A stretch of 64,000 bases of DNA from Akkermansiaceae bacterium (GTDB lineage: Bacteria; Verrucomicrobiota; Verrucomicrobiia; Verrucomicrobiales; Akkermansiaceae): positions 22,722 to 86,721 of the forward strand of contig JANXMQ010000233.1 of NCBI GenBank assembly GCA_025354565.1, read 5' to 3'. A program made the position numbers and the translations under genes. Below are positions 1-64,000 of the stretch, one piece after another. Under the pieces are notes generated by a model, which was not told the origin of the DNA, made no database searches, and worked only from the letters and a program-made list of their open reading frames with translations. How positions within the stretch are numbered: position 1 is the first letter of the stretch; every line of letters begins with the position of its first letter.

Positions 1-117
1 AAAGAGCGGCCCCACTGCGGGGCAATGAGTGTAGGCGGGTTCGTAACTCTTTGGTTTTCTGATGATAATCTGAGATCGGCAATGGCGGGACGGGGGAGTG
101 TGGAGACTGCTCTTCAC
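1..117. other. Left-edge non-coding sequence
   Basis: No convincing coding frame is seen before the repeat array. The sequence holds a short hairpin near the edge (gccccactgcggggc) that could be the end of a terminator for a gene outside the window. Confidence 0.3.
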
Positions 118-440
118 TTCTGGGAGCTTGCTCGGGTTGGCCGGGAAGCATCTCGGGAGGCTTACAATGGGTGCTAGGGTTAGCCGGAAAGAGTTTCGGG
201 GGGCTTACAATGTGTGCTCGGATCGTCCGGGATGGTGCTCGGGTTGGCCGGAAGGCATCTCGGGTGGCTTACAATGGGCGCTCGGGTTTACCGGGAGGAA
301 TCTCGGGGGGCTTCCAATGGGTGCTCGGATTGGCCGGGAAGATGCTCGGGGGCTTGCAATGGATGCTAGGATTTTCCGGGAAGCGGCTGGGAGGCTTACA
401 ATGCCGTCTCCGAGAACCCGGAAAGATGCGGGAGCCACCC
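118..440. repeat. Tandem array of alternating 21-22 bp units (43-bp period)
   Basis: Two unit types alternate. One resembles ggtgctcggattggccggga and the other resembles catctcggggggcttacaat. Markers such as cttacaatg recur near 161, 204, 268, 311, 353 and 394, giving steps of 43, 64 (43+21), 43, 42 and 41. The array is therefore a degenerate minisatellite of about fifteen half-units. There are no unique spacers, so it is not a CRISPR. It ends directly upstream of the orphan gene at 453. A second array with the same 21-bp step and alternating architecture sits upstream of the orphan gene at 39595. Confidence 0.85.
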
Positions 441-452
441 GGATAAATTTGC

Positions 453-1154
453 TTGGCATCCGCTAGAGTAACAGCTTGGATCATCGGCACCCTGACACAG
501 GTGCAAGACAATACGACGACGATGTTTGAAACCACGAACGAAGTACTGGACGAACATGAAACCTTGTTGCAAAACATCCCCGCCTTCGTGGATGCAGTTA
601 CCCGGGCAAAGACGGGGACGGCGGCAATCCGTGAGAAGACTGGCGAGCAAGTCCCCACGGGGGACGCTGCGGAAAAAGCGGCGGTTAAGCAGGAACTCGA
701 AGTCGCGATGCTGCATGTGGCCGATCAACTCTCCGCCTTGTCGGCGAAAACTCAGGATCACTTGCTAGGCGCGAAGGTGGAGATCAGTAAATCCGCTGCG
801 GACCGACTGGGGGACAGCGAGATAGTGGTTTTTGCAAAAGGTGTGGCAGGGGCGGCGGCTGACAATGCGGTGGTATTGGACGCGGATTACAAGATCACGA
901 CGGCGGATCTAACGGCGTTGAACGATGCGATCACAAAATTCGAAGGCATGAAAACCAGTCCGCGCGATGCGAATGTGAAGCGCCGTGTAGCCACGATGAG
1001 CTTGGCGGAAGCGATCACTTTCGAGCGGGGGATTTACCGGAACGAGTTGGATAAGATGATGACGCGCTTCAAAACAACGGAGCCGGAGTTTTACAAGGCC
1101 TACTTCGCCGCACGGGTGATCGTGGACCGCGCCGCGACTCATGCGAAGCCGTAG
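453..1154 (+). CDS. Uncharacterised helical protein downstream of repeat array
   Basis: I do not recognise the family. The 233-residue product is rich in Ala, Glu, Lys and Thr and looks mostly alpha-helical. It has no signal peptide, membrane segment or cysteine cluster. The track start is TTG at 453 with no clear ribosome site. GTG at 501 and ATG at 522 (MFETTNEV) are in-frame alternatives. The C-terminal part carries aromatic residues (FKTTEPEFYKAYFAARVI) and looks like a packed helical domain. The gene stands alone, with a 43-bp-period repeat array immediately upstream and a convergent transporter gene downstream. A structural or repeat-associated accessory role is only a guess. Confidence 0.6.
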   Translation: MASARVTAWIIGTLTQVQDNTTTMFETTNEVLDEHETLLQNIPAFVDAVTRAKTGTAAIREKTGEQVPTGDAAEKAAVKQELEVAMLHVADQLSALSAKTQDHLLGAKVEISKSAADRLGDSEIVVFAKGVAGAAADNAVVLDADYKITTADLTALNDAITKFEGMKTSPRDANVKRRVATMSLAEAITFERGIYRNELDKMMTRFKTTEPEFYKAYFAARVIVDRAATHAKP

Positions 1155-1199
1155 GTTGCGGTCACGCCGCCGGTGCCGTGATCGCTAATTTCGCGGATT

Positions 1200-3596
1200 T
1201 CACTCGACCTCCCGCGTCCGCCAGCCTGGCAGCAGGAAGAGGGAAATTGCCATACTTAGGATGATGCCGATGACGGAGACGATGCCCAAACTCACCAAGG
1301 CATCGCTGGATGAAAACACCAACGAGCCGAAGCCGATGACATTGGACACGCCGCAGAAAAGTAGGGCCTTGCCGGTGCCTTGCCAGAGTTCCTGATAGTC
1401 GCCATGGGTGCGGCGGAGGCTGAGGGTGACGTGGATGGCGTAGTCGATCCCGGTGCCTAACAGTAGCGGGGTGGCCATGAGATTGACGAAGTTCCATGTC
1501 AGCCCGGTCAGACTCATGATGGCCAGCAGCAGCAGCGTGCAGATAACCATGGCAAACAAGGCCAAGGCGACATCGCTGAGGCGGCGGAAAATGACGAGCA
1601 TCATTCCGACGAGCAGGATGAACATGGGGACTAACATGCGGGTCATGTCTTTGCTGACGAGGCTCGCGATGGCGGGTTTGAACAAGGCCCAACCGCTCAG
1701 CCAGATGCCATCGCCGGTGATGGCGCGGAGGGTCTCGTAGTCTTTCCCAGCGGGGTCGATGCCGGGGGCGGGCTCGATGTTTCCTAGCAGGTAGCCGCCG
1801 CCGTTTTCCTTGCGGGATAGAAACAACCGCATCACCTCGCGGGCGGATTCGGATTTCGGGAAAGCAAGACCGCTGTCGGCGGCTTGCCTGACCATGGCAT
1901 CCAGCACGGACTTGCCGAGGGCCAGCCCTTCCGGCGTGAAGCCAGCGACATCAGCCTCATGAAGCAAGCGCTCGCGGTCCTTGGCGAGCGTGGCTAACAG
2001 CGGGCGGTTGGTGGCTTGGTGGGCGGTATCCGGCCACCAACCTGCGGCGAGCTTGCCCTGGGTGATGATGCCGGATGTTTCCATGTTAGAAACCCGCCGG
2101 TGAGCCTCGGAGATGCGCTTGAGCATTTCCGCATCGCTGTCCGCCTCCACCACGAGGCCGAGGGATGTGCCGCTCCAGTTAGGGAAATCCTGTTGGATGC
2201 GCTCGAAGGAATCCATCGCATTGCTGTGGCGCGGGCGCATGATCTTCGAGTCGAACTCGGCACCGGGCATGCCATGGATGAGCAGAACGGCGATGGCTGC
2301 CAGGGTCAGCGCGCCGGTGATGAGCCAGGCCAATTTGTGACGTGGGAGAAATTTTCCGGTCCCGGTGGCAGGTGCGCGAGCCACGCCGAACTTCGCGACG
2401 AAGGGCAGATAGATCACCAGCATCAGCACGCCCGCCGCCGCCAGGCCGATCGCGACGATGGTGCCCAACTGCGCCATGCCGGGCAGTCCACCGAGGTTGA
2501 GCGCCATGAACACCACGGTCGTCGTGATCGCCCCGCACAGCACGGGCGGGCCGGAGGATTTCCGCAACTCGTGCTTGTCGTGGCCGGCGAGTTTCGCTTC
2601 CTGACAAATCACCAACCCGTAATCGACGGCCAGGCCGATGAGGATTTCGATGGAACTCAGGGCCATGATACTCAGCTCGCCATACAGCCAACCGGCGATG
2701 CCCATGGCCACCGCGAAGACGAGAATGAGCACTCCCACCAGCCCTAACAGCAGGCTAAACCGCCGCTGCATCCACCAGAAGAGAATCCCGATCAGGCAAA
2801 GTGTTAGAGCGATGGAGCCGCTCAAATCATATTCCATGGCCATGCCGATTTCCGAGGAAAACGCGGGTTCGCCAGTCAGTCTGACGGACATGCCCTTGCC
2901 ATCGCCGGTCTGCCAAGTGGCGATGGAGGCGCGGATTTTTTGCAACCACGCATCGGCGGCGCGGTAGCCTTTGACCTCGCCCGGTGCCTCCGCGAAGAGG
3001 AGGTGCGAACGACCGTCGGGACTCTCAAAGGCTTCGCCGCCTTGCTCGGAGGAAGTGAGCTGAGTGACAGCGGGATGGTCGAGAAAACCGAATGGATCGT
3101 GGGCCAGCATCACCATCGACAGGCCCTCCATCGCCGTGCCGATTTTTTCTAACGACGCCTTCACGGTGGCCTCGGAATTTGCCGGTGCGAGACGCGCCGC
3201 AAGCGCGTGGGTGGCGGCGGGATCGCCATTCAGCCAGAGATAGGCGAGCAGCTCGGCGATGCCTTCCGGTTCGTCATTCCAGCGCGGTTTCCAGCGTGCG
3301 CGTTTCACCACGCCATCGGCCTCCAGGTGTTTTGCCAGCGACTCTGCGGCGGCTGGCATGGCCCCCTCGTTCGCTTCACCGCCTTCGATGAGCATAATGA
3401 GTTCGTTATCGCGGGAAAATGCCTGATGGAACGCCTTCAGCCCCTTCACCTCCGGCAGGTCCGCAGGCATCATCGAGAGGATGTCTGTGTCGAAGCGCAG
3501 CCGCAGTAAGCCGCAGGCCGCCGCCAGAATGGAGACGCCAAGGATCAAAGGAACGGCCCAACGGCGCAACATGCGGGGAATCAATCGGTAATCCAC
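1200..3596 (-). CDS. MMPL/RND-family transporter
   Basis: The 798-residue inner-membrane protein belongs to the MMPL branch of the RND superfamily (predicted exporters), which move lipids or other hydrophobic molecules using the proton gradient. One transmembrane helix lies near residues 12-32. It is followed by a periplasmic domain, a block of five or six helices at about 250-410 (containing GLAVDYGL), a second periplasmic domain, and a second helix block at about 640-790 (containing GTGIDYAIH). The two GxxxDY motifs are the paired charged positions expected in helix 4 of each half. HpnN-like hopanoid transporters are relatives, but no hopanoid genes are nearby, so the substrate is unknown. 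It appears monocistronic. Confidence 0.85.
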   Translation of the reverse strand: MDYRLIPRMLRRWAVPLILGVSILAAACGLLRLRFDTDILSMMPADLPEVKGLKAFHQAFSRDNELIMLIEGGEANEGAMPAAAESLAKHLEADGVVKRARWKPRWNDEPEGIAELLAYLWLNGDPAATHALAARLAPANSEATVKASLEKIGTAMEGLSMVMLAHDPFGFLDHPAVTQLTSSEQGGEAFESPDGRSHLLFAEAPGEVKGYRAADAWLQKIRASIATWQTGDGKGMSVRLTGEPAFSSEIGMAMEYDLSGSIALTLCLIGILFWWMQRRFSLLLGLVGVLILVFAVAMGIAGWLYGELSIMALSSIEILIGLAVDYGLVICQEAKLAGHDKHELRKSSGPPVLCGAITTTVVFMALNLGGLPGMAQLGTIVAIGLAAAGVLMLVIYLPFVAKFGVARAPATGTGKFLPRHKLAWLITGALTLAAIAVLLIHGMPGAEFDSKIMRPRHSNAMDSFERIQQDFPNWSGTSLGLVVEADSDAEMLKRISEAHRRVSNMETSGIITQGKLAAGWWPDTAHQATNRPLLATLAKDRERLLHEADVAGFTPEGLALGKSVLDAMVRQAADSGLAFPKSESAREVMRLFLSRKENGGGYLLGNIEPAPGIDPAGKDYETLRAITGDGIWLSGWALFKPAIASLVSKDMTRMLVPMFILLVGMMLVIFRRLSDVALALFAMVICTLLLLAIMSLTGLTWNFVNLMATPLLLGTGIDYAIHVTLSLRRTHGDYQELWQGTGKALLFCGVSNVIGFGSLVFSSSDALVSLGIVSVIGIILSMAISLFLLPGWRTREVE

Positions 3597-3919
3597 GGCG
3601 GGGGCAAGCCGCTAAGCGGATTTTGAGATGCGGAAGAAGAAATTCGGCCTAGATGGGTGCGCTACATGCCTATCACATTTCCCTGTAGATTGGCCCTCAC
3701 TGAGATGTCATCAGCGAATGATGATTCGGAAAATATGCTACGTTGCCACAAGAGGTAAGGCATTAATTCTCATTTGTGACCGCTGTCGGTGCTGGATCGA
3801 TCTGAAAGTCACTGAGGATTAACGGATGAGTTGCTCTTGCAATTTTCGGCTACAGATCGCCCAACACTTTCTCAAGAGTATTGCCCCGCTCTCACTCCGG
3901 TGCCAATCTCCCGCCGTTC
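3597..3919. other. Intergenic region between divergent genes
   Basis: This stretch should hold the promoters of the divergent MMPL and helicase genes. A 64-codon ORF at 3628-3822 (+) has CATC and CDRC motifs, but its N-terminal half has no protein-like composition, so it is not called. It is more AT-rich than its neighbours. No hairpin or RNA gene was recognised. Confidence 0.4.
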
Positions 3920-5962
3920 ATGGCTCGTCAATACACCCTTCATCGCCCGCAAGCGGCATCGGCATCTGGCATCGACTACGTGGCGGCGCTGAATGCGGAG
4001 CAATACGAGGCGGTTTCCTCACCGCCGGGGAAGGCGCTGGTCATTGCGGGTGCGGGTTCCGGGAAGACCCGGACGCTGACGTATCGCGTGGCTTGGCTGC
4101 TGGACCATGGGATCGAATCGAAGCAAATCCTGCTGCTTACCTTTACTAACAAGGCTGCCCGCGAAATGACCGGGCGGGTGCGCGAATTGGTCCCGCACGA
4201 CACCTCGGACCTGTGGGCCGGGACCTTCCACTCCATTGGCAGCCGCATTCTGCGCCGACATGCGGAGGATCTCGGATTCACCCGTTCGTTTTCCATCCTA
4301 GATCGCGATGATCAGAAATCCCTGCTCTCTGCGGTCATCGCCAACTGCGACATCGACACCAAGGAACGCCGTTTTCCCAAGGCCGACGTACTGGCCTCGA
4401 TGTTCAGCCTAATCGAAAACACCGGCGCGACCTTGGCCGATGTCATCGGCGCGAGATACGATCACTTTTACGATTGGTTGGATAAAATCGAACTCGTCCG
4501 CACGGGATACATCGCCAAGAAATTGGCAACCAACTCGATGGATTTCGATGACCTGCTGTGCATGGTCGTGAAATTGTTCGAGGAGCGGCCCGATGTGCTG
4601 GAACTCTATCAGCAAAAATTCCGCCACATCCTAGTGGACGAGTATCAGGACACGAACTCCGTGCAAGGCCGCATGATCGACCTGTTAGCCGGTGAGTCCA
4701 ATAGCCTGATGGCCGTGGGGGATGACGCGCAATCCATCTACTCCTGGCGCGGTGCGGACATGGATCACATCCTCAGTTTTCCCAAGCGCTACAAGGGTTC
4801 CAAGGTATTCACCATTGAGACCAACTACCGCAGTGTCCCGGAAATCCTCGATCTATCCAATGCCGCGATTCGGGCGAATTCCGGGCGCTTCGAGAAAGAC
4901 CTGCAAGCTTCGCGCACGGGCCTCGGCGTGAAACCTGCGTTGGTGGCATTGGACGATCCACGCAGCCAGGCGGCCTTCGTTGCGCAGCGGATGTTGGAAC
5001 TGCGGGAAGAGGGGATTCCGTTGGGGGAAATGGCGGTGCTCTATCGGGCGCATTTCCAGAGTTTGGAAATCCAGATGGAGTTGACCGTGCGCGGAATCCC
5101 CTTCGCCATCACCAGCGGACTGCGGTTTTTCGAACAGGCGCACATCAAGGACATCGCCGCCTTCATGCGTTTCGTGGTGAACCGGCGGGACGAGGTGAGC
5201 TTCTTGCGGATGGTGAATCTGCTGCCCGGCTGTGGCCCGATCGCGGCGCAGAAACTCTGGAACGAGTGGTTGAAAAGTGGTTGGGCGAACCAGGAGGAAC
5301 TGCCGCCGAAGTGGTCGGATTTATTACTGAAATTCAAGGTGCCGAAGAAGGCGGTGAAACACTGGGAACAGTTATGTTATACTTTGGACGAACTCACGCC
5401 AGGTGCAAAATTCGCGAGCCCGTCAGATATGATTTTCAGTATTCTGGAAGGCGTTTATGATGAGTATTTGAAAGCGAGTTTTGAAAATTTTGAGAACCGC
5501 CGTGGCGACATCGAGCAGCTCTCGCAATACGGTGGCAGCTTTGATGACATTTTGGAATTTCTCGCCCAGCTCTCGCTCATGAGTTCGGTGGATGGTGAGC
5601 CGACTGGCGACAAGCGCGAGGCCGACGATGAAAAAGTCACTCTCTCCTCGATCCATCAGGCAAAGGGTCTTGAATGGCAGGTCGTCTTCCTCATTTGGCT
5701 AGTGGACGGCCAATTCCCTAACGGCCGCATCCTTGAAGCGGATGATCAGCCGATGTTGGAAGAAGAACGCCGGCTATTCTATGTCGCCATCACTCGGGCC
5801 AAGGACGATCTTTATTTAACTTATCCGATGATGAACCCGAAGTCTTACAGCGGCGACATCATCTGCCGACCGTCGAGATTTCTCGAAGATTTTCCGGCGG
5901 AAATGGTTGAGGAATGGAAGGTGGGGAATTCAGATCCGTGGGGTGAGGATGAACCGTTTTGA
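3920..5962 (+). CDS. UvrD/PcrA-type superfamily 1 DNA helicase
   Basis: This is a 680-residue 3'-5' DNA helicase of the UvrD/Rep/PcrA family, acting in DNA repair and replication restart. Visible motifs, in order, are Walker A AGAGSGKT, motif Ia (TFTNKAAREM), DEYQDTN (Walker B), VGDDAQSIYSWRGA (motif III), TNYRS (motif IV), a motif V region with HQAKGLEW, and VAITRAK (motif VI). Two insertions with low similarity to PcrA sit in the 2B region. The ATG at 3920 (MARQYTLHRP) is preferred because the 13 upstream residues of the track ORF do not resemble the family. The gene is convergent with the thioredoxin-fold gene 24 bp downstream. Confidence 0.9.
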   Translation: MARQYTLHRPQAASASGIDYVAALNAEQYEAVSSPPGKALVIAGAGSGKTRTLTYRVAWLLDHGIESKQILLLTFTNKAAREMTGRVRELVPHDTSDLWAGTFHSIGSRILRRHAEDLGFTRSFSILDRDDQKSLLSAVIANCDIDTKERRFPKADVLASMFSLIENTGATLADVIGARYDHFYDWLDKIELVRTGYIAKKLATNSMDFDDLLCMVVKLFEERPDVLELYQQKFRHILVDEYQDTNSVQGRMIDLLAGESNSLMAVGDDAQSIYSWRGADMDHILSFPKRYKGSKVFTIETNYRSVPEILDLSNAAIRANSGRFEKDLQASRTGLGVKPALVALDDPRSQAAFVAQRMLELREEGIPLGEMAVLYRAHFQSLEIQMELTVRGIPFAITSGLRFFEQAHIKDIAAFMRFVVNRRDEVSFLRMVNLLPGCGPIAAQKLWNEWLKSGWANQEELPPKWSDLLLKFKVPKKAVKHWEQLCYTLDELTPGAKFASPSDMIFSILEGVYDEYLKASFENFENRRGDIEQLSQYGGSFDDILEFLAQLSLMSSVDGEPTGDKREADDEKVTLSSIHQAKGLEWQVVFLIWLVDGQFPNGRILEADDQPMLEEERRLFYVAITRAKDDLYLTYPMMNPKSYSGDIICRPSRFLEDFPAEMVEEWKVGNSDPWGEDEPF

Positions 5963-5986
5963 AACTGCCATTTTCCCTCCCACTGC

Positions 5987-7066
5987 TCATTTCGCTTCGG
6001 ATAGAAGCGCATCGGCGGTGAACTCGGCGAAGGAGCCGGGTGCGCCCGTGTAGTGGATTTTCCGCTCGCCATCGAAGACGTAAACCAAGGGCCAGATGGC
6101 GACGCGGTATTCCTTGGCGAGTTTGTTTTCCGGGTCGGAGAAATTCGTCCACGGCACCGTTCCATCGGCTTGGAGCATGCGGAGCTTTTCGGTGGTGTCA
6201 TTGTTGACGCCCATGATGGCGAGGGGCTTGCCTTTGAATTTGGTTTCCAGCGCGGTGGTGATTTCCACCACACGCTTGGCATCCGGGACGTTGCTGTTCC
6301 AGAAGAGAAGGATGATGACTTTACCTTTGTTAGAATCTAACGAGAGCGGGCGGTTTGCCGAATCCACGCCGACGAGATCCGGAGCGATGCGGCCCTTGGT
6401 GAGGTAACGGATGATGTAAAGTTCGTCCTCTGCGAGCTTGGCGACCGTGGTGCCTTCGAGTTCGACATCGGAACTTTGGATGATAGCCTTGCGGAGGCTG
6501 GTGAGGCGCCTGCGCATGATCTCGCCCTCATCGCCGAGAGTCTTGAGTTGCATGGCAGCGGCGAGCGCGGCGACGCCCTGGGTCTTGGGATCGGGGTGGG
6601 TGGCTTGGATTTTTTCTAGCAAGGCGAGTGAGCGCGGGTCCGGGCTGGCGGCGAGGGCGGCGCAAACCGGGATCAGCTTGGGACTGCTCATGTGGTGGGC
6701 TTCGATGGCCTTGCGGATGGCGTCGTTTTCCTGAGCGAAAATGGGTGTGGTGCCGCCGTTGGGATTGGAGGCGAGGAGGCCCGGCGTGGTGCGCAGGAAC
6801 CAAGCGGCGGGTTCCAGCGTCCATTCCTGATCGAGCGCTTGGCCGATGGTGGCCCAAATTTCCCGGGCATAGGGCGTGGCATCGGGACGGTTGCTCCAGG
6901 CTTTGGCGCGGGCATCCGGGATGACGGCGGCGTCCAGCTCCGTGGTCCATTTTTCCATCGCGGATTGATAGGCTTTCTCGATGCGTTGGGCATCGGCGGG
7001 AGCGGCTCCAGCAGGGGAAAACAGCAGCGGGAAAATCAAGAGTGTTAGATAACGCAAGCGGTGCAT
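5987..7066 (-). CDS. Secreted thioredoxin-fold protein without CxxC
   Basis: The 359-residue protein starts with a signal peptide (MHRLRYLTLLIFPLLF, cleavage near AGAAPA). It has a long helical N-terminal region of about 220 residues, then a TlpA/AhpC-TSA-like domain from about residue 230. There the usual FWATWCGPC segment reads LLFWNSNVPDAKR. Both redox cysteines are absent, so it cannot act as a thiol-disulphide reductase of the normal kind. The rest of the fold is kept (PLVYVFDGERKIHY). The start at 7066 discards a low-complexity extension that runs into dxr. It lies 11 bp after dxr, so it is probably the last gene of a cdsA-dxr operon. Binding or scaffold function is inferred. Confidence 0.75.
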   Translation of the reverse strand: MHRLRYLTLLIFPLLFSPAGAAPADAQRIEKAYQSAMEKWTTELDAAVIPDARAKAWSNRPDATPYAREIWATIGQALDQEWTLEPAAWFLRTTPGLLASNPNGGTTPIFAQENDAIRKAIEAHHMSSPKLIPVCAALAASPDPRSLALLEKIQATHPDPKTQGVAALAAAMQLKTLGDEGEIMRRRLTSLRKAIIQSSDVELEGTTVAKLAEDELYIIRYLTKGRIAPDLVGVDSANRPLSLDSNKGKVIILLFWNSNVPDAKRVVEITTALETKFKGKPLAIMGVNNDTTEKLRMLQADGTVPWTNFSDPENKLAKEYRVAIWPLVYVFDGERKIHYTGAPGSFAEFTADALLSEAK

Positions 7067-7077
7067 GGCGGGAAATT

Positions 7078-8244
7078 TTAGGCGACGAAGGCGGCGGCAG
7101 TATCGCGTGCTTGGCGGTCCGCCGCAACCACGGACTCGAGGGTGGACGAGGGTTGGAGCGGGTGGGCGTCCATCGCGGCGGCGACGCATTGCCAGATGCC
7201 GGGGAAGGAAATTTTCCCAGCACGGAAGGCATCAACGGCGACTTCGTTAGCTGCATTGTAAACGGCGGGCAGCGTGCCACCGGCGAGTCCAGCGCGGCGG
7301 GCGAGGTCGAGGGCGGGGAAATCGGCACGCCGCGGGGCCTCGAATTCCAATTTCGCGAGTGCGGGGAAGTCCAGCGGGCGCAGGCCACCTTTCACCCGGC
7401 GCGGCCAGGTGAGGGCATATTGGATCGGAAAACACATGTCCGTCCGGCTGAGTTGGGCGAGCACCGAGCCATCGCTGAACTCGACCATCGAGTGGATGAT
7501 GCTCTGCGGGTGGACGACGACATCGATGCGTTCCATGCCGATGCCGAATAGCCAGCGGGCTTCGATCATTTCAAGGCCCTTGTTGAACAGCGTCGCGGAG
7601 TCGATGGTGATTTTCGGCCCCATCTCCCAAGTCGGATGCTTGAGCGCTTGGGCGAGGGTGACGTGGGGGATTTGGTCGGCTGGCAAGGTGCGAAACGGGC
7701 CACCGGATGCCGTTAGAATCAGTCGGGTCACTTCATCCACACCGCCGCAGTGACCATCGAGGCATTGGAAAATCGCGTTGTGCTCGCTATCGACGGGTAG
7801 GAGTTTCACCCCGCGTCTGCGAGCGGCGGTCGTGATGATTTCCCCGGCCATGACGAGGATTTCCTTGGAGGCGATGGCGAGATCCTTGCCGGCCTCGATG
7901 GCGGCCAGCGCGGGATGGAGGCCAGCGGTGCCGACGATGGCGATGAGCACGATGTCCGCCGCAGCTAGAGTGGCGAGTTCTAGCAGGCCCTCTGCGCCGA
8001 GGTGGATTTTCACTCCGGTGGGCAGCAGGGCGCGGAGTTTCGCTTCCTTGGTGGCGTCGTAAAGCGCGACATGGCGGACGCCCGTCGCGCGGGCTTGGGC
8101 GGCGAGTTTGTCGATATTACCGCAGGCGGCGAGGGCGATGATTTCGATCTCATCCGGCAGTTCGCTGGCGACCTTAAGGGTGGAACAGCCGATGGAGCCG
8201 GTGGAGCCTAACAAGACGACGCGTTTGCGGAGCGGGGCATTCAT
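7078..8244 (-). CDS. dxr: 1-deoxy-D-xylulose 5-phosphate reductoisomerase
   Basis: This cytoplasmic enzyme converts DXP to 2-C-methyl-D-erythritol 4-phosphate with NADPH, the committed step of the non-mevalonate isoprenoid pathway. At 388 residues it is normal length. The N-terminal NADPH-binding motif is GSTGSIG. ASKEILVMAGE and PVDSEHNAIFQ carry the conserved Lys and the metal-binding Asp/Glu. ASGGPFR and SATLFNKGLEMIEA are further family signatures. It follows cdsA by one base. The cdsA-dxr order is common in bacteria, usually with rseP next, but here a thioredoxin-fold gene follows instead. Confidence 0.97.
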   Translation of the reverse strand: MNAPLRKRVVLLGSTGSIGCSTLKVASELPDEIEIIALAACGNIDKLAAQARATGVRHVALYDATKEAKLRALLPTGVKIHLGAEGLLELATLAAADIVLIAIVGTAGLHPALAAIEAGKDLAIASKEILVMAGEIITTAARRRGVKLLPVDSEHNAIFQCLDGHCGGVDEVTRLILTASGGPFRTLPADQIPHVTLAQALKHPTWEMGPKITIDSATLFNKGLEMIEARWLFGIGMERIDVVVHPQSIIHSMVEFSDGSVLAQLSRTDMCFPIQYALTWPRRVKGGLRPLDFPALAKLEFEAPRRADFPALDLARRAGLAGGTLPAVYNAANEVAVDAFRAGKISFPGIWQCVAAAMDAHPLQPSSTLESVVAADRQARDTAAAFVA

Positions 8245-8245
8245 G

Positions 8246-9160
8246 TTAGGGCAGGATGACCCATTTCAGATAGAAATAAAGGGCGGGAGCGGTGAAGCAA
8301 ATGCTGTCGATGAGGTCCAGTGAGCCACCGATGCCTGGGAGCATTTTCCCCGAGTCCTTAGCGTTGATAGCGCGCTTGAGGACGCTTTCCGCGAGGTCGC
8401 CGATGACGGCTAGAATAGCTAACAGAAAACCAAGAAAAATCACGTGCCCCCACTCCTTGAAAAATCCGAGTTGCTGGGGAAACAACGCATACACCCCGCA
8501 GGCCGCGAGCTGCGAGAAGAGCAGCGCCCCGCCGAAGCCTTCCCACGTTTTCCCCGGACTCACATGTGGGATCATCTTGTGGCGACCGATCATTGAGCCG
8601 ACGATGTAGGCTCCCATGTCCGTAAATTTCGTCACCGCCAGCAGCCATAGCAGCAGACATTTTCCCGAACTACCAACCAAGGGCAGCACCTCCGTCCCCG
8701 GTGCGATGAAGGTGACCCGCGCCGCGAAATTGAACAGAAACGCGATGTAAACAAAGCCTAGCAGATTCGCCGCCACCGCTAACAGGCCCTCGATACCACG
8801 GATCGGAAAACGGAGTTGCAGGCTGAACGGCACCGCTACCGCGACGAAGATCGCAAGCGCATCCGCGTCCAGCGGCACAACTCTCCCGCCGTGCAAGAAA
8901 TGCCAGTAAAGTCCGCCACAGTAAACGGCGGCTAACAAGATGCCGAAGCGCGGAAAGCATTTGATAGCCGCCGCTCGCAGCATTTTGAAATACTCGTAGG
9001 TCGCGATCATCGCCAGCAGCCCGATCAGGCCAAGCACTGCCCAAGCGCGCCCGCCGACGAAAATCGACGACACCAAAACCCACAAAGATAGCGTACTGGC
9101 GCTGCGTCGCGCGAAGACCAGCACTTTTGATTGCATCGGAGGCGTTGGGTTATCGGCCAT
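8246..9160 (-). CDS. cdsA: Phosphatidate cytidylyltransferase (CDP-diglyceride synthase)
   Basis: CdsA makes CDP-diacylglycerol from phosphatidic acid and CTP at the inner membrane, feeding phospholipid synthesis. The 304-residue product has about eight hydrophobic helices. It carries SPGKTWEGFGGA and the C-terminal signature region SVLKRAINAKDSGKMLPG. That signature ends IGGSLDLID where the family consensus has HGGxxDRxD, so two positions vary. The ATG at 9160 (MADNPTPPMQSK) is chosen because an AGGAA-type ribosome site precedes it and the upstream 21 residues are not family-like. It is the first gene of the cdsA-dxr unit and is divergent from the EF-hand gene. Confidence 0.93.
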   Translation of the reverse strand: MADNPTPPMQSKVLVFARRSASTLSLWVLVSSIFVGGRAWAVLGLIGLLAMIATYEYFKMLRAAAIKCFPRFGILLAAVYCGGLYWHFLHGGRVVPLDADALAIFVAVAVPFSLQLRFPIRGIEGLLAVAANLLGFVYIAFLFNFAARVTFIAPGTEVLPLVGSSGKCLLLWLLAVTKFTDMGAYIVGSMIGRHKMIPHVSPGKTWEGFGGALLFSQLAACGVYALFPQQLGFFKEWGHVIFLGFLLAILAVIGDLAESVLKRAINAKDSGKMLPGIGGSLDLIDSICFTAPALYFYLKWVILP

Positions 9161-9297
9161 TTCCTGCGGAATCCAAGACCGGTCTTGCACCCGTGGCAAC
9201 TCATTCCAACCAAAGCCGCGCAACCTTTTTCACCAAGCACGGTTTGATTTCCGGACTTGGCTCTAAAACAGCCACCAAACTCCAATCGAAAATCACC

Positions 9298-9786
9298 ATG
9301 AAAACCGCAAATCTACTTACGCTGGTAGCCCTGATCGGCACCTGTTCATTCGCCTCTGCCGCAGATAAGCCAAAACGTCCCGACGGTCCGGGAACGGGCC
9401 ACGAGGTGCCACCAGAAGTTCTGAAGAAATTTGACACCAACGGCGACGGCAAGCTCGACGAAACCGAGCGCAAGGCAATGTACGTAGCCATTAAGGCCGA
9501 AATGCTCAAGAAATTCGACACCAATGGTGATGGCAAGCTTGACGAAGCCGAGCGCCAGGCGATGCAGACCGAAATTGAAGCCAGACACAAGGCCCTCCTC
9601 GATAAATATGATGCCAACAAAAACGGCAAACTCGACCCCGAAGAAATTCAGGCTGCTCGGGCGGCAGGTGAGAAAATTCCACCAATGTTCGGCCATGGAC
9701 CGTGGGGACCAGGAGGCCATGGCAAACCAGAAGGCCAAGGTAAACCGGACGGCAAAGTCCCGGGCGGTCCTCCTCCCGCTAACTGA
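9298..9786 (+). CDS. Secreted EF-hand protein
   Basis: The 162-residue product has a signal peptide (MKTANLLTLVALIG, cleavage near ASAADK). Three EF-hand loops follow: DTNGDGKLDETE, DTNGDGKLDEAE and DANKNGKLDPEE, at roughly residues 40-120. Each has Asp/Asn at the metal-coordinating positions, so calcium binding is likely. The tail is rich in Gly, Pro and Lys. The start at 9298 removes a 57-residue upstream extension overlapping the cdsA N-terminus. EF-hand proteins of this type are common in Verrucomicrobiota and Planctomycetota, and their partners are mostly unknown. A second, two-hand member occurs at 42776-43108. Confidence 0.85.
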   Translation: MKTANLLTLVALIGTCSFASAADKPKRPDGPGTGHEVPPEVLKKFDTNGDGKLDETERKAMYVAIKAEMLKKFDTNGDGKLDEAERQAMQTEIEARHKALLDKYDANKNGKLDPEEIQAARAAGEKIPPMFGHGPWGPGGHGKPEGQGKPDGKVPGGPPPAN

Positions 9787-9820
9787 GTTTAGTTAGATCT
9801 CGCTCTTGCAACCCTCAATG

Positions 9821-9856
9821 ACCGTAAGCTGGTTTTTCCGGCTTGCGGTTTATTAC
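9821..9856 (+). terminator. Terminator hairpin after EF-hand gene
   Basis: The stem accgtaagctgg pairs with ccggcttgcggt (one G-U at position 5 and one near the loop) around a ttttt loop, followed by a T-rich tttattacttct. It lies 35 bp after the EF-hand stop and just before the convergent allophanate hydrolase stop. Confidence 0.65.
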
Positions 9857-11580
9857 TTCTCGGGCAGCCATTCCCGCCAGCCGCCATATCCAGTGATTTC
9901 TTCAGCACCAACGGTCGCTCTCGGCTCGGCGATGAAGCCGGGGACTTCCTTGCCGCTTTCTAGCAAGACTTTGCCAATGCCTAACGGACCGGGAATTTCT
10001 GCCACGAAATCGCCAAACGCCGCACGCTCCAATTCCCAGACTTCCACGGTGATTGCCGCGCCATTCGCATCGTCCCGGATCAAGGCCGGGCGGGGTGGGA
10101 GCGAGCCATTGGCCGGCATCGCATACATTCGATAAACGGGAGCTGTCCGGGTTTTTTCACGCAACACCGCGCCGCGCTCCACGAGTTGCCAGTGCAAGGC
10201 GAGTCCCTCCAGATGCGCACCGCAGACGAGTAACGGAATCCTCTGTGACGCCTGTCTGTGACTGTTGATCGGCTCGCCGCAATATCTCCCGGCCAGTTCT
10301 ATCAATGCCACATCCCATCCGGCAGGAGCCGCCAGTGTCACGCCCCAGGGCGCGCGCCCGGACCTCGCCCGTCCGGCTGGCATCGCAACGGCGGATAGAT
10401 CCAGCAGGTTCATGAAATTGGTATAACGTCCAAGTACTGCATTCGTGACAAATGGATCCGCTAGATTTTCCGCGACAGTGTAGAGCCTCGGCGTAGTCGG
10501 CAGCAGCAGCACATCGATGTTTCCCCAAATGCCTTCCGCCTCCCGCGCGAATTCCCGCAGCTTGTATTGCGCCTTAAATGACGATGTCGCGTCCCAACCT
10601 TTCGATCCTTCCAAAATCTTGCGGGTCACTGGAAACACGGCATCGGGATTTTTTTCCACGAAGTCGCCAACCGCCGCCCAACGCTCGGCCACCCATGGTC
10701 CTTCGTAGAGGAGTTTCGCCGCTTCCGTGAATGGTGTTAGGTCGATCATCACCGGCCTGCCACCAAGCGCTTTCATCTGCTCCACCGCTGCCGCATAGAG
10801 TCCGGGTGTATCGGGGTCGTCAGCAAAATCAAGTGACTTCGGGACGCCGAAACGGAAACAGCTTCCGATCTCGCCAATGGGCGTCACATTGCGTGAGAAA
10901 ATATCTGTCGCATCGTAAATTCCGACCACCTGTGAGATCAGCAGGGCGTCCGCGGCACTGTTAGTGAACACGGAAATACAATCCAATGACCGACACGCGG
11001 GCACCAGGCCCCGGTTGCTCAACAACCCACGGGTCGGTTTCCAGCCAATCAATTCCTGGAACGCCGCTGGCACTCTACCAGAACCCGCCGTATCGCTACC
11101 TAACGAAAATACACATAACTCGGCGGCGACGGCCGATGCGCTGCCGGAACTCGAACCACCCGGTAGAAACTCAGCGGCGATGGCATTTCGCGGCACGCCA
11201 TAGGGTGAGCGGGTGCCGACGAGGCCGGTGGCGAATTGGTCGAGATTTCCCTTCGCAATTGGAATCGCCCCTGCCGCACGCAATAACCGGACAACCTCCG
11301 CATCCATTTCCGCGATAAATGAATACTCCGGGCAAGCCGCCGTCGTCGGCCAATTTTGCACGTCGATGTTATCCTTCACCACGAACGGGATTCCCCAAAG
11401 TGGCAGGTCGCGCGGCATTGCTTCCACGGCGGCTGCTAGAGTTAGAAGTTCAGGTTTCTCGGGCAGATGAATGAACATCGCGGGATCATTCCAATCGATG
11501 ATTTTTTGGTAAAGTTCATCGACGAGTTTGGACGGAGTGAAGCCGTCGGCGTAGCGGGATTTGAGGTCGTGGATTTTCAT
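9853..11580 (-). CDS. atzF: Allophanate hydrolase
   Basis: This enzyme hydrolyses allophanate to two ammonia and two CO2, the last step of biotin-dependent urea or guanidine breakdown. The 575-residue product has an amidase-signature domain (about 1-430) with the Lys-Ser-Ser triad visible in VVKDNID, GGSSSGSASAV and GSDTAGSGRVP. The C-terminal domain of about 140 residues is typical of AtzF-type allophanate hydrolases (AHLEGLALHWQL, GNxPxxxALxR-like region). Its length matches the stand-alone form rather than the fused urea amidolyase of yeast. It is the last gene of the nitrogen cluster, 88 bp after the carboxylase. Confidence 0.93.
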   Translation of the reverse strand: MKIHDLKSRYADGFTPSKLVDELYQKIIDWNDPAMFIHLPEKPELLTLAAAVEAMPRDLPLWGIPFVVKDNIDVQNWPTTAACPEYSFIAEMDAEVVRLLRAAGAIPIAKGNLDQFATGLVGTRSPYGVPRNAIAAEFLPGGSSSGSASAVAAELCVFSLGSDTAGSGRVPAAFQELIGWKPTRGLLSNRGLVPACRSLDCISVFTNSAADALLISQVVGIYDATDIFSRNVTPIGEIGSCFRFGVPKSLDFADDPDTPGLYAAAVEQMKALGGRPVMIDLTPFTEAAKLLYEGPWVAERWAAVGDFVEKNPDAVFPVTRKILEGSKGWDATSSFKAQYKLREFAREAEGIWGNIDVLLLPTTPRLYTVAENLADPFVTNAVLGRYTNFMNLLDLSAVAMPAGRARSGRAPWGVTLAAPAGWDVALIELAGRYCGEPINSHRQASQRIPLLVCGAHLEGLALHWQLVERGAVLREKTRTAPVYRMYAMPANGSLPPRPALIRDDANGAAITVEVWELERAAFGDFVAEIPGPLGIGKVLLESGKEVPGFIAEPRATVGAEEITGYGGWREWLPEK

Positions 11581-11668
11581 GGGGACTACACAATTGGAGC
11601 GCGGAATTCATTCCTCGCGAAATTCTGGTGAAATAATTCACGCTCCCCAGTTTTTGGTTTAGCCAGCA

Positions 11669-14600
11669 TCAGGATTGTGATTTCACAATGACCAACGTTT
11701 GACCCGCCCTGACACTCGCGCCTTCGGCCACAAGTATTTCGACAATTTCGATCTCGTCATCCGCATCGACTGAGACTTCCATTTTCATCGCTTCCAGAAT
11801 CAGCGCCGTGGCTCCCTGTGCGATCCTCATGCCAGCCGTCACTTCGATTTTCCAAACACTGCCGGTCACCGGGCTGTCCAGCGTCGTGCAACCGTCGGGG
11901 ATCACAATTTCATCCACCTCGGCCATGACTTCCGGCGGTGCATCCATCGACAAATCGGCTTCCTCCCAGCGTTTTCTTTCAGCCTCAAAGGCGGCGCGTT
12001 GCCGGGTTTGGAAGGCGTCGATCCCGGTGGCGTTTTCCGATAGAAATTTCTGATAGTCGGCGTAACGGAAGATTTGCTCCTCGATCTCCAGCTTGTGTCG
12101 TCCACGCGGGACTTCCTCACGCAAACGGAGCAATTCCTCCGCGCTCACCGGATAGAATCGAAGCTGGTCAAAGAACCGCAGCAGCCATGGATTCTGGAAA
12201 TCCTCGGTCTTCCGCCAACGGTTCCAAACGGGAATCGTCCGTCCGGTGAACTGATAGCCGCCTGGGCCTTCCATGCCGTAAATGCAGAGATATGCCCCGC
12301 CGATTCCGACCGCGTTTTCCGGTGTCCAGGTTCGTGCTGGATTGTATTTGGTCGTGACCATCCGGTGCCGCGGATCGAGAGGAGTCGCTACCGGCGCGCC
12401 TAAATAGACATCGCCCAAGCCCATCACCAGATACGAGGCGGCGAAGAATATCTGATAGACCTCGGCGATGGAACTCAGCCCGTTAATGCGCCGGATGAAT
12501 TCCAGATTGCTAGGGCACCACGGCGCGTCAGGCCGCACGCTCTGCATATAGCGGCGGATGGCTTCCTGCGTGCTCGGGTCGTCCCAACTCAGCGGCAGGT
12601 GAACGACGCGGGTGGGCACTTCGATCTGATCTAACGGCGGCAGCGAAGTGATTCCCGCGCGAATTTTTCCCCACAAATCGCCGCGCCCGATCACACCAGG
12701 ATCAAAGTGAACTTGCAGCGAGCGAATGCCGGGTGTCAGGTCGATGATGCCGGGAATCCCATGTTCCTTCAACCACTCGTGAACAACATGAACCTTGAAC
12801 CGCAACTTCAAATCGAGATGGTGCGGGCCGAATTCGATGAGGAAATAGCGGTCGCCCGCGCGACGGACGACTATGGCATCATCGCCCACACCGAACGAGT
12901 CGATGAAGCAGGTACCGCGTTCAGTTTTTAGTGGATCGGAGAGCACTGGAAGTTCGCCTGCTAGAAATTGTGAGATTTCGATCTGGCGGTCGCGTGCCCA
13001 GGCTTCATCCACTGGCACAAACTCAATGTGATCGCCTGGCCGTAGTTGACCGAGTTTCCATAACTCCGCATCCACGACCACGACCGGACAAACGAAGCCG
13101 CCGAGACTTGGGCCGTCGGGCCCGAGAATGACGGGCATGTCTCCGGTGAAATCCACCGCGCCGATGGCATAGGCGTTGTCGTGCAAATTGGACGGATGCA
13201 GTCCCGCCTCGCCGCCGTCGGTGCGCGCCCATTTCGGCTTCGGGCCTATCAGACGGACGCCGGTTCTGGCGGAGTTGTAATGAACCTCCCATTTTGTGGC
13301 GAAGAAGGTGTCGATGTCTTCATCCAAGAAAAAGTCGGGAGAGCCGTGAGGGCCGTAGAGGACAGCGATTTTCCATTCGTGACTCATGGGCAGGGAACAC
13401 TCCTTCCTGCTACTTGAGCTGACGGGTCCTCTTCCCATCCCTAGCACATCTCCGGGCAGTAAGGCTCTGCCAAAGGGGCCGCCGAATCTTCCAAGCGTGA
13501 ACGTCGAGCAACTGCCCATATACTCGGGGGATTCGATCCCACCTGACACCGCCAGATAGGCACGTGATCCGCTGCCTTCGAATCTGCCGATCTTCAACAA
13601 ATCACCTGCCGTAATTTCAATGCGGCTATTCATTGCTACCGGCTCACCATTCTTCATCACCAGCGCACTGGCACCCACGATGGCGATGGTTGTTGCATGG
13701 TTAAATCGCAGCGTCGGCCCGGTCATGGTGATTTCCAATCCCGGCGCTCCTTCCGGATTCGCTACCATGCGGTTGGCGAGGCGAAGTGATAGGGAATCGA
13801 ACGGCCCGCACGGCGGCACGCCAACTTCCCAGTAACCAATACGCCCCGGCCAATCCTGCACCGTCGTCATCGTTCCAGCGGTCATCACGTCGATGGTGTT
13901 AGGTGTGTAGCAAAACTCCGCCATATCCCGCATCGCCACGCCGCCCATGAGATACGGCTCCCAGCGGGTGATGTCGCGCAGGTAACGGAGATTTGTTTCG
14001 ATTCCTGAAATCTTGGTTTCTTCCAGTGCCTTCTCGATCTTCGCAACTGCGGCAGCGCGGTCATCCGCCAGCACCATCACTTTGGCTAACAGCGGATCAT
14101 AAAACGGACTGACCTCGGTGCCCGGCGCGATCCAGCCATCGCAGCGCGTCCACTCGGGGAAACATGCTTCGGTTAGCAAGCCGCAGCTCGGGCGGAAATT
14201 GTGATTCGGATCTTCCGCATAGACGCGGGCTTGGATGGCGCAGCCTTTGGGTTCCGGTGCGCTGGCTGGCATTTCCCAATTTTCTTCAAGCGCGAGCCGG
14301 ACCATCCATTCCACGATGTCGATGCCGGTGACGAGTTCCGTAATACCGTGCTCGACTTGCAGACGCGTGTTCACTTCGAGGAAAAAGAAGTCATCTCGAT
14401 CTGCATCGTAGATAAACTCCACGGTGCCGGCGGAGCGGTAACTAACACTTTCTCCGAGTTTCACCGCAGCCTCATGCAGAGCGGCACGGGTTTTGTCTGA
14501 TAGACCGGGTGCCGGGGTTTCCTCGAAGACTTTCTGATTGCGGCGCTGGACCGAGCAATCGCGTTCGCCAAGAGCCAGCACCCGGCCTTTGCCATCGCCA

Positions 14601-15232
14601 AAGATCTGCACTTCCACATGTCGGCCACGTTGGATGAAGCGCTCGATGAACACACTGCCGGAGCCGAAACTCCGCTCGCTCAACCTCACCACGCTTTCAT
14701 ACTCACGTTGCAATTCCGCCTCATCGCGGCAAACTTTCATCCCGATGCCGCCGCCGCCCGCCGTGCTCTTCAGCATGACGGGATAGCCGATTTCCTTCGC
14801 TGCGATGACCGCCGCGTCGGCATTCTCCAACAGTCCGGTACCAGGAACTAATGGCACGCCCGCTTCTCCGGCGAGGCGGCGGGCTTCGTGTTTCAGGCCG
14901 AAGGCGATGATTTGTTCCGGCGTCGGTCCCATCCATCTAACACCAGCAGTTTCGCACATGCGGGCGAAGTCGGTGTTTTCACTGAGCAAGCCATAACCGG
15001 GAAATACCGCCATCGCTCTGGATACACGAGCGATGGCTAACAATTTATCCTTGAGCAGATAACTTTCAGAAACCGGACCGGGTCCGAGACGATGGGCTTC
15101 ATCCGCTAGATCGACGTGCGGTGCGCCGGAGTCGGGATCGGAATAGACGGCGATGCTTTTGTAGCCGAGTTTTTTGAAAGTGCGGATGGCGCGGGCGGCG
15201 ATCTCGCCTCGGTTTGCGATGAGGATTTTCAT
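11669..15232 (-). CDS. Biotin-dependent urea/guanidine carboxylase
   Basis: This ATP- and biotin-dependent enzyme carboxylates urea or guanidine, giving allophanate or carboxyguanidine. The 1,187-residue product has a biotin carboxylase domain (about 1-450, with the ATP-grasp loop KSTAGGGGIGM and RDCSVQRRNQK). It is followed by a KipA-like/KipI-like carboxyltransferase region (from about 460, MTAGTMTTVQDWPGR) and a C-terminal biotinyl domain with the target lysine in EAMKME. Length and order match bacterial urea carboxylases. Because two DUF1989 genes sit directly upstream, the physiological substrate may be guanidine: that gene set is now known to be guanidine carboxylase plus carboxyguanidine deiminase. 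Sequence alone does not settle this here. Confidence 0.93.
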   Translation of the reverse strand: MKILIANRGEIAARAIRTFKKLGYKSIAVYSDPDSGAPHVDLADEAHRLGPGPVSESYLLKDKLLAIARVSRAMAVFPGYGLLSENTDFARMCETAGVRWMGPTPEQIIAFGLKHEARRLAGEAGVPLVPGTGLLENADAAVIAAKEIGYPVMLKSTAGGGGIGMKVCRDEAELQREYESVVRLSERSFGSGSVFIERFIQRGRHVEVQIFGDGKGRVLALGERDCSVQRRNQKVFEETPAPGLSDKTRAALHEAAVKLGESVSYRSAGTVEFIYDADRDDFFFLEVNTRLQVEHGITELVTGIDIVEWMVRLALEENWEMPASAPEPKGCAIQARVYAEDPNHNFRPSCGLLTEACFPEWTRCDGWIAPGTEVSPFYDPLLAKVMVLADDRAAAVAKIEKALEETKISGIETNLRYLRDITRWEPYLMGGVAMRDMAEFCYTPNTIDVMTAGTMTTVQDWPGRIGYWEVGVPPCGPFDSLSLRLANRMVANPEGAPGLEITMTGPTLRFNHATTIAIVGASALVMKNGEPVAMNSRIEITAGDLLKIGRFEGSGSRAYLAVSGGIESPEYMGSCSTFTLGRFGGPFGRALLPGDVLGMGRGPVSSSSRKECSLPMSHEWKIAVLYGPHGSPDFFLDEDIDTFFATKWEVHYNSARTGVRLIGPKPKWARTDGGEAGLHPSNLHDNAYAIGAVDFTGDMPVILGPDGPSLGGFVCPVVVVDAELWKLGQLRPGDHIEFVPVDEAWARDRQIEISQFLAGELPVLSDPLKTERGTCFIDSFGVGDDAIVVRRAGDRYFLIEFGPHHLDLKLRFKVHVVHEWLKEHGIPGIIDLTPGIRSLQVHFDPGVIGRGDLWGKIRAGITSLPPLDQIEVPTRVVHLPLSWDDPSTQEAIRRYMQSVRPDAPWCPSNLEFIRRINGLSSIAEVYQIFFAASYLVMGLGDVYLGAPVATPLDPRHRMVTTKYNPARTWTPENAVGIGGAYLCIYGMEGPGGYQFTGRTIPVWNRWRKTEDFQNPWLLRFFDQLRFYPVSAEELLRLREEVPRGRHKLEIEEQIFRYADYQKFLSENATGIDAFQTRQRAAFEAERKRWEEADLSMDAPPEVMAEVDEIVIPDGCTTLDSPVTGSVWKIEVTAGMRIAQGATALILEAMKMEVSVDADDEIEIVEILVAEGASVRAGQTLVIVKSQS

Positions 15233-15271
15233 TATGATAATGGACCGCGAATTAAATTTCGCAGTTTGTTG

Positions 15272-15901
15272 CTAGAAAATTAAAACCTCCACGGGCGTTG
15301 GATTCCAACCGTTGCAAGGATTGTTGAGTTGGGGACAGTTTGAGATGAGACAGACGACATCCATTTCAGCCCGCATTTCCACATATCTTCCGGGTGCGGA
15401 AATGCCATCGGCGAAGGTGAGTCCGCCGTCAGGGGAGACAGGGACGTTCATGAAAAAATTGATGTTAGGGCCGATGTCGCGTTTCGTCAGTTCGATGTCC
15501 CATTCCTGCGCGCCACGAATGAAAATATCGCGGCAGGCGTGCATGCATTCCTTGTCGTGGGCATAGCGCATGGTGTTGGATTCACGGGAGCAGGCTCCGC
15601 CGAGCGTATCGTGACGACCGCAGGTGTCGGCGGTGATGGTGAGAAGGGGGTTGCCTTCGGTGCTCATGAGCTTGGTGCCAGTCGTTAGATAAAGCGCTGA
15701 TTGTTCCTGGATGGTGCGGTCCGCGCTGTAGCGTTCGGTTGGATCGGCGGCGCTGAAGAATAGCGTGTCAGCCGCTTGGTTTCCTTCGAGGTCGAGGATG
15801 CGCAGGGTCTGGCCTTGTTTGATTTCATGAATCCACCAATCACCCGCGGGAATGACCTCGCGGAAGGCGGCGGACTCGGGTTGGAGCGTGCTAGCGGTCA
15901 T
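15272..15901 (-). CDS. DUF1989 protein, carboxyguanidine deiminase subunit type
   Basis: The 209-residue protein belongs to the urea-carboxylase-associated (DUF1989) family. In characterised systems two such proteins form carboxyguanidine deiminase (CgdAB), turning carboxyguanidine into allophanate plus ammonia. Conserved features are the [12 protein letters not shown] region, likely metal-binding residues in [12 protein letters not shown], and the C-terminal [11 protein letters not shown]. The start MTAST at 15901 lies 5 bp after the previous gene's stop, so tight translational linkage to its partner is likely. It precedes the carboxylase by 39 bp. Confidence 0.88.
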
Positions 15902-15906
15902 GTCAG

Positions 15907-16623
15907 TTAGAATCGGAGCGAGTGATAGGCTTCATTGTTCTCCCAAGCGCGGAAATTTTCCGGGCGAATGACAAATGATGGGTCATCCGGGGTAGGAAGC
16001 TCGCCGGTTAATACTTCCAGTTTCACGGGCTGTTGGCGATAGACCGGATCCGGGTCGAGCGGGTGCTGGCAGGTGTTGAGCACGACGAGTGTATCGATTT
16101 CAAAACGAAGTTCTATCGAATCTCCCTGTTTTGAATTTTCGGAAACAAAGGAAAGTTTCCCCGTTTCATCCGCGACGACCTTGCTGAAAAAATTGAGGTT
16201 CGGGACGAAGTCTTTTTTGCCGAGTCCCCACTTGGCGAGTTCGATCAGAAAGCAATCTCGACCGTTGCGGTGCCAATCGTTGCGTGCATTCTGATAGTCG
16301 GATTTCCCATATTTCGCAAGGACTCGGGCGGCATCGGAATGACCACAGACCGTATCGTGCCAACCGACGCTGTCCGCCGTGATGGAGGCTAACAAGCGGC
16401 CCATGTCCGAGTGCAGGCAGTAGGGTGCGCGCAGGAAAAAGATATGTTGCCCTTTGAGCGTGTCAGGCATGTTGTAGCGTTCCTGACGTTCGAGCGCGTT
16501 GTATAGCAGCATGCTGACATTCGCTCCGCCGTTAATGTCGGTTAGGCGGAGGCGCTTGCCACGGGAGATGATGGCGGACCACATGCCGGCACCGTAGAGG
16601 GTTTTGGAGAGAATGGGAGTCAT
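15907..16623 (-). CDS. DUF1989 protein, second carboxyguanidine deiminase subunit type
   Basis: The 238-residue protein is the longer member of the DUF1989 pair. It shares the fold with the downstream gene: [13 protein letters not shown] corresponds to the Asn-rich strand, GWHDTVCGH to the metal-site loop, and [11 protein letters not shown] to the C-terminal Cys motif. In known systems the two paralogues act as a heteromeric carboxyguanidine deiminase. The ATG at 16623 ([11 protein letters not shown]) is preferred over the track start at 16665, which would overlap the regulator gene by 23 bp. It lies 19 bp downstream of that regulator and is probably co-transcribed with it. Confidence 0.87.
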
Positions 16624-16642
16624 GGCGGAACAAAGCTGAGTT

Positions 16643-17119
16643 TCAGTCGCGGGTATCCTCCTCATCCGCTTCGGTCTGGATCTGAGGCATGAGGGTGCGG
16701 GTGAGATTGAGTCTGCCAGCCATCACCCCTCTGACTGCTAACAGACGGTTAGCAATCTGTCGGAGCCGTTTGGCCGGGCCTTGGACGAGGATGACTTCCA
16801 TGGTGCAGGTGTTTTGTAAAAGGACATGCAGCGAGCTGATCACTTCGCGGATATGTTCGTGCTGGATGTCCGAGATCTGTTGCTTGATGCCCGATCGTTT
16901 GTGATCGTAAAACAGAGTGATGGTTCCGGCCATCAAGGTGTTGCCTTTGAGACTGTAGTAATCGGCGATGTGCTGGGTGAGCACCTCAGCGACGGCTTGA
17001 GAACGGTTGACAAAACCGCGTTCGGTCATGAGTTGCTCGAACTGCCTGTGCAAGGCATCCGGTATCGAAATCGTCATACGGTGCGCGGTGGTTTCTGACT
17101 TGGTGCGGGTGGTTGCCAT
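16643..17119 (-). CDS. nikR: NikR-like ribbon-helix-helix metal-responsive regulator
   Basis: The 158-residue product has an N-terminal ribbon-helix-helix domain after a 14-residue basic arm ([13 protein letters not shown], matching the RVTITLDDD type of NikR). A C-terminal ACT-like metal domain starts near residue 62. Aligned with E. coli NikR, the His76 and His87 equivalents are present (DIQHEH, SSLHV) and a Cys follows. However, the His89 position is Leu, and the His-Cys spacing is one residue short (HVLLQNTC). Nickel binding may therefore be altered. An exact NikR-type operator lies just upstream. In this position it probably controls its own gene and the downstream deiminase, carboxylase and hydrolase genes. 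The family call is firm; the metal sensed is not. Confidence 0.85.
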
Positions 17120-17171
17120 GGGTTTGATATAGCGGCGGGAATCCCATAAGTATAAGCATTTCTAGAAAAAA

Positions 17172-17199
17172 GTATGATTTAAAATACTATTCCTCATAC
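17172..17199. promoter_or_regulatory. NikR-type operator, GTATGA-N16-TCATAC
   Basis: GTATGA at 17172-17177 and TCATAC at 17194-17199 form perfect inverted half-sites separated by exactly 16 bp. This is the published E. coli NikR operator consensus. The site lies 53-80 bp upstream of the nikR-like start codon in an AT-rich stretch that would contain its promoter, so autoregulation and control of the downstream operon are likely. The match itself is seen directly; binding is inferred. Confidence 0.85.
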
Positions 17200-17207
17200 T
17201 ACAAATT

Positions 17208-18107
17208 TCACTCGACGCTGTCGTTCACATCGGTCATCCGGCCAATCGGTAATTTGTCGAATGATGGTTTCGCATGTGAGTCTTCCGGGTGAATAATGGT
17301 TTCGAGATGGCTTTTGGTGGCGAGGAATTCCGGGCTCCGAATCTGCTCGTGATCGCGCGGGCGGGGAACGGGGACCTCGACGATTTCGCGAATGCGGCCA
17401 GGCCGGGGATCAAGCACGAGGATGCGATCGGATAGAAAAATCGCCTCATCGAGATCGTGGGTGATGAAAAAGATGGTGATGTCGACGTTTTTCCAAATCT
17501 GGAGCAGGTAAGCCTGCATCTGCTGGCGGGTCTGCGGATCAAGCGCACCGAACGGTTCGTCCATCAGCAGAATGCGCGGCTCGTTGGCAAGGGCACGGGC
17601 GATGGCGGCACGCTGCTTCATGCCGCCGCTCAGTTGGTGCGGATAGGACTCCTCGAACTTGTCCAAGCCGACGAGCGCGAGCCACTGGCGGGCTTCGGAC
17701 TGATTGGTGAAATCGCTTTTCCCCGCCATGCGCGGGCCATACATGACGTTCTGTTTTACGGTAAGCCACGGAAACAGGGTGTAGCTTTGGAAAACCATGC
17801 CCCGGTCGCGACCGGGACCGATGACCGGATTTCCATCGACGAGAACTTGCCCCGCGCTGGGAGTTTCCAAGCCAGCTAGAATCCGGATGAGGGTGGATTT
17901 TCCGCAACCGGACTGACCGAGCACGCACATGAACTCACGACGGTGGACAGTTAGATTGATATCCTGCAGGGCGACGACTTCACCGGCTTTCGAGTGGAAG
18001 CGTTTGTAGAGACCTGATATTTCCAATAGTTTCGGGCGAGCTTTGAGCTTGTCGAAACGAGCCTTCACCCCAGGCGACTGGTCTTTGTAGGAGAGGCTCG
18101 CAATCAT
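17208..18107 (-). CDS. ABC transporter ATP-binding protein (nitrate/taurine type)
   Basis: This cytoplasmic ATPase powers the adjacent importer. The 299-residue product has Walker [10 protein letters not shown], the Q-loop in [10 protein letters not shown], signature LSGGMKQR, Walker [12 protein letters not shown] and the switch His in [10 protein letters not shown]. It is of the TauB/SsuB/NrtD class and carries an N-terminal extension of about 30 residues. Its start overlaps the permease stop by 4 bp (ATGA), indicating translational coupling. Transporters of this class often accompany urea/guanidine carboxylase genes. Confidence 0.93.
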
Positions 18108-19477
18108 GGAGAATCGAGGGTAGTGGCTGCTGCCGGGGGACTCGATGGGCCGAGGATCCTGCTTCTGGCAGAGAAAAACCGACCGAAGAATCCTTGCTTT
18201 GGCTGGTCAACCCAAGGGAAGAAGTAGCGGGCTAGGTAAGCGAGAATCTGGTCCATGAAAAATCCGGATAGACCGATGAGGAGGATGGCCGGATAGACAA
18301 TGTCGAACTGGAAGCGGCGGCCGTGAGTATCGATGATTTCCGCGAGGCCGCTTTTGAAGCCGAGAAGTTCCGCGATGACAAGCCAAGTCCAGGCGGTGCC
18401 GAAAAGCAGGCGCAGATCCTTGTAAAGGTTCGGCAGGATGCCGGGGAGGACGACGGTGGTGATGAGCTGCCGTTGGTTGGCGCCGAGAGTCTGTGCGGCT
18501 TCTAGCAGCGACCCGTCCAGGCCGCGGGTGGTTTTGGAAATAGTGAGAATCGCGGAGGGCAGGGTGCCGAGAAAAACGAGCATGATTTTCGGACCCAGAT
18601 CGAGGCCGAAGATCGCCATGAGCACCACTCCGAAAGCCGGGGCAGGCATGTAACTGAAGAAATTGACGAAGGGTTCGACGAGTTTTGAAACCAGATCGAA
18701 AGTGCCTGCCAGGACGCCGATGGGAATAGCGACGAGGATGGCCAGGAGAAATCCGAGAACGATGGTGCGCCATGATTCACCGTAGCGCTGGAGCAGAGAT
18801 TTGCGCTCGGCGTTTGCATCGCCTTCCTCGGGTTTTCCGGCGGTGATGCCTTTCCAAAATGAGACTGCGACGACATCGGGTGGAACCAAATAGACCGGGC
18901 GGGAAACCTCTTCGATGGACTCCGGTAGGAGTTTGAGGAGCGTTTCCTTAGGATATTCGGTGCCTGCTTTGGCGAGCATTTCGGCGTTCGATTTGATGAT
19001 CGCCAGATTCTCCGTAGAGAGCGGCTGTTTCTTGGCTTTCAGCTCGCCGGCCGCGACTTGAAGCCATGTTTTGCGGATTGCCTCATCATCAATCTCCTGC
19101 TCGCGGGTGAGCCAACTGTTAGCGATAGCCAGCGGATGGATCTGACGGAGGATCTTCTTGTTTTGTCGTGCGGAACCGGCGGTTGGCTGGCCACTTTCCC
19201 GGGCAGCCATGATTTCCCTGTTGTCTTGGGCGATAGTCGTTGTGAAATCTTTCCAGATGTTAGGTGTGAGGCGGTCGCCTACGGAATAGACGCTCTGGAG
19301 ACGGGGGCTTTCCGCAGAGAGGGAGATCTGTCGTGCGACCTTCCACCACGGGCCATAGGAGGCGATGGCCCAGATGACTAGCGGAAGAACGAATGACAGC
19401 GCCATCATCAGCGATGAGCGCGTGTGGTCCAAGTCCTTCCTCACCATGAACCATCGACCTGCGGTTGGGGATTTCAT
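18104..19477 (-). CDS. ABC transporter permease with large extracytoplasmic insertion
   Basis: The 457-residue protein is the membrane subunit of the importer, of TauC/SsuC type. The first helix is near residues 23-41. Next comes a hydrophilic, charged stretch of about 150 residues not found in ordinary TauC proteins, then the PPDVV region, and a binding-protein-dependent transport domain of about five helices from residue 235. The EAA-like loop reads [15 protein letters not shown]. The start at 19477 ([10 protein letters not shown]) avoids overlap with the binding-protein gene and gives a 31-bp gap. The insertion probably lies in the periplasm and might contact the binding protein. Confidence 0.88.
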
Positions 19478-19508
19478 GGCAAGAGGAAGGCCTGTGGCAG
19501 GATCCGAT

Positions 19509-20486
19509 CTATTTAGCCAGTGCTTCCTTGGTGAGCGTGGGATCGAAGTAGGAACCAACGTCTGCTGGTTTCGCGTAAACTTTGTATTTCACGTTGAAGT
19601 CATCCACCACTTTCGAAGAGCCATAGATTGAGCCGAGGCCATCGGCTTTTGCCCATACCTTGATCGCCTCGGCGGGGGTTAGGATTTTGGTGCCAGCGAA
19701 GAGCGGTTCGTATTCCGCAGGTTTCACGCCGACGCGCTCGGAGAGGATGGCAAGGGCTGCATCCATGTTGTCCTCTTTCGCGAGGTATGCGGCGATGCGG
19801 TACCAGACTTTCACCACCTTGATCCAGTCCGCGCGATGGGCTTTCACGCTGTCGCGGTCACAGAACAGTCCGTCATAGATCAGGCCGGGAGCATCCTTTG
19901 AAGAGAATACGGTTTTTGAACCGGGTACCAACTTGAGGGCTTGGCCGGAGTTGGGTTGCCATGCTGCGATGGCTTCTACTTGACCGGAAGAAAATACCTG
20001 CGGTGTGCTGTTCGTTGGAGTGTTTTTGATGGTGATGTCAGTTTCCGCCATGCCGTTAAGTTCGAGGCCTTTAAGGAGCAGCAGGTGTTCGACAAAGCCT
20101 TCCTCCAACGCGATGGTCTTGCCCTTGAGATCCTTGAGTGTTTTAAAATCACCCTTCGCGACAATCATATCATTGCCATTGGAATAATCATTAAGAAGCA
20201 CACAGACGGATGGTTTGCCGGTGGCACCTGTAACGAGTGCGTCGCCATTGGTCACGCACACGGCATCGAGCTTGCCGGCGGCGTAAGCCTCCATGGATTT
20301 CACATAATCCATCCAGACGAATTCAACATCGACACCGGCTTCCTTGAACCAGCCTTTTTTGATACCAATTTCCCATGCGACCCAGCCGGGCCAGTCTGAG
20401 TAGCCGATTTTAAGCGGTTCCGCCTTGCCGAGAAGGGATGACAAAAGCAGCAGGGATGCGAGCAGAATGGTCGTGCGTTTTTTCAT
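19509..20486 (-). CDS. Periplasmic substrate-binding protein (NMT1/TauA type)
   Basis: The 325-residue protein has a signal peptide ([17 protein letters not shown], cleavage after GKA) and a type II periplasmic binding fold. Characteristic segments are [32 protein letters not shown] and [12 protein letters not shown]. Relatives linked to urea or guanidine carboxylase genes are predicted to bind urea, guanidine or related amidines. It is the first gene of the minus-strand cluster, with a sigma-54-type promoter about 50-65 bp upstream. The ligand cannot be read from sequence. Confidence 0.9.
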
Positions 20487-20536
20487 GGTGGTCGGTGTAA
20501 CTCGCTCCGAAAATCAAAATCGGAACACAAATAATT

Positions 20537-20552
20537 AGCACTCACCGTGCCA
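20537..20552 (-). promoter_or_regulatory. Sigma-54 (-24/-12) promoter
   Basis: On the minus strand the sequence reads TGGCACG-GTGA-GTGCT. The sigma-54 consensus is TGGCACG-N4-TTGCW, so 11 of 12 fixed positions match, including GG at -24 and GC at -12 with correct spacing. The start codon of the binding-protein gene lies about 50 bp downstream. Sigma-54 commonly drives nitrogen-scavenging genes, which fits the cluster. No cognate activator gene is in the window. Confidence 0.75.
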
Positions 20553-20669
20553 ACGGAATCCATAGTTCTGCCATGCTCATACGATTGAAGTGTCCGCGTC
20601 ATAAGGATTATGGCCACCTCGATGATTTTCCAGTTCCTAGATAGGGGGGAATTGGTTAAGGCTGCTGCC

Positions 20670-21221
20670 ATGAACGAATCAGTAACCCCACCGAAGAACA
20701 TCGTTCTTATCGGATTCATGGGTAGTGGGAAATCAACCGTCGGGCGCGAGCTGCATCAACGGCTCGGCTACCCATTGGTGGACATGGATCAGGTAATCGA
20801 ACAACGGGCACGGAAATCGGTCGCCGCCATCTTCGCAGATGAAGGCGAGGAAGCCTTTCGAAATGCAGAGACGCGCCTGCTTGAAGAACTCAATGACCCC
20901 ACGGGGCCGCGCCGCATCATCTCGACCGGCGGCGGGGTAATCGGACGTGCGGAAAACCGGAAGCTCCTGCGGCAGTTGGGTTACGTTGTTTGGCTGAATG
21001 CGCCGATGGCGGTGATCCTCGAAAGGACTTCGAAAAATCGCGACCGGCCGCTGCTTCACACTGCGGATCCGGCAGCGAAGATCGAGGCGCTGATAGATGT
21101 TAGAAAACCGTGCTATGAGGAAACCGCCCATCTGAAAGTGGAGACGCTGGGGCTGGACTGCGGTGAGTTGGCAACTGGGATATTGGAAAGCGCACGCTAC
21201 TTTTTCACCGGGCATCTCTAA
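20670..21221 (+). CDS. aroK: Shikimate kinase
   Basis: Shikimate kinase phosphorylates shikimate at the 3-hydroxyl in the chorismate pathway. The 183-residue product (from ATG 20670, MNESVTPPKN) has Walker A GFMGSGKST, the shikimate-binding DMDQ motif, RNAETRLL (Arg in the shikimate site), STGGGV and RDRPLL (lid Arg). The 20 residues upstream in the track ORF are unlike the family. One base separates its stop from queG, so the two genes are probably co-transcribed. Confidence 0.94.
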   Translation: MNESVTPPKNIVLIGFMGSGKSTVGRELHQRLGYPLVDMDQVIEQRARKSVAAIFADEGEEAFRNAETRLLEELNDPTGPRRIISTGGGVIGRAENRKLLRQLGYVVWLNAPMAVILERTSKNRDRPLLHTADPAAKIEALIDVRKPCYEETAHLKVETLGLDCGELATGILESARYFFTGHL

Positions 21222-21222
21222 C

Positions 21223-22251
21223 ATGATTCGGGATGAAATTAAAGCATGGGCGACGGCGCTGGGCTTCGATGACTGCCGGATCGCGAAGGCGGAGGAGGCT
21301 GCTCATGCGGATCTTTTCAGGGAATGGATTGCGGAGGGCAAGCACGGCGAAATGGCTTGGCTGGAGAGAACTCCGGAGCGTCGCTGTGATCCGCGCCAGG
21401 TGTTGCCGGGCTGTGCAACGATCATCTGCCTGGCGCTGAACTACTACCCGGGGCGTAGTCCGTTTCCCGCAGGACATCCGGGTGGCTACCGGATCGCACG
21501 GTATGCGTGGAACGAGGACTACCATGATCTCATCGAAAAGCGGCTGCGTGCATTTGACGCGAAATTACAAACACTCGGCGGCACCCAGCGGTTCTATGTG
21601 GATACCGGTCCGGTGTTGGAGCGCGACTTCGCCAGCGATGCTGGTCTCGGCTGGAATGGGAAATCCACCGTCCAGATCCATCGTCAGTTAGGGACGTGGT
21701 TTTTCCTGGCGGAACTGCTGACGACGCTCGATCTGACGCCTGATGTTCCCTTCGGCGACCATTGTGGGAAATGCACTGCTTGCATCACGGCCTGTCCGAC
21801 GCAGGCGATCACCGCGCCGCGTCGGCTGGATGCGCGGCGTTGTATTTCCTATCTAACCATCGAGCACAAGGGCGCGATACCCGAGGAGTTTCGCATTGCG
21901 ATGGGCGACCGGATCTATGGCTGCGATGATTGCCTCGACGCTTGTCCATGGAATCGCTTTGCGGTGGAGTCGCGGGAACTCTCTTTCAGTGCGCGTGAGG
22001 CGGTTTTCGAAAACCGGTTGCGGGATTTTCTAACGCTCGACGACGACGGCTTCCGCACGCTGTTCGCCAAATCCCCGATCAAGCGCATCAAGCGGTCGCG
22101 CTTTCTCCGCAATGTCTGCATCGCGTTGGGCAACACCGGAACCATCGACGACCTGCCCGCTCTGCAACGCGCCGCCGCAGATCCCGACCCGTTGATCGCC
22201 GAACACGCTTCATGGGCGGTCCAGCGGATTCAGGAACGGTTAGTTTGTTGA
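21223..22251 (+). CDS. queG: Epoxyqueuosine reductase
   Basis: QueG reduces epoxyqueuosine to queuosine in tRNA using cobalamin and two [4Fe-4S] clusters. The 342-residue product has the N-terminal DUF1730 domain (about 1-150), RDFASDAGLGWNGK, and two ferredoxin-like cysteine sets, CGKCTACITACP and CDDCLDACPWN. A short HEAT-like C-terminal part follows (NVCIALGNTG). The ATG at 21223 begins one base after the aroK stop. The product acts in the cytoplasm on tRNAs with GUN anticodons, which would include the tRNA-Asp in this window. Confidence 0.95.
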   Translation: MIRDEIKAWATALGFDDCRIAKAEEAAHADLFREWIAEGKHGEMAWLERTPERRCDPRQVLPGCATIICLALNYYPGRSPFPAGHPGGYRIARYAWNEDYHDLIEKRLRAFDAKLQTLGGTQRFYVDTGPVLERDFASDAGLGWNGKSTVQIHRQLGTWFFLAELLTTLDLTPDVPFGDHCGKCTACITACPTQAITAPRRLDARRCISYLTIEHKGAIPEEFRIAMGDRIYGCDDCLDACPWNRFAVESRELSFSAREAVFENRLRDFLTLDDDGFRTLFAKSPIKRIKRSRFLRNVCIALGNTGTIDDLPALQRAAADPDPLIAEHASWAVQRIQERLVC

Positions 22252-22257
22252 GCGCTT

Positions 22258-23661
22258 TTACAAGACGATCTTTTTAAACTTCGGCACCAGCAGGTGCATC
22301 AGCAGCCAAGCGGCGATATAGGCGGTGCCGCAAATCACGAACAGGATTCCGTAGCCCACCTCAACCTTGCCCAACTCGGTGAAATGCTTGAGCAGGAGTC
22401 CTGCCGCGCGGGCGATGAGAATGCCGCCGACCGCACCCGCCATGCCGCCGATGCCGGTGACCGACGCGACTGCTTTTTTCGGGAACATGTCAGAAACCGT
22501 GGTGAAGATGTTACACGACCATGCCGCGTGGCCGGCGCAGGCGATGGCGATGGTTGTCACGGCCAGCCAAGTGTTGATCGCGCCGAGTTTGGAAGCGAGC
22601 AGTACGCTCAACGGGAATAGGGCAAAGATGAACATCGCCAGCTTGCGGGCCTTGTTCGCATCCATGCCGCCGTCGATGAATTTCTTTGGCAGCCAGCCGC
22701 CGAAAATCGAACCGAACGTGGAGACGGTGTAGATGATGGCGATGGCCAGTTCCCAGACGATGACGCCTGGGACGTCAGAAGTTTTTCCCGAATAGGTCGG
22801 ATTGGCGGCCATGTAGAGCTTCACCTTTCTGGCGTTTTCTCCTTCGAGGAAAGCAGGCAGCCAGAACAGGAAGAACCACCAGATCGGATCAGTCATGAAT
22901 TTTCCGACAAAAAACGCCCATGTCTGACGGAATGTTAGAAGTTTGAACCATGAGACTTTCTCCTTTGCGATGTCCGCGCGCTCGGCGTCCTGCTCGTCAA
23001 TGTCGCTGTGAATGTAGTCGTATTCCGCCTGTTTGAGTTCGCCGTTGGCCAGTTTCGCGGCCGGCGTGGAATACATCGAATACCAAAATACGAGCCAAAG
23101 CAGTCCGACAGCACCGGTGAGAATGAAAGCCCATTCCCAGCCCCAGGATTTGGCGATGTAGGGTACGGTGAGCGGGGCGATGATCGCACCGAGATTGGCA
23201 CCGGAGTTATAGAGCCCTGTGGCAAAAGCGCGTTCTTTCTTGGGAAACCATTCGGCAATGGTTTTATTTGCCGCTGGGAAATTGCCTGCTTCGGCGATTC
23301 CCAGAGCCGCCCGCCAGAAGCCGAAACTCCACGTGTGATGGCCAAAGGCATGACCGATGGCGGCCAGACTCCAACCAACGAGCGAGTAGGCGTAGCCGGA
23401 TTTCGTCCCCACCTTGTCGATGATCCGACCGGCCAGCAACATGCCCGCCGCATAGGCAATTTGGAAACAGATCACCACCGTCGAGTAATTCAATTCCTGA
23501 TCCGCCTTGACCGCGCCGAACACTCCGTTTTCCGAAAGCACCGGCTTGAGGAGCCCGAGGACGTTGCGGTCGAGATAGTTAATGGTCGTTGCGGCGAAGA
23601 CTAATCCACAAATGGTCCACCGATGGCGGCCGATGGTTTCGTTTACGGAGGAGAAGGACAT
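22258..23661 (-). CDS. MFS transporter, anion:cation symporter (ExuT-like) family
   Basis: This 467-residue inner-membrane permease has twelve predicted helices. Near the N-terminus is the signature INYLDRNVLGLLKPVL, and GIAEAGNFPAANKTIAEWFP is typical of hexuronate/sugar-acid transporters of the ACS family. A long cytoplasmic loop lies near residues 215-245. The ATG at 23661 (MSFSSVNETIGRHRW) is family-like, unlike the upstream residues of the track ORF. The substrate is probably a sugar acid such as a hexuronate, but no catabolic genes are adjacent. It is convergent with queG. Confidence 0.87.
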   Translation of the reverse strand: MSFSSVNETIGRHRWTICGLVFAATTINYLDRNVLGLLKPVLSENGVFGAVKADQELNYSTVVICFQIAYAAGMLLAGRIIDKVGTKSGYAYSLVGWSLAAIGHAFGHHTWSFGFWRAALGIAEAGNFPAANKTIAEWFPKKERAFATGLYNSGANLGAIIAPLTVPYIAKSWGWEWAFILTGAVGLLWLVFWYSMYSTPAAKLANGELKQAEYDYIHSDIDEQDAERADIAKEKVSWFKLLTFRQTWAFFVGKFMTDPIWWFFLFWLPAFLEGENARKVKLYMAANPTYSGKTSDVPGVIVWELAIAIIYTVSTFGSIFGGWLPKKFIDGGMDANKARKLAMFIFALFPLSVLLASKLGAINTWLAVTTIAIACAGHAAWSCNIFTTVSDMFPKKAVASVTGIGGMAGAVGGILIARAAGLLLKHFTELGKVEVGYGILFVICGTAYIAAWLLMHLLVPKFKKIVL

Positions 23662-23700
23662 GATGGGGAAATCAATTGGGTTTGCTTGCCGCCAAGGGTG

Positions 23701-23945
23701 TTCGTGTAAAATCCTACTGACAAGGAACAAAACTCTACTCATTCGGGGAAGTCACCCGTTTGAAATATTCGCGTTCGGAGCCGTTTACGGTGCACCCATA
23801 GCGTTGATCACAGGGAAAACGGCGTGATGACAGCCGACAAAAGCATCTGCGCTCCGATTCCCAGAGAGACGATGCCGAGGGGAAAAAAATTTCTCTAAAC
23901 GATGACGAAGTTGTTCGCGTGAAATTCCACTGACAAGAAACAAAT
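23701..23945. repeat. Pair of 32-bp imperfect direct repeats
   Basis: The segments at 23701-23732 and 23914-23945 match at about 26 of 32 positions and share ACTGACAAG and AACAAA. They lie in the non-coding gap between the MFS gene and ruvA, 213 bp apart. The sequence between them has no recognisable gene. Confidence 0.55.
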
Positions 23946-23949
23946 TCGC

Positions 23950-24546
23950 TCAACCCTGCAAGGCCCGCAAGGCCCCGCGGACCAGCGCCTCCGTGGGTGC
24001 CGTCGGGTCTGTGTCGAGCACTTTCCTAACAGCCTTGCGCGCGTCCACTTGCTTGTAGCCCAGCGCGATCAGCGCCAGCTCCGCATCCGCCGCACCCGCG
24101 CTCACCTGGCCGGCCGCCGCGTCCTGCCAGGTTTCCGTCACGCCGACTTTGTCCTTGAGTTCCAGCACGATCCGCTCGGCGGTCTTTTTCCCCACGCCCT
24201 TCAATTTCGATAAGCCCGCCACATCGCCCGCCACCACCGCCTGCTTGAAGCGCGTGACATCCATCCCGCTCAGCACCGAGACCGCCATCGTCGGCCCCAC
24301 GCCGCTCACCCGGTCGATGAGCAACAGGAACACGTCCCGCTCCTCCTCGCTCGCGAAGCCGAATAATTTCTGCCCGAGTTGGCTGAAATGCAGATGCGTC
24401 CGCAAATCCACCTCCAGCCCCTCCGCCGCGTGCAGACGGTCGAAGGTCGAGAGCGGGATGAAAACCTCATAACCCACCCCATGCACATCCACCACCAGAC
24501 GGTTCGGATACGCCTCGATCACCTTGCCCCGCAGTCTCGCTATCAT
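23950..24546 (-). CDS. ruvA: Holliday junction branch migration protein RuvA
   Basis: RuvA binds four-way junctions and loads RuvB during recombinational repair. The 198-residue product has the N-terminal OB-fold (MIARLRGKVIEAY), two helix-hairpin-helix motifs (VSGVGPTMA and LKGVGKKTAERIVLEL), an acidic-poor linker and the C-terminal RuvB-contact domain (ALIALGYKQVDARKAV). Its length is typical. ruvB and ruvC are not adjacent. Confidence 0.96.
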   Translation of the reverse strand: MIARLRGKVIEAYPNRLVVDVHGVGYEVFIPLSTFDRLHAAEGLEVDLRTHLHFSQLGQKLFGFASEEERDVFLLLIDRVSGVGPTMAVSVLSGMDVTRFKQAVVAGDVAGLSKLKGVGKKTAERIVLELKDKVGVTETWQDAAAGQVSAGAADAELALIALGYKQVDARKAVRKVLDTDPTAPTEALVRGALRALQG

Positions 24547-24635
24547 GAAAACCAGCTTGCCCGTGCCGCCTCTCCCGTCAATGCCCGTCTCCCGCAGACT
24601 GCGGATTTTCAGTCTTCCTTCTCGACGAGGCTGGA

Positions 24636-24800
24636 GTGGCGACGATTTCCGACGAAGCGAAAGCGGAAGCCCTGGCGGCCGTCGCGTTCGCGGAAAATGG
24701 CGCGGTTCCCACGGTCTCTGACATCAGCACCGACATTTATTGGGAATCCGACCACGCGACGGAAAGCTCGGAGACCGGACGGCATTTTTTCGACGAGTGA
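24636..24800 (+). CDS. Small uncharacterised acidic protein (54 aa, GTG start)
   Basis: This ORF is absent from the track because of its length. It starts at GTG 24636, with GAGG five bases upstream. Its composition is protein-like: MATISDEAKAEALAAVA, then an acidic, Thr/Ser-rich middle, ending GRHFFDE. No homologue is recognised. A hairpin followed by a pyrimidine-rich run lies about 18 bp after the stop. It is transcribed away from ruvA and towards the spermidine-synthase-like gene. The two overlapping track ORFs in other frames are Arg/Pro-rich and look like shadows. Confidence 0.5.
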   Translation: MATISDEAKAEALAAVAFAENGAVPTVSDISTDIYWESDHATESSETGRHFFDE

Positions 24801-24812
24801 TGTGAGGCATGA

Positions 24813-24888
24813 GGAGCAGGGACCTTGTTGTCCCTTCTTCCTCTTTTCGTCCCGATGAATAAAGATGCGACAATAAGGTCGCGGCTCC
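24813..24888. repeat. REP-like doublet of inverted hairpins
   Basis: Two short palindromes, gggaccttgttgtccc and gcgacaataaggtcgc, lie about 30 bp apart. They are inverted copies of one another: with flanks, about 18 of 22 positions agree (ggagc...gtccc against the complement of gcgac...ggctcc). This is the arrangement of REP doublets (BIMEs). The first hairpin could also end transcription of the small ORF. Confidence 0.6.
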
Positions 24889-24912
24889 TTGCGGCCGCAG
24901 CTACGTTCACGA

Positions 24913-25683
24913 ATGAAGCCGCTGTTTGAAGAACTGGATTTCCGTCCGACGCCGATTGGCGATCTGATCCTGCGCCGGAGGCGGATGGCGATGTTGGATG
25001 ATCTAATCGTTTATGAAGTGCTGTTAGGAAATGGCTATCTGATGTCCAGCTTGTTTCATGAAGTGGAGGAAGCGCTGGCGGATCTGGGCTTGGCGGCGGT
25101 GGTGGGGGATAAGCTCGACGTGGTCGTCGGCGGGCTGGGGCTTGGTTATACGGCGGTCGCGGCGCTGAGGGATATGCGGGTGGCGGAGCTGCTGGTGGTG
25201 GATGTGATGCAGCCGGTGATCGAGTGGCATGAAAAAGGGCTGGTGCCGTTAGGTAATGTTCTAACGGGCGATGCGCGCTGCCGATTGATCCATGGGGACT
25301 TCTTCGCGCTGGCCGCCGCGCCGGAGATTGGGTTTGACGCGGAATCGTCGGGACGGAAATTTCATGCGGTGTTACTGGACATCGATCACTCGCCGCGAAA
25401 TCTGTTGGATGAGCGGAATGGAATGTTTTATAGCGCGGACGGGTTGCAAAAACTGGCGGAGCAACTATTGTCGGGCGGGGTGTTCGCCCTGTGGTCGGAC
25501 GATCCGCCGGATGAGGATTTCATGGCGCGGCTGCGGGAGGTCTTCGCGGAGACGCGGGCGGAGGTGGTAAAATTCCCGAATCCACTGCTGGGCAAGGACT
25601 CGGCAAGCACGGTGTATGTGGCGCGGAACACTAAACTCGCACCCAACGGCCCGCCGTCGGTTGCGCCCCTTCACGTTTTCTAG
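24913..25683 (+). CDS. Spermidine synthase-like / class I methyltransferase-fold protein
   Basis: The 256-residue protein has the Rossmann-like nucleoside-binding motif GGLGLGYTA, an acidic strand end VVDVMQPVIEWH, and an LLDIDHSP segment at the position of the catalytic Asp region in polyamine synthases. It resembles the spermidine synthase superfamily, but the aminopropyl-transfer residues cannot be confirmed by eye. It could be a polyamine enzyme or a methyltransferase. The start at 24913 (MKPLFEELDF) follows non-coding hairpin sequence. It is convergent with terC, 2 bp apart. Confidence 0.75.
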   Translation: MKPLFEELDFRPTPIGDLILRRRRMAMLDDLIVYEVLLGNGYLMSSLFHEVEEALADLGLAAVVGDKLDVVVGGLGLGYTAVAALRDMRVAELLVVDVMQPVIEWHEKGLVPLGNVLTGDARCRLIHGDFFALAAAPEIGFDAESSGRKFHAVLLDIDHSPRNLLDERNGMFYSADGLQKLAEQLLSGGVFALWSDDPPDEDFMARLREVFAETRAEVVKFPNPLLGKDSASTVYVARNTKLAPNGPPSVAPLHVF

Positions 25684-25685
25684 AA

Positions 25686-26498
25686 TCAAATTTCCGCCAC
25701 AGGCTTCCGCATGTTTTTAGCACGGGCCCGGAGATTCAGCATCTCCACCGATAGCGAGAAGACCATGGAGAAATAGATGTAGCCCTTCGAAATTTGGAAG
25801 TGCACCCCTTCCGCCATCAGCGCGGTGCCGATCATGATCAGGAACGACAGCGCCAGCATTTTCACCGAGGGATGACGCGAGATGAAATCACCGATCGCTC
25901 CCGAGGCCAGCATCATCACGCCAATGGAAATCACCACCGCCACCATCATCAGCGAGACGCGGCTGGGATCATTCACCATGCCGACGGCGGTGATCACTGA
26001 GTCTAACGAGAAAATGATGTCAATCATCGCGATCTGGAGCAGCAGGCCGACGAAGCTGTTAGCTTCTCGCGAGGTGGCTTGGTCCGCGCCGCGGCCTTCC
26101 AGATTGTGGTGGATTTCCTTGGTGGATTTCTTCACCAGGAAAAATCCGCCACCTAGCAGAATCAGATCCTTGAGGGAAATGCCAAGCACCCCCGCGTGAT
26201 CCGCCGCGCTTGGCATCATGTCCCACAACGAGGGGTGGATCGGCAATTGAAAGAGCGCGTCCTGCATGCTCATGATCCAGGTGATAGAAAGTAACAGAAT
26301 CATCCGCGCCACCATCGCCAGGCCCAATCCCATCAGCCGTCCCTGCTTGCGTTTCGCCGGCGGCAGGCGGTCCACGAGGATGGAAATGAAGACGATGTTG
26401 TCGATGCCGAGCACGATTTCCAGCACCGTCAGGGTGAACAACGCGCCCCAGGCTTGGGGATCGGCGAGCCAGTTGAATTCAAGAATGGAAGCAATCAT
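25686..26498 (-). CDS. TerC family integral membrane protein
   Basis: The 270-residue protein has about seven transmembrane helices and the family signatures EIVLGIDNIVFISIL and SLDSVITAVGMV with membrane-embedded Asp residues. Members are linked to tellurite resistance or to metal (manganese) export. No other ter genes are present, so metal export is the more likely role. Its start overlaps the sufE stop by 4 bp, so the two are translationally coupled. Confidence 0.9.
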   Translation of the reverse strand: MIASILEFNWLADPQAWGALFTLTVLEIVLGIDNIVFISILVDRLPPAKRKQGRLMGLGLAMVARMILLLSITWIMSMQDALFQLPIHPSLWDMMPSAADHAGVLGISLKDLILLGGGFFLVKKSTKEIHHNLEGRGADQATSREANSFVGLLLQIAMIDIIFSLDSVITAVGMVNDPSRVSLMMVAVVISIGVMMLASGAIGDFISRHPSVKMLALSFLIMIGTALMAEGVHFQISKGYIYFSMVFSLSVEMLNLRARAKNMRKPVAEI

Positions 26499-26914
26499 GG
26501 GCGGGAAGCAAATTCGAGCGCACGTTGTTTCATCTGGTTTGCCATCAAATTCAAGGCATTTGCCCGCGTCGGCGCGAGATGTTCTTTCAAGCCGGTACGG
26601 TCGATGAAGCTCAGGTCTGCGGTTAGAATGTCATCCGGGGCTTCGCCATCCAGCACTTTCACGAACAGCGCGATCATGCCCTTGGTGATGAGCGAATCCG
26701 AATCCGCGAAATAGCGGACCACGCCATTTTCCACCGCCGCATCCAGCCAGACTTGCGATTGGCAGCCCTTGATCAGATGCGCCGGGGCCTTCGCCGCCGG
26801 GTCCATCGGTGCCAGCTTTTTTCCGAGGCTGATCACGTATTCATAACGCTCCGTCCAGTCTTGGAAAAATCCGAGTTCCTCGATCAGAAGGTCTTGTTTC
26901 TCTGCGATGCTCAT
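26495..26914 (-). CDS. sufE: SufE family sulfur acceptor
   Basis: SufE accepts persulfide sulfur from a SufS-type cysteine desulfurase for Fe-S cluster assembly. The 139-residue product has the expected length and the acceptor cysteine in KGCQSQVW, preceded by RYEYVISLGKKL. The start at 26914 (MSIAEKQDLL) is supported by the family N-terminus. The partner desulfurase is not in the window. It overlaps terC by 4 bp and follows the UbiA-family gene by 45 bp. Confidence 0.93.
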   Translation of the reverse strand: MSIAEKQDLLIEELGFFQDWTERYEYVISLGKKLAPMDPAAKAPAHLIKGCQSQVWLDAAVENGVVRYFADSDSLITKGMIALFVKVLDGEAPDDILTADLSFIDRTGLKEHLAPTRANALNLMANQMKQRALEFASRP

Positions 26915-26959
26915 ATCCGGCGGCAGTGGAGCGCGGGAAACGCCCCGCCGCAAGCCGGA

Positions 26960-27976
26960 TCAAGTCGCCGGGGCGAGTCTTTGCAGGAGGAGGGCGGAAA
27001 TGAAGGCGAGGGGAGGGATGATCAGGCTGGCCACCGCCAATGACTTTGCTCCTTCACGAGAGTCGTGCATGTACGTCATCGCCACCGGCAGCAGCACCAT
27101 CCAATCCACTAACGGAATCCCCGCGAGCAGGCCTGATACGAGTTTAGGCACCGGATTCCGCCAAAATCTCAGGCAGAAACCTGTCCACGTTAGATAAGCT
27201 AAAGCGCCCCAGATGCTTGTAAGTCGATCGAGAAAAAAGATCCTGTTTCCCATTGCCAGCGATACCGCCGTGATCAACAAAAGTCCCCGCGACATCACCG
27301 CGACTCGCATTGGTGGGTTCGCCATTGATTCATATCGCGCACTCAGCGAAAGCCCCATGATGTAGGCAAATAGCCCGCAAGCGACCGGGCCTATCATCAG
27401 GACCGTGTCGATCGAATCCACCTTAGGCAAGAGCGCTAGATAGCCCATTATCGGTAGCAAAGCCCGGCACATTCCCATCGGCAATACCGCCCACGCACTC
27501 CGCTTGTGCCACACCGTGTAAACAATGATCCAAAAAACAATTCCTCCGGCCACCAGACAGCTCCGCAAATTCACGGCTCCTGCTAGGGCGACTCCCGCTC
27601 CCATCAAGCAGACTGCGAGACTGGCATAAATGCGTGGCGGGAATAATCCACTTGGTAGCGCCCGCTCCGAACGATGCTCCTCATCCCACCCTCGATCCAT
27701 CCAATCATTGAAGAAATTCCCCCCGATGTAGAGCAGTACTCCAGCAACTGCTAGAAATCCCCCGCTGATCCAAGATTCGCTTGGCGTCCTCTCGTTCGCA
27801 TAGAACGTCATAATGGATCCTAACGCCACTCCCACCCAAACATTACTCACCACGCTCGGCACGTTCGCCACTCTCGCCGTGGCGAGTAACGCGTAGATTT
27901 TCCCAGAGCGATTCATCGGCGGCCAGCATGACTTGAAATCTCCGGACGGCCAAAAGAAAATCCGCCGTTTTCCCAT
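26960..27976 (-). CDS. UbiA family prenyltransferase
   Basis: The 338-residue membrane enzyme has about eight helices and the Asp-rich prenyl-diphosphate site NDWMDRGWDEEHRSERALPSG, which binds magnesium. A second polar loop between helices 6 and 7 reads SARYESMANPP. Members attach prenyl chains to aromatic rings or related acceptors (quinones, haem O, chlorophyll). The acceptor is not clear here. GGAGG lies 5 bp before ATG 27976 and decides the start; the longer track ORF is Gly-rich and not protein-like. It leads a unit with sufE and terC. Confidence 0.85.
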   Translation of the reverse strand: MGKRRIFFWPSGDFKSCWPPMNRSGKIYALLATARVANVPSVVSNVWVGVALGSIMTFYANERTPSESWISGGFLAVAGVLLYIGGNFFNDWMDRGWDEEHRSERALPSGLFPPRIYASLAVCLMGAGVALAGAVNLRSCLVAGGIVFWIIVYTVWHKRSAWAVLPMGMCRALLPIMGYLALLPKVDSIDTVLMIGPVACGLFAYIMGLSLSARYESMANPPMRVAVMSRGLLLITAVSLAMGNRIFFLDRLTSIWGALAYLTWTGFCLRFWRNPVPKLVSGLLAGIPLVDWMVLLPVAMTYMHDSREGAKSLAVASLIIPPLAFISALLLQRLAPAT

Positions 27977-28015
27977 GATAGCCTCCGCTTGATCCGCCAG
28001 TAAACTCCCGTTCCC

Positions 28016-29980
28016 ATGCGCCTTCCATCCGCTATCATCGCGTTCGCCCTCACCGCAAGTGCTTACGCTCAAAACCCACCGTCGAAAATTCCGCCCACCG
28101 GCATCGCCATACCCGAGGCCGACCGCGCAGAACTCACCACCGGAGCCGCCGCCCTCGCCGCTGAGATCCAAGCCCTTGCCAGCAATCTGGCCAAGGAACC
28201 CCGCCTCCTGGCCCTCCTTCCCGACGTGGAAATTTTCCACAAAGCCGTCGCTTGGTCACTAGCCGATAACACCCTTTACTCGCCGCAGGAAATCAAGACG
28301 GCCAAGCACCTCCTCGCCGAGGGTCATGATCGCGCCAAACAGCTCGCGGAGCACCATGCGCCATGGCTTAAGGCGACTGGTCTCATTGTCCGTGGCTATC
28401 GCTCGAAGCTCGATAACTCCATCCAACCTTACGGCCTTGACGTCCCGGCCGATCTCGATCTTACCAAGCCCGCGCCACTGATGGTCTGGCTTCTCGGGCG
28501 TGGGGAAAAACGGACCGAACTTGCGTTCCTCGCCGAGCGTGAGGCCGGTCCGCCGCAACTCACACCGAAGAACACCATTTTCCTGATCCCCTATGGCCGC
28601 TTTTGCAACGCTACCAAATTCGCTGGGGAAGCCGATGTCATGGAAGCCCTCGCCGCCACCCGCGCCCTCTATCCCATCGACGCATGTCGCATCGCCGTCG
28701 CCGGTTTCTCGATGGGCGGCGGCAGCGTCTGGCACCTCGCCACCCATTACCCGGGCCTCTGGTGTGCCGCCTCGCCCGGAGCTGGCTTCGCGGAAACTCC
28801 CATTTTCACCAAGGCGGACGCTCCCGGCAAAGCGCCCCGCCCCGCATGGGAACAAACCCTCTGGCTGCAATACGAGGCCACCGGCATTTGTGCCAATCTA
28901 TTCAATGTGCCCACCCTTGCCTATGCCGGGGAAATCGACGCGCAAAAGGAAGCCTCGGATCTGATGGAGGCGGCGATGGCCAAACAAGGACTCGCGCTCG
29001 AACGTTTCATCGGTCCGGCCACCGCCCACAAATACGAACCCGAGGCCAAAACCAAACTCACCACCCGGCTCGAAACCCTCATCGCCACCGGTCGGCCTGC
29101 CATGCCTCAGGAAATCCGCTTTTCCACCTATACCCTGCGCTACGCCGAGTCCGCCTGGATCCGCATCGAGGGGATGGAAAAACATTGGGAACGCGCCGAT
29201 GTCCACGCCAAGTTCAACGACGACAAAACCCTCACCGTCGGAACGAAAAACGTCACCGCCCTCCACTTCGATTTCTTGGCCCTCTTGCAGCTCAAGCCCG
29301 CGCGTTCGCTTCCCACTCATCTCACCCTCGATGGCCAGCCCCTCGTGGTCCCTGGCTATGATAAACCCGTCCTCTTGCTAGAAAAAACCGCCGGGAAATG
29401 GGCCGTCGGAAACCACCCCGCAGCCATGGCCAAACGTCCCGGCCTCACCGGTCCCGTCGATGACGCCTTCGTGGATGCCTTCGTTTTTGTCCGCCCCACC
29501 GGCCAGCCACTCAATCCAGCGCTTGGTCATTGGGTGAACAGCGAACTCTCCTCCGCCCGCCAGCTCTGGCATGACGTTTTCCGTGGCGACCTCCCCATCA
29601 TCGACGATACAGCCATCTCTGCCGCTGACATCGCTAACAAAAACCTCATCCTTTGGGGAGATCCATCCTCCAACCGCGTAATCGCCAAAATCCTCCCCAA
29701 GCTCCCGCTCCAATGGGATGGCAAAAATCTAACTTTCCGTGGCCAGACCTACTCCGCCGCCGACCACACGCCCATCCTCATTTTTCCCAACCCGCTCAAC
29801 CCGCGCCACTACATTGTCATCAACAGCGGCCTCGATTTCCGCGCCGACGGCTACGGCAACAACGCCCTCCAAACACCCAAACTCCCTGACTGGGCCATCA
29901 TTGACCTAACCGTCCCGCCCGACGCTCGCTGGCCCGGTAAAATCGCGGCCGCCGGCTTCTTCGATGAGGCTTGGAAATAG
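28016..29980 (+). CDS. Secreted alpha/beta-hydrolase (esterase/peptidase type)
   Basis: The 654-residue product has a signal peptide (MRLPSAIIAFALTASAYA) and an N-terminal helical region. An alpha/beta-hydrolase domain spans about 130-360. The nucleophile elbow is GFSMGGGSVW, with a likely acid in YAGEIDAQKE and His in GPATAHKYEP. The C-terminal half (about 370-650) is a beta-rich domain with repeated LTLDGQ and TVGTKNVTAL segments. Such proteins hydrolyse esters or peptides outside the cytoplasm; the substrate is unknown. It is divergent from the UbiA gene. Confidence 0.8.
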   Translation: MRLPSAIIAFALTASAYAQNPPSKIPPTGIAIPEADRAELTTGAAALAAEIQALASNLAKEPRLLALLPDVEIFHKAVAWSLADNTLYSPQEIKTAKHLLAEGHDRAKQLAEHHAPWLKATGLIVRGYRSKLDNSIQPYGLDVPADLDLTKPAPLMVWLLGRGEKRTELAFLAEREAGPPQLTPKNTIFLIPYGRFCNATKFAGEADVMEALAATRALYPIDACRIAVAGFSMGGGSVWHLATHYPGLWCAASPGAGFAETPIFTKADAPGKAPRPAWEQTLWLQYEATGICANLFNVPTLAYAGEIDAQKEASDLMEAAMAKQGLALERFIGPATAHKYEPEAKTKLTTRLETLIATGRPAMPQEIRFSTYTLRYAESAWIRIEGMEKHWERADVHAKFNDDKTLTVGTKNVTALHFDFLALLQLKPARSLPTHLTLDGQPLVVPGYDKPVLLLEKTAGKWAVGNHPAAMAKRPGLTGPVDDAFVDAFVFVRPTGQPLNPALGHWVNSELSSARQLWHDVFRGDLPIIDDTAISAADIANKNLILWGDPSSNRVIAKILPKLPLQWDGKNLTFRGQTYSAADHTPILIFPNPLNPRHYIVINSGLDFRADGYGNNALQTPKLPDWAIIDLTVPPDARWPGKIAAAGFFDEAWK

Positions 29981-30072
29981 ATGCCTTTTCCCAAAACGCA
30001 GCCGCGGACTCCGGCCACTCTTCATCGCTCAAGAACCGACTGAAGTTGCTGACTACTCTGCTCAGCCGTCAC

Positions 30073-30819
30073 TCACCTTGGTCCTGGCTTCAGCCCGCCG
30101 CCCCACCAGATTTGCTCGAAGTCGTTGGGTGGCTTTTCTGCCTGGCGGATCAAGCCGTCGGCGGTCATGGCGAACCAGGGTTGAATTTCGCCACCAAGGG
30201 ATTCGATCACTTGTCCGGTCCAGATATTGCAGACTCGAGGGACGAAATAATGGTGGCGAGATTCTAGCAGGACGCCGCCGCCCCAGCTAGATGTGCCCGC
30301 GATGATCGGGCGGCCGTCGGCACCGTGGGTGCTGCAATCGTTGAGGAAAGCGGCGAGATCTTTGCCTCGGTCGCGGGCGACGAGTTTCCGCCAGATCCGC
30401 TGGTTGGGGCAGACTTCGGCTACGTTCCAATTCGCCGGGATCAACTCCATCACTGAGGGCGAGGGGGTGAAAAGGGCGCAGAAAAATTTCCAGGGCGAGT
30501 GCAGGCCCTTTTCCACGTAGGCCGTCCGGTTGCCCCAACTGAGGGTGACGTATTTCGGCTGGCCAAAGCCTGCGGGCGGGATGAAGCCAGACGCGAGCAA
30601 CCAGTCGTAGGGGAAAACCATGCCAGTGTGGAAGTCGTCGGCGATCAACCAGACCAGTACATCGGGATCCGGTTGTCCCTTGGCGACGCTGGCAAGGGGT
30701 GTTCTAACATGTTCTCGATAAGTCACGGTCGGCGTATCCGGCAGGCGGATGCCGCATGAGGATAGCGCCGCTGCGAGTCCCAGCGCCGCGAGTTTTCCGC
30801 TAAACCGGGGATGCTCCAT
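30073..30819 (-). CDS. DUF2459 lipoprotein
   Basis: The 248-residue product has a lipoprotein signal peptide with lipobox LSSC. It also has the DUF2459 hallmarks DDFHTGMVFP, LSWGNRTAYVEKG and LNDCSTHG (His and Cys positions typical of a papain-like or NlpC-like site). In alphaproteobacteria this family often neighbours urease genes, but no urease is seen here. It is the last gene of a tightly packed five-gene envelope operon and overlaps ppnP by one base. Confidence 0.8.
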   Translation of the reverse strand: MEHPRFSGKLAALGLAAALSSCGIRLPDTPTVTYREHVRTPLASVAKGQPDPDVLVWLIADDFHTGMVFPYDWLLASGFIPPAGFGQPKYVTLSWGNRTAYVEKGLHSPWKFFCALFTPSPSVMELIPANWNVAEVCPNQRIWRKLVARDRGKDLAAFLNDCSTHGADGRPIIAGTSSWGGGVLLESRHHYFVPRVCNIWTGQVIESLGGEIQPWFAMTADGLIRQAEKPPNDFEQIWWGGGLKPGPR

Positions 30820-31139
30820 CAGTGCGGCAGGAACGAGCAGATGTATTCGCAGATACCGTCGGGCACCTTGATGGTGAAACCGCTGTTGCCCGCGACCTCA
30901 AAGGCCGTTCCCGCCTCGATCACGAGCAGGTCGGTATCTCCATCAAGGACGACCTCGCAGCTCCCGGCGATGATTTCCATGCGTTCCGGGGCGGCGGTGC
31001 CGAAGTGGAACTTGCCGGGATAGATCAGCCCGAGCGTCTTCTTGGTGCCGTCTGCAAAATGGACGGTGTGGGAGACGACGCGGCCGTCGAAATAAACATT
31101 GGCCTTGGAATCAACGGTGACGTTAGAGAATGAAGACAT
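30819..31139 (-). CDS. ppnP: Pyrimidine/purine nucleoside phosphorylase PpnP
   Basis: The 106-residue protein is a compact cupin of the DUF1255/PpnP family, which phosphorolyses several nucleosides to base and ribose 1-phosphate. Family signatures are ANVYFDGRVVSHTV, TLGLIYPGKFHFGT and APERMEIIAG. Length is as expected and there is no signal peptide, so it works in the cytoplasm. It sits between exported-protein genes in the operon. Confidence 0.93.
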   Translation of the reverse strand: MSSFSNVTVDSKANVYFDGRVVSHTVHFADGTKKTLGLIYPGKFHFGTAAPERMEIIAGSCEVVLDGDTDLLVIEAGTAFEVAGNSGFTIKVPDGICEYICSFLPH

Positions 31140-31170
31140 TGAATTTCAGTTAGTAGTTAGATGTTAAAAG

Positions 31171-31638
31171 TTATTCGGTTGGTAGGCCGCTTTCCTTCCA
31201 CGCATCCCAACCGCCGGAGAGGACCGAACTGGAATAACCGAAATCGGCCAGATGGGTCGCGACCGTCCGGGCATCCGGGCAGAGTAGGTTCGTGCAATAC
31301 ACGACGATGGTTTTTCCTGCTGCGTGTGCGGCTTTGATTTCCCCCTCGCGGGCGGCGATCTGGGTGTCGCAATGCGGCTTGGGCAAACTGATGGCCCCGG
31401 CGATGTGGCCGAGACCGTAGAAAAATCCGGGCCGTGCATCAAAGAGTAATACCTTGCCGGATTGTTGCAGAGCGAACAGATCGGTTAGGGAAAGCGACGT
31501 GACCTTGCCCCGGCCATTCATTAGCACCGGTTTTTTGACTGCGACCGCAGTGGCGTGATTTTCAGGCGCGGGTTGGGCGCATGAGGCGATCACGAGCGTG
31601 CTTGCGATGGCGAAGAGGCAGGACCGGCGGCGGGTCAT
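31171..31638 (-). CDS. Rhodanese-domain lipoprotein
   Basis: The 155-residue product has a lipoprotein signal (LVIASC) and one rhodanese domain: LLFDARPGFFYGLGHIAGA, then the active-site loop VYCTNLLCPDA with Cys in the sulfur-accepting position, and GGWDAWKESGLP at the end. It may handle sulfane sulfur in the periplasm or serve as a binding domain. It overlaps the FKBP gene by 4 bp. Confidence 0.88.
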   Translation of the reverse strand: MTRRRSCLFAIASTLVIASCAQPAPENHATAVAVKKPVLMNGRGKVTSLSLTDLFALQQSGKVLLFDARPGFFYGLGHIAGAISLPKPHCDTQIAAREGEIKAAHAAGKTIVVYCTNLLCPDARTVATHLADFGYSSSVLSGGWDAWKESGLPTE

Positions 31639-32483
31639 TTGGCGATCTTGAGAAGCTCCACGTCGAAGACCAGAGTGCCAGCGGGGGTTCCTGGAGGCGG
31701 GCTGTCACCATAGGCGAGCTTGCCGGGAATCCAGAGCCGGCGTTTTTCCCCGACGACCATGAGTTGCACACCCTCGGTCCAGCCGGGGATGACTCGGTTG
31801 AGCGGGAAGGTCGCTGGCTGGTCGTGTAGAACCGAGCTGTCGAAGAGTTTGCCGTCGGTGGTCCAGCCGGAGTAATTGACGGTGACTTGGTCGGTTGGTT
31901 TCGGGTGCTCGCTGCCGGTGCCCTTGGTGATCACGCGTGAGGCGATGCCGGAGGCGGTTTTCTCGGCACTTTCAGGCGCGGCGGCCACGTCTTCCGGCAC
32001 GGCGGGTGGCTTGGGAGCGGCTTTGATACCGAGCAACTCGACATCGAAGACCAGCAAGCCACCGGGCCGCCCACCACCGGGATTTTCACCGTAAGCGAGG
32101 TTTGCAGGAATCCAGAAGCGGCGCTTTTCACCTTCCACCATGAGTTGCAGACCCTCGGTCCAGCCTTTGATGACGCCATTGAGCGGGAAACTGGTGGGTT
32201 GGCCGCGTTGGACTGAGCTGTCGAAGAGTTTGCCATCGGTCGTCCAGCCGGAGTAATGCACTGTCACGGTATCGGCGGCTGCGGGTTTGTGTTCGCCTTT
32301 GCCGGCTTGGAGGACTTTGGAGGCGAGGCCGGATGGGGTTTTAGCCGCGTCGGCAGGTGCGGCTTTGACGTCGGGTGGAGTTTCGGGCATGGCGGGTTCG
32401 GCGTGGACAGTGGTGGAAATGGCCAGCGCCAGTCCAAGTGCGGACGGGATGATGGCGTGCAGGGATTTCGTGATGAAATTCAT
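31635..32483 (-). CDS. Tandem FKBP-type peptidyl-prolyl isomerase
   Basis: The 282-residue exported protein has a signal peptide (MNFITKSLHAIIPSALG) and two near-duplicate FKBP domains of about 105 residues, each containing VHYSGWTTDGKLFDSS or VNYSGWTTDGKLFDSS, GWTEGxQLM and a LVFDVELL end. It should catalyse proline isomerisation of periplasmic proteins. The second domain has a shortened tip loop (SPPPGTPAG). The start at 32483 is chosen for the signal peptide. It overlaps the rhodanese gene by 4 bp. Confidence 0.92.
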   Translation of the reverse strand: MNFITKSLHAIIPSALGLALAISTTVHAEPAMPETPPDVKAAPADAAKTPSGLASKVLQAGKGEHKPAAADTVTVHYSGWTTDGKLFDSSVQRGQPTSFPLNGVIKGWTEGLQLMVEGEKRRFWIPANLAYGENPGGGRPGGLLVFDVELLGIKAAPKPPAVPEDVAAAPESAEKTASGIASRVITKGTGSEHPKPTDQVTVNYSGWTTDGKLFDSSVLHDQPATFPLNRVIPGWTEGVQLMVVGEKRRLWIPGKLAYGDSPPPGTPAGTLVFDVELLKIAK

Positions 32484-32539
32484 CCGCGAAAACTCGACGG
32501 ATCGGGCGAGCGTGTCAATCCCGGGAATCGGGAGAAATT

Positions 32540-32932
32540 TCACGGGCGCTTGATGCGGACTTCCATCGCGGTCGGCTCATGGCAATACGGGCAGAGAAAG
32601 GAGCCTTTGAACAACGCCGCCAGGGCCACGTGCAGACGATGGCTGCCGAGAAGCGTCTGGGCACGGTGGTGTTTCGAGCAGCCGTTGCTGGCGAGCACGG
32701 GGGTCAGGCACAGCGGGCAGCGCGTGCGGGAAGCGATCGACCATTGCAACAGCACCACCAGCAACGTAAGCACCCCGATGCCGATGGCAATGAATGTCAG
32801 AGCCCGGTCACCAGTGATGAAGGAGTAGCCCAAAACTCCCGCGCTAAGCGGAGCTAACAAATATTTCAGGCAAAGCAAAAACGCCGCGAACTTGAAGCGG
32901 ATGATACAGGATCTGGATTGAAATCGATGCAT
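32540..32932 (-). CDS. Small membrane protein with C-terminal zinc-ribbon-like motif
   Basis: The 130-residue protein (start MHRFQSRSC at 32932) has two transmembrane helices at about 15-35 and 40-62. A C-terminal cytoplasmic part has paired cysteines CPLC, NGCSKHH and CPYCHEP that could bind zinc. No named family is recognised. It is probably the first gene of the FKBP-rhodanese-ppnP-DUF2459 unit, 56 bp before the FKBP start. The track start at 33055 would add 41 residues unlike a membrane N-terminus. Confidence 0.65.
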   Translation of the reverse strand: MHRFQSRSCIIRFKFAAFLLCLKYLLAPLSAGVLGYSFITGDRALTFIAIGIGVLTLLVVLLQWSIASRTRCPLCLTPVLASNGCSKHHRAQTLLGSHRLHVALAALFKGSFLCPYCHEPTAMEVRIKRP

Positions 32933-33083
32933 TGTCCCGCACCAGCGTCCGTTAGATCGTTGAAATAGCAAGTTATTTAATTCAATGCTGGATGGTTCAA
33001 ACGACCGATTTGCGATGGATAGATTGTTAGCAGATGCCAAGTTGCTGATTTCCAATAACTCGTCTTAGGCTAACAGTTTTCTG

Positions 33084-33449
33084 TTATTCCAAGCCACGGT
33101 CCGCAACCTCATCCTCATCCCAGCCGAGATAGTGGCCGAGTTCATGGAGGAAGGTCGTGCCCACTTCGTCGCGATAGTCGTGCTCCTCTTCGCCGACCCA
33201 CTCCCACAGGTTGGTTAGAAAAAGCCGGATGCGCGGGAGTTCCCCGGTCGCGTCTTCGTCCATGGCGGACGGGCCTTCAAACAGCCCGAGTTCGTCGCCA
33301 TCGAGTTCATCGTCAGCAGTTCCTTGGCCCGGTTTTTCCTCGAAGGCAACCGCGACTTTCGCCGCCGCATCCTGAATGTCTTTGGGCAGGATTTTTACCA
33401 GCGATTTCAGTTCCTCGTCCGCCCACTGGCTCAGTGTTTCAAAATTCAT
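33084..33449 (-). CDS. Zincin-type metallopeptidase (DUF1025-like)
   Basis: The 121-residue cytoplasmic protein has the zinc motif HELGHYLGWDEDEV, matching the HExxHxxGxxE-like pattern of the minimal zincin family (metallopeptidase family, formerly DUF1025). The N-terminal half is acidic. The start at 33449 (MNFETLSQWADEE) is chosen because the track extension overlaps the neighbouring gene and is Pro/Ser-rich. It lies 7 bp after the PVC haem-protein stop, so it is probably co-transcribed. Confidence 0.85.
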   Translation of the reverse strand: MNFETLSQWADEELKSLVKILPKDIQDAAAKVAVAFEEKPGQGTADDELDGDELGLFEGPSAMDEDATGELPRIRLFLTNLWEWVGEEEHDYRDEVGTTFLHELGHYLGWDEDEVADRGLE

Positions 33450-33456
33450 GGTGATT

Positions 33457-36400
33457 CTAGCGGGCAGGTGGGGTGAGTTCGGCGGCGGTGATTTGCGGCT
33501 TGCCGACTTCTGTCCGCAAGGCGTTGACCTGGGCCGGGGTGACGGGTGGGGCCTTGTTGCCGAAGGAACTGCGGACGTAGCTGAGGACGGCGGCAATTTG
33601 CTCATCCGTCTGATAGGCGAGGGCGGCCATGCCACCGGCGATCTCGTATTTCTGGCCCTTGACCTTGATCGGTCCTTGGAGGCCGCGGAGCTGGATGCGG
33701 ATGAGGTTTTCCGCCGGGCCGGCGACCCACTCGGACCCGGCGAGGGGTGGGGCGGCGGCGGTGCCCTCGGCTTGTTGACCGTGGCAGGCGGCGCAGAGGA
33801 TAAATTGCTCGCGACCGGATTTCAGGAAGGCGGGGTCGATGCCAGCGGCGGGTTTGGCGGGAATTGGAAGAGTGGCGGGATCGAGCACGGTGGGAGTGGC
33901 CACAGGCGTCGGGGGCTCGCCGCCCTGATTCAGGCTGCCGAGCCATGCGATGATGTCGCGGAGTTCACCGGGCTTGAGCAGGGTGCCCATCGGCGGCATC
34001 GGCGAGGCGGGCGGGGTGACGCTGGCGATGTCGCTGCGGCGGACGCGAAGGGCTTTCCCGGTGGCATCGAGGTCGAGGTGATCGGGCGTTTCGGCGATGA
34101 GATTGCCGCTGATGCTGGCACCATTTTTGAAGTCGATGAGGACGCTGCCGAAGCCGGGGGCGATGACGGCGCTGGGGTTGATGAGGGACTCGAGGAAATA
34201 GCGGCGGTCCGGGTGGCGGGTGGCAACGCCGAGTAGGTTGGGAGCGGTTTCTCCACCGGCGGCGTGGCCGGCCTCGGCACGGTGGCAGCGCATGCATTCG
34301 CTGGCCGGGTGGGAGGCGAACAGGGCGGCTCCGGCAGCGGGATCGCCTCCTTGGAGGGCGGCGTTCCACTTGGCGAGCGGGTCCTTGTTTTCCGCTAGGG
34401 ATTTCCCAAGTGCATCGTAGGCGGCTTTGACGGCGGGGCTGCTGCGTTGGCCGGCGGCGGCGGTGAGTTCGATGGCGGTGGGGGAGATGCCATTGGCGGC
34501 GCGGAGGGCGTCGAGGTTTTTGACGATGATGGTATCCACGGCTTGGCTCGGCAGGGTGGCGAGGATGGCCCAGGTTTTCTGGGCGCGGGGAATGTTCGGG
34601 GAATTTACCGCAGCTTCGAGGGCAGGCAGGGCGGTGGCGGGCGAGAGCTTGGCGATGGCGGCGAGGGCTGTTAGGACCACCTCGTCGGAGGGGTCCGTGG
34701 CGATTTCCGCTAGAAAGGGGCCGAGGTCATCCGGCTTGTCGTTGATGAAAAGGTCCAAGGCAGTTGCGCGGGCGGTGGCGGGCAGGCTGGAGTTTTTCAC
34801 TAGAGCGCGGAGGGTGGCGGCGTCGAGTCCGGGGACTTGGAGTTGGTAATGGCCGACCCATTCTAAGGCGATGGTGGCGGGGTAGCCGCCTTGTTTGATC
34901 AGTTCAGGGATGGCGGCGAGGAGGGCGGGGCGGATGGTGGCGGGATCGCGTTTGGGCAGTGGCCGCCAGTGGCCAGTGAGTTGGTCGGCGGGGAAGGGTT
35001 CCGTCCACTCGGTGAGCAGGCGGAAGGCTTCGTGGCGGACTGCTTCCGGCATCTGTGGATCGGCCGCGACTTTGAGGACGCGGTCGGCATTTTCCACCGT
35101 GCCGAGGCGGAAGGCGTTGTGAATCAGCCGTCGTAGCATGAAGGGCGTCCATACACGCTGACTGAGGTTATCCAACAGCGAGGCCACCTGCGGGCGGAGG
35201 GCGAGCATGTCGGTATCACAAACTGCGCGGATGGCTTCGTCAGAAACTTTGGGATCTGGGTCGTTGATGTAGGGGGCGATTTCCTGGCTTTTCAGGCGGC
35301 GGAGGGCGATAGTGGCAGCGAGGCGCACGGCAGGTGAATTGTCGGTGACGAGGGCGGAGAGGATATTGGGGGTGGCGAGGGCCATGTGCTCCAGGGCGTA
35401 AATTCCGGCGTGGCGGAGATACACGTCGCGGTTGTTATTTTCCCGCAATAGGTCGCAGATGGTGCCGTATTCGGCGATCATCTTGCGCTTGCCGGCGACG
35501 ATGGCGGCGAAGAAGCGGACGCGCGGCGACTCGTCGGCGAGCAGCGGGCCGAGCGGGATGGAATTGGCTGCGTTTTTTGAATCGGCAAGGACGCGGAGGG
35601 ACTGGGCCCGGATTTCCGGATCCTTATCCTTGAGGAGCGCGCAGAGTTTGGTTTCTGCGGCGCTGCGGATTCTAGGCTGGGGTAGTTCATCAAATTGCGC
35701 ATACGGCAAGGGCGATGCACCACAGCGGGCGAGGATGCCGAGACCCCAAATGGCGTGGATGCGGACCATGAAATTCGAGGAGTCGGCTGCTTCGGTGAAT
35801 TGCTTGACGGCTTCCGGCTTGCGGGTGAGGGCGATTTGCGCGCGCAAGCGGATCCGCGCGTCCGCGTGCTTTAGCAAGTTGACTAGCTCAGCGGAACTGC
35901 GTTGATCGAAGCCCTCCTGCATGATTTTCGCGGCGCTCGCGGCCTCGGCGGCTTGCCAGGTTTTTTCTCCGGCGCTGAGGGATACGAGGCGACCGTCCTC
36001 ATGGCTGGACCAGCCGCCCATGAAGTCGGTGATGAAAACTTTGCCATCCCACGAGTATTCCACGTCAGTCGCGGCGATGCCCCAGGCGAACTGCCGTGAG
36101 TCGGTCATCTCCATCCCGGCCCCCTTGGGCTTCATGGCGAAGGACCAGATGCCCGAGTTCGCACTCGCACCGCGGTAGTCGCAGACGAGGAAATGCCCGG
36201 CCTCGCTCTCCAGGAAACCGACACCGGGATGATACGTCAGGCCGGAGGGGCCGGAGGTGAGATGGGCGCACGGAGGCAGCATGAAAGAGGGCTGCACGGG
36301 GTTTTCCAACCACCACATTTTCTCATCCATCCATCGGCTTGGTGGGGAATCCTTGAGGCCGATCTCTCGGTGGAACGTCATCATCGCCTGATGTTCCATC

Positions 36401-37779
36401 TGCCAGCCAGAGTCACCGCCCTCGACGAGGTAAACGACGCGAGCGGCATCCCCTTGGTCGGCATTGTTATCCACGGTGAAGGCGTTGCCGAGGGCGTCGA
36501 AGGAAATTTCCTTGGGGTTGCGCAGGCCGGTGTGGAAAATTTCAAAATTCCTCCCGTTCGGCTCGAAACGGAACGCGAAGCCCTCGTCAGGATACTGATA
36601 GGGGACGCCTTCCTTCGTGACCAGACTCACGCCGCGGTCGCCCGAGGTGCCGTAAATCCGTCCGTCGGGACCGAGTGTGAAGCCGTTCAAATCATGTCCC
36701 GACAAGGAAATGCGCACACCGAAGCCTTCTTCCACCACCTTGCGCTCGTCGGCGGTGCCGTCGCCTTTGGTATCGCGCAGCATGTAAATCTTCGGGATGC
36801 AGGCGAAATACAGGGCTCCGCCGTAATAAAAAACCCCGGCAGCCGTGCCGTCCAAGACGTTGTTGAAGCCATCCGCGAAGACCTTGACCGAGTCGTAAGT
36901 GCCGTCGCCCTTGGTATCTGATAGGCGGCGGATGACTTCGGACTTCTTCGTCATGTGCTCGAGTGAAACCTTGCTTTTCCACTTCTCATGCAGCGCCAGG
37001 CGGTCGCTCGTTTTCATGGCGGCGAGGTCGTCGAGATACCAGAAGAGGTTATTGCGATCGTCCTCGATGCCCTCGCGGAAGCGGTGGGTTTCCGAAATGA
37101 GGATACGCCCTTGATCGTCGAAGGTGAGGGCCGTGGGCGACATGATGTGCTGGTCCTTGTAGGTGGCCTCGACTTTAAGAATGCAGTTGCTGGGGATCTT
37201 CACTCCGGCGGCGGCGGGAGTGGCGACCAGGCCCTCGATGAATGACTTGCCCGCCCGCGTGGTGCCGGGAAATTTTAGGTTCGGCTCGTCCGTGAATAAG
37301 ATGTGATCCACCCCGATAATCCCCCACGCCCCGGCTTCGTCATCCACGAGGCGGATCTTCGCTTTACGGCCCTTGTAGGGAGCGACATTCCACACCGCAG
37401 GCGCGCAAAGGAGACTGCGTTTCCCCACCGCTTCCATCACGACCTTGCCATCAATGAGCAATTGTGCCGCCGTCTTTCCGGGGTAGTCGCCACCCGCGAT
37501 GAGGAACGCGATGCATGGCTCCTCGATGGTAAATTCCGGCGAAGTCAGCGTGCCCTTGGACGCGTCGCCGCCATGGGACGATGCGGCGAGACTGTTACCC
37601 GCATACCCCGTGAAGGAGCTGGTCATCGCATCCGTCTTCCCCGTCACCGGAGCCATCCCGAAGGCGCTGCCCTCCACTTGCCAGTCGTCGAAGCCATCGC
37701 CCTCGAAGGTTTGAAACACCCGGGTGGCGGCGGGCAGAGTAGCGGTGAGGGCGAGCGAGGCGACGAGAATGCGGAACAT
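33457..37779 (-). CDS. PVC-type membrane-bound dehydrogenase with HEAT repeats and two CxxCH sites
   Basis: The 1,440-residue secreted protein has a signal peptide (MFRILVASLALTATLPAA), an N-terminal beta-sandwich (about 20-165), and a sugar-dehydrogenase-like six-bladed propeller (about 185-590, with DTKGDGT repeats). A HEAT-repeat solenoid follows (about 630-1,120), then two c-type haem modules with CMRCH (about 1,176) and CAACH (about 1,355). This architecture is typical of Planctomycetota and Verrucomicrobiota and is thought to oxidise sugars or sulfated glycans, passing electrons to c-type haem. The first cytochrome-like module carries GPGFGS-type features of the PVC haem-binding family. 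The substrate is unknown. Confidence 0.9.
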   Translation of the reverse strand: MFRILVASLALTATLPAATRVFQTFEGDGFDDWQVEGSAFGMAPVTGKTDAMTSSFTGYAGNSLAASSHGGDASKGTLTSPEFTIEEPCIAFLIAGGDYPGKTAAQLLIDGKVVMEAVGKRSLLCAPAVWNVAPYKGRKAKIRLVDDEAGAWGIIGVDHILFTDEPNLKFPGTTRAGKSFIEGLVATPAAAGVKIPSNCILKVEATYKDQHIMSPTALTFDDQGRILISETHRFREGIEDDRNNLFWYLDDLAAMKTSDRLALHEKWKSKVSLEHMTKKSEVIRRLSDTKGDGTYDSVKVFADGFNNVLDGTAAGVFYYGGALYFACIPKIYMLRDTKGDGTADERKVVEEGFGVRISLSGHDLNGFTLGPDGRIYGTSGDRGVSLVTKEGVPYQYPDEGFAFRFEPNGRNFEIFHTGLRNPKEISFDALGNAFTVDNNADQGDAARVVYLVEGGDSGWQMEHQAMMTFHREIGLKDSPPSRWMDEKMWWLENPVQPSFMLPPCAHLTSGPSGLTYHPGVGFLESEAGHFLVCDYRGASANSGIWSFAMKPKGAGMEMTDSRQFAWGIAATDVEYSWDGKVFITDFMGGWSSHEDGRLVSLSAGEKTWQAAEAASAAKIMQEGFDQRSSAELVNLLKHADARIRLRAQIALTRKPEAVKQFTEAADSSNFMVRIHAIWGLGILARCGASPLPYAQFDELPQPRIRSAAETKLCALLKDKDPEIRAQSLRVLADSKNAANSIPLGPLLADESPRVRFFAAIVAGKRKMIAEYGTICDLLRENNNRDVYLRHAGIYALEHMALATPNILSALVTDNSPAVRLAATIALRRLKSQEIAPYINDPDPKVSDEAIRAVCDTDMLALRPQVASLLDNLSQRVWTPFMLRRLIHNAFRLGTVENADRVLKVAADPQMPEAVRHEAFRLLTEWTEPFPADQLTGHWRPLPKRDPATIRPALLAAIPELIKQGGYPATIALEWVGHYQLQVPGLDAATLRALVKNSSLPATARATALDLFINDKPDDLGPFLAEIATDPSDEVVLTALAAIAKLSPATALPALEAAVNSPNIPRAQKTWAILATLPSQAVDTIIVKNLDALRAANGISPTAIELTAAAGQRSSPAVKAAYDALGKSLAENKDPLAKWNAALQGGDPAAGAALFASHPASECMRCHRAEAGHAAGGETAPNLLGVATRHPDRRYFLESLINPSAVIAPGFGSVLIDFKNGASISGNLIAETPDHLDLDATGKALRVRRSDIASVTPPASPMPPMGTLLKPGELRDIIAWLGSLNQGGEPPTPVATPTVLDPATLPIPAKPAAGIDPAFLKSGREQFILCAACHGQQAEGTAAAPPLAGSEWVAGPAENLIRIQLRGLQGPIKVKGQKYEIAGGMAALAYQTDEQIAAVLSYVRSSFGNKAPPVTPAQVNALRTEVGKPQITAAELTPPAR

Positions 37780-37914
37780 GGCGTAAAAAAGGTTTAACCG
37801 GCGGAAACGGCAGACTATTGACGGGAATATCTCCAATGCCAACCGCAAACGAAGCCAATGCAGCAGTGAAACGGTGCTTGCGGTGCCCTACAAAACCGGC
37901 AGATTCCTCCCGCC

Positions 37915-38772
37915 ATGCGCCGGGAAGGAAAACTCGAGAATGAAAGTGCAGAGCTGCGCCGTCGTCAAAGTGGCAGCCATCTGCGTCACGTGCTGATGAT
38001 GGTGGGCGTCGTCTTCATCGTGATCTTGGTGGTGTCCTTTCTGCTGCTAAGAGACGAGCTCAAGCCCTTGCTAAGGCAGACCGGTCTTGCACCCGCCCAC
38101 AAAGTCCAAGCCGCCCCTTCGATCGAGGATGAAAAGATCGTGCCTTTTGTGAAGATCGTGCTCGCCGATACCGCCGTTACTTGGACTGCGCTGTTTCAAG
38201 CCATGGGAAAAACCTACGTGAAGCCCAAGCTCGTGACCTTCTCTAGCGCGGTGCGTTCCGGCTGCGGCCTCGGGGATGCCCAGACAGGTCCATTTTATTG
38301 CCCGGCGGATGAGACGATCTACGTGGACCTCGCCTACTGCCGTGAGATGCGAGAGCGCTACCGCTCGACGGCGGAATTCACGGAGGCCTACGTCATCGCG
38401 CATGAAGTCGGCCATCATGTGCAGAAATTGCTAGGTCTCTCGGATCGGGTCGAAGCCTCGCGGGGCCGCGTCACCGATACCCAGCAGAACGAACTCACCC
38501 TGGATCGCGAACTTCAGGCAGATTTCCTCGCCGGCATGTGGGCACGGAAGGCCCAGGGGAAATTCAGCTTCATCACCCAGGCGGACGTCGAGGATACCTT
38601 GCACGCCGCGAGTGCCATGGGCGATATCACCTTGCAACAACCCGCTAAGGGACAAGTCATGCCGGACCCATTCACCCACGGCTCCGCTCGCCAGCGGGTG
38701 AAATGGTTCCGCAAGGGCTTCGATTCCGACGACATCCGAGACGGCGACACCTTCCGCGACAGCGACCTCTAA
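37915..38772 (+). CDS. Membrane-anchored neutral zinc metallopeptidase (YpfJ type)
   Basis: The 285-residue protein has one N-terminal transmembrane helix (about 26-46, VLMMVGVVFIVILVVSFLLL). A zinc peptidase domain follows with the motif VIAHEVGHHVQ, an upstream CGLGDAQTGPFYCP segment, and the downstream third ligand region LDRELQADFLAG. This is the putative neutral zinc metallopeptidase family of E. coli YpfJ. The domain probably faces the periplasm. It is divergent from the PVC haem protein. Confidence 0.92.
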   Translation: MRREGKLENESAELRRRQSGSHLRHVLMMVGVVFIVILVVSFLLLRDELKPLLRQTGLAPAHKVQAAPSIEDEKIVPFVKIVLADTAVTWTALFQAMGKTYVKPKLVTFSSAVRSGCGLGDAQTGPFYCPADETIYVDLAYCREMRERYRSTAEFTEAYVIAHEVGHHVQKLLGLSDRVEASRGRVTDTQQNELTLDRELQADFLAGMWARKAQGKFSFITQADVEDTLHAASAMGDITLQQPAKGQVMPDPFTHGSARQRVKWFRKGFDSDDIRDGDTFRDSDL

Positions 38773-38816
38773 GAGTCACCGCAGGTCGCGGGAAAACTCG
38801 CCATCCGTCCGGTCAC

Positions 38817-39200
38817 TCAGGGCTTGGTGGCCTGTTCCAGTTTCTTGATAAAGTCCGCCAGCGCCGCTTTGCCTTTAGCGAGGTCGGTTTTGCTGCTGCG
38901 GAGCGCGGAGATGGCCTTGTCCAGCGTCTTGTCGAGGGCCGTCCAGGTCGCTGCATTTTTCGGTTTGAGCTTGGACTCTTGCGCATCCCAATCCGTCTCC
39001 AAGTCGGTCAGCTTGGCGATCATTTCCGGCTTCTTGTCCGCCTCCAGAGCGCTGAGCGTCTCCTTGGCCAGTGTCTTAAAATTCGCCGTTTCCTGAGAAC
39101 TATAGACCGGAGCCGGGTTGGCCGCAGAGGCCGTGGCCGTGAGGCCAAAGCCAAGAACGGCGGTGAGGCAGAGCAGCGAGTGAGTGAGGAATGATTTCAT
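38817..39200 (-). CDS. Secreted helical protein of unknown function
   Basis: The 127-residue product has a signal peptide (MKSFLTHSLLCLTAVLG, cleavage near ASAANP) and a Lys/Ala/Leu-rich, probably helical mature part of about 100 residues. No family is recognised. The track extends it to 39509, but those 103 residues translate the 21-bp repeat array as a heptapeptide repeat and lack a sensible N-terminus, so the start at 39200 is used. Confidence 0.75.
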   Translation of the reverse strand: MKSFLTHSLLCLTAVLGFGLTATASAANPAPVYSSQETANFKTLAKETLSALEADKKPEMIAKLTDLETDWDAQESKLKPKNAATWTALDKTLDKAISALRSSKTDLAKGKAALADFIKKLEQATKP

Positions 39201-39378
39201 GGTTTTGTGGTTCTGTGGGCTGGTGTGATGGTGGTTTTTTCGATCTTGTGGATCAAGAGGAAAATGTCCTAAAGCCGCATACGATCCGAGAGCCTCTCTC
39301 CCTTTCATGCCACGGTCATGCCTGTTCTTGACCCCTCCACCTTGGCGGCCAAAGTACTCACCAAGGTCTTCCAATATC

Positions 39379-39546
39379 TTACCGGGAAACTTGAAGCAGC
39401 TCAAGGGACACTTAAATACGCCCAAGGGAAACTTTGATATGATCAAGGGACATTTAAATATGCCCAAGGGAAAGTTTGATATGCCCAAGGGAAATTTAAA
39501 TACGCTCAAGGGAAACTTATATAACCTGCCGGGATTCCCGGTAAAG
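39379..39546. repeat. Tandem array of eight 21-bp units (42-bp higher-order period)
   Basis: Units are exactly 21 bp, for example cccaagggaaactttgatatg at 39421. They alternate between a TTAAAT and a TTTGAT core, giving a 42-bp super-period. The first and last units are degenerate and contain ccggga. Because 21 is a multiple of three, both strands stay open as heptapeptide repeats. The array is AT-rich against the surrounding GC-rich DNA. It precedes the orphan gene at 39595 by about 50 bp. Confidence 0.9.
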
Positions 39547-39594
39547 TGTTACAATTTCCCTAGAGAATATTTGGCCAACTTTGTTGCTTGACAG

Positions 39595-40329
39595 ATGGCC
39601 GATTTTTACTATCTTGCCAGAACTATGGCTAGTACAGATATAACTTTTGCAGATCGTTTAGGACGGGCAGACACTTTATCTTCTGCGATTACACTGGCGT
39701 CGCCCGCTTTTGATCCGGCGGATGCCTCACTCGGAGTTGCGAATTTCGCGGCATTTGTGAGCGGACTCCAGACGGTGAATGATGACACGAATGCGGCAAA
39801 TGACATTTACTCGACGGCGGTGATCACCCGCATGGCGCTGGTGAAGGACGTCAAGGCACGGGCTTTGCGGGCGATGCGTTACGTTCAGAGCAACCCGGCT
39901 TGGTCCTCCAACGCGGGGAGTTTGAAGTTGCCCTACAATAAGCTCGTGGATAACCGCCCGAAACGCCCTAAATTGCCGGTCGGCGGGACGCCGGGCGAGG
40001 TGAAGAAGGCGATCAAGACGGGGGAGCAGAGTTTTTCGGACATGGCATCGCTGTTTGCCAAGTTTGTGGGCGGCTTGAGCCGGGTGGCGGGCTATGTGCC
40101 GCCCGCGCCGGAGCTGTTGCTGGCGGAGTTGCAGACCCTAAGCAGCAGTTTCACGACGATGAATCAGTCGATGGCGGGCTTAGCCGAAACGGCAGCGACG
40201 CAGGTGCGCACGCGGCAAGCGGGCTTCGCAGATTTGAAGACGAAGGCGGCAGCGATCAAGAAGGGCGTCGCCGCGCAATACGGCCTGAACAGCCCAGTTT
40301 ACACCAGCATCCGAGGGCTGGCGTTTTAG
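39595..40329 (+). CDS. Uncharacterised helical protein downstream of repeat array
   Basis: The 244-residue product is not a family I recognise. It is Ala/Thr/Val-rich and probably all-helical, with a basic Pro-rich linker in the middle (RPKRPKLPVGGTPGEVKK), no signal peptide and no cysteine. The first helical half is about 1-115 and the second about 140-244. ATG 39625 (MASTDITFADR) is an alternative start. Like the gene at 453 it sits alone after a 21-bp repeat array. Its last 150 bp overlap the 3' end of the opposing aminopeptidase ORF. Confidence 0.6.
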   Translation: MADFYYLARTMASTDITFADRLGRADTLSSAITLASPAFDPADASLGVANFAAFVSGLQTVNDDTNAANDIYSTAVITRMALVKDVKARALRAMRYVQSNPAWSSNAGSLKLPYNKLVDNRPKRPKLPVGGTPGEVKKAIKTGEQSFSDMASLFAKFVGGLSRVAGYVPPAPELLLAELQTLSSSFTTMNQSMAGLAETAATQVRTRQAGFADLKTKAAAIKKGVAAQYGLNSPVYTSIRGLAF

Positions 40330-41376
40330 TCGGGGGGGGAGTGGTTTGGTGGGGTTTAGGGCGGGGATGGGGACGGGTTTTAGGTGGTCGGCGCGTTTGA
40401 AGAAGAGGTCGAGATCGCCGCCGGAGTCGGCGAGGAGGCGTTGGAAGCGGGGCATCTCGTCGGCATAGAGGCTGAGGGAGACGAGGTGGCCGTTGTTGAG
40501 GTTTTCATGCAGCCAGGCTTCGAGGCCGTGGCCGCCCCAGCGGCGGTGAAGCTGGCGGAAGTGGTCGCGAAGGGTGGCGAGGATGGCGGCTTTTTTTTGC
40601 CGCATGAGGGCGGGGGATTGGCCGGAGGCGTAGAGGGCGGCGAGCTGGGTGCGGGTGCGCTCGATTTCATGGTAGAACTCGCGGCGGCGGCGGAGACGGC
40701 CTTGGTATTGCCGCAGATCGGTAAGGCGACCGGCGGCGAGGAGCCAGCGTTGCACGCCTTCTTCGGCGACGGTGTTGGCGAGGGATTCGTTGAAGAGGGT
40801 GTCGCCCCAGTGGAAGAGTTTGTGGTGGGTGAGTTCGTGGAAGAGGGTCTCGGCGAGGTCGATGTCGGGGTAGTCGAGGAAGGTGTTGAGGATGGGGTCG
40901 TGGAACCAGCCGAGGGTGGAGTAGGCATCGACGCCGCCGACGAAGACGTCGTAGTGCTGGGCGCGGAGTTGCTGGGCGAGGGCGACGGTGGCTTGCTCGC
41001 GGAAGTAGCCACGGTAGTCCATGGAGCCGATGAGGGGGTAGTGCCAGGTTTTGGGTTTCAGGGAGAACTCGGGGGCGGCGTAGAGGACCCAGACGACGTG
41101 GTCACGCCCGAGATCGGTGTATTTCCCGTAGCTGGCGGTGCCGGGGAGGGAGAGGTGAGCGGTGGCAAAGCGGCGGATTTGCTGGACGGTGGTGAGTTGG
41201 CGACGGACGGCTGGCGAGGTGGCGGGATCGGCAAGGACGGCGGGGATGGGGCGGCTCTTGGAGAGGATTTCCCATTGGCCGCCGATGGCTTGGCCGTAGA
41301 ATTGGGCGGTCTGGCAGGAAATGAGCAGCCCACAGGCGGCGCTGAGTGCGGGGAAGAGGATGGGGAGGCGAGGCAT
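40180..41376 (-). CDS. Putative zinc aminopeptidase lipoprotein (PF10023-like)
   Basis: The 398-residue product has a lipoprotein signal (lipobox LISC near residue 21). The zinc motif FHELTHHKLF is followed by ESLANTVAEEGV, typical of the predicted aminopeptidase family PF10023. The last 50 residues (from about PLPPR) read antisense through the 3' end of the neighbouring gene and are Arg/Leu/Cys-rich, unlike the rest. An 8-G run at 40332-40339 immediately precedes this tail. With one G fewer the frame would end as PLPPD-stop, just outside the neighbour. The true C-terminus is therefore uncertain. Confidence 0.8.
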   Translation of the reverse strand: MPRLPILFPALSAACGLLISCQTAQFYGQAIGGQWEILSKSRPIPAVLADPATSPAVRRQLTTVQQIRRFATAHLSLPGTASYGKYTDLGRDHVVWVLYAAPEFSLKPKTWHYPLIGSMDYRGYFREQATVALAQQLRAQHYDVFVGGVDAYSTLGWFHDPILNTFLDYPDIDLAETLFHELTHHKLFHWGDTLFNESLANTVAEEGVQRWLLAAGRLTDLRQYQGRLRRRREFYHEIERTRTQLAALYASGQSPALMRQKKAAILATLRDHFRQLHRRWGGHGLEAWLHENLNNGHLVSLSLYADEMPRFQRLLADSGGDLDLFFKRADHLKPVPIPALNPTKPLPPRLKRQPSDAGVNWAVQAVLRGDALLDRCRLRLQICEARLPRAHLRRCRFG

Positions 41377-41493
41377 GGCGGGGGTGAAATCTCCGGCGAG
41401 AGGCTCGACGGGATGGGGGATTTCCACAAGCGGTGAGTGAGACGGGTATTTCCGCTTTCCTCGCTGGTGGGATTTCCCTAAACCTCGCCGGAC

Positions 41494-42420
41494 ATGAGCG
41501 AAGTCGTGCTATTATTCTCCGGACAAGGGGCCCAGAAAGTGGGCATGGGTAGGGATTGGATGGAAAACTCGGCCACCGCCCGGCAGATGGCGATGCGGGC
41601 GGATGAGGTGCTGGGATTTTCCCTCTCGGAGATCATGGGCGAAGGGCCGGAGGAGGAGCTGACGAAGACCTCGCGGTGCCAGCCGACACTGTATTTGCAC
41701 GGGCTGATGGGGCTGGCGCTGCTGCGCGAGCGGGTGGGGGATTTGGTGGCGGTGGCGACGGCGGGTTTGTCGCTGGGGGAGTTCACGGCGCATGCGGCGG
41801 CGGGGAGTTTTTCGTTTGAAGACGGCTTGCGCCTCGTCGCGCGGCGGGGGGCTTTCATGGAGGCTGCGTGCCAGGCGACCGAGGGGGCGATGGCAGCAAT
41901 GATCGGCGGCGAGGAGGCTCAGGTCCGCGCGCTGGCGCTCGAAGCGGACGTGGATGTGGCGAATTTCAACGCGCCTGGGCAGATCGTTTTGTCAGGAACC
42001 GTGGCGGGGATCGACACGGTGATGGCCCGCGCGAAGGAGTTCGGCATCCGCAAGGCGGTCAAGCTGAACGTCGCGGGAGCTTATCATTCGCGGCTGATGC
42101 AGGGCGCACAGGATCAGCTTGCGGCCGAACTCGCCGGGGTGGACATCCAGGTGCCGGGGATGCCGGTGATTTGTAATTTCGCCGCCTCAGTCGTCGCGGA
42201 TCCCGCTGATATCCGCAGCATGTTGGAGCGACAGGTGACCGGCTCCGTGCGATGGACGGAATCCATCCAGGCGCTGATCGCGATGGGGCATCGCACCTTT
42301 CTGGAACTCGGTCCCGGCAAGGTTCTGGCCGGGTTGGTGGGCAAGATTGATAAGGAGGTATGCGTCCATTCCGTGGAGGATTTTGCCTCGCTGGAAGCAG
42401 CGGTGGAAGCACTTTCCTGA
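41494..42420 (+). CDS. fabD: Malonyl-CoA:ACP transacylase
   Basis: FabD moves malonyl from CoA to acyl carrier protein to start fatty acid elongation. The 308-residue product has FSGQGAQKVGMG at the N-terminus and the nucleophile motif GLSLGE (family GHSLGE, so the His is replaced by Leu). It also has VANFNAPGQIVLSG, GAYHSRLM with the catalytic His, and ELGPGKVLAGL. Length is normal. Other fab genes are not adjacent. A tRNA-Asp gene follows. Confidence 0.94.
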   Translation: MSEVVLLFSGQGAQKVGMGRDWMENSATARQMAMRADEVLGFSLSEIMGEGPEEELTKTSRCQPTLYLHGLMGLALLRERVGDLVAVATAGLSLGEFTAHAAAGSFSFEDGLRLVARRGAFMEAACQATEGAMAAMIGGEEAQVRALALEADVDVANFNAPGQIVLSGTVAGIDTVMARAKEFGIRKAVKLNVAGAYHSRLMQGAQDQLAAELAGVDIQVPGMPVICNFAASVVADPADIRSMLERQVTGSVRWTESIQALIAMGHRTFLELGPGKVLAGLVGKIDKEVCVHSVEDFASLEAAVEALS

Positions 42421-42467
42421 GGCTGTATGCGGGCGGGGAAAAATTTCGGAAATGCTTGAAAAAGTGA

Positions 42468-42496
42468 TTGCGCTGCTTCGGGGAGGTCCATAGCTT
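42468..42496 (+). promoter_or_regulatory. Likely sigma-70-type promoter of tRNA-Asp
   Basis: TTGCGC and TAGCTT are separated by 17 bp, with the -10 element about 20 bp before the tRNA. The match is moderate and based on position as much as sequence. Confidence 0.4.
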
Positions 42497-42516
42497 CCCG
42501 CACCCGAGCGGGACAT

Positions 42517-42593
42517 GGAGCGGTAGCTCAGTTGGTTAGAGCGCCAGCCTGTCACGTTGGAGGTCGCGGGTTCGAGTCCCGTCCGCTCCGCCA
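42517..42593 (+). tRNA. tRNA-Asp (GTC)
   Basis: The 77-nt sequence folds as a standard cloverleaf. The acceptor stem ggagcgg pairs with ccgctcc, the D-arm is gctcagttggttagagc, the anticodon arm ccagc-ctgtcac-gttgg gives anticodon GTC, and the T-arm contains ggttcgagtcc. The discriminator is G and the CCA end is encoded. With a GUN anticodon it would be a queuosine substrate. Confidence 0.97.
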
Positions 42594-42612
42594 TCCCTGT
42601 TTCGGTAAAATC

Positions 42613-42644
42613 AACCCCGCCTGCAAAGGCGGGGTTTTTCTTTT
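42613..42644 (+). terminator. Rho-independent terminator after tRNA-Asp
   Basis: The stem aaccccgcc pairs with ggcggggtt around a 6-nt loop, followed by tttttctttt. It lies 20 bp after the tRNA and is a strong intrinsic terminator. Confidence 0.9.
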
Positions 42645-42775
42645 AGCCGAGATTTCTGAACTTAACCCGAGTAGGGGAAGACCCCATATTTACAATGGCG
42701 CGTTCTGGGTTTTCCAAATCGGCACGTTGTTGATCAGCGGTGCAAACTATCGCCGCTTCGGCGATTCAGGAAGAC

Positions 42776-43108
42776 TCACTTCTTTTTGTTCGCGGGCTTT
42801 GGCTTCGCGGGTTTGGGCGCGGGCGCTTTGGCAGCAATCGCCATGATCTCCTTGTCGTCAAGTTTGCCGTCATGGTTGGTATCGAGGGGCTTGAGTAGCG
42901 GATCATTGGGGTTGCTCGCAAAGTCACTCTTCATGGTATCACCTTCGGCGACGTTGATGATGTGGTTATGGTCCGTATCATACTTCGCGTAAACTTCCGG
43001 ATGGGGAAGCGGGGCATTCGGCTTCGCTGGTTCCTTGGCGAGGGAGACGGGAGACGCCGCGAAAGTGATCAGTGCGGCGGCAGGTAACATCCATTTCGTG
43101 TGTTGCAT
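42776..43108 (-). CDS. Secreted two-EF-hand protein
   Basis: The 110-residue product has a signal peptide (MQHTKWMLPAAALITFA, cleavage near SLAKEP) and two EF-hand-like loops: DTDHNHIINVAEGD, which is imperfect, and DTNHDGKLDDKE, which is canonical. It ends in a Lys/Pro/Ala-rich tail (KPAKPKPANKKK). The start at 43108 is set by the signal peptide. It is a shorter relative of the EF-hand protein at 9298-9786. Calcium binding is likely at the second loop. Confidence 0.75.
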   Translation of the reverse strand: MQHTKWMLPAAALITFAASPVSLAKEPAKPNAPLPHPEVYAKYDTDHNHIINVAEGDTMKSDFASNPNDPLLKPLDTNHDGKLDDKEIMAIAAKAPAPKPAKPKPANKKK

Positions 43109-43237
43109 ATCAGTATTAGGGTTATTTGCCCCATGACCGGGGTCTGCTCGACAATTTGCAGGATACCATGCCGAATACAAGAATGTTATCCAATCATTGA
43201 GGCGATTTTCAATGAGAACCCATGTTAAAAATGTAAC

Positions 43238-43435
43238 TTACTTATTCTTCTCCAGCCATTCCTTGCGCGCTTCGATGTCGATAGCGGGTACGGTGGCTGT
43301 TTCTACGGCGAATCCGAAAGCGGTCAGGGTGAGCGCTGGGTGGTTTGGAGAATCAGATTTTGCATTTTTTGTTTCTGGAAAACCGCTGATCGGATGCCAA
43401 GCACGATTTAGCGTGGGGAAAAAGCATGAACACAA
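43238..43435 (-). CDS. Possible small protein or gene remnant
   Basis: This 65-codon ORF has a poor N-terminus (MCSCFFPTLNR) but a protein-like C-terminal half ending VPAIDIEARKEWLEKNK. It could be a genuine small protein or the tail of a decayed gene. The overlapping plus-strand ORF at 43197 looks less protein-like. The rest of the gap from 43109 to 43507 shows nothing else recognisable and is AT-rich. Confidence 0.3.
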   Translation of the reverse strand: MCSCFFPTLNRAWHPISGFPETKNAKSDSPNHPALTLTAFGFAVETATVPAIDIEARKEWLEKNK

Positions 43436-43507
43436 AAAAGCCTAGCGGAGGAAATCCGGTTTCGCCAAAATGGAGCTTGGAGCACGCGGAATCGAAGGTA
43501 TTGATAG

Positions 43508-44512
43508 ATGCAAACCATGATCCCAAGCCCCGCACACAAACATCTGTTCTATACGGAAATGGCGAAGCTGCTGGATGCGGGTTTCGACATCCGCAAGGCG
43601 GCGGCAGTGCTTCAGGACACGCGCCTGCCTAGGCCGCAAGCGGTGATGTTGAAGGATTTGAATAGCGGGTTGGACGCCGGGCAAACGATCGCGGCTGCGT
43701 TTGGCAAGGATCTTAAGGCCATTACGGATCTCGAGCGCGGCATGATCGATGCGGGCGAGCGTGGCGGGAAACTGGCCCCCGCATTTCAACACCTAGCGGA
43801 CTATTTCGGCATGTTGGCCGCCACCCGCCGGGAAGCGGTGAAGAGCATGATCTATCCACTCATCGTGCTGCACCTCGGGGTTTTCATCGCCACCGTGCCA
43901 GCCGCCATGATGAAGGGGGATCAGAGCGCCGGAAATATCCTGCTCGGCCTGGTGGTGATGTTGTTAGGGTTTTACGTGGGAGCCTGCGTTATCTTCATGG
44001 TGGTTCGATCCGGGTTCAGGATGGCACCTGAAAATGCTGGCATCGACCGCTTGCTCAATCTCATTCCGTGGGTCGGTAAGGCCCGCCGCAACATAGCGAT
44101 GGCGAGATTTTGTAAAGTCTATCATGCCTGCGTGTTGGCCGGTATTTCAATGACCGAAACCGTGCGTCTGGCCACGGAGGCAGCACAGAGCGGGGTCATC
44201 CGGGAGGCGGGGCGGCGCTTGGTGGAGGTGGCGAAAACCGGGCACGCGCTCGGTCCGCAATTCATCGTATGTGACGCGTTTCCCAAGACCTTCGCACGAT
44301 CTTATTCGATTGGTGAGGAAGCGGGTACGCTGGACAAGGATCTCGCCCGCTGGTCGCGGATATTTCAAGAAGACGCCATCGCTGCGGCCAAATCGCTGGC
44401 AGTCATGGTGCCCAAGGTTCTGTATTTTTTTATCCTCGGCTTCGTCGCGTGGCAAGTCGTGGGATTCTTCAACGACTTCTATACGGGGATGTTCAAGCAG
44501 CTCGACGAGTGA
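43508..44512 (+). CDS. Type II secretion/type IV pilus inner-membrane protein (GspF/PilC family)
   Basis: The 334-residue protein has the two-fold GspF architecture: a first cytoplasmic helical domain (about 12-110, LFYTEMAKLLDAGFDIRKA), two central helices (about 120-175), a second domain (about 200-300, FCKVYHACVLAGISMTETV), and a C-terminal helix (about 300-325). These proteins anchor the assembly ATPase of type IV pilus or type II secretion machines. GAAGG lies about 10 bp before ATG 43508. No other pilus genes are adjacent. It differs from typical PilC in being short. Confidence 0.88.
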   Translation: MQTMIPSPAHKHLFYTEMAKLLDAGFDIRKAAAVLQDTRLPRPQAVMLKDLNSGLDAGQTIAAAFGKDLKAITDLERGMIDAGERGGKLAPAFQHLADYFGMLAATRREAVKSMIYPLIVLHLGVFIATVPAAMMKGDQSAGNILLGLVVMLLGFYVGACVIFMVVRSGFRMAPENAGIDRLLNLIPWVGKARRNIAMARFCKVYHACVLAGISMTETVRLATEAAQSGVIREAGRRLVEVAKTGHALGPQFIVCDAFPKTFARSYSIGEEAGTLDKDLARWSRIFQEDAIAAAKSLAVMVPKVLYFFILGFVAWQVVGFFNDFYTGMFKQLDE

Positions 44513-44685
44513 AGTTACTTCTTATTGATGGATGTGGAACCACCGTGCCATGACGTGATACCGACTATGGGGTCCTCGTGATTTTCAAAATCCCACAGTG
44601 AGCAGAATCGTGGCGAGCCAATGGAATTCTATGATGTTTGTCAGGAGCAAGTGAGAGACGGTTGTGCTTCCTGATTCAAACAAAA

Positions 44686-44714
44686 TGCCCGGGCTTCTGT
44701 TTGAAGCCCGGGCA
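44686..44714 (-). terminator. Terminator of the RRM protein gene
   Basis: A perfect 12-bp stem (tgcccgggcttc with gaagcccgggca) surrounds a 5-nt loop and is followed on the minus strand by ttttgttt. It lies about 30 bp after the stop of the RRM gene. Confidence 0.88.
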
Positions 44715-44745
44715 TCCGGTAAAATTTTGTTAGAGAACAGTGTGG

Positions 44746-45183
<438 letters not shown>

Positions 45184-45199
45184 TTGATTCAATTCTAAA

Positions 45200-45242
45200 T
45201 GACGCCATGATGATTCTTGCACTTTCTCGGATCATGGCGTCA
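45200..45242 (-). promoter_or_regulatory. Leader hairpin upstream of RRM gene
   Basis: A perfect 12-bp inverted repeat (tgacgccatgat and atcatggcgtca) encloses 19 nt. It lies in the 5' leader, ending 17 bp before the start codon. There is no T-run, so it is not an obvious terminator. It could be a binding site for autoregulation or a temperature-sensitive structure. Confidence 0.6.
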
Positions 45243-45579
45243 CGGATCAAAGCAAGCGCGACCGCGCAAACTTTCGCCGCTAAATCGACTCATCAATAGG
45301 CTGATGCAAAACGACTTGGCAACCTTCATTTTTTTTATTATCGCTCCGCCGGATGTCGCGGGGATCTTCGCATACTTCCAGTCCGCCAATGGATCAGGAT
45401 TTCTGTTTGACTTTGGGCAATGAGCTTGTCAGTTAAGAACGCCTCCAAGCCAGCCTTGTGGCGATCTTGGCAGGGCGACGGAAACCCAGAATATGCGCCG
45501 CAATCGCCCGGAATGGCAGGGCGGCATGGGGGGGCGTCGTTTGTAAATCCACCCGAATTTCATTTTCACGTTTCCGCTC
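45243..45579. other. Intergenic region with divergent promoters
   Basis: No convincing gene is seen. The AT-rich part near 45310-45350 contains an A/T run (tttttttattatc) and may hold the promoter of the RRM gene. The right half leads into the DUF1800 gene. The 68- and 89-codon track ORFs here have no protein-like features. Confidence 0.4.
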
Positions 45580-48500
45580 ATGTCCCTTCGTCTCTGTTAC
45601 TTCCGTGCTGCCAATTCGTGGGTGATTTCCCTGATTTTGTTAGGCATGGCCGCACGGTCAAGAGCCCAAGTGGACCCGGAGATCAATAAGGAACTGTGGA
45701 AACAAAAATACGGCGTGCTCACCGCGCAACTGAACGAACAGACGCCCTATGTCGGCTGGCTGGTCCAGGATGCGGATGGTGACGGAGTGAAAAATCGGGA
45801 CGAATTCATCGCAGGGACCAATCCTTTCAAGAAACAGCCCGGTCAAGCCCATTTCTATCCGCCCGCGATCACCGCAGACAGCTCGACGCTCTCACTGACA
45901 TTTCCCACCCAACCCGGAAAACTCTATGGTTTGGAAAGCAACCCAACGCTGATGGACGTCTGGTCGGGCGTAGCCATGCCCGGAATCACTGGAGACGGGA
46001 CTGGGAAAACGCTGACCGTGCCAAAAAGCGCCGGTCACTTTTTTCATCTAACCGTATCGGATCAGGACACACAGGCGGATCATGTCAGCGATTGGGCGAA
46101 GATTATGTTAGGGCTGTCAACTGCCTCGCCGGTCGGGTCGCAAACCAGTTTCGACCATACCTCGCTCGCCGCCAACCTTCAGGCGCAGAACCGGGTCGCC
46201 CTCAGCGCGATCGACACTGCCATGACGGCACCTGCCACCAGCACGAGCCCGGCCACCGACCTCGCATTGATTCGCATCACCCGCTCGGGCTACATGCTGC
46301 TGGGTCCAATCACCGTGCCACTATCAAAAAGCGGAACCGCAGTGGAGGGGATCGACTACGCACCACTGCCGGCGTCAATTACCTTTCCGGCAGGTGTGAA
46401 CTCGCTAGATATTATTCTCACCCCGCTGTTCAGCTCCGGGAGGACGAGCACGGCCACGGTGGTTCTAGCCCCAGCGACTGCGGATTCTCCAAGCGCGGCG
46501 GGGAACTATACATTAACCGGACCGGCCAGTGCCGGCGTGACGCTCTACCCTGCGGCAAATCCCGCCGGCACGGGCCTGACAGCGAATTATTATCCAGGCT
46601 CCAGTTCCACCTATACCAGCCTGCTCAATTTCGATGGCGTGGCGGCGAGTTATGGTTATACCAAAACCAACTCCACGTCTGGTACGGCTGTCATCACCTA
46701 CTCCCTAACACCCGCCACGCCATACGTTGTGGGCAGATCGGTCAACCTCCAGTTCACCTCTGGAAATCTGAATATCACCGCATTTAACTCTCTCAGGACT
46801 TATACCGTCATCGCACCCGTCACCGCGAATTCCTTCACGGTGGCGCTCACCGGCACCGGTATGCCAAGCAGCAATTCCGGAAGTGCCATCATCAGCGGCT
46901 TCCGGCCACCCGTCACCCTAACCGCGCCGACGGTGGATTTTTACTGGTATTATGGAACTCCTAACGGAAATACCTATGTCAATGCCGACAACTTCTCGGT
47001 CACATGGGATGGTTGGCTCTCACCGGGCAGCCAAGGAAACTATACCTTCCGCCTCGATGCGGATGACAAGGCGCGGGTTCTCATCGATACCGGCAGCGGT
47101 TACCAACAGGTTCTCGAAAATGGCTGGGACACGCCCGCGACCGGGGGCTACAAGCTAAGCAACCCGATCACCCTGGCCGCTGCTGGTAGCCGTTACCCGG
47201 TGCGCGTGGAATTCGTGGAAACCACCGGTTCCGCCAAATGCAAATTCCAATGGCAGCTCAATGCCGGAAGTTTCGCTAATATCCCCGTTGCCAACATTTA
47301 TACTGACAATGCGGGAGCCACCACCGGATGGAACGCTAATTACTATAGCAACCCGACATTCACCCCGCCCGCCGCCCACACGCAAACGGATTCAGATGTC
47401 AGCAGCGGCAACGGCGGCGACTGGGGCACCGGCTCGCCAGATCCGGCGATCTTTCATAATAATTTCACAGCCAGATGGAGCGGCCAGATCCTGCCCCAAT
47501 ACTCGCAGAAATATTACTTCGTCGCACGGGCAGATGACGGGGTAAAACTATGGGTCAACCGTCAGTTGATCGTGGATCGCTGGACTAACAGTGGTGCCGT
47601 CGATACCATCGGCTCCATCGATCTCCAAGCCAATGTGCTATATGACATAACAATGGAATACTATGAAGGGACTGGCTCGGCGGAGGCGCATCTCTCATGG
47701 TACAGTGATGACCAGGCGAAACAGATCATCCCCACGGAGCGGTTATTTCCGACTATCACCGGCGCGACCCCGCTGACCGGCAACCCGCCTGCCGGAAATC
47801 CGGCGATCACCAGTCCCACCAGCGCGGTGACGGTATTGGGTTCAAGTCCGCCCTTCAGCATGACACTCACCGGCAGCAATGGTGGCACCTTCACCGCCAG
47901 CGGCTTGCCATCATGGCTGACACTCGTTAACGGGGTTCTAACCGGCACCCCCCCGGCGGCTGGGATCTATCAGTTCACCGTCACCACGACCAATGCCACG
48001 GGCAGCGCCAGCGTAGTTGTCACGCTCCAAGTTCTGGCCGCTGCGAACCAACTCACCCGTGATGTGTGGACCACTTCAGTGACAGGGGCGGCGCTTGCCG
48101 ATGTGCCATGGACCTCGCCACCCACGTCCAGCGACATAGTCACTGCCGCAGAGGACTCCACTCCCCAGGTAAGCAACACCGGCGAACGGCTGCGCGGCTA
48201 CTTCATTGCCCCGGTCACGGGAAACTATTATTTCTGGATCGCTGCGAGCAGCCCTGCGGAGTTATGGATTTCCAACAACTCCGAACCCGTCAACAAAGTA
48301 CGTCGCGCGTTCGTCACGGGGCCATCCGGAACCAATGCCCGCACCTGGTTTGCCCAACCGAACCAGCAGTCCCAGTGGCTGTCGCTCATCGGCGGCGTGG
48401 AATATTATTTCGAGGCGCTGCATAACACCGGTGCAAATGGAGCCGGCAACCATCTATCGGTCGCCTGGTTTCTCGATGCCACAGGGACCACTCCCAATCC

Positions 48501-51500
48501 GATCACTAACGGCTGTCCGCCCGCCATGGCAGATGTCGGCGGAATACTGCCGAGTCCAGTGCTATCGCCATGGGACAATCCGCCGACCACCACGGTTCCC
48601 GGCACGCTTTACACCACCAATCTCCAAGGTGCCGCCGGGCTTTCTAACATCACTGCCGCCGGTGGCGCGTTTCTCCGGGTAAATGGCAGCGCCGCCGTGC
48701 TTCAACTTAACTACTCCGGCCTGACATCGGGCGTAGTTTCACGCGGCATTTATAACAGCACGGGCCAGCTCGTATTCAATCTTGATGCCCAAGACAAGAA
48801 CTACCCAGCCCTAAAAACCTCCGACGGCGGCTATTCGTGGAACATGCAGCCCGCCGATCTAACAGACATTAGCAACGGCGGAATCTATCTGAAAATCGCA
48901 ACGACCAACAACCCGACCGGCGAAATAACAGGCACCTTCGGAAAAATCGCCGGTTCGCAGACCGCGCCCGAAACGCCAGCCTATCCGGCTTGGGCCGACC
49001 TCCACGCCAGCAGCGACGCCGCGAACTCGCGTTTCCTCACCCAGGCCACCTTCGGCCCCGGCCCGACTGATATGGCCGATGTCAAAGCCTCCGGCTACCG
49101 GACCTGGATCGATAACCAGTTCACGACTACCACCGTGACCCACCACATCCCCTACATCCTCGCGAACCTCAGCAACGACCCGCAGGTCCTTTATGGCAGT
49201 AACTTGTTCTTCAATTCATGGTGGAAAAACGCCGTCACCGCGCCGGACCAACTGCGCCAGCGCGCCGCCTTCGCCCTTAGCGAAATCCTCGTCATTTCAG
49301 ATACGGGTCCGCTGAACAACAATGGACGGGTACTCGCGGATTACAATGATACTCTGCTAGATACTTGTTTCGGAAATTTCCGCGACATCCTCAAACAAGT
49401 CACCCTCAGTCCGGCGATGGGCGTCTATCTAGACATGCGCGGCAACACCGCAGGCAATATCCAGTCCGGACTCCATCCTAACGAAAACTACGCCCGTGAA
49501 ATCATGCAGTTGTTTTCCGCCGGACTCTATCGAAAGTGGCCGGATGGCAGCCTCGTGCTCGATTCCACCGCTAGCCCGGTGCCGACATACGACCAGAGCG
49601 TTATCACCGGCATGGCCCGTGTCCTAACCGGTTGGAACTGGGGCCAGGCGCTGGTCGGTGGCCGCCTGCCGACCAATTTCAACCCGTCCTCGAACTACCT
49701 CGACCCCATGCTCTTGGTGCCGTTGAAACACGAACCCGGCAGCAAGATCCTGCTAGACAATGTGGTGCTGCCAGCCGCCACCATCGTCAACCAAAGTGAT
49801 GCCTCCACCGATCCCTCGTCCACGCTCGCCGTCCAATCCACCGACCCCGTTCTGGGCGCGGGAAATTTGGTCACCACCACCATCACTAACCGTTATGACT
49901 TGGCCAGCCTCAAGGATCTGGAAGCGGCGATCGATAGCATCGTTAGCAACTCCGCGACCGGGCCTAACATCTGCCGCCAACTCATCCAGCGGCTCGTCAC
50001 CAGCAACCCGACACCAGCCTACGTCGCACGCGTGGTGCGGGCCTTCAATGGCGAACAAAACGTGGATGGGATCGCGACCGGCGTGCGTGGCGAAATGAAG
50101 GATATCCTCCGCGCTATTCTGCTAGATTACGAGGCCCGCGATCCGACGGCGGCGGCGGATGTCAAATTCGGCAAACAACGCGAGCCACTGCTCCGTATCA
50201 CCGGACCGGCCCGCGCGTTTCCGGTGGCCGGTTTTCCTAACAGTACCTACCGCCAGCTTGGTCTGCAACCGATGCTGGTAAAAACCCCGACACCCCACCG
50301 CCTGGGCAACGGTGAAAACGTGCTCCTGAATACCTACACGGACTCGGGGGCCGTGAGCGCAAAGGTGCCGACGAGCCAAGCGTATTCGACGAAAAACACG
50401 ACCCCCGCTTACAGTTTGGACGGCCCGACGGGAATCGCGACGATCACCGCGCCGGGCTATCAGGCGGGAGATACGGTGGCCCTGCAATTCACCTCCGGCA
50501 CTCTTGGCTCGACGTCGCCCTTCAATGCGGTCCAGAACTACAGCGTAATCTCAGCCACGCCGACGGCCTTTACGGTTGGCATCGGCGCGAATTTCGTCGG
50601 CACTCTGACCGGCAACACCTACACACCTAACAATTTCACCGTTGACATCAATTCTCTAACTTCTCCAGCCTATAACAACATCGGCAACACCGTGACCATC
50701 ACCGCGTCCGGCTATATCGCAGGGCATCAGTTGTATTTGAAATTTTCCTCCGGCGGTTTGGCGGGTGCGGGTTTCGACGGGGTTTACCCGATCACCAGCG
50801 CCAGTGGGACCAGCTTCACAGTTGGCCTAGGATCGAGCCCGTCTAACACCTCGGGAAATGTCCTAATCCCTCGCCTCAGCGGCGGCTATACCGTGACCGC
50901 CAGCGGCAACGTCTCCTCCATCTCGCTCCAAACCTCGACCAACCACAACCTGAACATCGGCGACCAGGTGCAGATCGACTTCCTCATAACCAACTCGGGA
51001 ACACCCGCCCAGAGCGGCGTTTACACCGTGGCCAGCATCGGCGGATCCAATCTTTTCAGCGTCACCACACCCACGCAGATCACCTCGGGTTCCCAAGGCA
51101 GCAGCGGCATGGTGGCCTATCCATTGGTCGTTTCCCCATGGACTCGCGACGGCACCGTGACTGTGAATCTATCAACTTGGAACATCGGCTACAGCCAGAA
51201 CGAACTCAACCAGACACCGCTGGACTCCACCAATGTTTTCAATTTCTTCTATCCCGACTATCATTATCCGGGACCGATCGCGCAGGCGGGCATGACGACT
51301 CCTGAGTTTCAACTCACCAATGATTCTAACACCATGAATCTAACTAACGCGATCGCTGGCAACATTCTCAGCGGCGGCAACCTTAACGGCTACACCAGTT
51401 ATAAAAGCGGTGGCGGCGCGGTCACTCTGGATCTCGGTCCCTACATGACTCCCGGCTTGACATCTAACACCGGCGTGCCCGGGCTAGTGGACACGCTGGG

Positions 51501-51675
51501 GATTTTACTAACTGGTGGAAATCTCAGCAGCTCGGCGCGCACCACCATCATCAACTACGTGGCCAACACCACGAATTTCCCCTACACCACACCGACCTCC
51601 ACCCAGATGCGCGACCGGGTCCGCGCCATTGTTCACCTGATAGTCACTTCCGCCGAGTATGCAATCCAGAAATAA
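45580..51675 (+). CDS. Giant modular DUF1800 surface protein with PA14 and CHRD domains
   Basis: The 2,031-residue exported protein has an N-terminal signal segment (SWVISLILLGMAARSRAQ). A calcium-binding DADGDGVKNRDEF repeat is near residue 65 and a Calx-beta-like segment at about 228-305. A PA14 domain spans about 333-580, a second about 583-723, an Ig-like putative domain about 740-817, a third PA14-like domain about 827-970, and a CHRD domain about 1,007-1,123. The DUF1800 domain starts near 1,147 and contains HPNENYAREIMQLFSAGLY. Small beta modules (LQFTSG...SFTV) interrupt both the first PA14 and DUF1800. DUF1800 proteins usually pair with DUF1501, as here. The role is unknown, probably cell-surface or carbohydrate-related. 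Confidence 0.87.
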   Translation: MSLRLCYFRAANSWVISLILLGMAARSRAQVDPEINKELWKQKYGVLTAQLNEQTPYVGWLVQDADGDGVKNRDEFIAGTNPFKKQPGQAHFYPPAITADSSTLSLTFPTQPGKLYGLESNPTLMDVWSGVAMPGITGDGTGKTLTVPKSAGHFFHLTVSDQDTQADHVSDWAKIMLGLSTASPVGSQTSFDHTSLAANLQAQNRVALSAIDTAMTAPATSTSPATDLALIRITRSGYMLLGPITVPLSKSGTAVEGIDYAPLPASITFPAGVNSLDIILTPLFSSGRTSTATVVLAPATADSPSAAGNYTLTGPASAGVTLYPAANPAGTGLTANYYPGSSSTYTSLLNFDGVAASYGYTKTNSTSGTAVITYSLTPATPYVVGRSVNLQFTSGNLNITAFNSLRTYTVIAPVTANSFTVALTGTGMPSSNSGSAIISGFRPPVTLTAPTVDFYWYYGTPNGNTYVNADNFSVTWDGWLSPGSQGNYTFRLDADDKARVLIDTGSGYQQVLENGWDTPATGGYKLSNPITLAAAGSRYPVRVEFVETTGSAKCKFQWQLNAGSFANIPVANIYTDNAGATTGWNANYYSNPTFTPPAAHTQTDSDVSSGNGGDWGTGSPDPAIFHNNFTARWSGQILPQYSQKYYFVARADDGVKLWVNRQLIVDRWTNSGAVDTIGSIDLQANVLYDITMEYYEGTGSAEAHLSWYSDDQAKQIIPTERLFPTITGATPLTGNPPAGNPAITSPTSAVTVLGSSPPFSMTLTGSNGGTFTASGLPSWLTLVNGVLTGTPPAAGIYQFTVTTTNATGSASVVVTLQVLAAANQLTRDVWTTSVTGAALADVPWTSPPTSSDIVTAAEDSTPQVSNTGERLRGYFIAPVTGNYYFWIAASSPAELWISNNSEPVNKVRRAFVTGPSGTNARTWFAQPNQQSQWLSLIGGVEYYFEALHNTGANGAGNHLSVAWFLDATGTTPNPITNGCPPAMADVGGILPSPVLSPWDNPPTTTVPGTLYTTNLQGAAGLSNITAAGGAFLRVNGSAAVLQLNYSGLTSGVVSRGIYNSTGQLVFNLDAQDKNYPALKTSDGGYSWNMQPADLTDISNGGIYLKIATTNNPTGEITGTFGKIAGSQTAPETPAYPAWADLHASSDAANSRFLTQATFGPGPTDMADVKASGYRTWIDNQFTTTTVTHHIPYILANLSNDPQVLYGSNLFFNSWWKNAVTAPDQLRQRAAFALSEILVISDTGPLNNNGRVLADYNDTLLDTCFGNFRDILKQVTLSPAMGVYLDMRGNTAGNIQSGLHPNENYAREIMQLFSAGLYRKWPDGSLVLDSTASPVPTYDQSVITGMARVLTGWNWGQALVGGRLPTNFNPSSNYLDPMLLVPLKHEPGSKILLDNVVLPAATIVNQSDASTDPSSTLAVQSTDPVLGAGNLVTTTITNRYDLASLKDLEAAIDSIVSNSATGPNICRQLIQRLVTSNPTPAYVARVVRAFNGEQNVDGIATGVRGEMKDILRAILLDYEARDPTAAADVKFGKQREPLLRITGPARAFPVAGFPNSTYRQLGLQPMLVKTPTPHRLGNGENVLLNTYTDSGAVSAKVPTSQAYSTKNTTPAYSLDGPTGIATITAPGYQAGDTVALQFTSGTLGSTSPFNAVQNYSVISATPTAFTVGIGANFVGTLTGNTYTPNNFTVDINSLTSPAYNNIGNTVTITASGYIAGHQLYLKFSSGGLAGAGFDGVYPITSASGTSFTVGLGSSPSNTSGNVLIPRLSGGYTVTASGNVSSISLQTSTNHNLNIGDQVQIDFLITNSGTPAQSGVYTVASIGGSNLFSVTTPTQITSGSQGSSGMVAYPLVVSPWTRDGTVTVNLSTWNIGYSQNELNQTPLDSTNVFNFFYPDYHYPGPIAQAGMTTPEFQLTNDSNTMNLTNAIAGNILSGGNLNGYTSYKSGGGAVTLDLGPYMTPGLTSNTGVPGLVDTLGILLTGGNLSSSARTTIINYVANTTNFPYTTPTSTQMRDRVRAIVHLIVTSAEYAIQK

Positions 51676-51700
51676 TACCAACTCGCTCCCGGCATTCCAC

Positions 51701-53239
51701 ATGCCCTACATTTCGCGGCGTGGTTTCCTGCAGCGGTCGATTCCCGCCATACTAGGGGCGACCGTGCTTTCTAACACGATTCGTGAGCTGCGAATTCTCA
51801 ACACAGCGATGGCCCAAGGACCGACGCTCACGGACTACAAGGCGCTGATCTGTGTGTTCCTCAACGGCGGCAATGATTCTAACAATATGATTATCCCGAC
51901 CATTTCCGCCGAGTGGGACAACTACGCAGCCATCCGCACGGCGGCTCTCGCCATCCCTAACAGCGATGGCGGCCCTGCGACCGCACTTGCCCTGAACTCC
52001 CGCAACGGCCAGAGCGGATTTCCTGCGAACGACAGTCACACTTACGGTTTCCACCCCGCGATGCCAGAGTTGAGAAATCTCTTCAACCAAGGATATGTGG
52101 CCCCGGTTTTTAATGTGGGCACCCTCAGTTTCCCCCTCACCAAGGCCCAATACACCGCCGGGAAAGTGCCGCGCCCACCGCAGCTTTTTTCCCATAGCGA
52201 CCAGCAAACCCAATGGCAGACCTCCCTACCAGACCAGCCCTACACCAGCGGCTGGGGCGGGCGCATGGCGGACTTGCTCAACAACCCGCTCGACGTGAAC
52301 ACCGGTGGCCTAGTCTCGATGGCAGTCACTCTGGCAGGGTCTAACATCTTTGAGGTCGGCAACGTCAACACCGCGCCCCAATATGCGATCTCCACCGGCG
52401 GCGCTGTCACCCTCAGCAGCGTTTCCGGGGCCCGCCAGACTGCGCTCCAGGCGTTTCTCAACACGGATAAAACCTCGCCGGATCTTCAAACCAAAGCCTA
52501 CGCGCAAGTCCTCGACCATTCCATCGCCGAGGCGACTATCCTGAGCACCGCGCTCAGCGGCCAAGGCAACCCCACCTGGTTCAGCCGGTTCCCCACGAAC
52601 ATCACCACTCCTAATGGCGGCTCGACTTTCAATTCCAGTCTGATGAGCCAGATGAAAATGGTCGCGCGCCTGATCGAACTCGGCAGCAAGCCAGTTCTAT
52701 CAGGCGGACTCGGCATGAGACGCCAGATTTTTTTCATCCAAGTGGGCGGTTACGACACCCACACCAGCCAGACTAACAATGCCGGTGCGACCACCACCGA
52801 CAACGCGAAAGTGATCCTCGGGGGGCAGGCGAATCTCTTTGCGGAGTTGAGCCAATCCTTGAACGCGCTCCAGCTCGCCATGTCGGACATCGGCACGCTG
52901 CGGAGCGCTCCCACCAGTCTGTTGAATGCGGTCACTTCCTTCACCGTGAGTGATTTTTCCCGGACCTTCCCTTGCAACGGCTCCGGCAGCGACCACGGCT
53001 GGGGCGGCCATCACCTCGTCGTCGGCGGCGCTGTGAAGGGCGGTGCGACATACGGAAAATTTCCCACTCTCGCCGTCAACGGCCCCGACGACACCAGCAC
53101 CGGACGCTGGATTCCCACCACCGCCGTCGATCAATATGCGGCGTCTCTCGCAACCTGGTTTGGTGTGGACGCCAACCATCTGGACACGGTTTTCCCCAAC
53201 TTAGGACGCTTCTCATCAGGCAATCCTGGTTTCATCTAA
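51701..53239 (+). CDS. DUF1501 family secreted protein
   Basis: The 512-residue protein has a twin-arginine signal (ISRRGFLQRS) and the DUF1501 pattern: VFLNGGNDSNNMIIP, YGFHPAMPELRNLF, HSDQQTQWQT, FFIQVGGYDTH and GSDHGWGGHHLVVGG. The fold is related to alkaline phosphatase/sulfatase, and the Asp, His and Asn positions suggest metal binding. It always tends to follow DUF1800 genes, as here with 25 bp between. Start 51701 (MPYISRRGF) is chosen for the Tat signal; the track start overlaps the previous stop. Export is by Tat, so it folds before translocation. Confidence 0.92.
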   Translation: MPYISRRGFLQRSIPAILGATVLSNTIRELRILNTAMAQGPTLTDYKALICVFLNGGNDSNNMIIPTISAEWDNYAAIRTAALAIPNSDGGPATALALNSRNGQSGFPANDSHTYGFHPAMPELRNLFNQGYVAPVFNVGTLSFPLTKAQYTAGKVPRPPQLFSHSDQQTQWQTSLPDQPYTSGWGGRMADLLNNPLDVNTGGLVSMAVTLAGSNIFEVGNVNTAPQYAISTGGAVTLSSVSGARQTALQAFLNTDKTSPDLQTKAYAQVLDHSIAEATILSTALSGQGNPTWFSRFPTNITTPNGGSTFNSSLMSQMKMVARLIELGSKPVLSGGLGMRRQIFFIQVGGYDTHTSQTNNAGATTTDNAKVILGGQANLFAELSQSLNALQLAMSDIGTLRSAPTSLLNAVTSFTVSDFSRTFPCNGSGSDHGWGGHHLVVGGAVKGGATYGKFPTLAVNGPDDTSTGRWIPTTAVDQYAASLATWFGVDANHLDTVFPNLGRFSSGNPGFI

Positions 53240-53247
53240 CATTCACC

Positions 53248-53841
53248 ATGAAGACCCGCGCCCTCGCCGCCATCCTCACCTCATTTCCGATTGCTGTAAT
53301 CCTCTGGATGAACTTGCGGCCCGCGATCCCGTCGGTGGAAATCCGGAAAACCCCGCCAACCACAACTGCTGTTAGTCCATCATCCATGCCTGATAGATCG
53401 GTGGCCAAGGAAGTTCCTCCAGCAGTCGGTGAAACCTTCCCACAGCCGTCACCACCGACCCTCTCCCAGCCTGACTTGGCCAAGCCACCGGTCCCTCCCA
53501 CAGTACAGGGCGCAGTGCCGCCCTTCCCCTCTAATGTCGATCCTGCCGCCATCGCTCGTGATCTCGATAAAATTACTTTGATGTTCCGCGATTATCGGAC
53601 CATCACCGGCGGTAATCCCGTCGGCACGAATGCGGAAATCATGAAATCCCTGATGGGCGGCAACCCTAAGGGAGCCATGCTTGGCCCGCCCGAAGGTCAG
53701 TCGCTTAACGAGAACGGCGAGCTGATAGACCACTGGGGGACTCCTTATTTTTTCCACCAACTGTCGAGAGATCTGATGGAAATCCACTCCGCCGGCCCTG
53801 ACAGGATCATGTGGACCGCTGACGATGTGATAGGGAAATAG
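53248..53841 (+). CDS. Membrane-anchored protein with pseudopilin-like C-terminal tail
   Basis: The 197-residue product has one N-terminal hydrophobic helix (AAILTSFPIAVILWMN) and a Pro/Thr/Ser-rich linker to about residue 90. The C-terminal domain ends DHWGTPYFFHQL and HSAGPDRIMWTADDV. That ending resembles the calcium-binding end of GspG-type pseudopilins (DPWGxPY, SAGxDGxxxTxDD). It lacks the type III signal and prepilin cleavage site, so it is not a pseudopilin itself. It lies 8 bp after the DUF1501 gene, in the same operon. Confidence 0.7.
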   Translation: MKTRALAAILTSFPIAVILWMNLRPAIPSVEIRKTPPTTTAVSPSSMPDRSVAKEVPPAVGETFPQPSPPTLSQPDLAKPPVPPTVQGAVPPFPSNVDPAAIARDLDKITLMFRDYRTITGGNPVGTNAEIMKSLMGGNPKGAMLGPPEGQSLNENGELIDHWGTPYFFHQLSRDLMEIHSAGPDRIMWTADDVIGK

Positions 53842-54595
53842 TCCCGCCAGACCTGTGTCGTAACCAACACCCGCCGACCACGGTTACTAACAATAAACCT
53901 GCCGTCGTGGGCTCGGGCACCGTGTAGGTGACGACCAGTTGCGGAGCCGGGATTAAACCGCCGGGCTGCTCCCGCGAGGCAAAGCGCCGGGCACTGCCGA
54001 GAGTGCCTTCGCTTTGATTGACTAGCATGAAACCGAAGTTGGCCTCAGGTGTGTCCAGCCACGTTTGCGCATCACCTATCAGTTCCGTGGTTGACCCCCA
54101 GGCGTAGCTTCCAACATTGCCCACCGAAGTTGTGGCGCTTGGGGAGTTCGCGTAATCGGTGCCGATCAATCCTCCCGGCGTTCCCCAAGCGGTGCCGTTA
54201 AAGTGGCGCTCGTTCCATGTCGCATCACCCGCGCTCGCGACCGATCCGGTGTTAGAGTTTCCACTGCCCTCGCCCCAGTCCGCAAACATCCGATAGAGGC
54301 TGAAATCCGATGGCACCGGGCCGCCATGCTGGCCCGGATCCGGCTGGCGGGTGCAGTAGAGATTCACCTGCACCTGCGTGATCACCGCCCCGACTGGAAT
54401 CGAACTGAGGCTGAACCGGAACAAGGCCCGTGAGCGGGAAAATTGCTGGTTCGTCCCTGCCACCAAAGTCGTCGCCCCGAGATTTGCGTCCGGCTTGTTT
54501 TCATAAAGCGAGGTATCGGCAACGGAACCCAGTGAAACCGTCACCGCCGACGCTTTCACTACCAACATCAGGAAAACCAGTAGCCGCAATTTCAC
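53807..54595 (-). CDS. DNRLRE-domain PEP-CTERM protein
   Basis: The 262-residue exported protein has a signal peptide (GTG start at 54595, KLRLLVFLMLVVKASA). Its single beta-sandwich domain is of the DNRLRE type (DTSLYENKPDANLGATTLV, RALFRFSLSSIPVGAVI). It ends in a PEP-CTERM sorting signal, VPEPTTAGLLLVTVV followed by a basic tail (RHRSG). This marks it for exosortase processing. Its 3' end overlaps the convergent upstream gene by 35 bp. The track start at 54790 overlaps the oppC gene and is rejected. No exosortase gene is in the window. Confidence 0.82.
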   Translation of the reverse strand: MKLRLLVFLMLVVKASAVTVSLGSVADTSLYENKPDANLGATTLVAGTNQQFSRSRALFRFSLSSIPVGAVITQVQVNLYCTRQPDPGQHGGPVPSDFSLYRMFADWGEGSGNSNTGSVASAGDATWNERHFNGTAWGTPGGLIGTDYANSPSATTSVGNVGSYAWGSTTELIGDAQTWLDTPEANFGFMLVNQSEGTLGSARRFASREQPGGLIPAPQLVVTYTVPEPTTAGLLLVTVVGGCWLRHRSGGTISLSHRQRST

Positions 54596-54633
54596 TCCGG
54601 CAATTTGCCGCACCCGCCACCGAAAACAAGCCG

Positions 54634-55563
54634 CTAATCCTTCGCGGATTTTGGGTCCAATGCGTCGCGCAGTCCGTCGCCGAGGAAATTGAGAGCAAAC
54701 AAGGTGGTGGCGAAGAACAGCGCTGGGAAAAACAGCAACAGCCAACTGATTTCCATTCGGTCCGCGCCGTCCTTGATGAGGATGCCCCACGAGCTGTTAG
54801 GCGGCTTCACGCCGAGGCCGAGAAATGACAATACACTTTCCAGCAGCATGATTCCCGGCACCGCCAGGGTTGTATAGATAATGATCGGCCCGATGACGTT
54901 GGGCAGGATGTGGCGGAACAAAATGCGCCCACGGCCAAGGCCTAACGAAATCGCGGCCTCGACGAATTCCTGCTTTTTCACCGCCATCACCTGTGCCCGC
55001 ACGATGCGGGCAATCGTCAGCCAACCAATCGCGCCGATGGCGATGAACAGCGGGATGAGTGTGGTAATCGGGGCCACGCGGTTCTCCGCGAAGCCGGTGG
55101 TGTCGATCACCCATTTGGTGAATTGCGAGGTGCGTTTATCCACGACAAGCGCGAACAAAATGACCAGCACTAGAAATGGCAGCGCGAACAGGATATCAAC
55201 GAAACGCATCATCAGATCGTCAATTTTCCCACCCGCATACCCGGCTACCGCGCCGTAAAACACGCCGATCACCACCGCGACCGCCGTGGCGACGATGCCA
55301 ACTAACAGCGAGACCTGCCCGCCATAAAGTACCCGCGCGAAGAGATCGCGTCCGAGTTGATCGGTGCCGAACCAATGTTCCGCAGAGGGCGCGGCGGTGG
55401 CATTTGAGAGGTCGATCAGCGTCGGGCTTTGCACAAAGGGCAGCAGCGGGCCTAAGAAACACAGTAGCAGGATGATGGTGAATACGAAGAGGCTGACAAG
55501 CGCGGCACGATTGTGCGCAAGCCGGTGCCAAGCGTCTTGCCAGAGTGAGGTGCCTTTTTCCAT
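54634..55563 (-). CDS. oppC: Oligopeptide/dipeptide ABC transporter permease (OppC/DppC)
   Basis: The 309-residue inner-membrane permease has six helices, an N-terminal OppC-type segment (LWQDAWHRLAHNRAALVSL), GTDQLGRDLFARVLYG, and the EAA loop EFVEAAISLGLGRGRILFRHILPN. It belongs to peptide importers together with OppB, OppA, OppD and OppF. None of those partners is adjacent: upstream is a non-coding gap and proB on the other strand. It is therefore an isolated subunit that must work with genes elsewhere or be silent. Confidence 0.9.
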   Translation of the reverse strand: MEKGTSLWQDAWHRLAHNRAALVSLFVFTIILLLCFLGPLLPFVQSPTLIDLSNATAAPSAEHWFGTDQLGRDLFARVLYGGQVSLLVGIVATAVAVVIGVFYGAVAGYAGGKIDDLMMRFVDILFALPFLVLVILFALVVDKRTSQFTKWVIDTTGFAENRVAPITTLIPLFIAIGAIGWLTIARIVRAQVMAVKKQEFVEAAISLGLGRGRILFRHILPNVIGPIIIYTTLAVPGIMLLESVLSFLGLGVKPPNSSWGILIKDGADRMEISWLLLFFPALFFATTLFALNFLGDGLRDALDPKSAKD

Positions 55564-55811
55564 CGTGAAGTTGGTTGGTATTGAGAGTCCGGTTTTAGGG
55601 GGATTTCTTGCGCTGCATCGTCATTCGGGAGGCCGCTCCTGGCTTCTTTTATCAGTTCGCGGCTCGATGTTAAGCTCGAATCGCGGAGCCGGGTGAGTTT
55701 CAATCAGACGACTTTTTCATTGAGGTGAACCCACAGGGCCGCTGATTTGCAGTGGCGCGGTTGGGAATTCCCGGTTATGGCAGACAGCCTCTGCTGCAAT
55801 TCCATTACAAC

Positions 55812-56570
55812 ATGCCTCCCGATTTAACGCTTATCAAGGCCGGCACCGGCGTCCTGACCAAGGCCAACGACGGCTCGCTTGACCGCGCCGCGCTCGTGCA
55901 TTTGGTTTCCGCAATCTCCGGATTGATGCATGCCGGGCACCGTTGCTTGTTTGTATCCTCGGGTGCCGTGGGTTCTGGAGTGTCGGCGTTGGGGCTAACC
56001 GAATACCCACAGGAAACCGCCACCCGCCAAGCCTGTGCGGCGATCGGGCAGGCGCGCCTCATGCAAACCTACAGCAGCCTCTTTTCGAATTTCGACATCA
56101 CCATTGCCCAAGTCCTCCTCACTGCCGCCGACCTCGGAACGCCGGAACGCGCCGGCTATGTGAGCGATACCTTCAGACGCTTGCTGATGGCTCCGAACGT
56201 TCTGCCGATCATCAATGAAAATGACTCGGTCGCCGTCGAAGAGTTGAAATTCGGCGATAACGACATGCTTTCCGTGCGCGTCGCGAAACTGGCCGGTGCG
56301 AGCCGCGTGATTCTTCTAACAAGCGTCGATGGCTTGCTCGACCCGGCGACCAACGAGCTCATCCCCGAGGTCCATGACATCGACGATGTCTTCCGGCATG
56401 TTCGCCAGGACAAGGGGCGCTTTTCGATGGGTGGCATGGCTTCGAAACTCGCTGCCGTGAAATTCGCCGTCGAGGCTGGGATCGAAACCCACATTGCCCA
56501 TGGTCGCCACCCGGAGCGCCTCGCGGGGATCGTTACAGGGAACGGGATTTCCACCCGGTTTCACGCCTGA
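55812..56570 (+). CDS. proB: Glutamate 5-kinase (short form without PUA domain)
   Basis: ProB phosphorylates glutamate in proline synthesis. The 252-residue product has the amino-acid-kinase fold: IKAGTGVLT near the N-terminus (family usually KVGS/KIGS), VSSGAVGSG, INENDSVAVEE, FGDNDMLS, LLTSVDGL and GRFSMGGMASKL. It lacks the C-terminal PUA domain of E. coli ProB, as in many bacteria. The start MPPDLTLIKAG at 55812 fits the family; the track start is 20 codons too long. proA is not adjacent. Confidence 0.9.
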   Translation: MPPDLTLIKAGTGVLTKANDGSLDRAALVHLVSAISGLMHAGHRCLFVSSGAVGSGVSALGLTEYPQETATRQACAAIGQARLMQTYSSLFSNFDITIAQVLLTAADLGTPERAGYVSDTFRRLLMAPNVLPIINENDSVAVEELKFGDNDMLSVRVAKLAGASRVILLTSVDGLLDPATNELIPEVHDIDDVFRHVRQDKGRFSMGGMASKLAAVKFAVEAGIETHIAHGRHPERLAGIVTGNGISTRFHA

Positions 56571-56608
56571 ACTCGAATCTGGCGGATTCTCAGACGAGTC
56601 CGCAGTCG

Positions 56609-57520
56609 TCACGCCGCGCTGTCGTCGTTGGTCTTCTCTAGCAGGTTTTTTGCGGCGACGAGTTTTTCCATCTGCGCCGCTGAGACGGTTGGATATTCGA
56701 GTTTCAGCTCGCTGACGGCAGCGACGATGATGTCGGCGACGAGGGCGCGGGCGAGGTGTTTGTGATCGGCGGGGATGACATGCCAAGGGGCATTTTTGGT
56801 GCTGGTGGCGCTGATGGCGTCCTCGTAGGCGTGCTGATAGTCTTTCCAGCGTTCGCGTTCAGGGAGATCGGTATCGGAAAATTTCCAATATTTTGCAGGA
56901 TTGGTCAACCGTTCGAGGAAGCGCTTCTTCTGTTCGTTTTTCGAGAGATGGAGGAAAAACTTGAGGATCAGGGTGCCGTTGCGGGCCAAGTGTTTTTCGA
57001 AGTTGTTAATGTCCTGGTAGCGTTTCTCCCAGAACTTTTCATCAGGCTTGCCGAACTGGGGTTCATTGATGAGTTCCGGGTGGACTTTCACGACGAGGAC
57101 ATCCTCATAGTAGGAGCGATTGAAAATGCCGATGCGTCCGCGTTCGGGCAGGGACTTCATATAGCGCCAGAGGAAGTTGTGATCTAACTCCTCCGGGGAG
57201 GGGCGCTTGAAACTGAATACCTGACAGCCCTGCGGATTCACTCCGGACATGACATGGCGGATGGTGCCGTCCTTTCCCGCGGCATCCATGGCTTGGAAAA
57301 TGAGCAGGACGGAATGGCTGTCACTTGCATATAACAACTCTTGCATGGCATCCAGTTCCACGCGGTTTTTGGTGAGAATCTCATCCGCCTTATCCTTGAT
57401 GTAATTCTTATCGAACTCTTGGCCGGCAGCGGTTTCCAAGCCGTTGGTGGGGTGCTGTTTCAAATTCACCTTGGAGTCGGGTTTGATGATGAACTGGTCG
57501 ATAATTTTTTGGGGGATCAT
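56609..57520 (-). CDS. ppk2: Polyphosphate kinase 2 family protein
   Basis: The 303-residue cytoplasmic enzyme transfers phosphate between polyphosphate and nucleotides. Visible motifs are Walker A-like FQAMDAAGKDGTI, GIFNRSYYEDVLVVKVHPE and FLHLSKNEQKKR. It is a short, single-domain PPK2 (AMP or ADP phosphotransferase type); the subclass is not resolved. Its start overlaps the bioF stop by 4 bp, so the two genes are translationally coupled. Confidence 0.92.
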   Translation of the reverse strand: MIPQKIIDQFIIKPDSKVNLKQHPTNGLETAAGQEFDKNYIKDKADEILTKNRVELDAMQELLYASDSHSVLLIFQAMDAAGKDGTIRHVMSGVNPQGCQVFSFKRPSPEELDHNFLWRYMKSLPERGRIGIFNRSYYEDVLVVKVHPELINEPQFGKPDEKFWEKRYQDINNFEKHLARNGTLILKFFLHLSKNEQKKRFLERLTNPAKYWKFSDTDLPERERWKDYQHAYEDAISATSTKNAPWHVIPADHKHLARALVADIIVAAVSELKLEYPTVSAAQMEKLVAAKNLLEKTNDDSAA

Positions 57521-58677
57521 GGGCAGAGGGATAGGGGATTAGAGAGAGGAGGGTTCAAATGAAGGGACGCGGCTAGCAGGCGGATGGTTTCTTGGGAGTG
57601 GGCGGCCGAGACGCTGATGCGCAGGCGGGCGGTGCCACGCGGGACGGTGGGGTAACGGATGGCGGGGACGAGGAAACCGGCCTGCTCCATTGCGGCGGCG
57701 GCGGCGAGGGCGGCTTCGTTAGAACCGAGGATGACCGGGATGATGGGCGATCTCTCGTTAGAAATAATGGCGATATTTTCCTGAAGTTTCACGCGCAGCG
57801 CATGGCCTGCTGGTGAGCGGATCAGGGCGAGTGAGGCGCGGGCGGCGTGAGCCAGCGCGGGTGGGGGAGCGGTGGAGTAAATGAAGGAACGGGCGCGGTT
57901 GGTGAGGAGGTCGATCCACTCGCGGGAGGCGGCGAGATACCCACCGGAGAGGCCGGCGGCCTTGCTGAGGGTACCCATTTGGAAGGCGATGCGGTGCTGG
58001 AGGTTTTCTTGCTCGGCAAGGCCCATGCCGGACCCACCGAGCACGCCGAAGCCGTGCGCCTCGTCGAGCAGCAGGAGTGCCTCGTGAGTTTCGGTTAGAC
58101 AGACGATTTCGCGCAGCGGACAGTGATCGCCATCCATGCTGAAGACGGATTCAGTGGCGACGAGGATGCGGGCAGCGGGATTTTTCGCACGGGTGGAAAT
58201 GAGCAGTCGCGCAAGTTTTTCCAGATCGTTGTGGGGGAAAACCCGGAGGGTCGCACCGGAAAGGCGCGCGGCATCGACGAGGCAGGCGTGGGATAGCTTG
58301 TCGAGGAAGACGAAATCCGCCTTGCCGACGACAGCGGGGATCACGCCGAGGGCGGTGGCGAAGCCGGAGGAAAAGCTGAGAGTGGCCTCGGTTCCTTTGG
58401 CGGCGGCGAGGTCCGATTCCAGCAGGACGTGCGGCGGCAGTGTGCCGCAAACGAGGCGGGAAGCGGTGGAGCCTGCGCCAAATTTTTTGACTCCCGCGAT
58501 GAGAGCCGCTTCGATTTCAGGGTGCCGGGCGAGGCCGAGGTAGTCGTTGGATGCGAAGTTCCAAAGTGTGCGCCCTTCGCGGATGACCTGCACACCGGCG
58601 GGCGAGGCGAGCGGACGTTGGTGCCGCAAGAGCCCCTCGGCCGCGAGTTGACGGAGTGACTCGGCGGGGCTTGGCAT
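57517..58677 (-). CDS. bioF: 8-amino-7-oxononanoate synthase (BioF) or related alpha-oxoamine synthase
   Basis: This PLP enzyme condenses pimeloyl-ACP/CoA with alanine in biotin synthesis. The 386-residue product has NFASNDYLGLARHPE, the GAGSTASRLVCG region, LDEAHGFGVLG (PLP-interacting Asp) and TLSKAAGLSGGY with the Schiff-base lysine. Glycine C-acetyltransferase is a close relative, but the N-terminal length favours BioF. Biotin is required by the carboxylase in this window. No other bio genes are adjacent. It sits 20 bp after the dacA-type gene. Confidence 0.85.
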   Translation of the reverse strand: MPSPAESLRQLAAEGLLRHQRPLASPAGVQVIREGRTLWNFASNDYLGLARHPEIEAALIAGVKKFGAGSTASRLVCGTLPPHVLLESDLAAAKGTEATLSFSSGFATALGVIPAVVGKADFVFLDKLSHACLVDAARLSGATLRVFPHNDLEKLARLLISTRAKNPAARILVATESVFSMDGDHCPLREIVCLTETHEALLLLDEAHGFGVLGGSGMGLAEQENLQHRIAFQMGTLSKAAGLSGGYLAASREWIDLLTNRARSFIYSTAPPPALAHAARASLALIRSPAGHALRVKLQENIAIISNERSPIIPVILGSNEAALAAAAAMEQAGFLVPAIRYPTVPRGTARLRISVSAAHSQETIRLLAASLHLNPPLSNPLSLCP

Positions 58678-58697
58678 CGGGTGGTGGACGATGCCGG

Positions 58698-59615
58698 TTA
58701 GAGATCCGAAGCAGGGCGTTTAAGCGCCCAAGCCAGTAGCTTGCTGGAGTCTGTCCAAACGTGGGGAGTGGTGGATTTCAGCACGACGACGATGACCGAG
58801 CGGCCATTGAACGAACCGCTGGCGACAAGGCAGCGACCGGCGGCATTGGTGGTGCCAGTTTTCAGGCCGTCGCAATACGGGCAGGTTTTCAGGAGGTGGT
58901 TGGTGTTTTCAATGAGCTTTGTATGGCCGTCATTGTAGTGAAACTCGAAGGACTTGGTGGCGGCGAACGAGCGGATGAGCGGGCTATGATAGGCGGCGCG
59001 GGCGGCGATGGCCATGTCGCGGGCGGTCGAATACTGGCCGGAGACGGGCAGGCCGTTCGGATTGATGAAATTGGAATTTCTCATGCCGAGGGAGGCGGCC
59101 TTCCGGTTCATCAGATTGGCGAAGCCCTCAATGCTGCCGCCGACATCGCGGGCAAGAGCGCGGGCGATGTCGTTGGCGCTTTTTACGATCAGCACTTTGA
59201 GCAGTTCGCGGCGGGGATAAACATCGCCGGGTTTGACATCGAGCCGGGTGGGTTCACAGGCCTCGTCGATTGGCTGGATCGTCACCGGCTTGTCAATGTC
59301 GCCGGCGTCCAGAACGCAGAGGGCGGTAATGATTTTCTGGGTGCTGGCGACGGCGCGCGGGGCGTCGGCGTTTTTCGCGAACAAGACGCGACCGCTGGCG
59401 ACATCCACGACGATGGCGCTCTCCGCAGCCACCGGTGGCGGCGCATTGGATGGGATGACGGTGCCCTTGGCCGCTGGGTCGCTGCTGGCAGGTTGAGGCT
59501 TGGGTTTCGATTTCGCGTGGGTGGAAGGATTCGCACCGCAGGCGGAGACGAGTGCTCCCGTTAAGGCGAGTGCGAGAAAGCGGGCGCGTAACAGCCGTGA
59601 CATGCGGGGAATCAT
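58698..59615 (-). CDS. D-alanyl-D-alanine carboxypeptidase (PBP5-type) lipoprotein
   Basis: The 305-residue product has a lipoprotein signal (LVSAC near residue 24) and a serine peptidase S11 domain. Motifs are SxxK in STQK (ASTQKIITA), SxN in KSANDIARAL, and KTG in DGLKTGTTNAAGR. It trims pentapeptide stems of peptidoglycan. It lacks the C-terminal amphipathic anchor of DacA because it is lipid-anchored. ATG 59615 and 59603 are both possible starts, and neither has a clear ribosome site. It is flanked by a lipoprotein gene and bioF. Confidence 0.9.
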   Translation of the reverse strand: MIPRMSRLLRARFLALALTGALVSACGANPSTHAKSKPKPQPASSDPAAKGTVIPSNAPPPVAAESAIVVDVASGRVLFAKNADAPRAVASTQKIITALCVLDAGDIDKPVTIQPIDEACEPTRLDVKPGDVYPRRELLKVLIVKSANDIARALARDVGGSIEGFANLMNRKAASLGMRNSNFINPNGLPVSGQYSTARDMAIAARAAYHSPLIRSFAATKSFEFHYNDGHTKLIENTNHLLKTCPYCDGLKTGTTNAAGRCLVASGSFNGRSVIVVVLKSTTPHVWTDSSKLLAWALKRPASDL

Positions 59616-59671
59616 CGTCGAATCCGGCCCGGCATCAAGTCGCGAATGTCGCGACATGGTAAATGAGAGCA

Positions 59672-60028
59672 TTAGTGGGTCTTCGGTGGCAGCAAACTGC
59701 CGTCCATTTCCCCGCCTGCGGTTGGCAGGGTGGGTTCCTTGAAATCGACGGGACCGCCGAAAAACCAGAAACCGCGCTTGTGGGTATTTTCATAGGCCAA
59801 CGCCCGTTCCTGGCCACTAGGTAGCTTCTTGAGATCCTTCTCGCGGACTTCCACCACTTTCACACCTGCCGGGTGGATCAGGTCGGAAACCGTCGAAGTG
59901 GTGGCTTCAGTGGTGTTCCGCACAAAGTCCATCGAGTTCTGGCCGATTTTTCCAACGGTCGCGCAGGACACAAGTCCGAGGGACGCGGCCAAAGCGGGTA
60001 GGTGGATTGCCCGGAGCACGGTTTTCAT
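59672..60028 (-). CDS. Small lipoprotein of unknown function
   Basis: The 118-residue product has a lipoprotein signal peptide (MKTVLRAIHLPALAASLGLVSC) and then a hydrophilic mature part with VVEVREKDLKKL and the C-terminal GGEMDGSLLPPK. No family is recognised. It precedes the dacA-type gene by 56 bp and may be its operon partner. Confidence 0.7.
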   Translation of the reverse strand: MKTVLRAIHLPALAASLGLVSCATVGKIGQNSMDFVRNTTEATTSTVSDLIHPAGVKVVEVREKDLKKLPSGQERALAYENTHKRGFWFFGGPVDFKEPTLPTAGGEMDGSLLPPKTH

Positions 60029-60297
60029 AAGCAATAGGAAAATCAATCTACCACCTGAAACTATGCTGTCTATCGTGGATTTAGTGACGGAAAAGTAACC
60101 CGATATCCTGTAACCTGCTAGTGTGGGTTGGGGCGCAGGTAGATTCGGGCGGCAAGTGGGGTGTCAAAGGCAACGCTTCTGCCCGCCCGAACAATTTCGC
60201 TCAAACGCCCCAGAAGCGGACTCACGCGTTTTGAAGCGGGGATGATAAGCCACTTGCGGTGGCGGGGAAATCGGCAAGAGTCTGCGGCGTGTCCCGC

Positions 60298-63200
60298 ATG
60301 GACGATCAGACTCACGACTGGCTGCGCCGGGCTGTGACGCAGCCGGATTTCACCGCGCGCCTGGCCCCTTTAGCCACTGGCGAGGGGGAGGTCGTGCTTG
60401 ATCACGCGGCGGATGCAGCCCATGCGTTTCTAGCAGCCATGGTGGTGCAGGCGGCGAAGGATCGGAAGAAAAACCGGCTGTGGTTGATTTCCGATATGCC
60501 ACGCCATCGCGAGCGGTTGGCGGCCGAGTTGGAACTCTGGGGCGTGACGGGGCTGGTGCTGCCGGAGGGACCGGTGGCGGCGGGCGATGGCACGATCGCT
60601 GATCCCGAGTCGGCGGCGGAGTGGTTTTCGGTATTGGAAATTCTCGCCCGCGCGGAAAGCTGCGTGGTGATCTGCGGCAGTGATGCCTTTGCCGGGAACG
60701 CGCCGTCGCCCGCCGCGTTGCGTGCCAGTCGGACGCCGCTGAAACCCGGCGTTGTGCTCGATCCCGGCGAACTCGCGCGAACTCTCACAGAGCACGGTTA
60801 CGAGCGCGTGCCAACCGTCGCCGGGCGTGGGCAATTTGCCGTGCGCGGCGGGATTCTGGACCTGTTTGCATGGCAGGCCGCGAAGCCGCTGCGGCTGGAG
60901 TTTTTCGATACGGAACTGGAGTCGGTTAGGGAATTTGATCTGGATTCGCAAGCCTCGACGCAGAAGCTGCCGGAGGCGGATATCCTGCTGGCAGAGCCGA
61001 CGACGGAGGGGACGGTGGCGGACTATCGGCGGGCAAGCGATTTGATCATATCCTTCGGCGCGGAAATCGCGGGGGCGGATGTTAGAATTCTGGAGGACGC
61101 GGCGGAGTATAATAGCGAGGAGGATTTCACGCTGGCCTGTTATGGCAGTCCGTTAGGAACCTTCGAGGCGGGGGATTTTGTATTGGAGGAAACGCGGCGG
61201 GAGAATTTTTTCCGGCAGCTCAACGAGTGGCAGCGCGGCGGGTGGGACATCGCGATAGTCTTTGGCAACAAGGGCGAGGAGGAGCGCTTCGCCGAACTCG
61301 CTGGCAAGGATCTGGAGCGGGATCTCGGGTTGATCGCGATCCGTGGCGAGTTGATGGCGGGCTTCACGGTGCCGGTTTCGAAACTGGCGGTGCTGTCGTC
61401 GTCGGAGTTGTTCGGCCGCTATCGCACGCCGGGTGGGCCACGGCGGTCGCTGTTGGAAAAGGCCCGTGCCGCTCGTGCCCGCGCGACGGTCGATGAGATG
61501 GAGGTGGGAGATTTGGTGGTGCATTATGAATATGGCATCGGTCGGTTCAAAGGCATCCAACAGGGCGATGAGGGCGAAGAGTTGGTGTTGCAGTATCGTG
61601 ACGGCGCGTTGTTAGGGGTGCCGCTGGAGCAGGCGCATCTCGTCGGGAAATACGTGGGCCTCGGGGGCAAAACGCCGGAACTCAACAAGCTCGGCGGCGC
61701 GGCGTGGAAGTCGGCACGCAAGGCGGCGGAGAAGTCGATCATGGACTACGCCGCGCAACTCCTGCGGGTGCAGGCCGAGCGGCAGGGCGAGGTCGGTTTC
61801 GCGCATCCACCGGACTCGCGCTGGATGTGGGAATTCGAGCGCTCGTTCCATTACACCGAGACGACCGACCAGCGCCGGGCGATCGATGAGACGAAGCTCG
61901 ACCTCGAATCCAGCCGCCCGATGGACCGGTTGATCTGCGGCGATGTCGGGTTCGGCAAAACGGAAGTCGCGATCCGAGGCGCGTTCAAAGCGATCACCAG
62001 CGGCAAACAAGTCGCCATTCTCGTCCCCACCACCGTTCTAGCAGAACAACATTGGCGGACCTTCCGCGAGCGCATGTCGGACTATCCGATCCGCATTGAT
62101 TTGCTCAACCGTTTCCGCTCGGCTTCGGAAGTTAGAGAAACCCTGGCTGGCCTAGCAGATGGCTCGGTGGATCTCGTCATCGGCACGCATCGCTTGGTTT
62201 CCGGGGATGTGAAATTCAAGGATCTCGGGCTGGTGGTGGTGGATGAGGAGCAACGCTTCGGGGTGGCGCATAAGGAGAAATTCAAACAACTCTTCCACCA
62301 GGTGGATGTTCTAACACTCTCCGCCACGCCGATTCCACGCACCCTTTATATGGCGCTGATGGGGGCACGGGACATGTCCACCATCGACACCCCACCGCCC
62401 AACCGGGTGCCGGTTTCCACCACCGTCTGCGCTTACGACGAGCGGGTGATCCGCGATGCGATCCGCCGTGAGATGAAGCGCGGCGGGCAGGTTTTTTTCC
62501 TGCACAACCGCGTGAAAACCATCGACATGATGGCCGCGAAAATCCGCGAGCTTGTCCCTGAGGCGCGCATCCTCATCGGTCATGGCCAGATGGATAAGGA
62601 CGATCTTGAAGTGGTCATGCACACCTTTGTCAAAGGCGATGCGGATGTCCTGTTAGCCACCACCATCATCGAGACCGGCATCGACATCCCGAACGCCAAC
62701 ACGATCCTCATCGACCGCGCCGATCGCTTCGGTCTGGCGGATCTCTATCAGCTCCGGGGGCGGGTGGGCCGGGCCGGTGAAAAAGCCTATGCCATCCTGC
62801 TGCTGCCGCGCGACATGATGACCATGGGCGACGCGCGGAAACGCATCAACGCGATCAAGGAATACACCGCGCTGGGATCCGGCTTCAAAATCGCGATGAA
62901 GGATCTCGAAATCCGGGGCGCGGGAAATTTGTTAGGCACCAAGCAATCCGGCCACATCTCACAGATCGGCTTCGAACTTTATTGCCAACTTTTGCGCCAA
63001 TCGGTGGACCGCATCAAAGGCCGCAAGGACGGCCCGCGTGGCGAGACGAGTTTCAAGGCGGACTTCATCGTTTTCAGCGAGGTCACTTACGCCCGCTCCG
63101 ACCCCAAGCTCGTGCTCCCCGCGTATTTGCCCGCCGCGTGGCTGGAGGAAACCAAGGTCCGCATCGCCGCCTACCGGGAAATTTCCGAGGCTGGCACGGA

Positions 63201-63465
63201 CAAGGCCCTCGTCGCCTTGGAAAAATCCTGGCGCGACCGCTTCGGGCGCATCCCGGATGCGGCGGCCAGACTCATCGAAATCACCCGCATCAAGGCGCTC
63301 GCGGCGGCGGAAAACATCCGCTCCGTCGAGATCAACGGCCAGCGCCTCATGCTCCACCGGAACGGAGATTACATCCTGCTCGATGGCCGTCGCTTCCCCC
63401 GCCTCAAGGCGGAAAGCCCGCAGGGGAAACTCGCCGAAACCATCGAGATGCTCCGCAACGTCTGA
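60298..63465 (+). CDS. mfd: Transcription-repair coupling factor Mfd
   Basis: Mfd displaces stalled RNA polymerase and recruits UvrA to DNA lesions. The 1,055-residue product has the N-terminal UvrB-homology domains (about 1-310), the RNA-polymerase-interacting domain (MEVGDLVVHYEYGIGRFKGI, about 400-470), and the SF2 translocase with GDVGFGKTEVA, DEEQRFGV, TLSATPIPRTL, GRVGRAGEKAYA and the RAQ-like FKIAMKDLEIRGAGNLLG. The C-terminal TRCF domain follows. The start at 60298 (MDDQTHDWLRR) is chosen over GTG 60259. It is slightly shorter than E. coli Mfd (1,148). Confidence 0.97.
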   Translation: MDDQTHDWLRRAVTQPDFTARLAPLATGEGEVVLDHAADAAHAFLAAMVVQAAKDRKKNRLWLISDMPRHRERLAAELELWGVTGLVLPEGPVAAGDGTIADPESAAEWFSVLEILARAESCVVICGSDAFAGNAPSPAALRASRTPLKPGVVLDPGELARTLTEHGYERVPTVAGRGQFAVRGGILDLFAWQAAKPLRLEFFDTELESVREFDLDSQASTQKLPEADILLAEPTTEGTVADYRRASDLIISFGAEIAGADVRILEDAAEYNSEEDFTLACYGSPLGTFEAGDFVLEETRRENFFRQLNEWQRGGWDIAIVFGNKGEEERFAELAGKDLERDLGLIAIRGELMAGFTVPVSKLAVLSSSELFGRYRTPGGPRRSLLEKARAARARATVDEMEVGDLVVHYEYGIGRFKGIQQGDEGEELVLQYRDGALLGVPLEQAHLVGKYVGLGGKTPELNKLGGAAWKSARKAAEKSIMDYAAQLLRVQAERQGEVGFAHPPDSRWMWEFERSFHYTETTDQRRAIDETKLDLESSRPMDRLICGDVGFGKTEVAIRGAFKAITSGKQVAILVPTTVLAEQHWRTFRERMSDYPIRIDLLNRFRSASEVRETLAGLADGSVDLVIGTHRLVSGDVKFKDLGLVVVDEEQRFGVAHKEKFKQLFHQVDVLTLSATPIPRTLYMALMGARDMSTIDTPPPNRVPVSTTVCAYDERVIRDAIRREMKRGGQVFFLHNRVKTIDMMAAKIRELVPEARILIGHGQMDKDDLEVVMHTFVKGDADVLLATTIIETGIDIPNANTILIDRADRFGLADLYQLRGRVGRAGEKAYAILLLPRDMMTMGDARKRINAIKEYTALGSGFKIAMKDLEIRGAGNLLGTKQSGHISQIGFELYCQLLRQSVDRIKGRKDGPRGETSFKADFIVFSEVTYARSDPKLVLPAYLPAAWLEETKVRIAAYREISEAGTDKALVALEKSWRDRFGRIPDAAARLIEITRIKALAAAENIRSVEINGQRLMLHRNGDYILLDGRRFPRLKAESPQGKLAETIEMLRNV

Positions 63466-63515
63466 AGTATCGCCGCCCGCGTCCTCCCGGCGGGCACCTT
63501 GGTGGTTCCGGCTTG

Positions 63516-64000
63516 CTACTTGGCTGTGTCATATTCCATGTTCGGCTGCCGGGTATCTCTGAAGCCGAGGTCGGCGGCTTTCTTGAAGAGTTCGTTGGCC
63601 TTCGCCACATCCTTGGTCACGCCGATGCCATTCGCGTAGTTGTAGCCGAGCTTGTAGTAACCCATGCCCTTGCCGAGATTGCCTGCCTTGAGGAAGAGTT
63701 CGTTCGCCTTCACCAAATCCTTGGTCACGCCCTCGCCGCTCGCGTAGTTGAGGCCGAGAAAGAAGTAGCCAAAGCCATCGCCGAGATCACCTGCCTTCAG
63801 GAAAAGTTCGTCGGCCTTAGTCACATCCTGGGTGATGCCTTCGCCGGTCTGGTAGTTGAAGGCGAGATTGCAGTAGCCAGCGCCCTCGCCGTGACCGCCC
63901 GCCTTGAGGAAAAGTTCGTTGGCCTTCGCTATATCACGGGTCACGCCGACGCCATCCCTGTAGTTGAGGGCGAGATTGAAGTAGCCACGGCCATCGCCGA
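63516..64000 (-). CDS. Sel1-repeat protein (5' end outside window)
   Basis: The frame stays open to the right edge, so only the C-terminal 160 residues are seen. They form at least four 36-residue Sel1-like TPR repeats with the pattern KANELFLKAGxxGxGxGYxxLGxNYxxGxGVTKD. The repeats are near-identical at DNA level (108-bp period), which suggests recent duplication. Sel1 proteins mediate protein-protein contacts. It is convergent with mfd. Confidence 0.88.
   Translation of the reverse strand, partial: GDGRGYFNLALNYRDGVGVTRDIAKANELFLKAGGHGEGAGYCNLAFNYQTGEGITQDVTKADELFLKAGDLGDGFGYFFLGLNYASGEGVTKDLVKANELFLKAGNLGKGMGYYKLGYNYANGIGVTKDVAKANELFKKAADLGFRDTRQPNMEYDTAK

Follow-up and report, generated by a model that had tools for sequence, protein, structure and literature searches.

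A NikR-family regulator lacking the nickel site, with sigma-54, as the predicted control of guanidine use in Verrucomicrobiota

In the present analysis, we describe a guanidine cluster of an Akkermansiaceae bacterium that is probably controlled by a nickel-blind paralogue of NikR together with sigma-54, the former being a likely repressor that guanidine or a pathway intermediate would relieve. The window, i.e., the entire stretch of DNA analysed, spans 64,000 nucleotides. The family of the regulator, the loss of its nickel ligands, its linkage to the pathway, its operator with the accompanying covariation, the sigma-54 elements and the absence of riboswitches are all read from sequence; what the effector is, and that the protein represses rather than activates, we infer, and activation or nitrogen-status sensing would leave the same sequence footprint as repression.

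All genes of the cluster lie on the minus strand and are transcribed in the order substrate-binding protein (SBP), permease, ATPase, nikR-like gene, UAAP1, UAAP2, carboxylase and allophanate hydrolase. The SBP of the ABC transporter (19509–20486) is matched best, among NCBIfam models, by TIGR03427 ("putative urea ABC transporter SBP"), at a score below cut-off; it is followed by the permease (18104–19558 as the longest ORF, with a start that is probably internal) and the ATPase (17208–18107), which would complete a guanidine importer. Downstream of the nikR-like gene (16643–17119, 158 aa) stand two DUF1989 genes for putative carboxyguanidine deiminase subunits, namely the cgdA-like UAAP1 (15907–16665; TIGR03425; true start probably an internal ATG near 16623) and the cgdB-like UAAP2 (15272–15901; TIGR03424), then a predicted guanidine carboxylase annotated as urea carboxylase (11669–15232; TIGR02712) and the allophanate hydrolase gene atzF (9853–11580; profile match). 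The guanidine pathway set, that is, the DUF1989 pair CgdA/CgdB, allophanate hydrolase and an ABC importer, is thus wholly present in the window. Just past atzF, the plus strand, opposite to that of the cluster, encodes a small protein with EF-hand-like repeats of the DTNGDGKLDE type (9127–9786).

The substrate of the pathway is indicated by the carboxylase, with which the structure of the yeast (K. lactis) urea carboxylase aligns along its length. Guanidine carboxylases carry Asp at the equivalent of K. lactis position 1330, which is Asn in urea carboxylase, in addition to Asp at 1584, and carboxyguanidine deiminase subunits are DUF1989 proteins (PMC11410670; PMC12186494). The window enzyme has Asp at the first position (VDFT, against INFT in K. 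lactis) and shares Asp 1584 (GLGDV), and the guanidine-carboxylase Asp is found in all 37 linked carboxylases read in relatives. Because of this residue, the cluster is read as one for guanidine import and degradation, not for urea, and the enzyme cannot be taken as a simple replacement of urease for urea; of the "urea/guanidine carboxylase cluster" named in the first-pass annotation, the guanidine part stands and the urea part falls.

The regulator and the carboxylase travel together. Among 387 genomes of the order (Verrucomicrobiales), both were present in 80, the regulator alone in 4, the carboxylase alone in 3 and neither in 300 (Fisher 8e-74); the four regulator-only genomes comprise three unlinked NikRs (of which two keep all of H-H-H-C and one is cut by a contig end) and one case at a contig edge. 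Of about 50 neighbourhoods, read with a simple ORF caller that missed some genes, nearly all have the regulator directly upstream of UAAP1. It also stands directly upstream of UAAP1-UAAP2-uca-atzF in the Alphaproteobacteria Novosphingobium, Sphingobium and Asticcacaulis, where the plasmid copies are annotated as a "CopG family" gene, and in Acinetobacter a relative lies between the carboxylase and the allophanate hydrolase. The combination of a nikR-like gene beside DUF1989 and carboxylase genes with the operator, which had been proposed as something to seek in relatives, recurs across the phylum and beyond. In a relative of the same genus (L055, genome G104), the nikR-like gene is broken at about 9728–10156 (internal stops and a gap) with carboxylase and allophanate hydrolase intact, offering a natural knockout for expression study.

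The regulator itself combines an RHH DNA-binding domain with a NikR_C domain (Pfam coverage 77/77, E 5.5e-25), and it is the only NikR_C protein of its genome. Its best PDB match is 2bj1 (E 5e-28), with the domain architecture matching along the full length, and its alignment with Pyrococcus horikoshii NikR (PhNikR) is ungapped over residues 14–142; an AlphaFold model built with 10 close sequences was discarded for its low confidence (pLDDT 37). Upstream of the gene, a sequence scan located GTATGATTTAAAATACTATTCCTCATAC at 17172–17199, which reads GTATGA-N16-TCATAC: half-site A (GTATGA, minus strand 17199–17194) and half-site B (TCATAC, 17177–17172) are 22 bp apart, and the operator ends 53 bp before the ATG, so that the perfect half-sites, exact spacing and distance originally noted before this NikR-family gene are all confirmed. 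It is the sole match without mismatch in the window, none arose in 100 dinucleotide shuffles of the window, and when the spacer was allowed to range from N14 to N18 it was still the one site in the whole 5.1-Mb assembly, where the reversed-pattern control gave none. A degenerate half-site C (TTATAC, 17150–17155, minus strand) lies 22 bp from half-site B, giving a layout of two perfect half-sites and one degenerate; several relatives have direct-repeat operators, TCATAC-N15-TCATAC, to which half-sites B and C correspond. A second operator candidate precedes the transporter gene (20577–20604, minus strand), with TTATGA (20604–20599) and GTATGA (20582–20577) again 22 bp apart.

Both sites are accompanied by sigma-54-like promoters, which were scored against TGGCAC-N5-TTGCW in 48 nikR and 31 SBP upstream regions with a threshold of 8. 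At the nikR-like gene, the -24/-12 element TGGGATTCCCGCCGCTA (17130–17146, minus strand; GG-N10-GC) is weak, with a score of 7; it begins 4 bp after half-site C, and its GC ends 12 nt before the ATG. Before the transporter gene, TGGCACGGTGAGTGCTA (20536–20552, minus strand) is a near-perfect sigma-54 promoter, matching 10 of 11 scored positions, with the half-site pair upstream of it; the earlier account of regulatory sites was right about the first operator and had overlooked this second pair and its promoter. Across relatives, a score of at least 8 was reached in 32/48 nikR upstream regions (2.2 expected) and 29/31 SBP upstream regions (2.3 expected). The spacing is almost exclusively GG-N10-GC, other spacings being nearly absent, and at nikR the GG usually falls 1 to 6 bp past the last half-site. 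The window's genome encodes RpoN and has four strong enhancer-binding-protein matches. This element was also considered as a sigma-70 promoter, a reading that we rejected, since the spacing of the would-be -35 and -10 boxes varies by clade and GG-N10-GC is fixed.

RHH proteins without effectors are common, and the NikR-like protein could likewise be a constitutive autorepressor or a DNA-bending architectural factor, with induction coming only through nitrogen limitation and an enhancer-binding protein. The sigma-54 elements are indeed the most uniform regulatory feature of these loci, and a factor that bends DNA could work from the half-site pair of the transporter promoter, which is upstream of the -24 element. 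We nevertheless regard such an effector-free role as rather unlikely, because the C-terminal domain is kept and differs from canonical NikR in a consistent way. In an alignment of 99 sequences, made up of 73 regulators from guanidine clusters and 26 unlinked NikRs, position 92 is Glu in 63/73 linked regulators (acidic residues being rare there in canonical NikR), and position 113 is Gln in 72/73 (Arg or Lys in canonical NikR). Such altered, clade-specific residues suggest a ligand function that has been kept but changed, and the fact that each guanidine cluster has one regulator points to substrate specificity.

Any such ligand is, judging by the residues, not nickel. According to the PhNikR alignment, the window regulator retains the equivalents of His76 and His87 and has Leu for His89 and Thr for Cys95, so that half of its four nickel ligands are lost and the set reads H-H-L-T in place of H-H-H-C. 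None of the 73 cluster-linked regulators, i.e., the window protein and 72 others, has H-H-H-C or Cys95, against all four ligands in 21 of the 26 unlinked NikRs (Fisher 4e-17, a value that is indicative, since the sequences are kin). The proposal that a nickel-responsive repressor turns on this route under nickel scarcity is therefore not upheld. In the maximum-likelihood tree, all linked regulators form one clade (75 rows, support 100/96), which lies beside canonical verrucomicrobial H-H-H-C NikRs. A subgroup with Tyr for Cys95 (H-H-H-Y; L139, L141, L143, L145 and L151) branches near the base of the clade; it may represent an intermediate between nickel sensor and nickel-blind regulator, and may bind another metal.

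A metal could still be sensed if the surviving histidines worked with new ligands, in which case the regulator would adjust guanidine breakdown by this nickel-free route, or nitrogen metabolism at large, to the supply of nickel or another metal. Several observations point that way: the two retained histidines of the window protein and its Cys at the residue just preceding position 95, the basal H-H-H-Y subgroup, the lack of any other NikR in the genome, the occurrence of urease in most linked genomes (the window's own included, and close to the cluster in some), and the public model NF003381, which labels the regulator nickel-responsive above its cut-off. We judge this quite unlikely, however, as no metal-site pattern is kept across the clade: beyond the universal loss of Cys95, His89 is missing in most linked regulators, position 76 may be His, Arg, Tyr, Ala, Gln or Leu, and the shifted Cys is confined to the closest relatives of the window. 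Moreover, it is the guanidine pathway that the linkage of the regulator tracks, rather than the transport of nickel or the enzymes that use it. As to the ureases themselves, they lie no more than about 20 kb from the guanidine cluster in L048 and in genomes G008, G013, G192, G066, G056, G092, G234 and G019; in L048, urease is divergently transcribed from the cluster and carries a predicted 5' ureB RNA (RF02514), forming a nitrogen-assimilation island. The window's genome (G000) has two full urease alpha genes (C102:35730–37439 and C174:32983–34692) and no canonical H-H-H-C NikR.

Binding of the nickel-blind regulator to the predicted sites is best argued from relatives. Paired half-sites 20–23 bp apart occur in 32/48 of their upstream regions (0.025 expected), laid out as an inverted GTATGA..TCATAC pair, as a direct TCATAC..TCATAC repeat or as a phased set of three half-sites, and they recur although the spacers have diverged; the scan of upstream regions found no recognisable operator in several linked members. 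The half-site sequence follows the residue at the equivalent of E. coli NikR position 5: with Thr, GTATGA-type half-sites were found in 18/19 relatives, and with Ser, GTATTA-type or mixed half-sites in 23/23 (Fisher 5e-11, with at least four Thr/Ser switches on the tree). The same rule is obeyed by the E. coli (Thr5, GTATGA) and Helicobacter pylori (Ser, TATTA-type) NikRs. This covariation is the strongest sequence-level evidence that the regulator binds these predicted sites; the view that a NikR-family protein with a genuine NikR-type operator governs the guanidine cluster is supported. A chance palindrome beside a hitchhiking NikR homologue, for which only the shortness of the 6-bp half-sites speaks, can be dismissed as barely credible: the site is unique in 5.1 Mb, absent from the shuffles and placed before the sole NikR-family gene of the genome, and in relatives it recurs far above expectation and covaries with a contact residue.

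The mechanism that we propose runs as follows. A NikR-family RHH regulator would have lost its nickel site and, through a single early recruitment, come to serve guanidine import and degradation as their dedicated regulator. It would bind the 22-bp-phased half-sites before its own gene, and hence also before cgdAB-gca-atzF, as well as those before the transporter gene in the window and in several relatives. Transcription would start at the sigma-54 promoters beside the operators; with such promoters, expression should require nitrogen limitation (sigma-54 with an enhancer-binding protein) and, in addition, the release or re-modelling of the NikR-like protein. At nikR, the repressor would occupy the upstream border of the polymerase site, and at the transporter gene it would sit between enhancer and promoter. 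Guanidine or a pathway intermediate would then free the DNA from the regulator, which is the same job that guanidine riboswitches do elsewhere. More specifically, and as a tentative suggestion that falls a little short of being likely, the clade may consist of proteins that sense guanidine or an intermediate of the pathway, the nickel site having been rebuilt as a small-molecule site or having given way to one.

The distribution of guanidine riboswitches bears on this proposal. An Rfam search of window positions 8000–24000 (E up to 1) found no riboswitch, and a PADLOC run gave no match. The guanidine-I riboswitch is absent from all 387 genomes of the order, and no guanidine riboswitch of any kind was found in seven verrucomicrobial and seven alphaproteobacterial NikR-linked loci; guanidine-I is present in 5/7 UAAP2 loci without the regulator (Pantoea, Burkholderia, two Rhizobium and Peteryoungia). 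Since three verrucomicrobial carboxylase loci without the regulator (L157, L158 and L159) have no guanidine riboswitch either, the replacement of riboswitch by regulator is not strict. Acinetobacter is an operator-carrying lineage with both; in A. baumannii L118, a guanidine-I riboswitch and a nickel-blind NikR relative (1916–2011 and 9001–9429, respectively) place two sensors in one locus.

The first-pass annotation knew of no described case of NikR governing this pathway, and we likewise found no paper joining NikR or CopG with the guanidine carboxylase pathway in the openly readable literature, a scope that leaves out most subscription papers. The fold family and the operator are those of NikR, whereas the regulon differs and the signal probably does as well. 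Guanidine use may have its first known transcription factor in the nickel-blind NikR relative, whose clade is a concrete, widespread candidate for such a regulator; if the clade does sense guanidine or a pathway intermediate, it would stand beside the guanidine riboswitches as their protein counterpart and be the first transcription factor known to respond to guanidine. The clade would also illustrate a metalloregulator repurposed after loss of its metal site and an RHH regulator acting right beside sigma-54 promoters, and the "nickel-responsive" name that NF003381 gives the window protein is corrected as a database error.

Compared with the NikRs of E. coli, P. horikoshii and H. pylori, the window regulator shares the full-length RHH and NikR_C architecture, the Arg3, Thr5 and Ser7 of the DNA-contact strand and, with E. 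coli NikR, the operator type GTATGA-N16-TCATAC. It differs in lacking the nickel site, in a Glu30-to-Gln substitution, in being tied to guanidine catabolism rather than nickel transport and, among its relatives, in direct-repeat and multi-half-site operators beside sigma-54 promoters. With the sigma-54 (RpoN) promoters of nitrogen limitation, the guanidine loci share TGGCAC-N5-TGC and the exact GG-N10-GC spacing, but they have an RHH operator abutting the -24 element. Lastly, the guanidine carboxylase operons run by guanidine-I or guanidine-II riboswitches in Pantoea, Rhizobium, Burkholderia and Vreelandella have the same ABC transporter, cgdAB, guanidine carboxylase and allophanate hydrolase (PMC12508155; PMC12186494), whereas the verrucomicrobial and alphaproteobacterial NikR-linked loci carry a protein regulator and no riboswitch.
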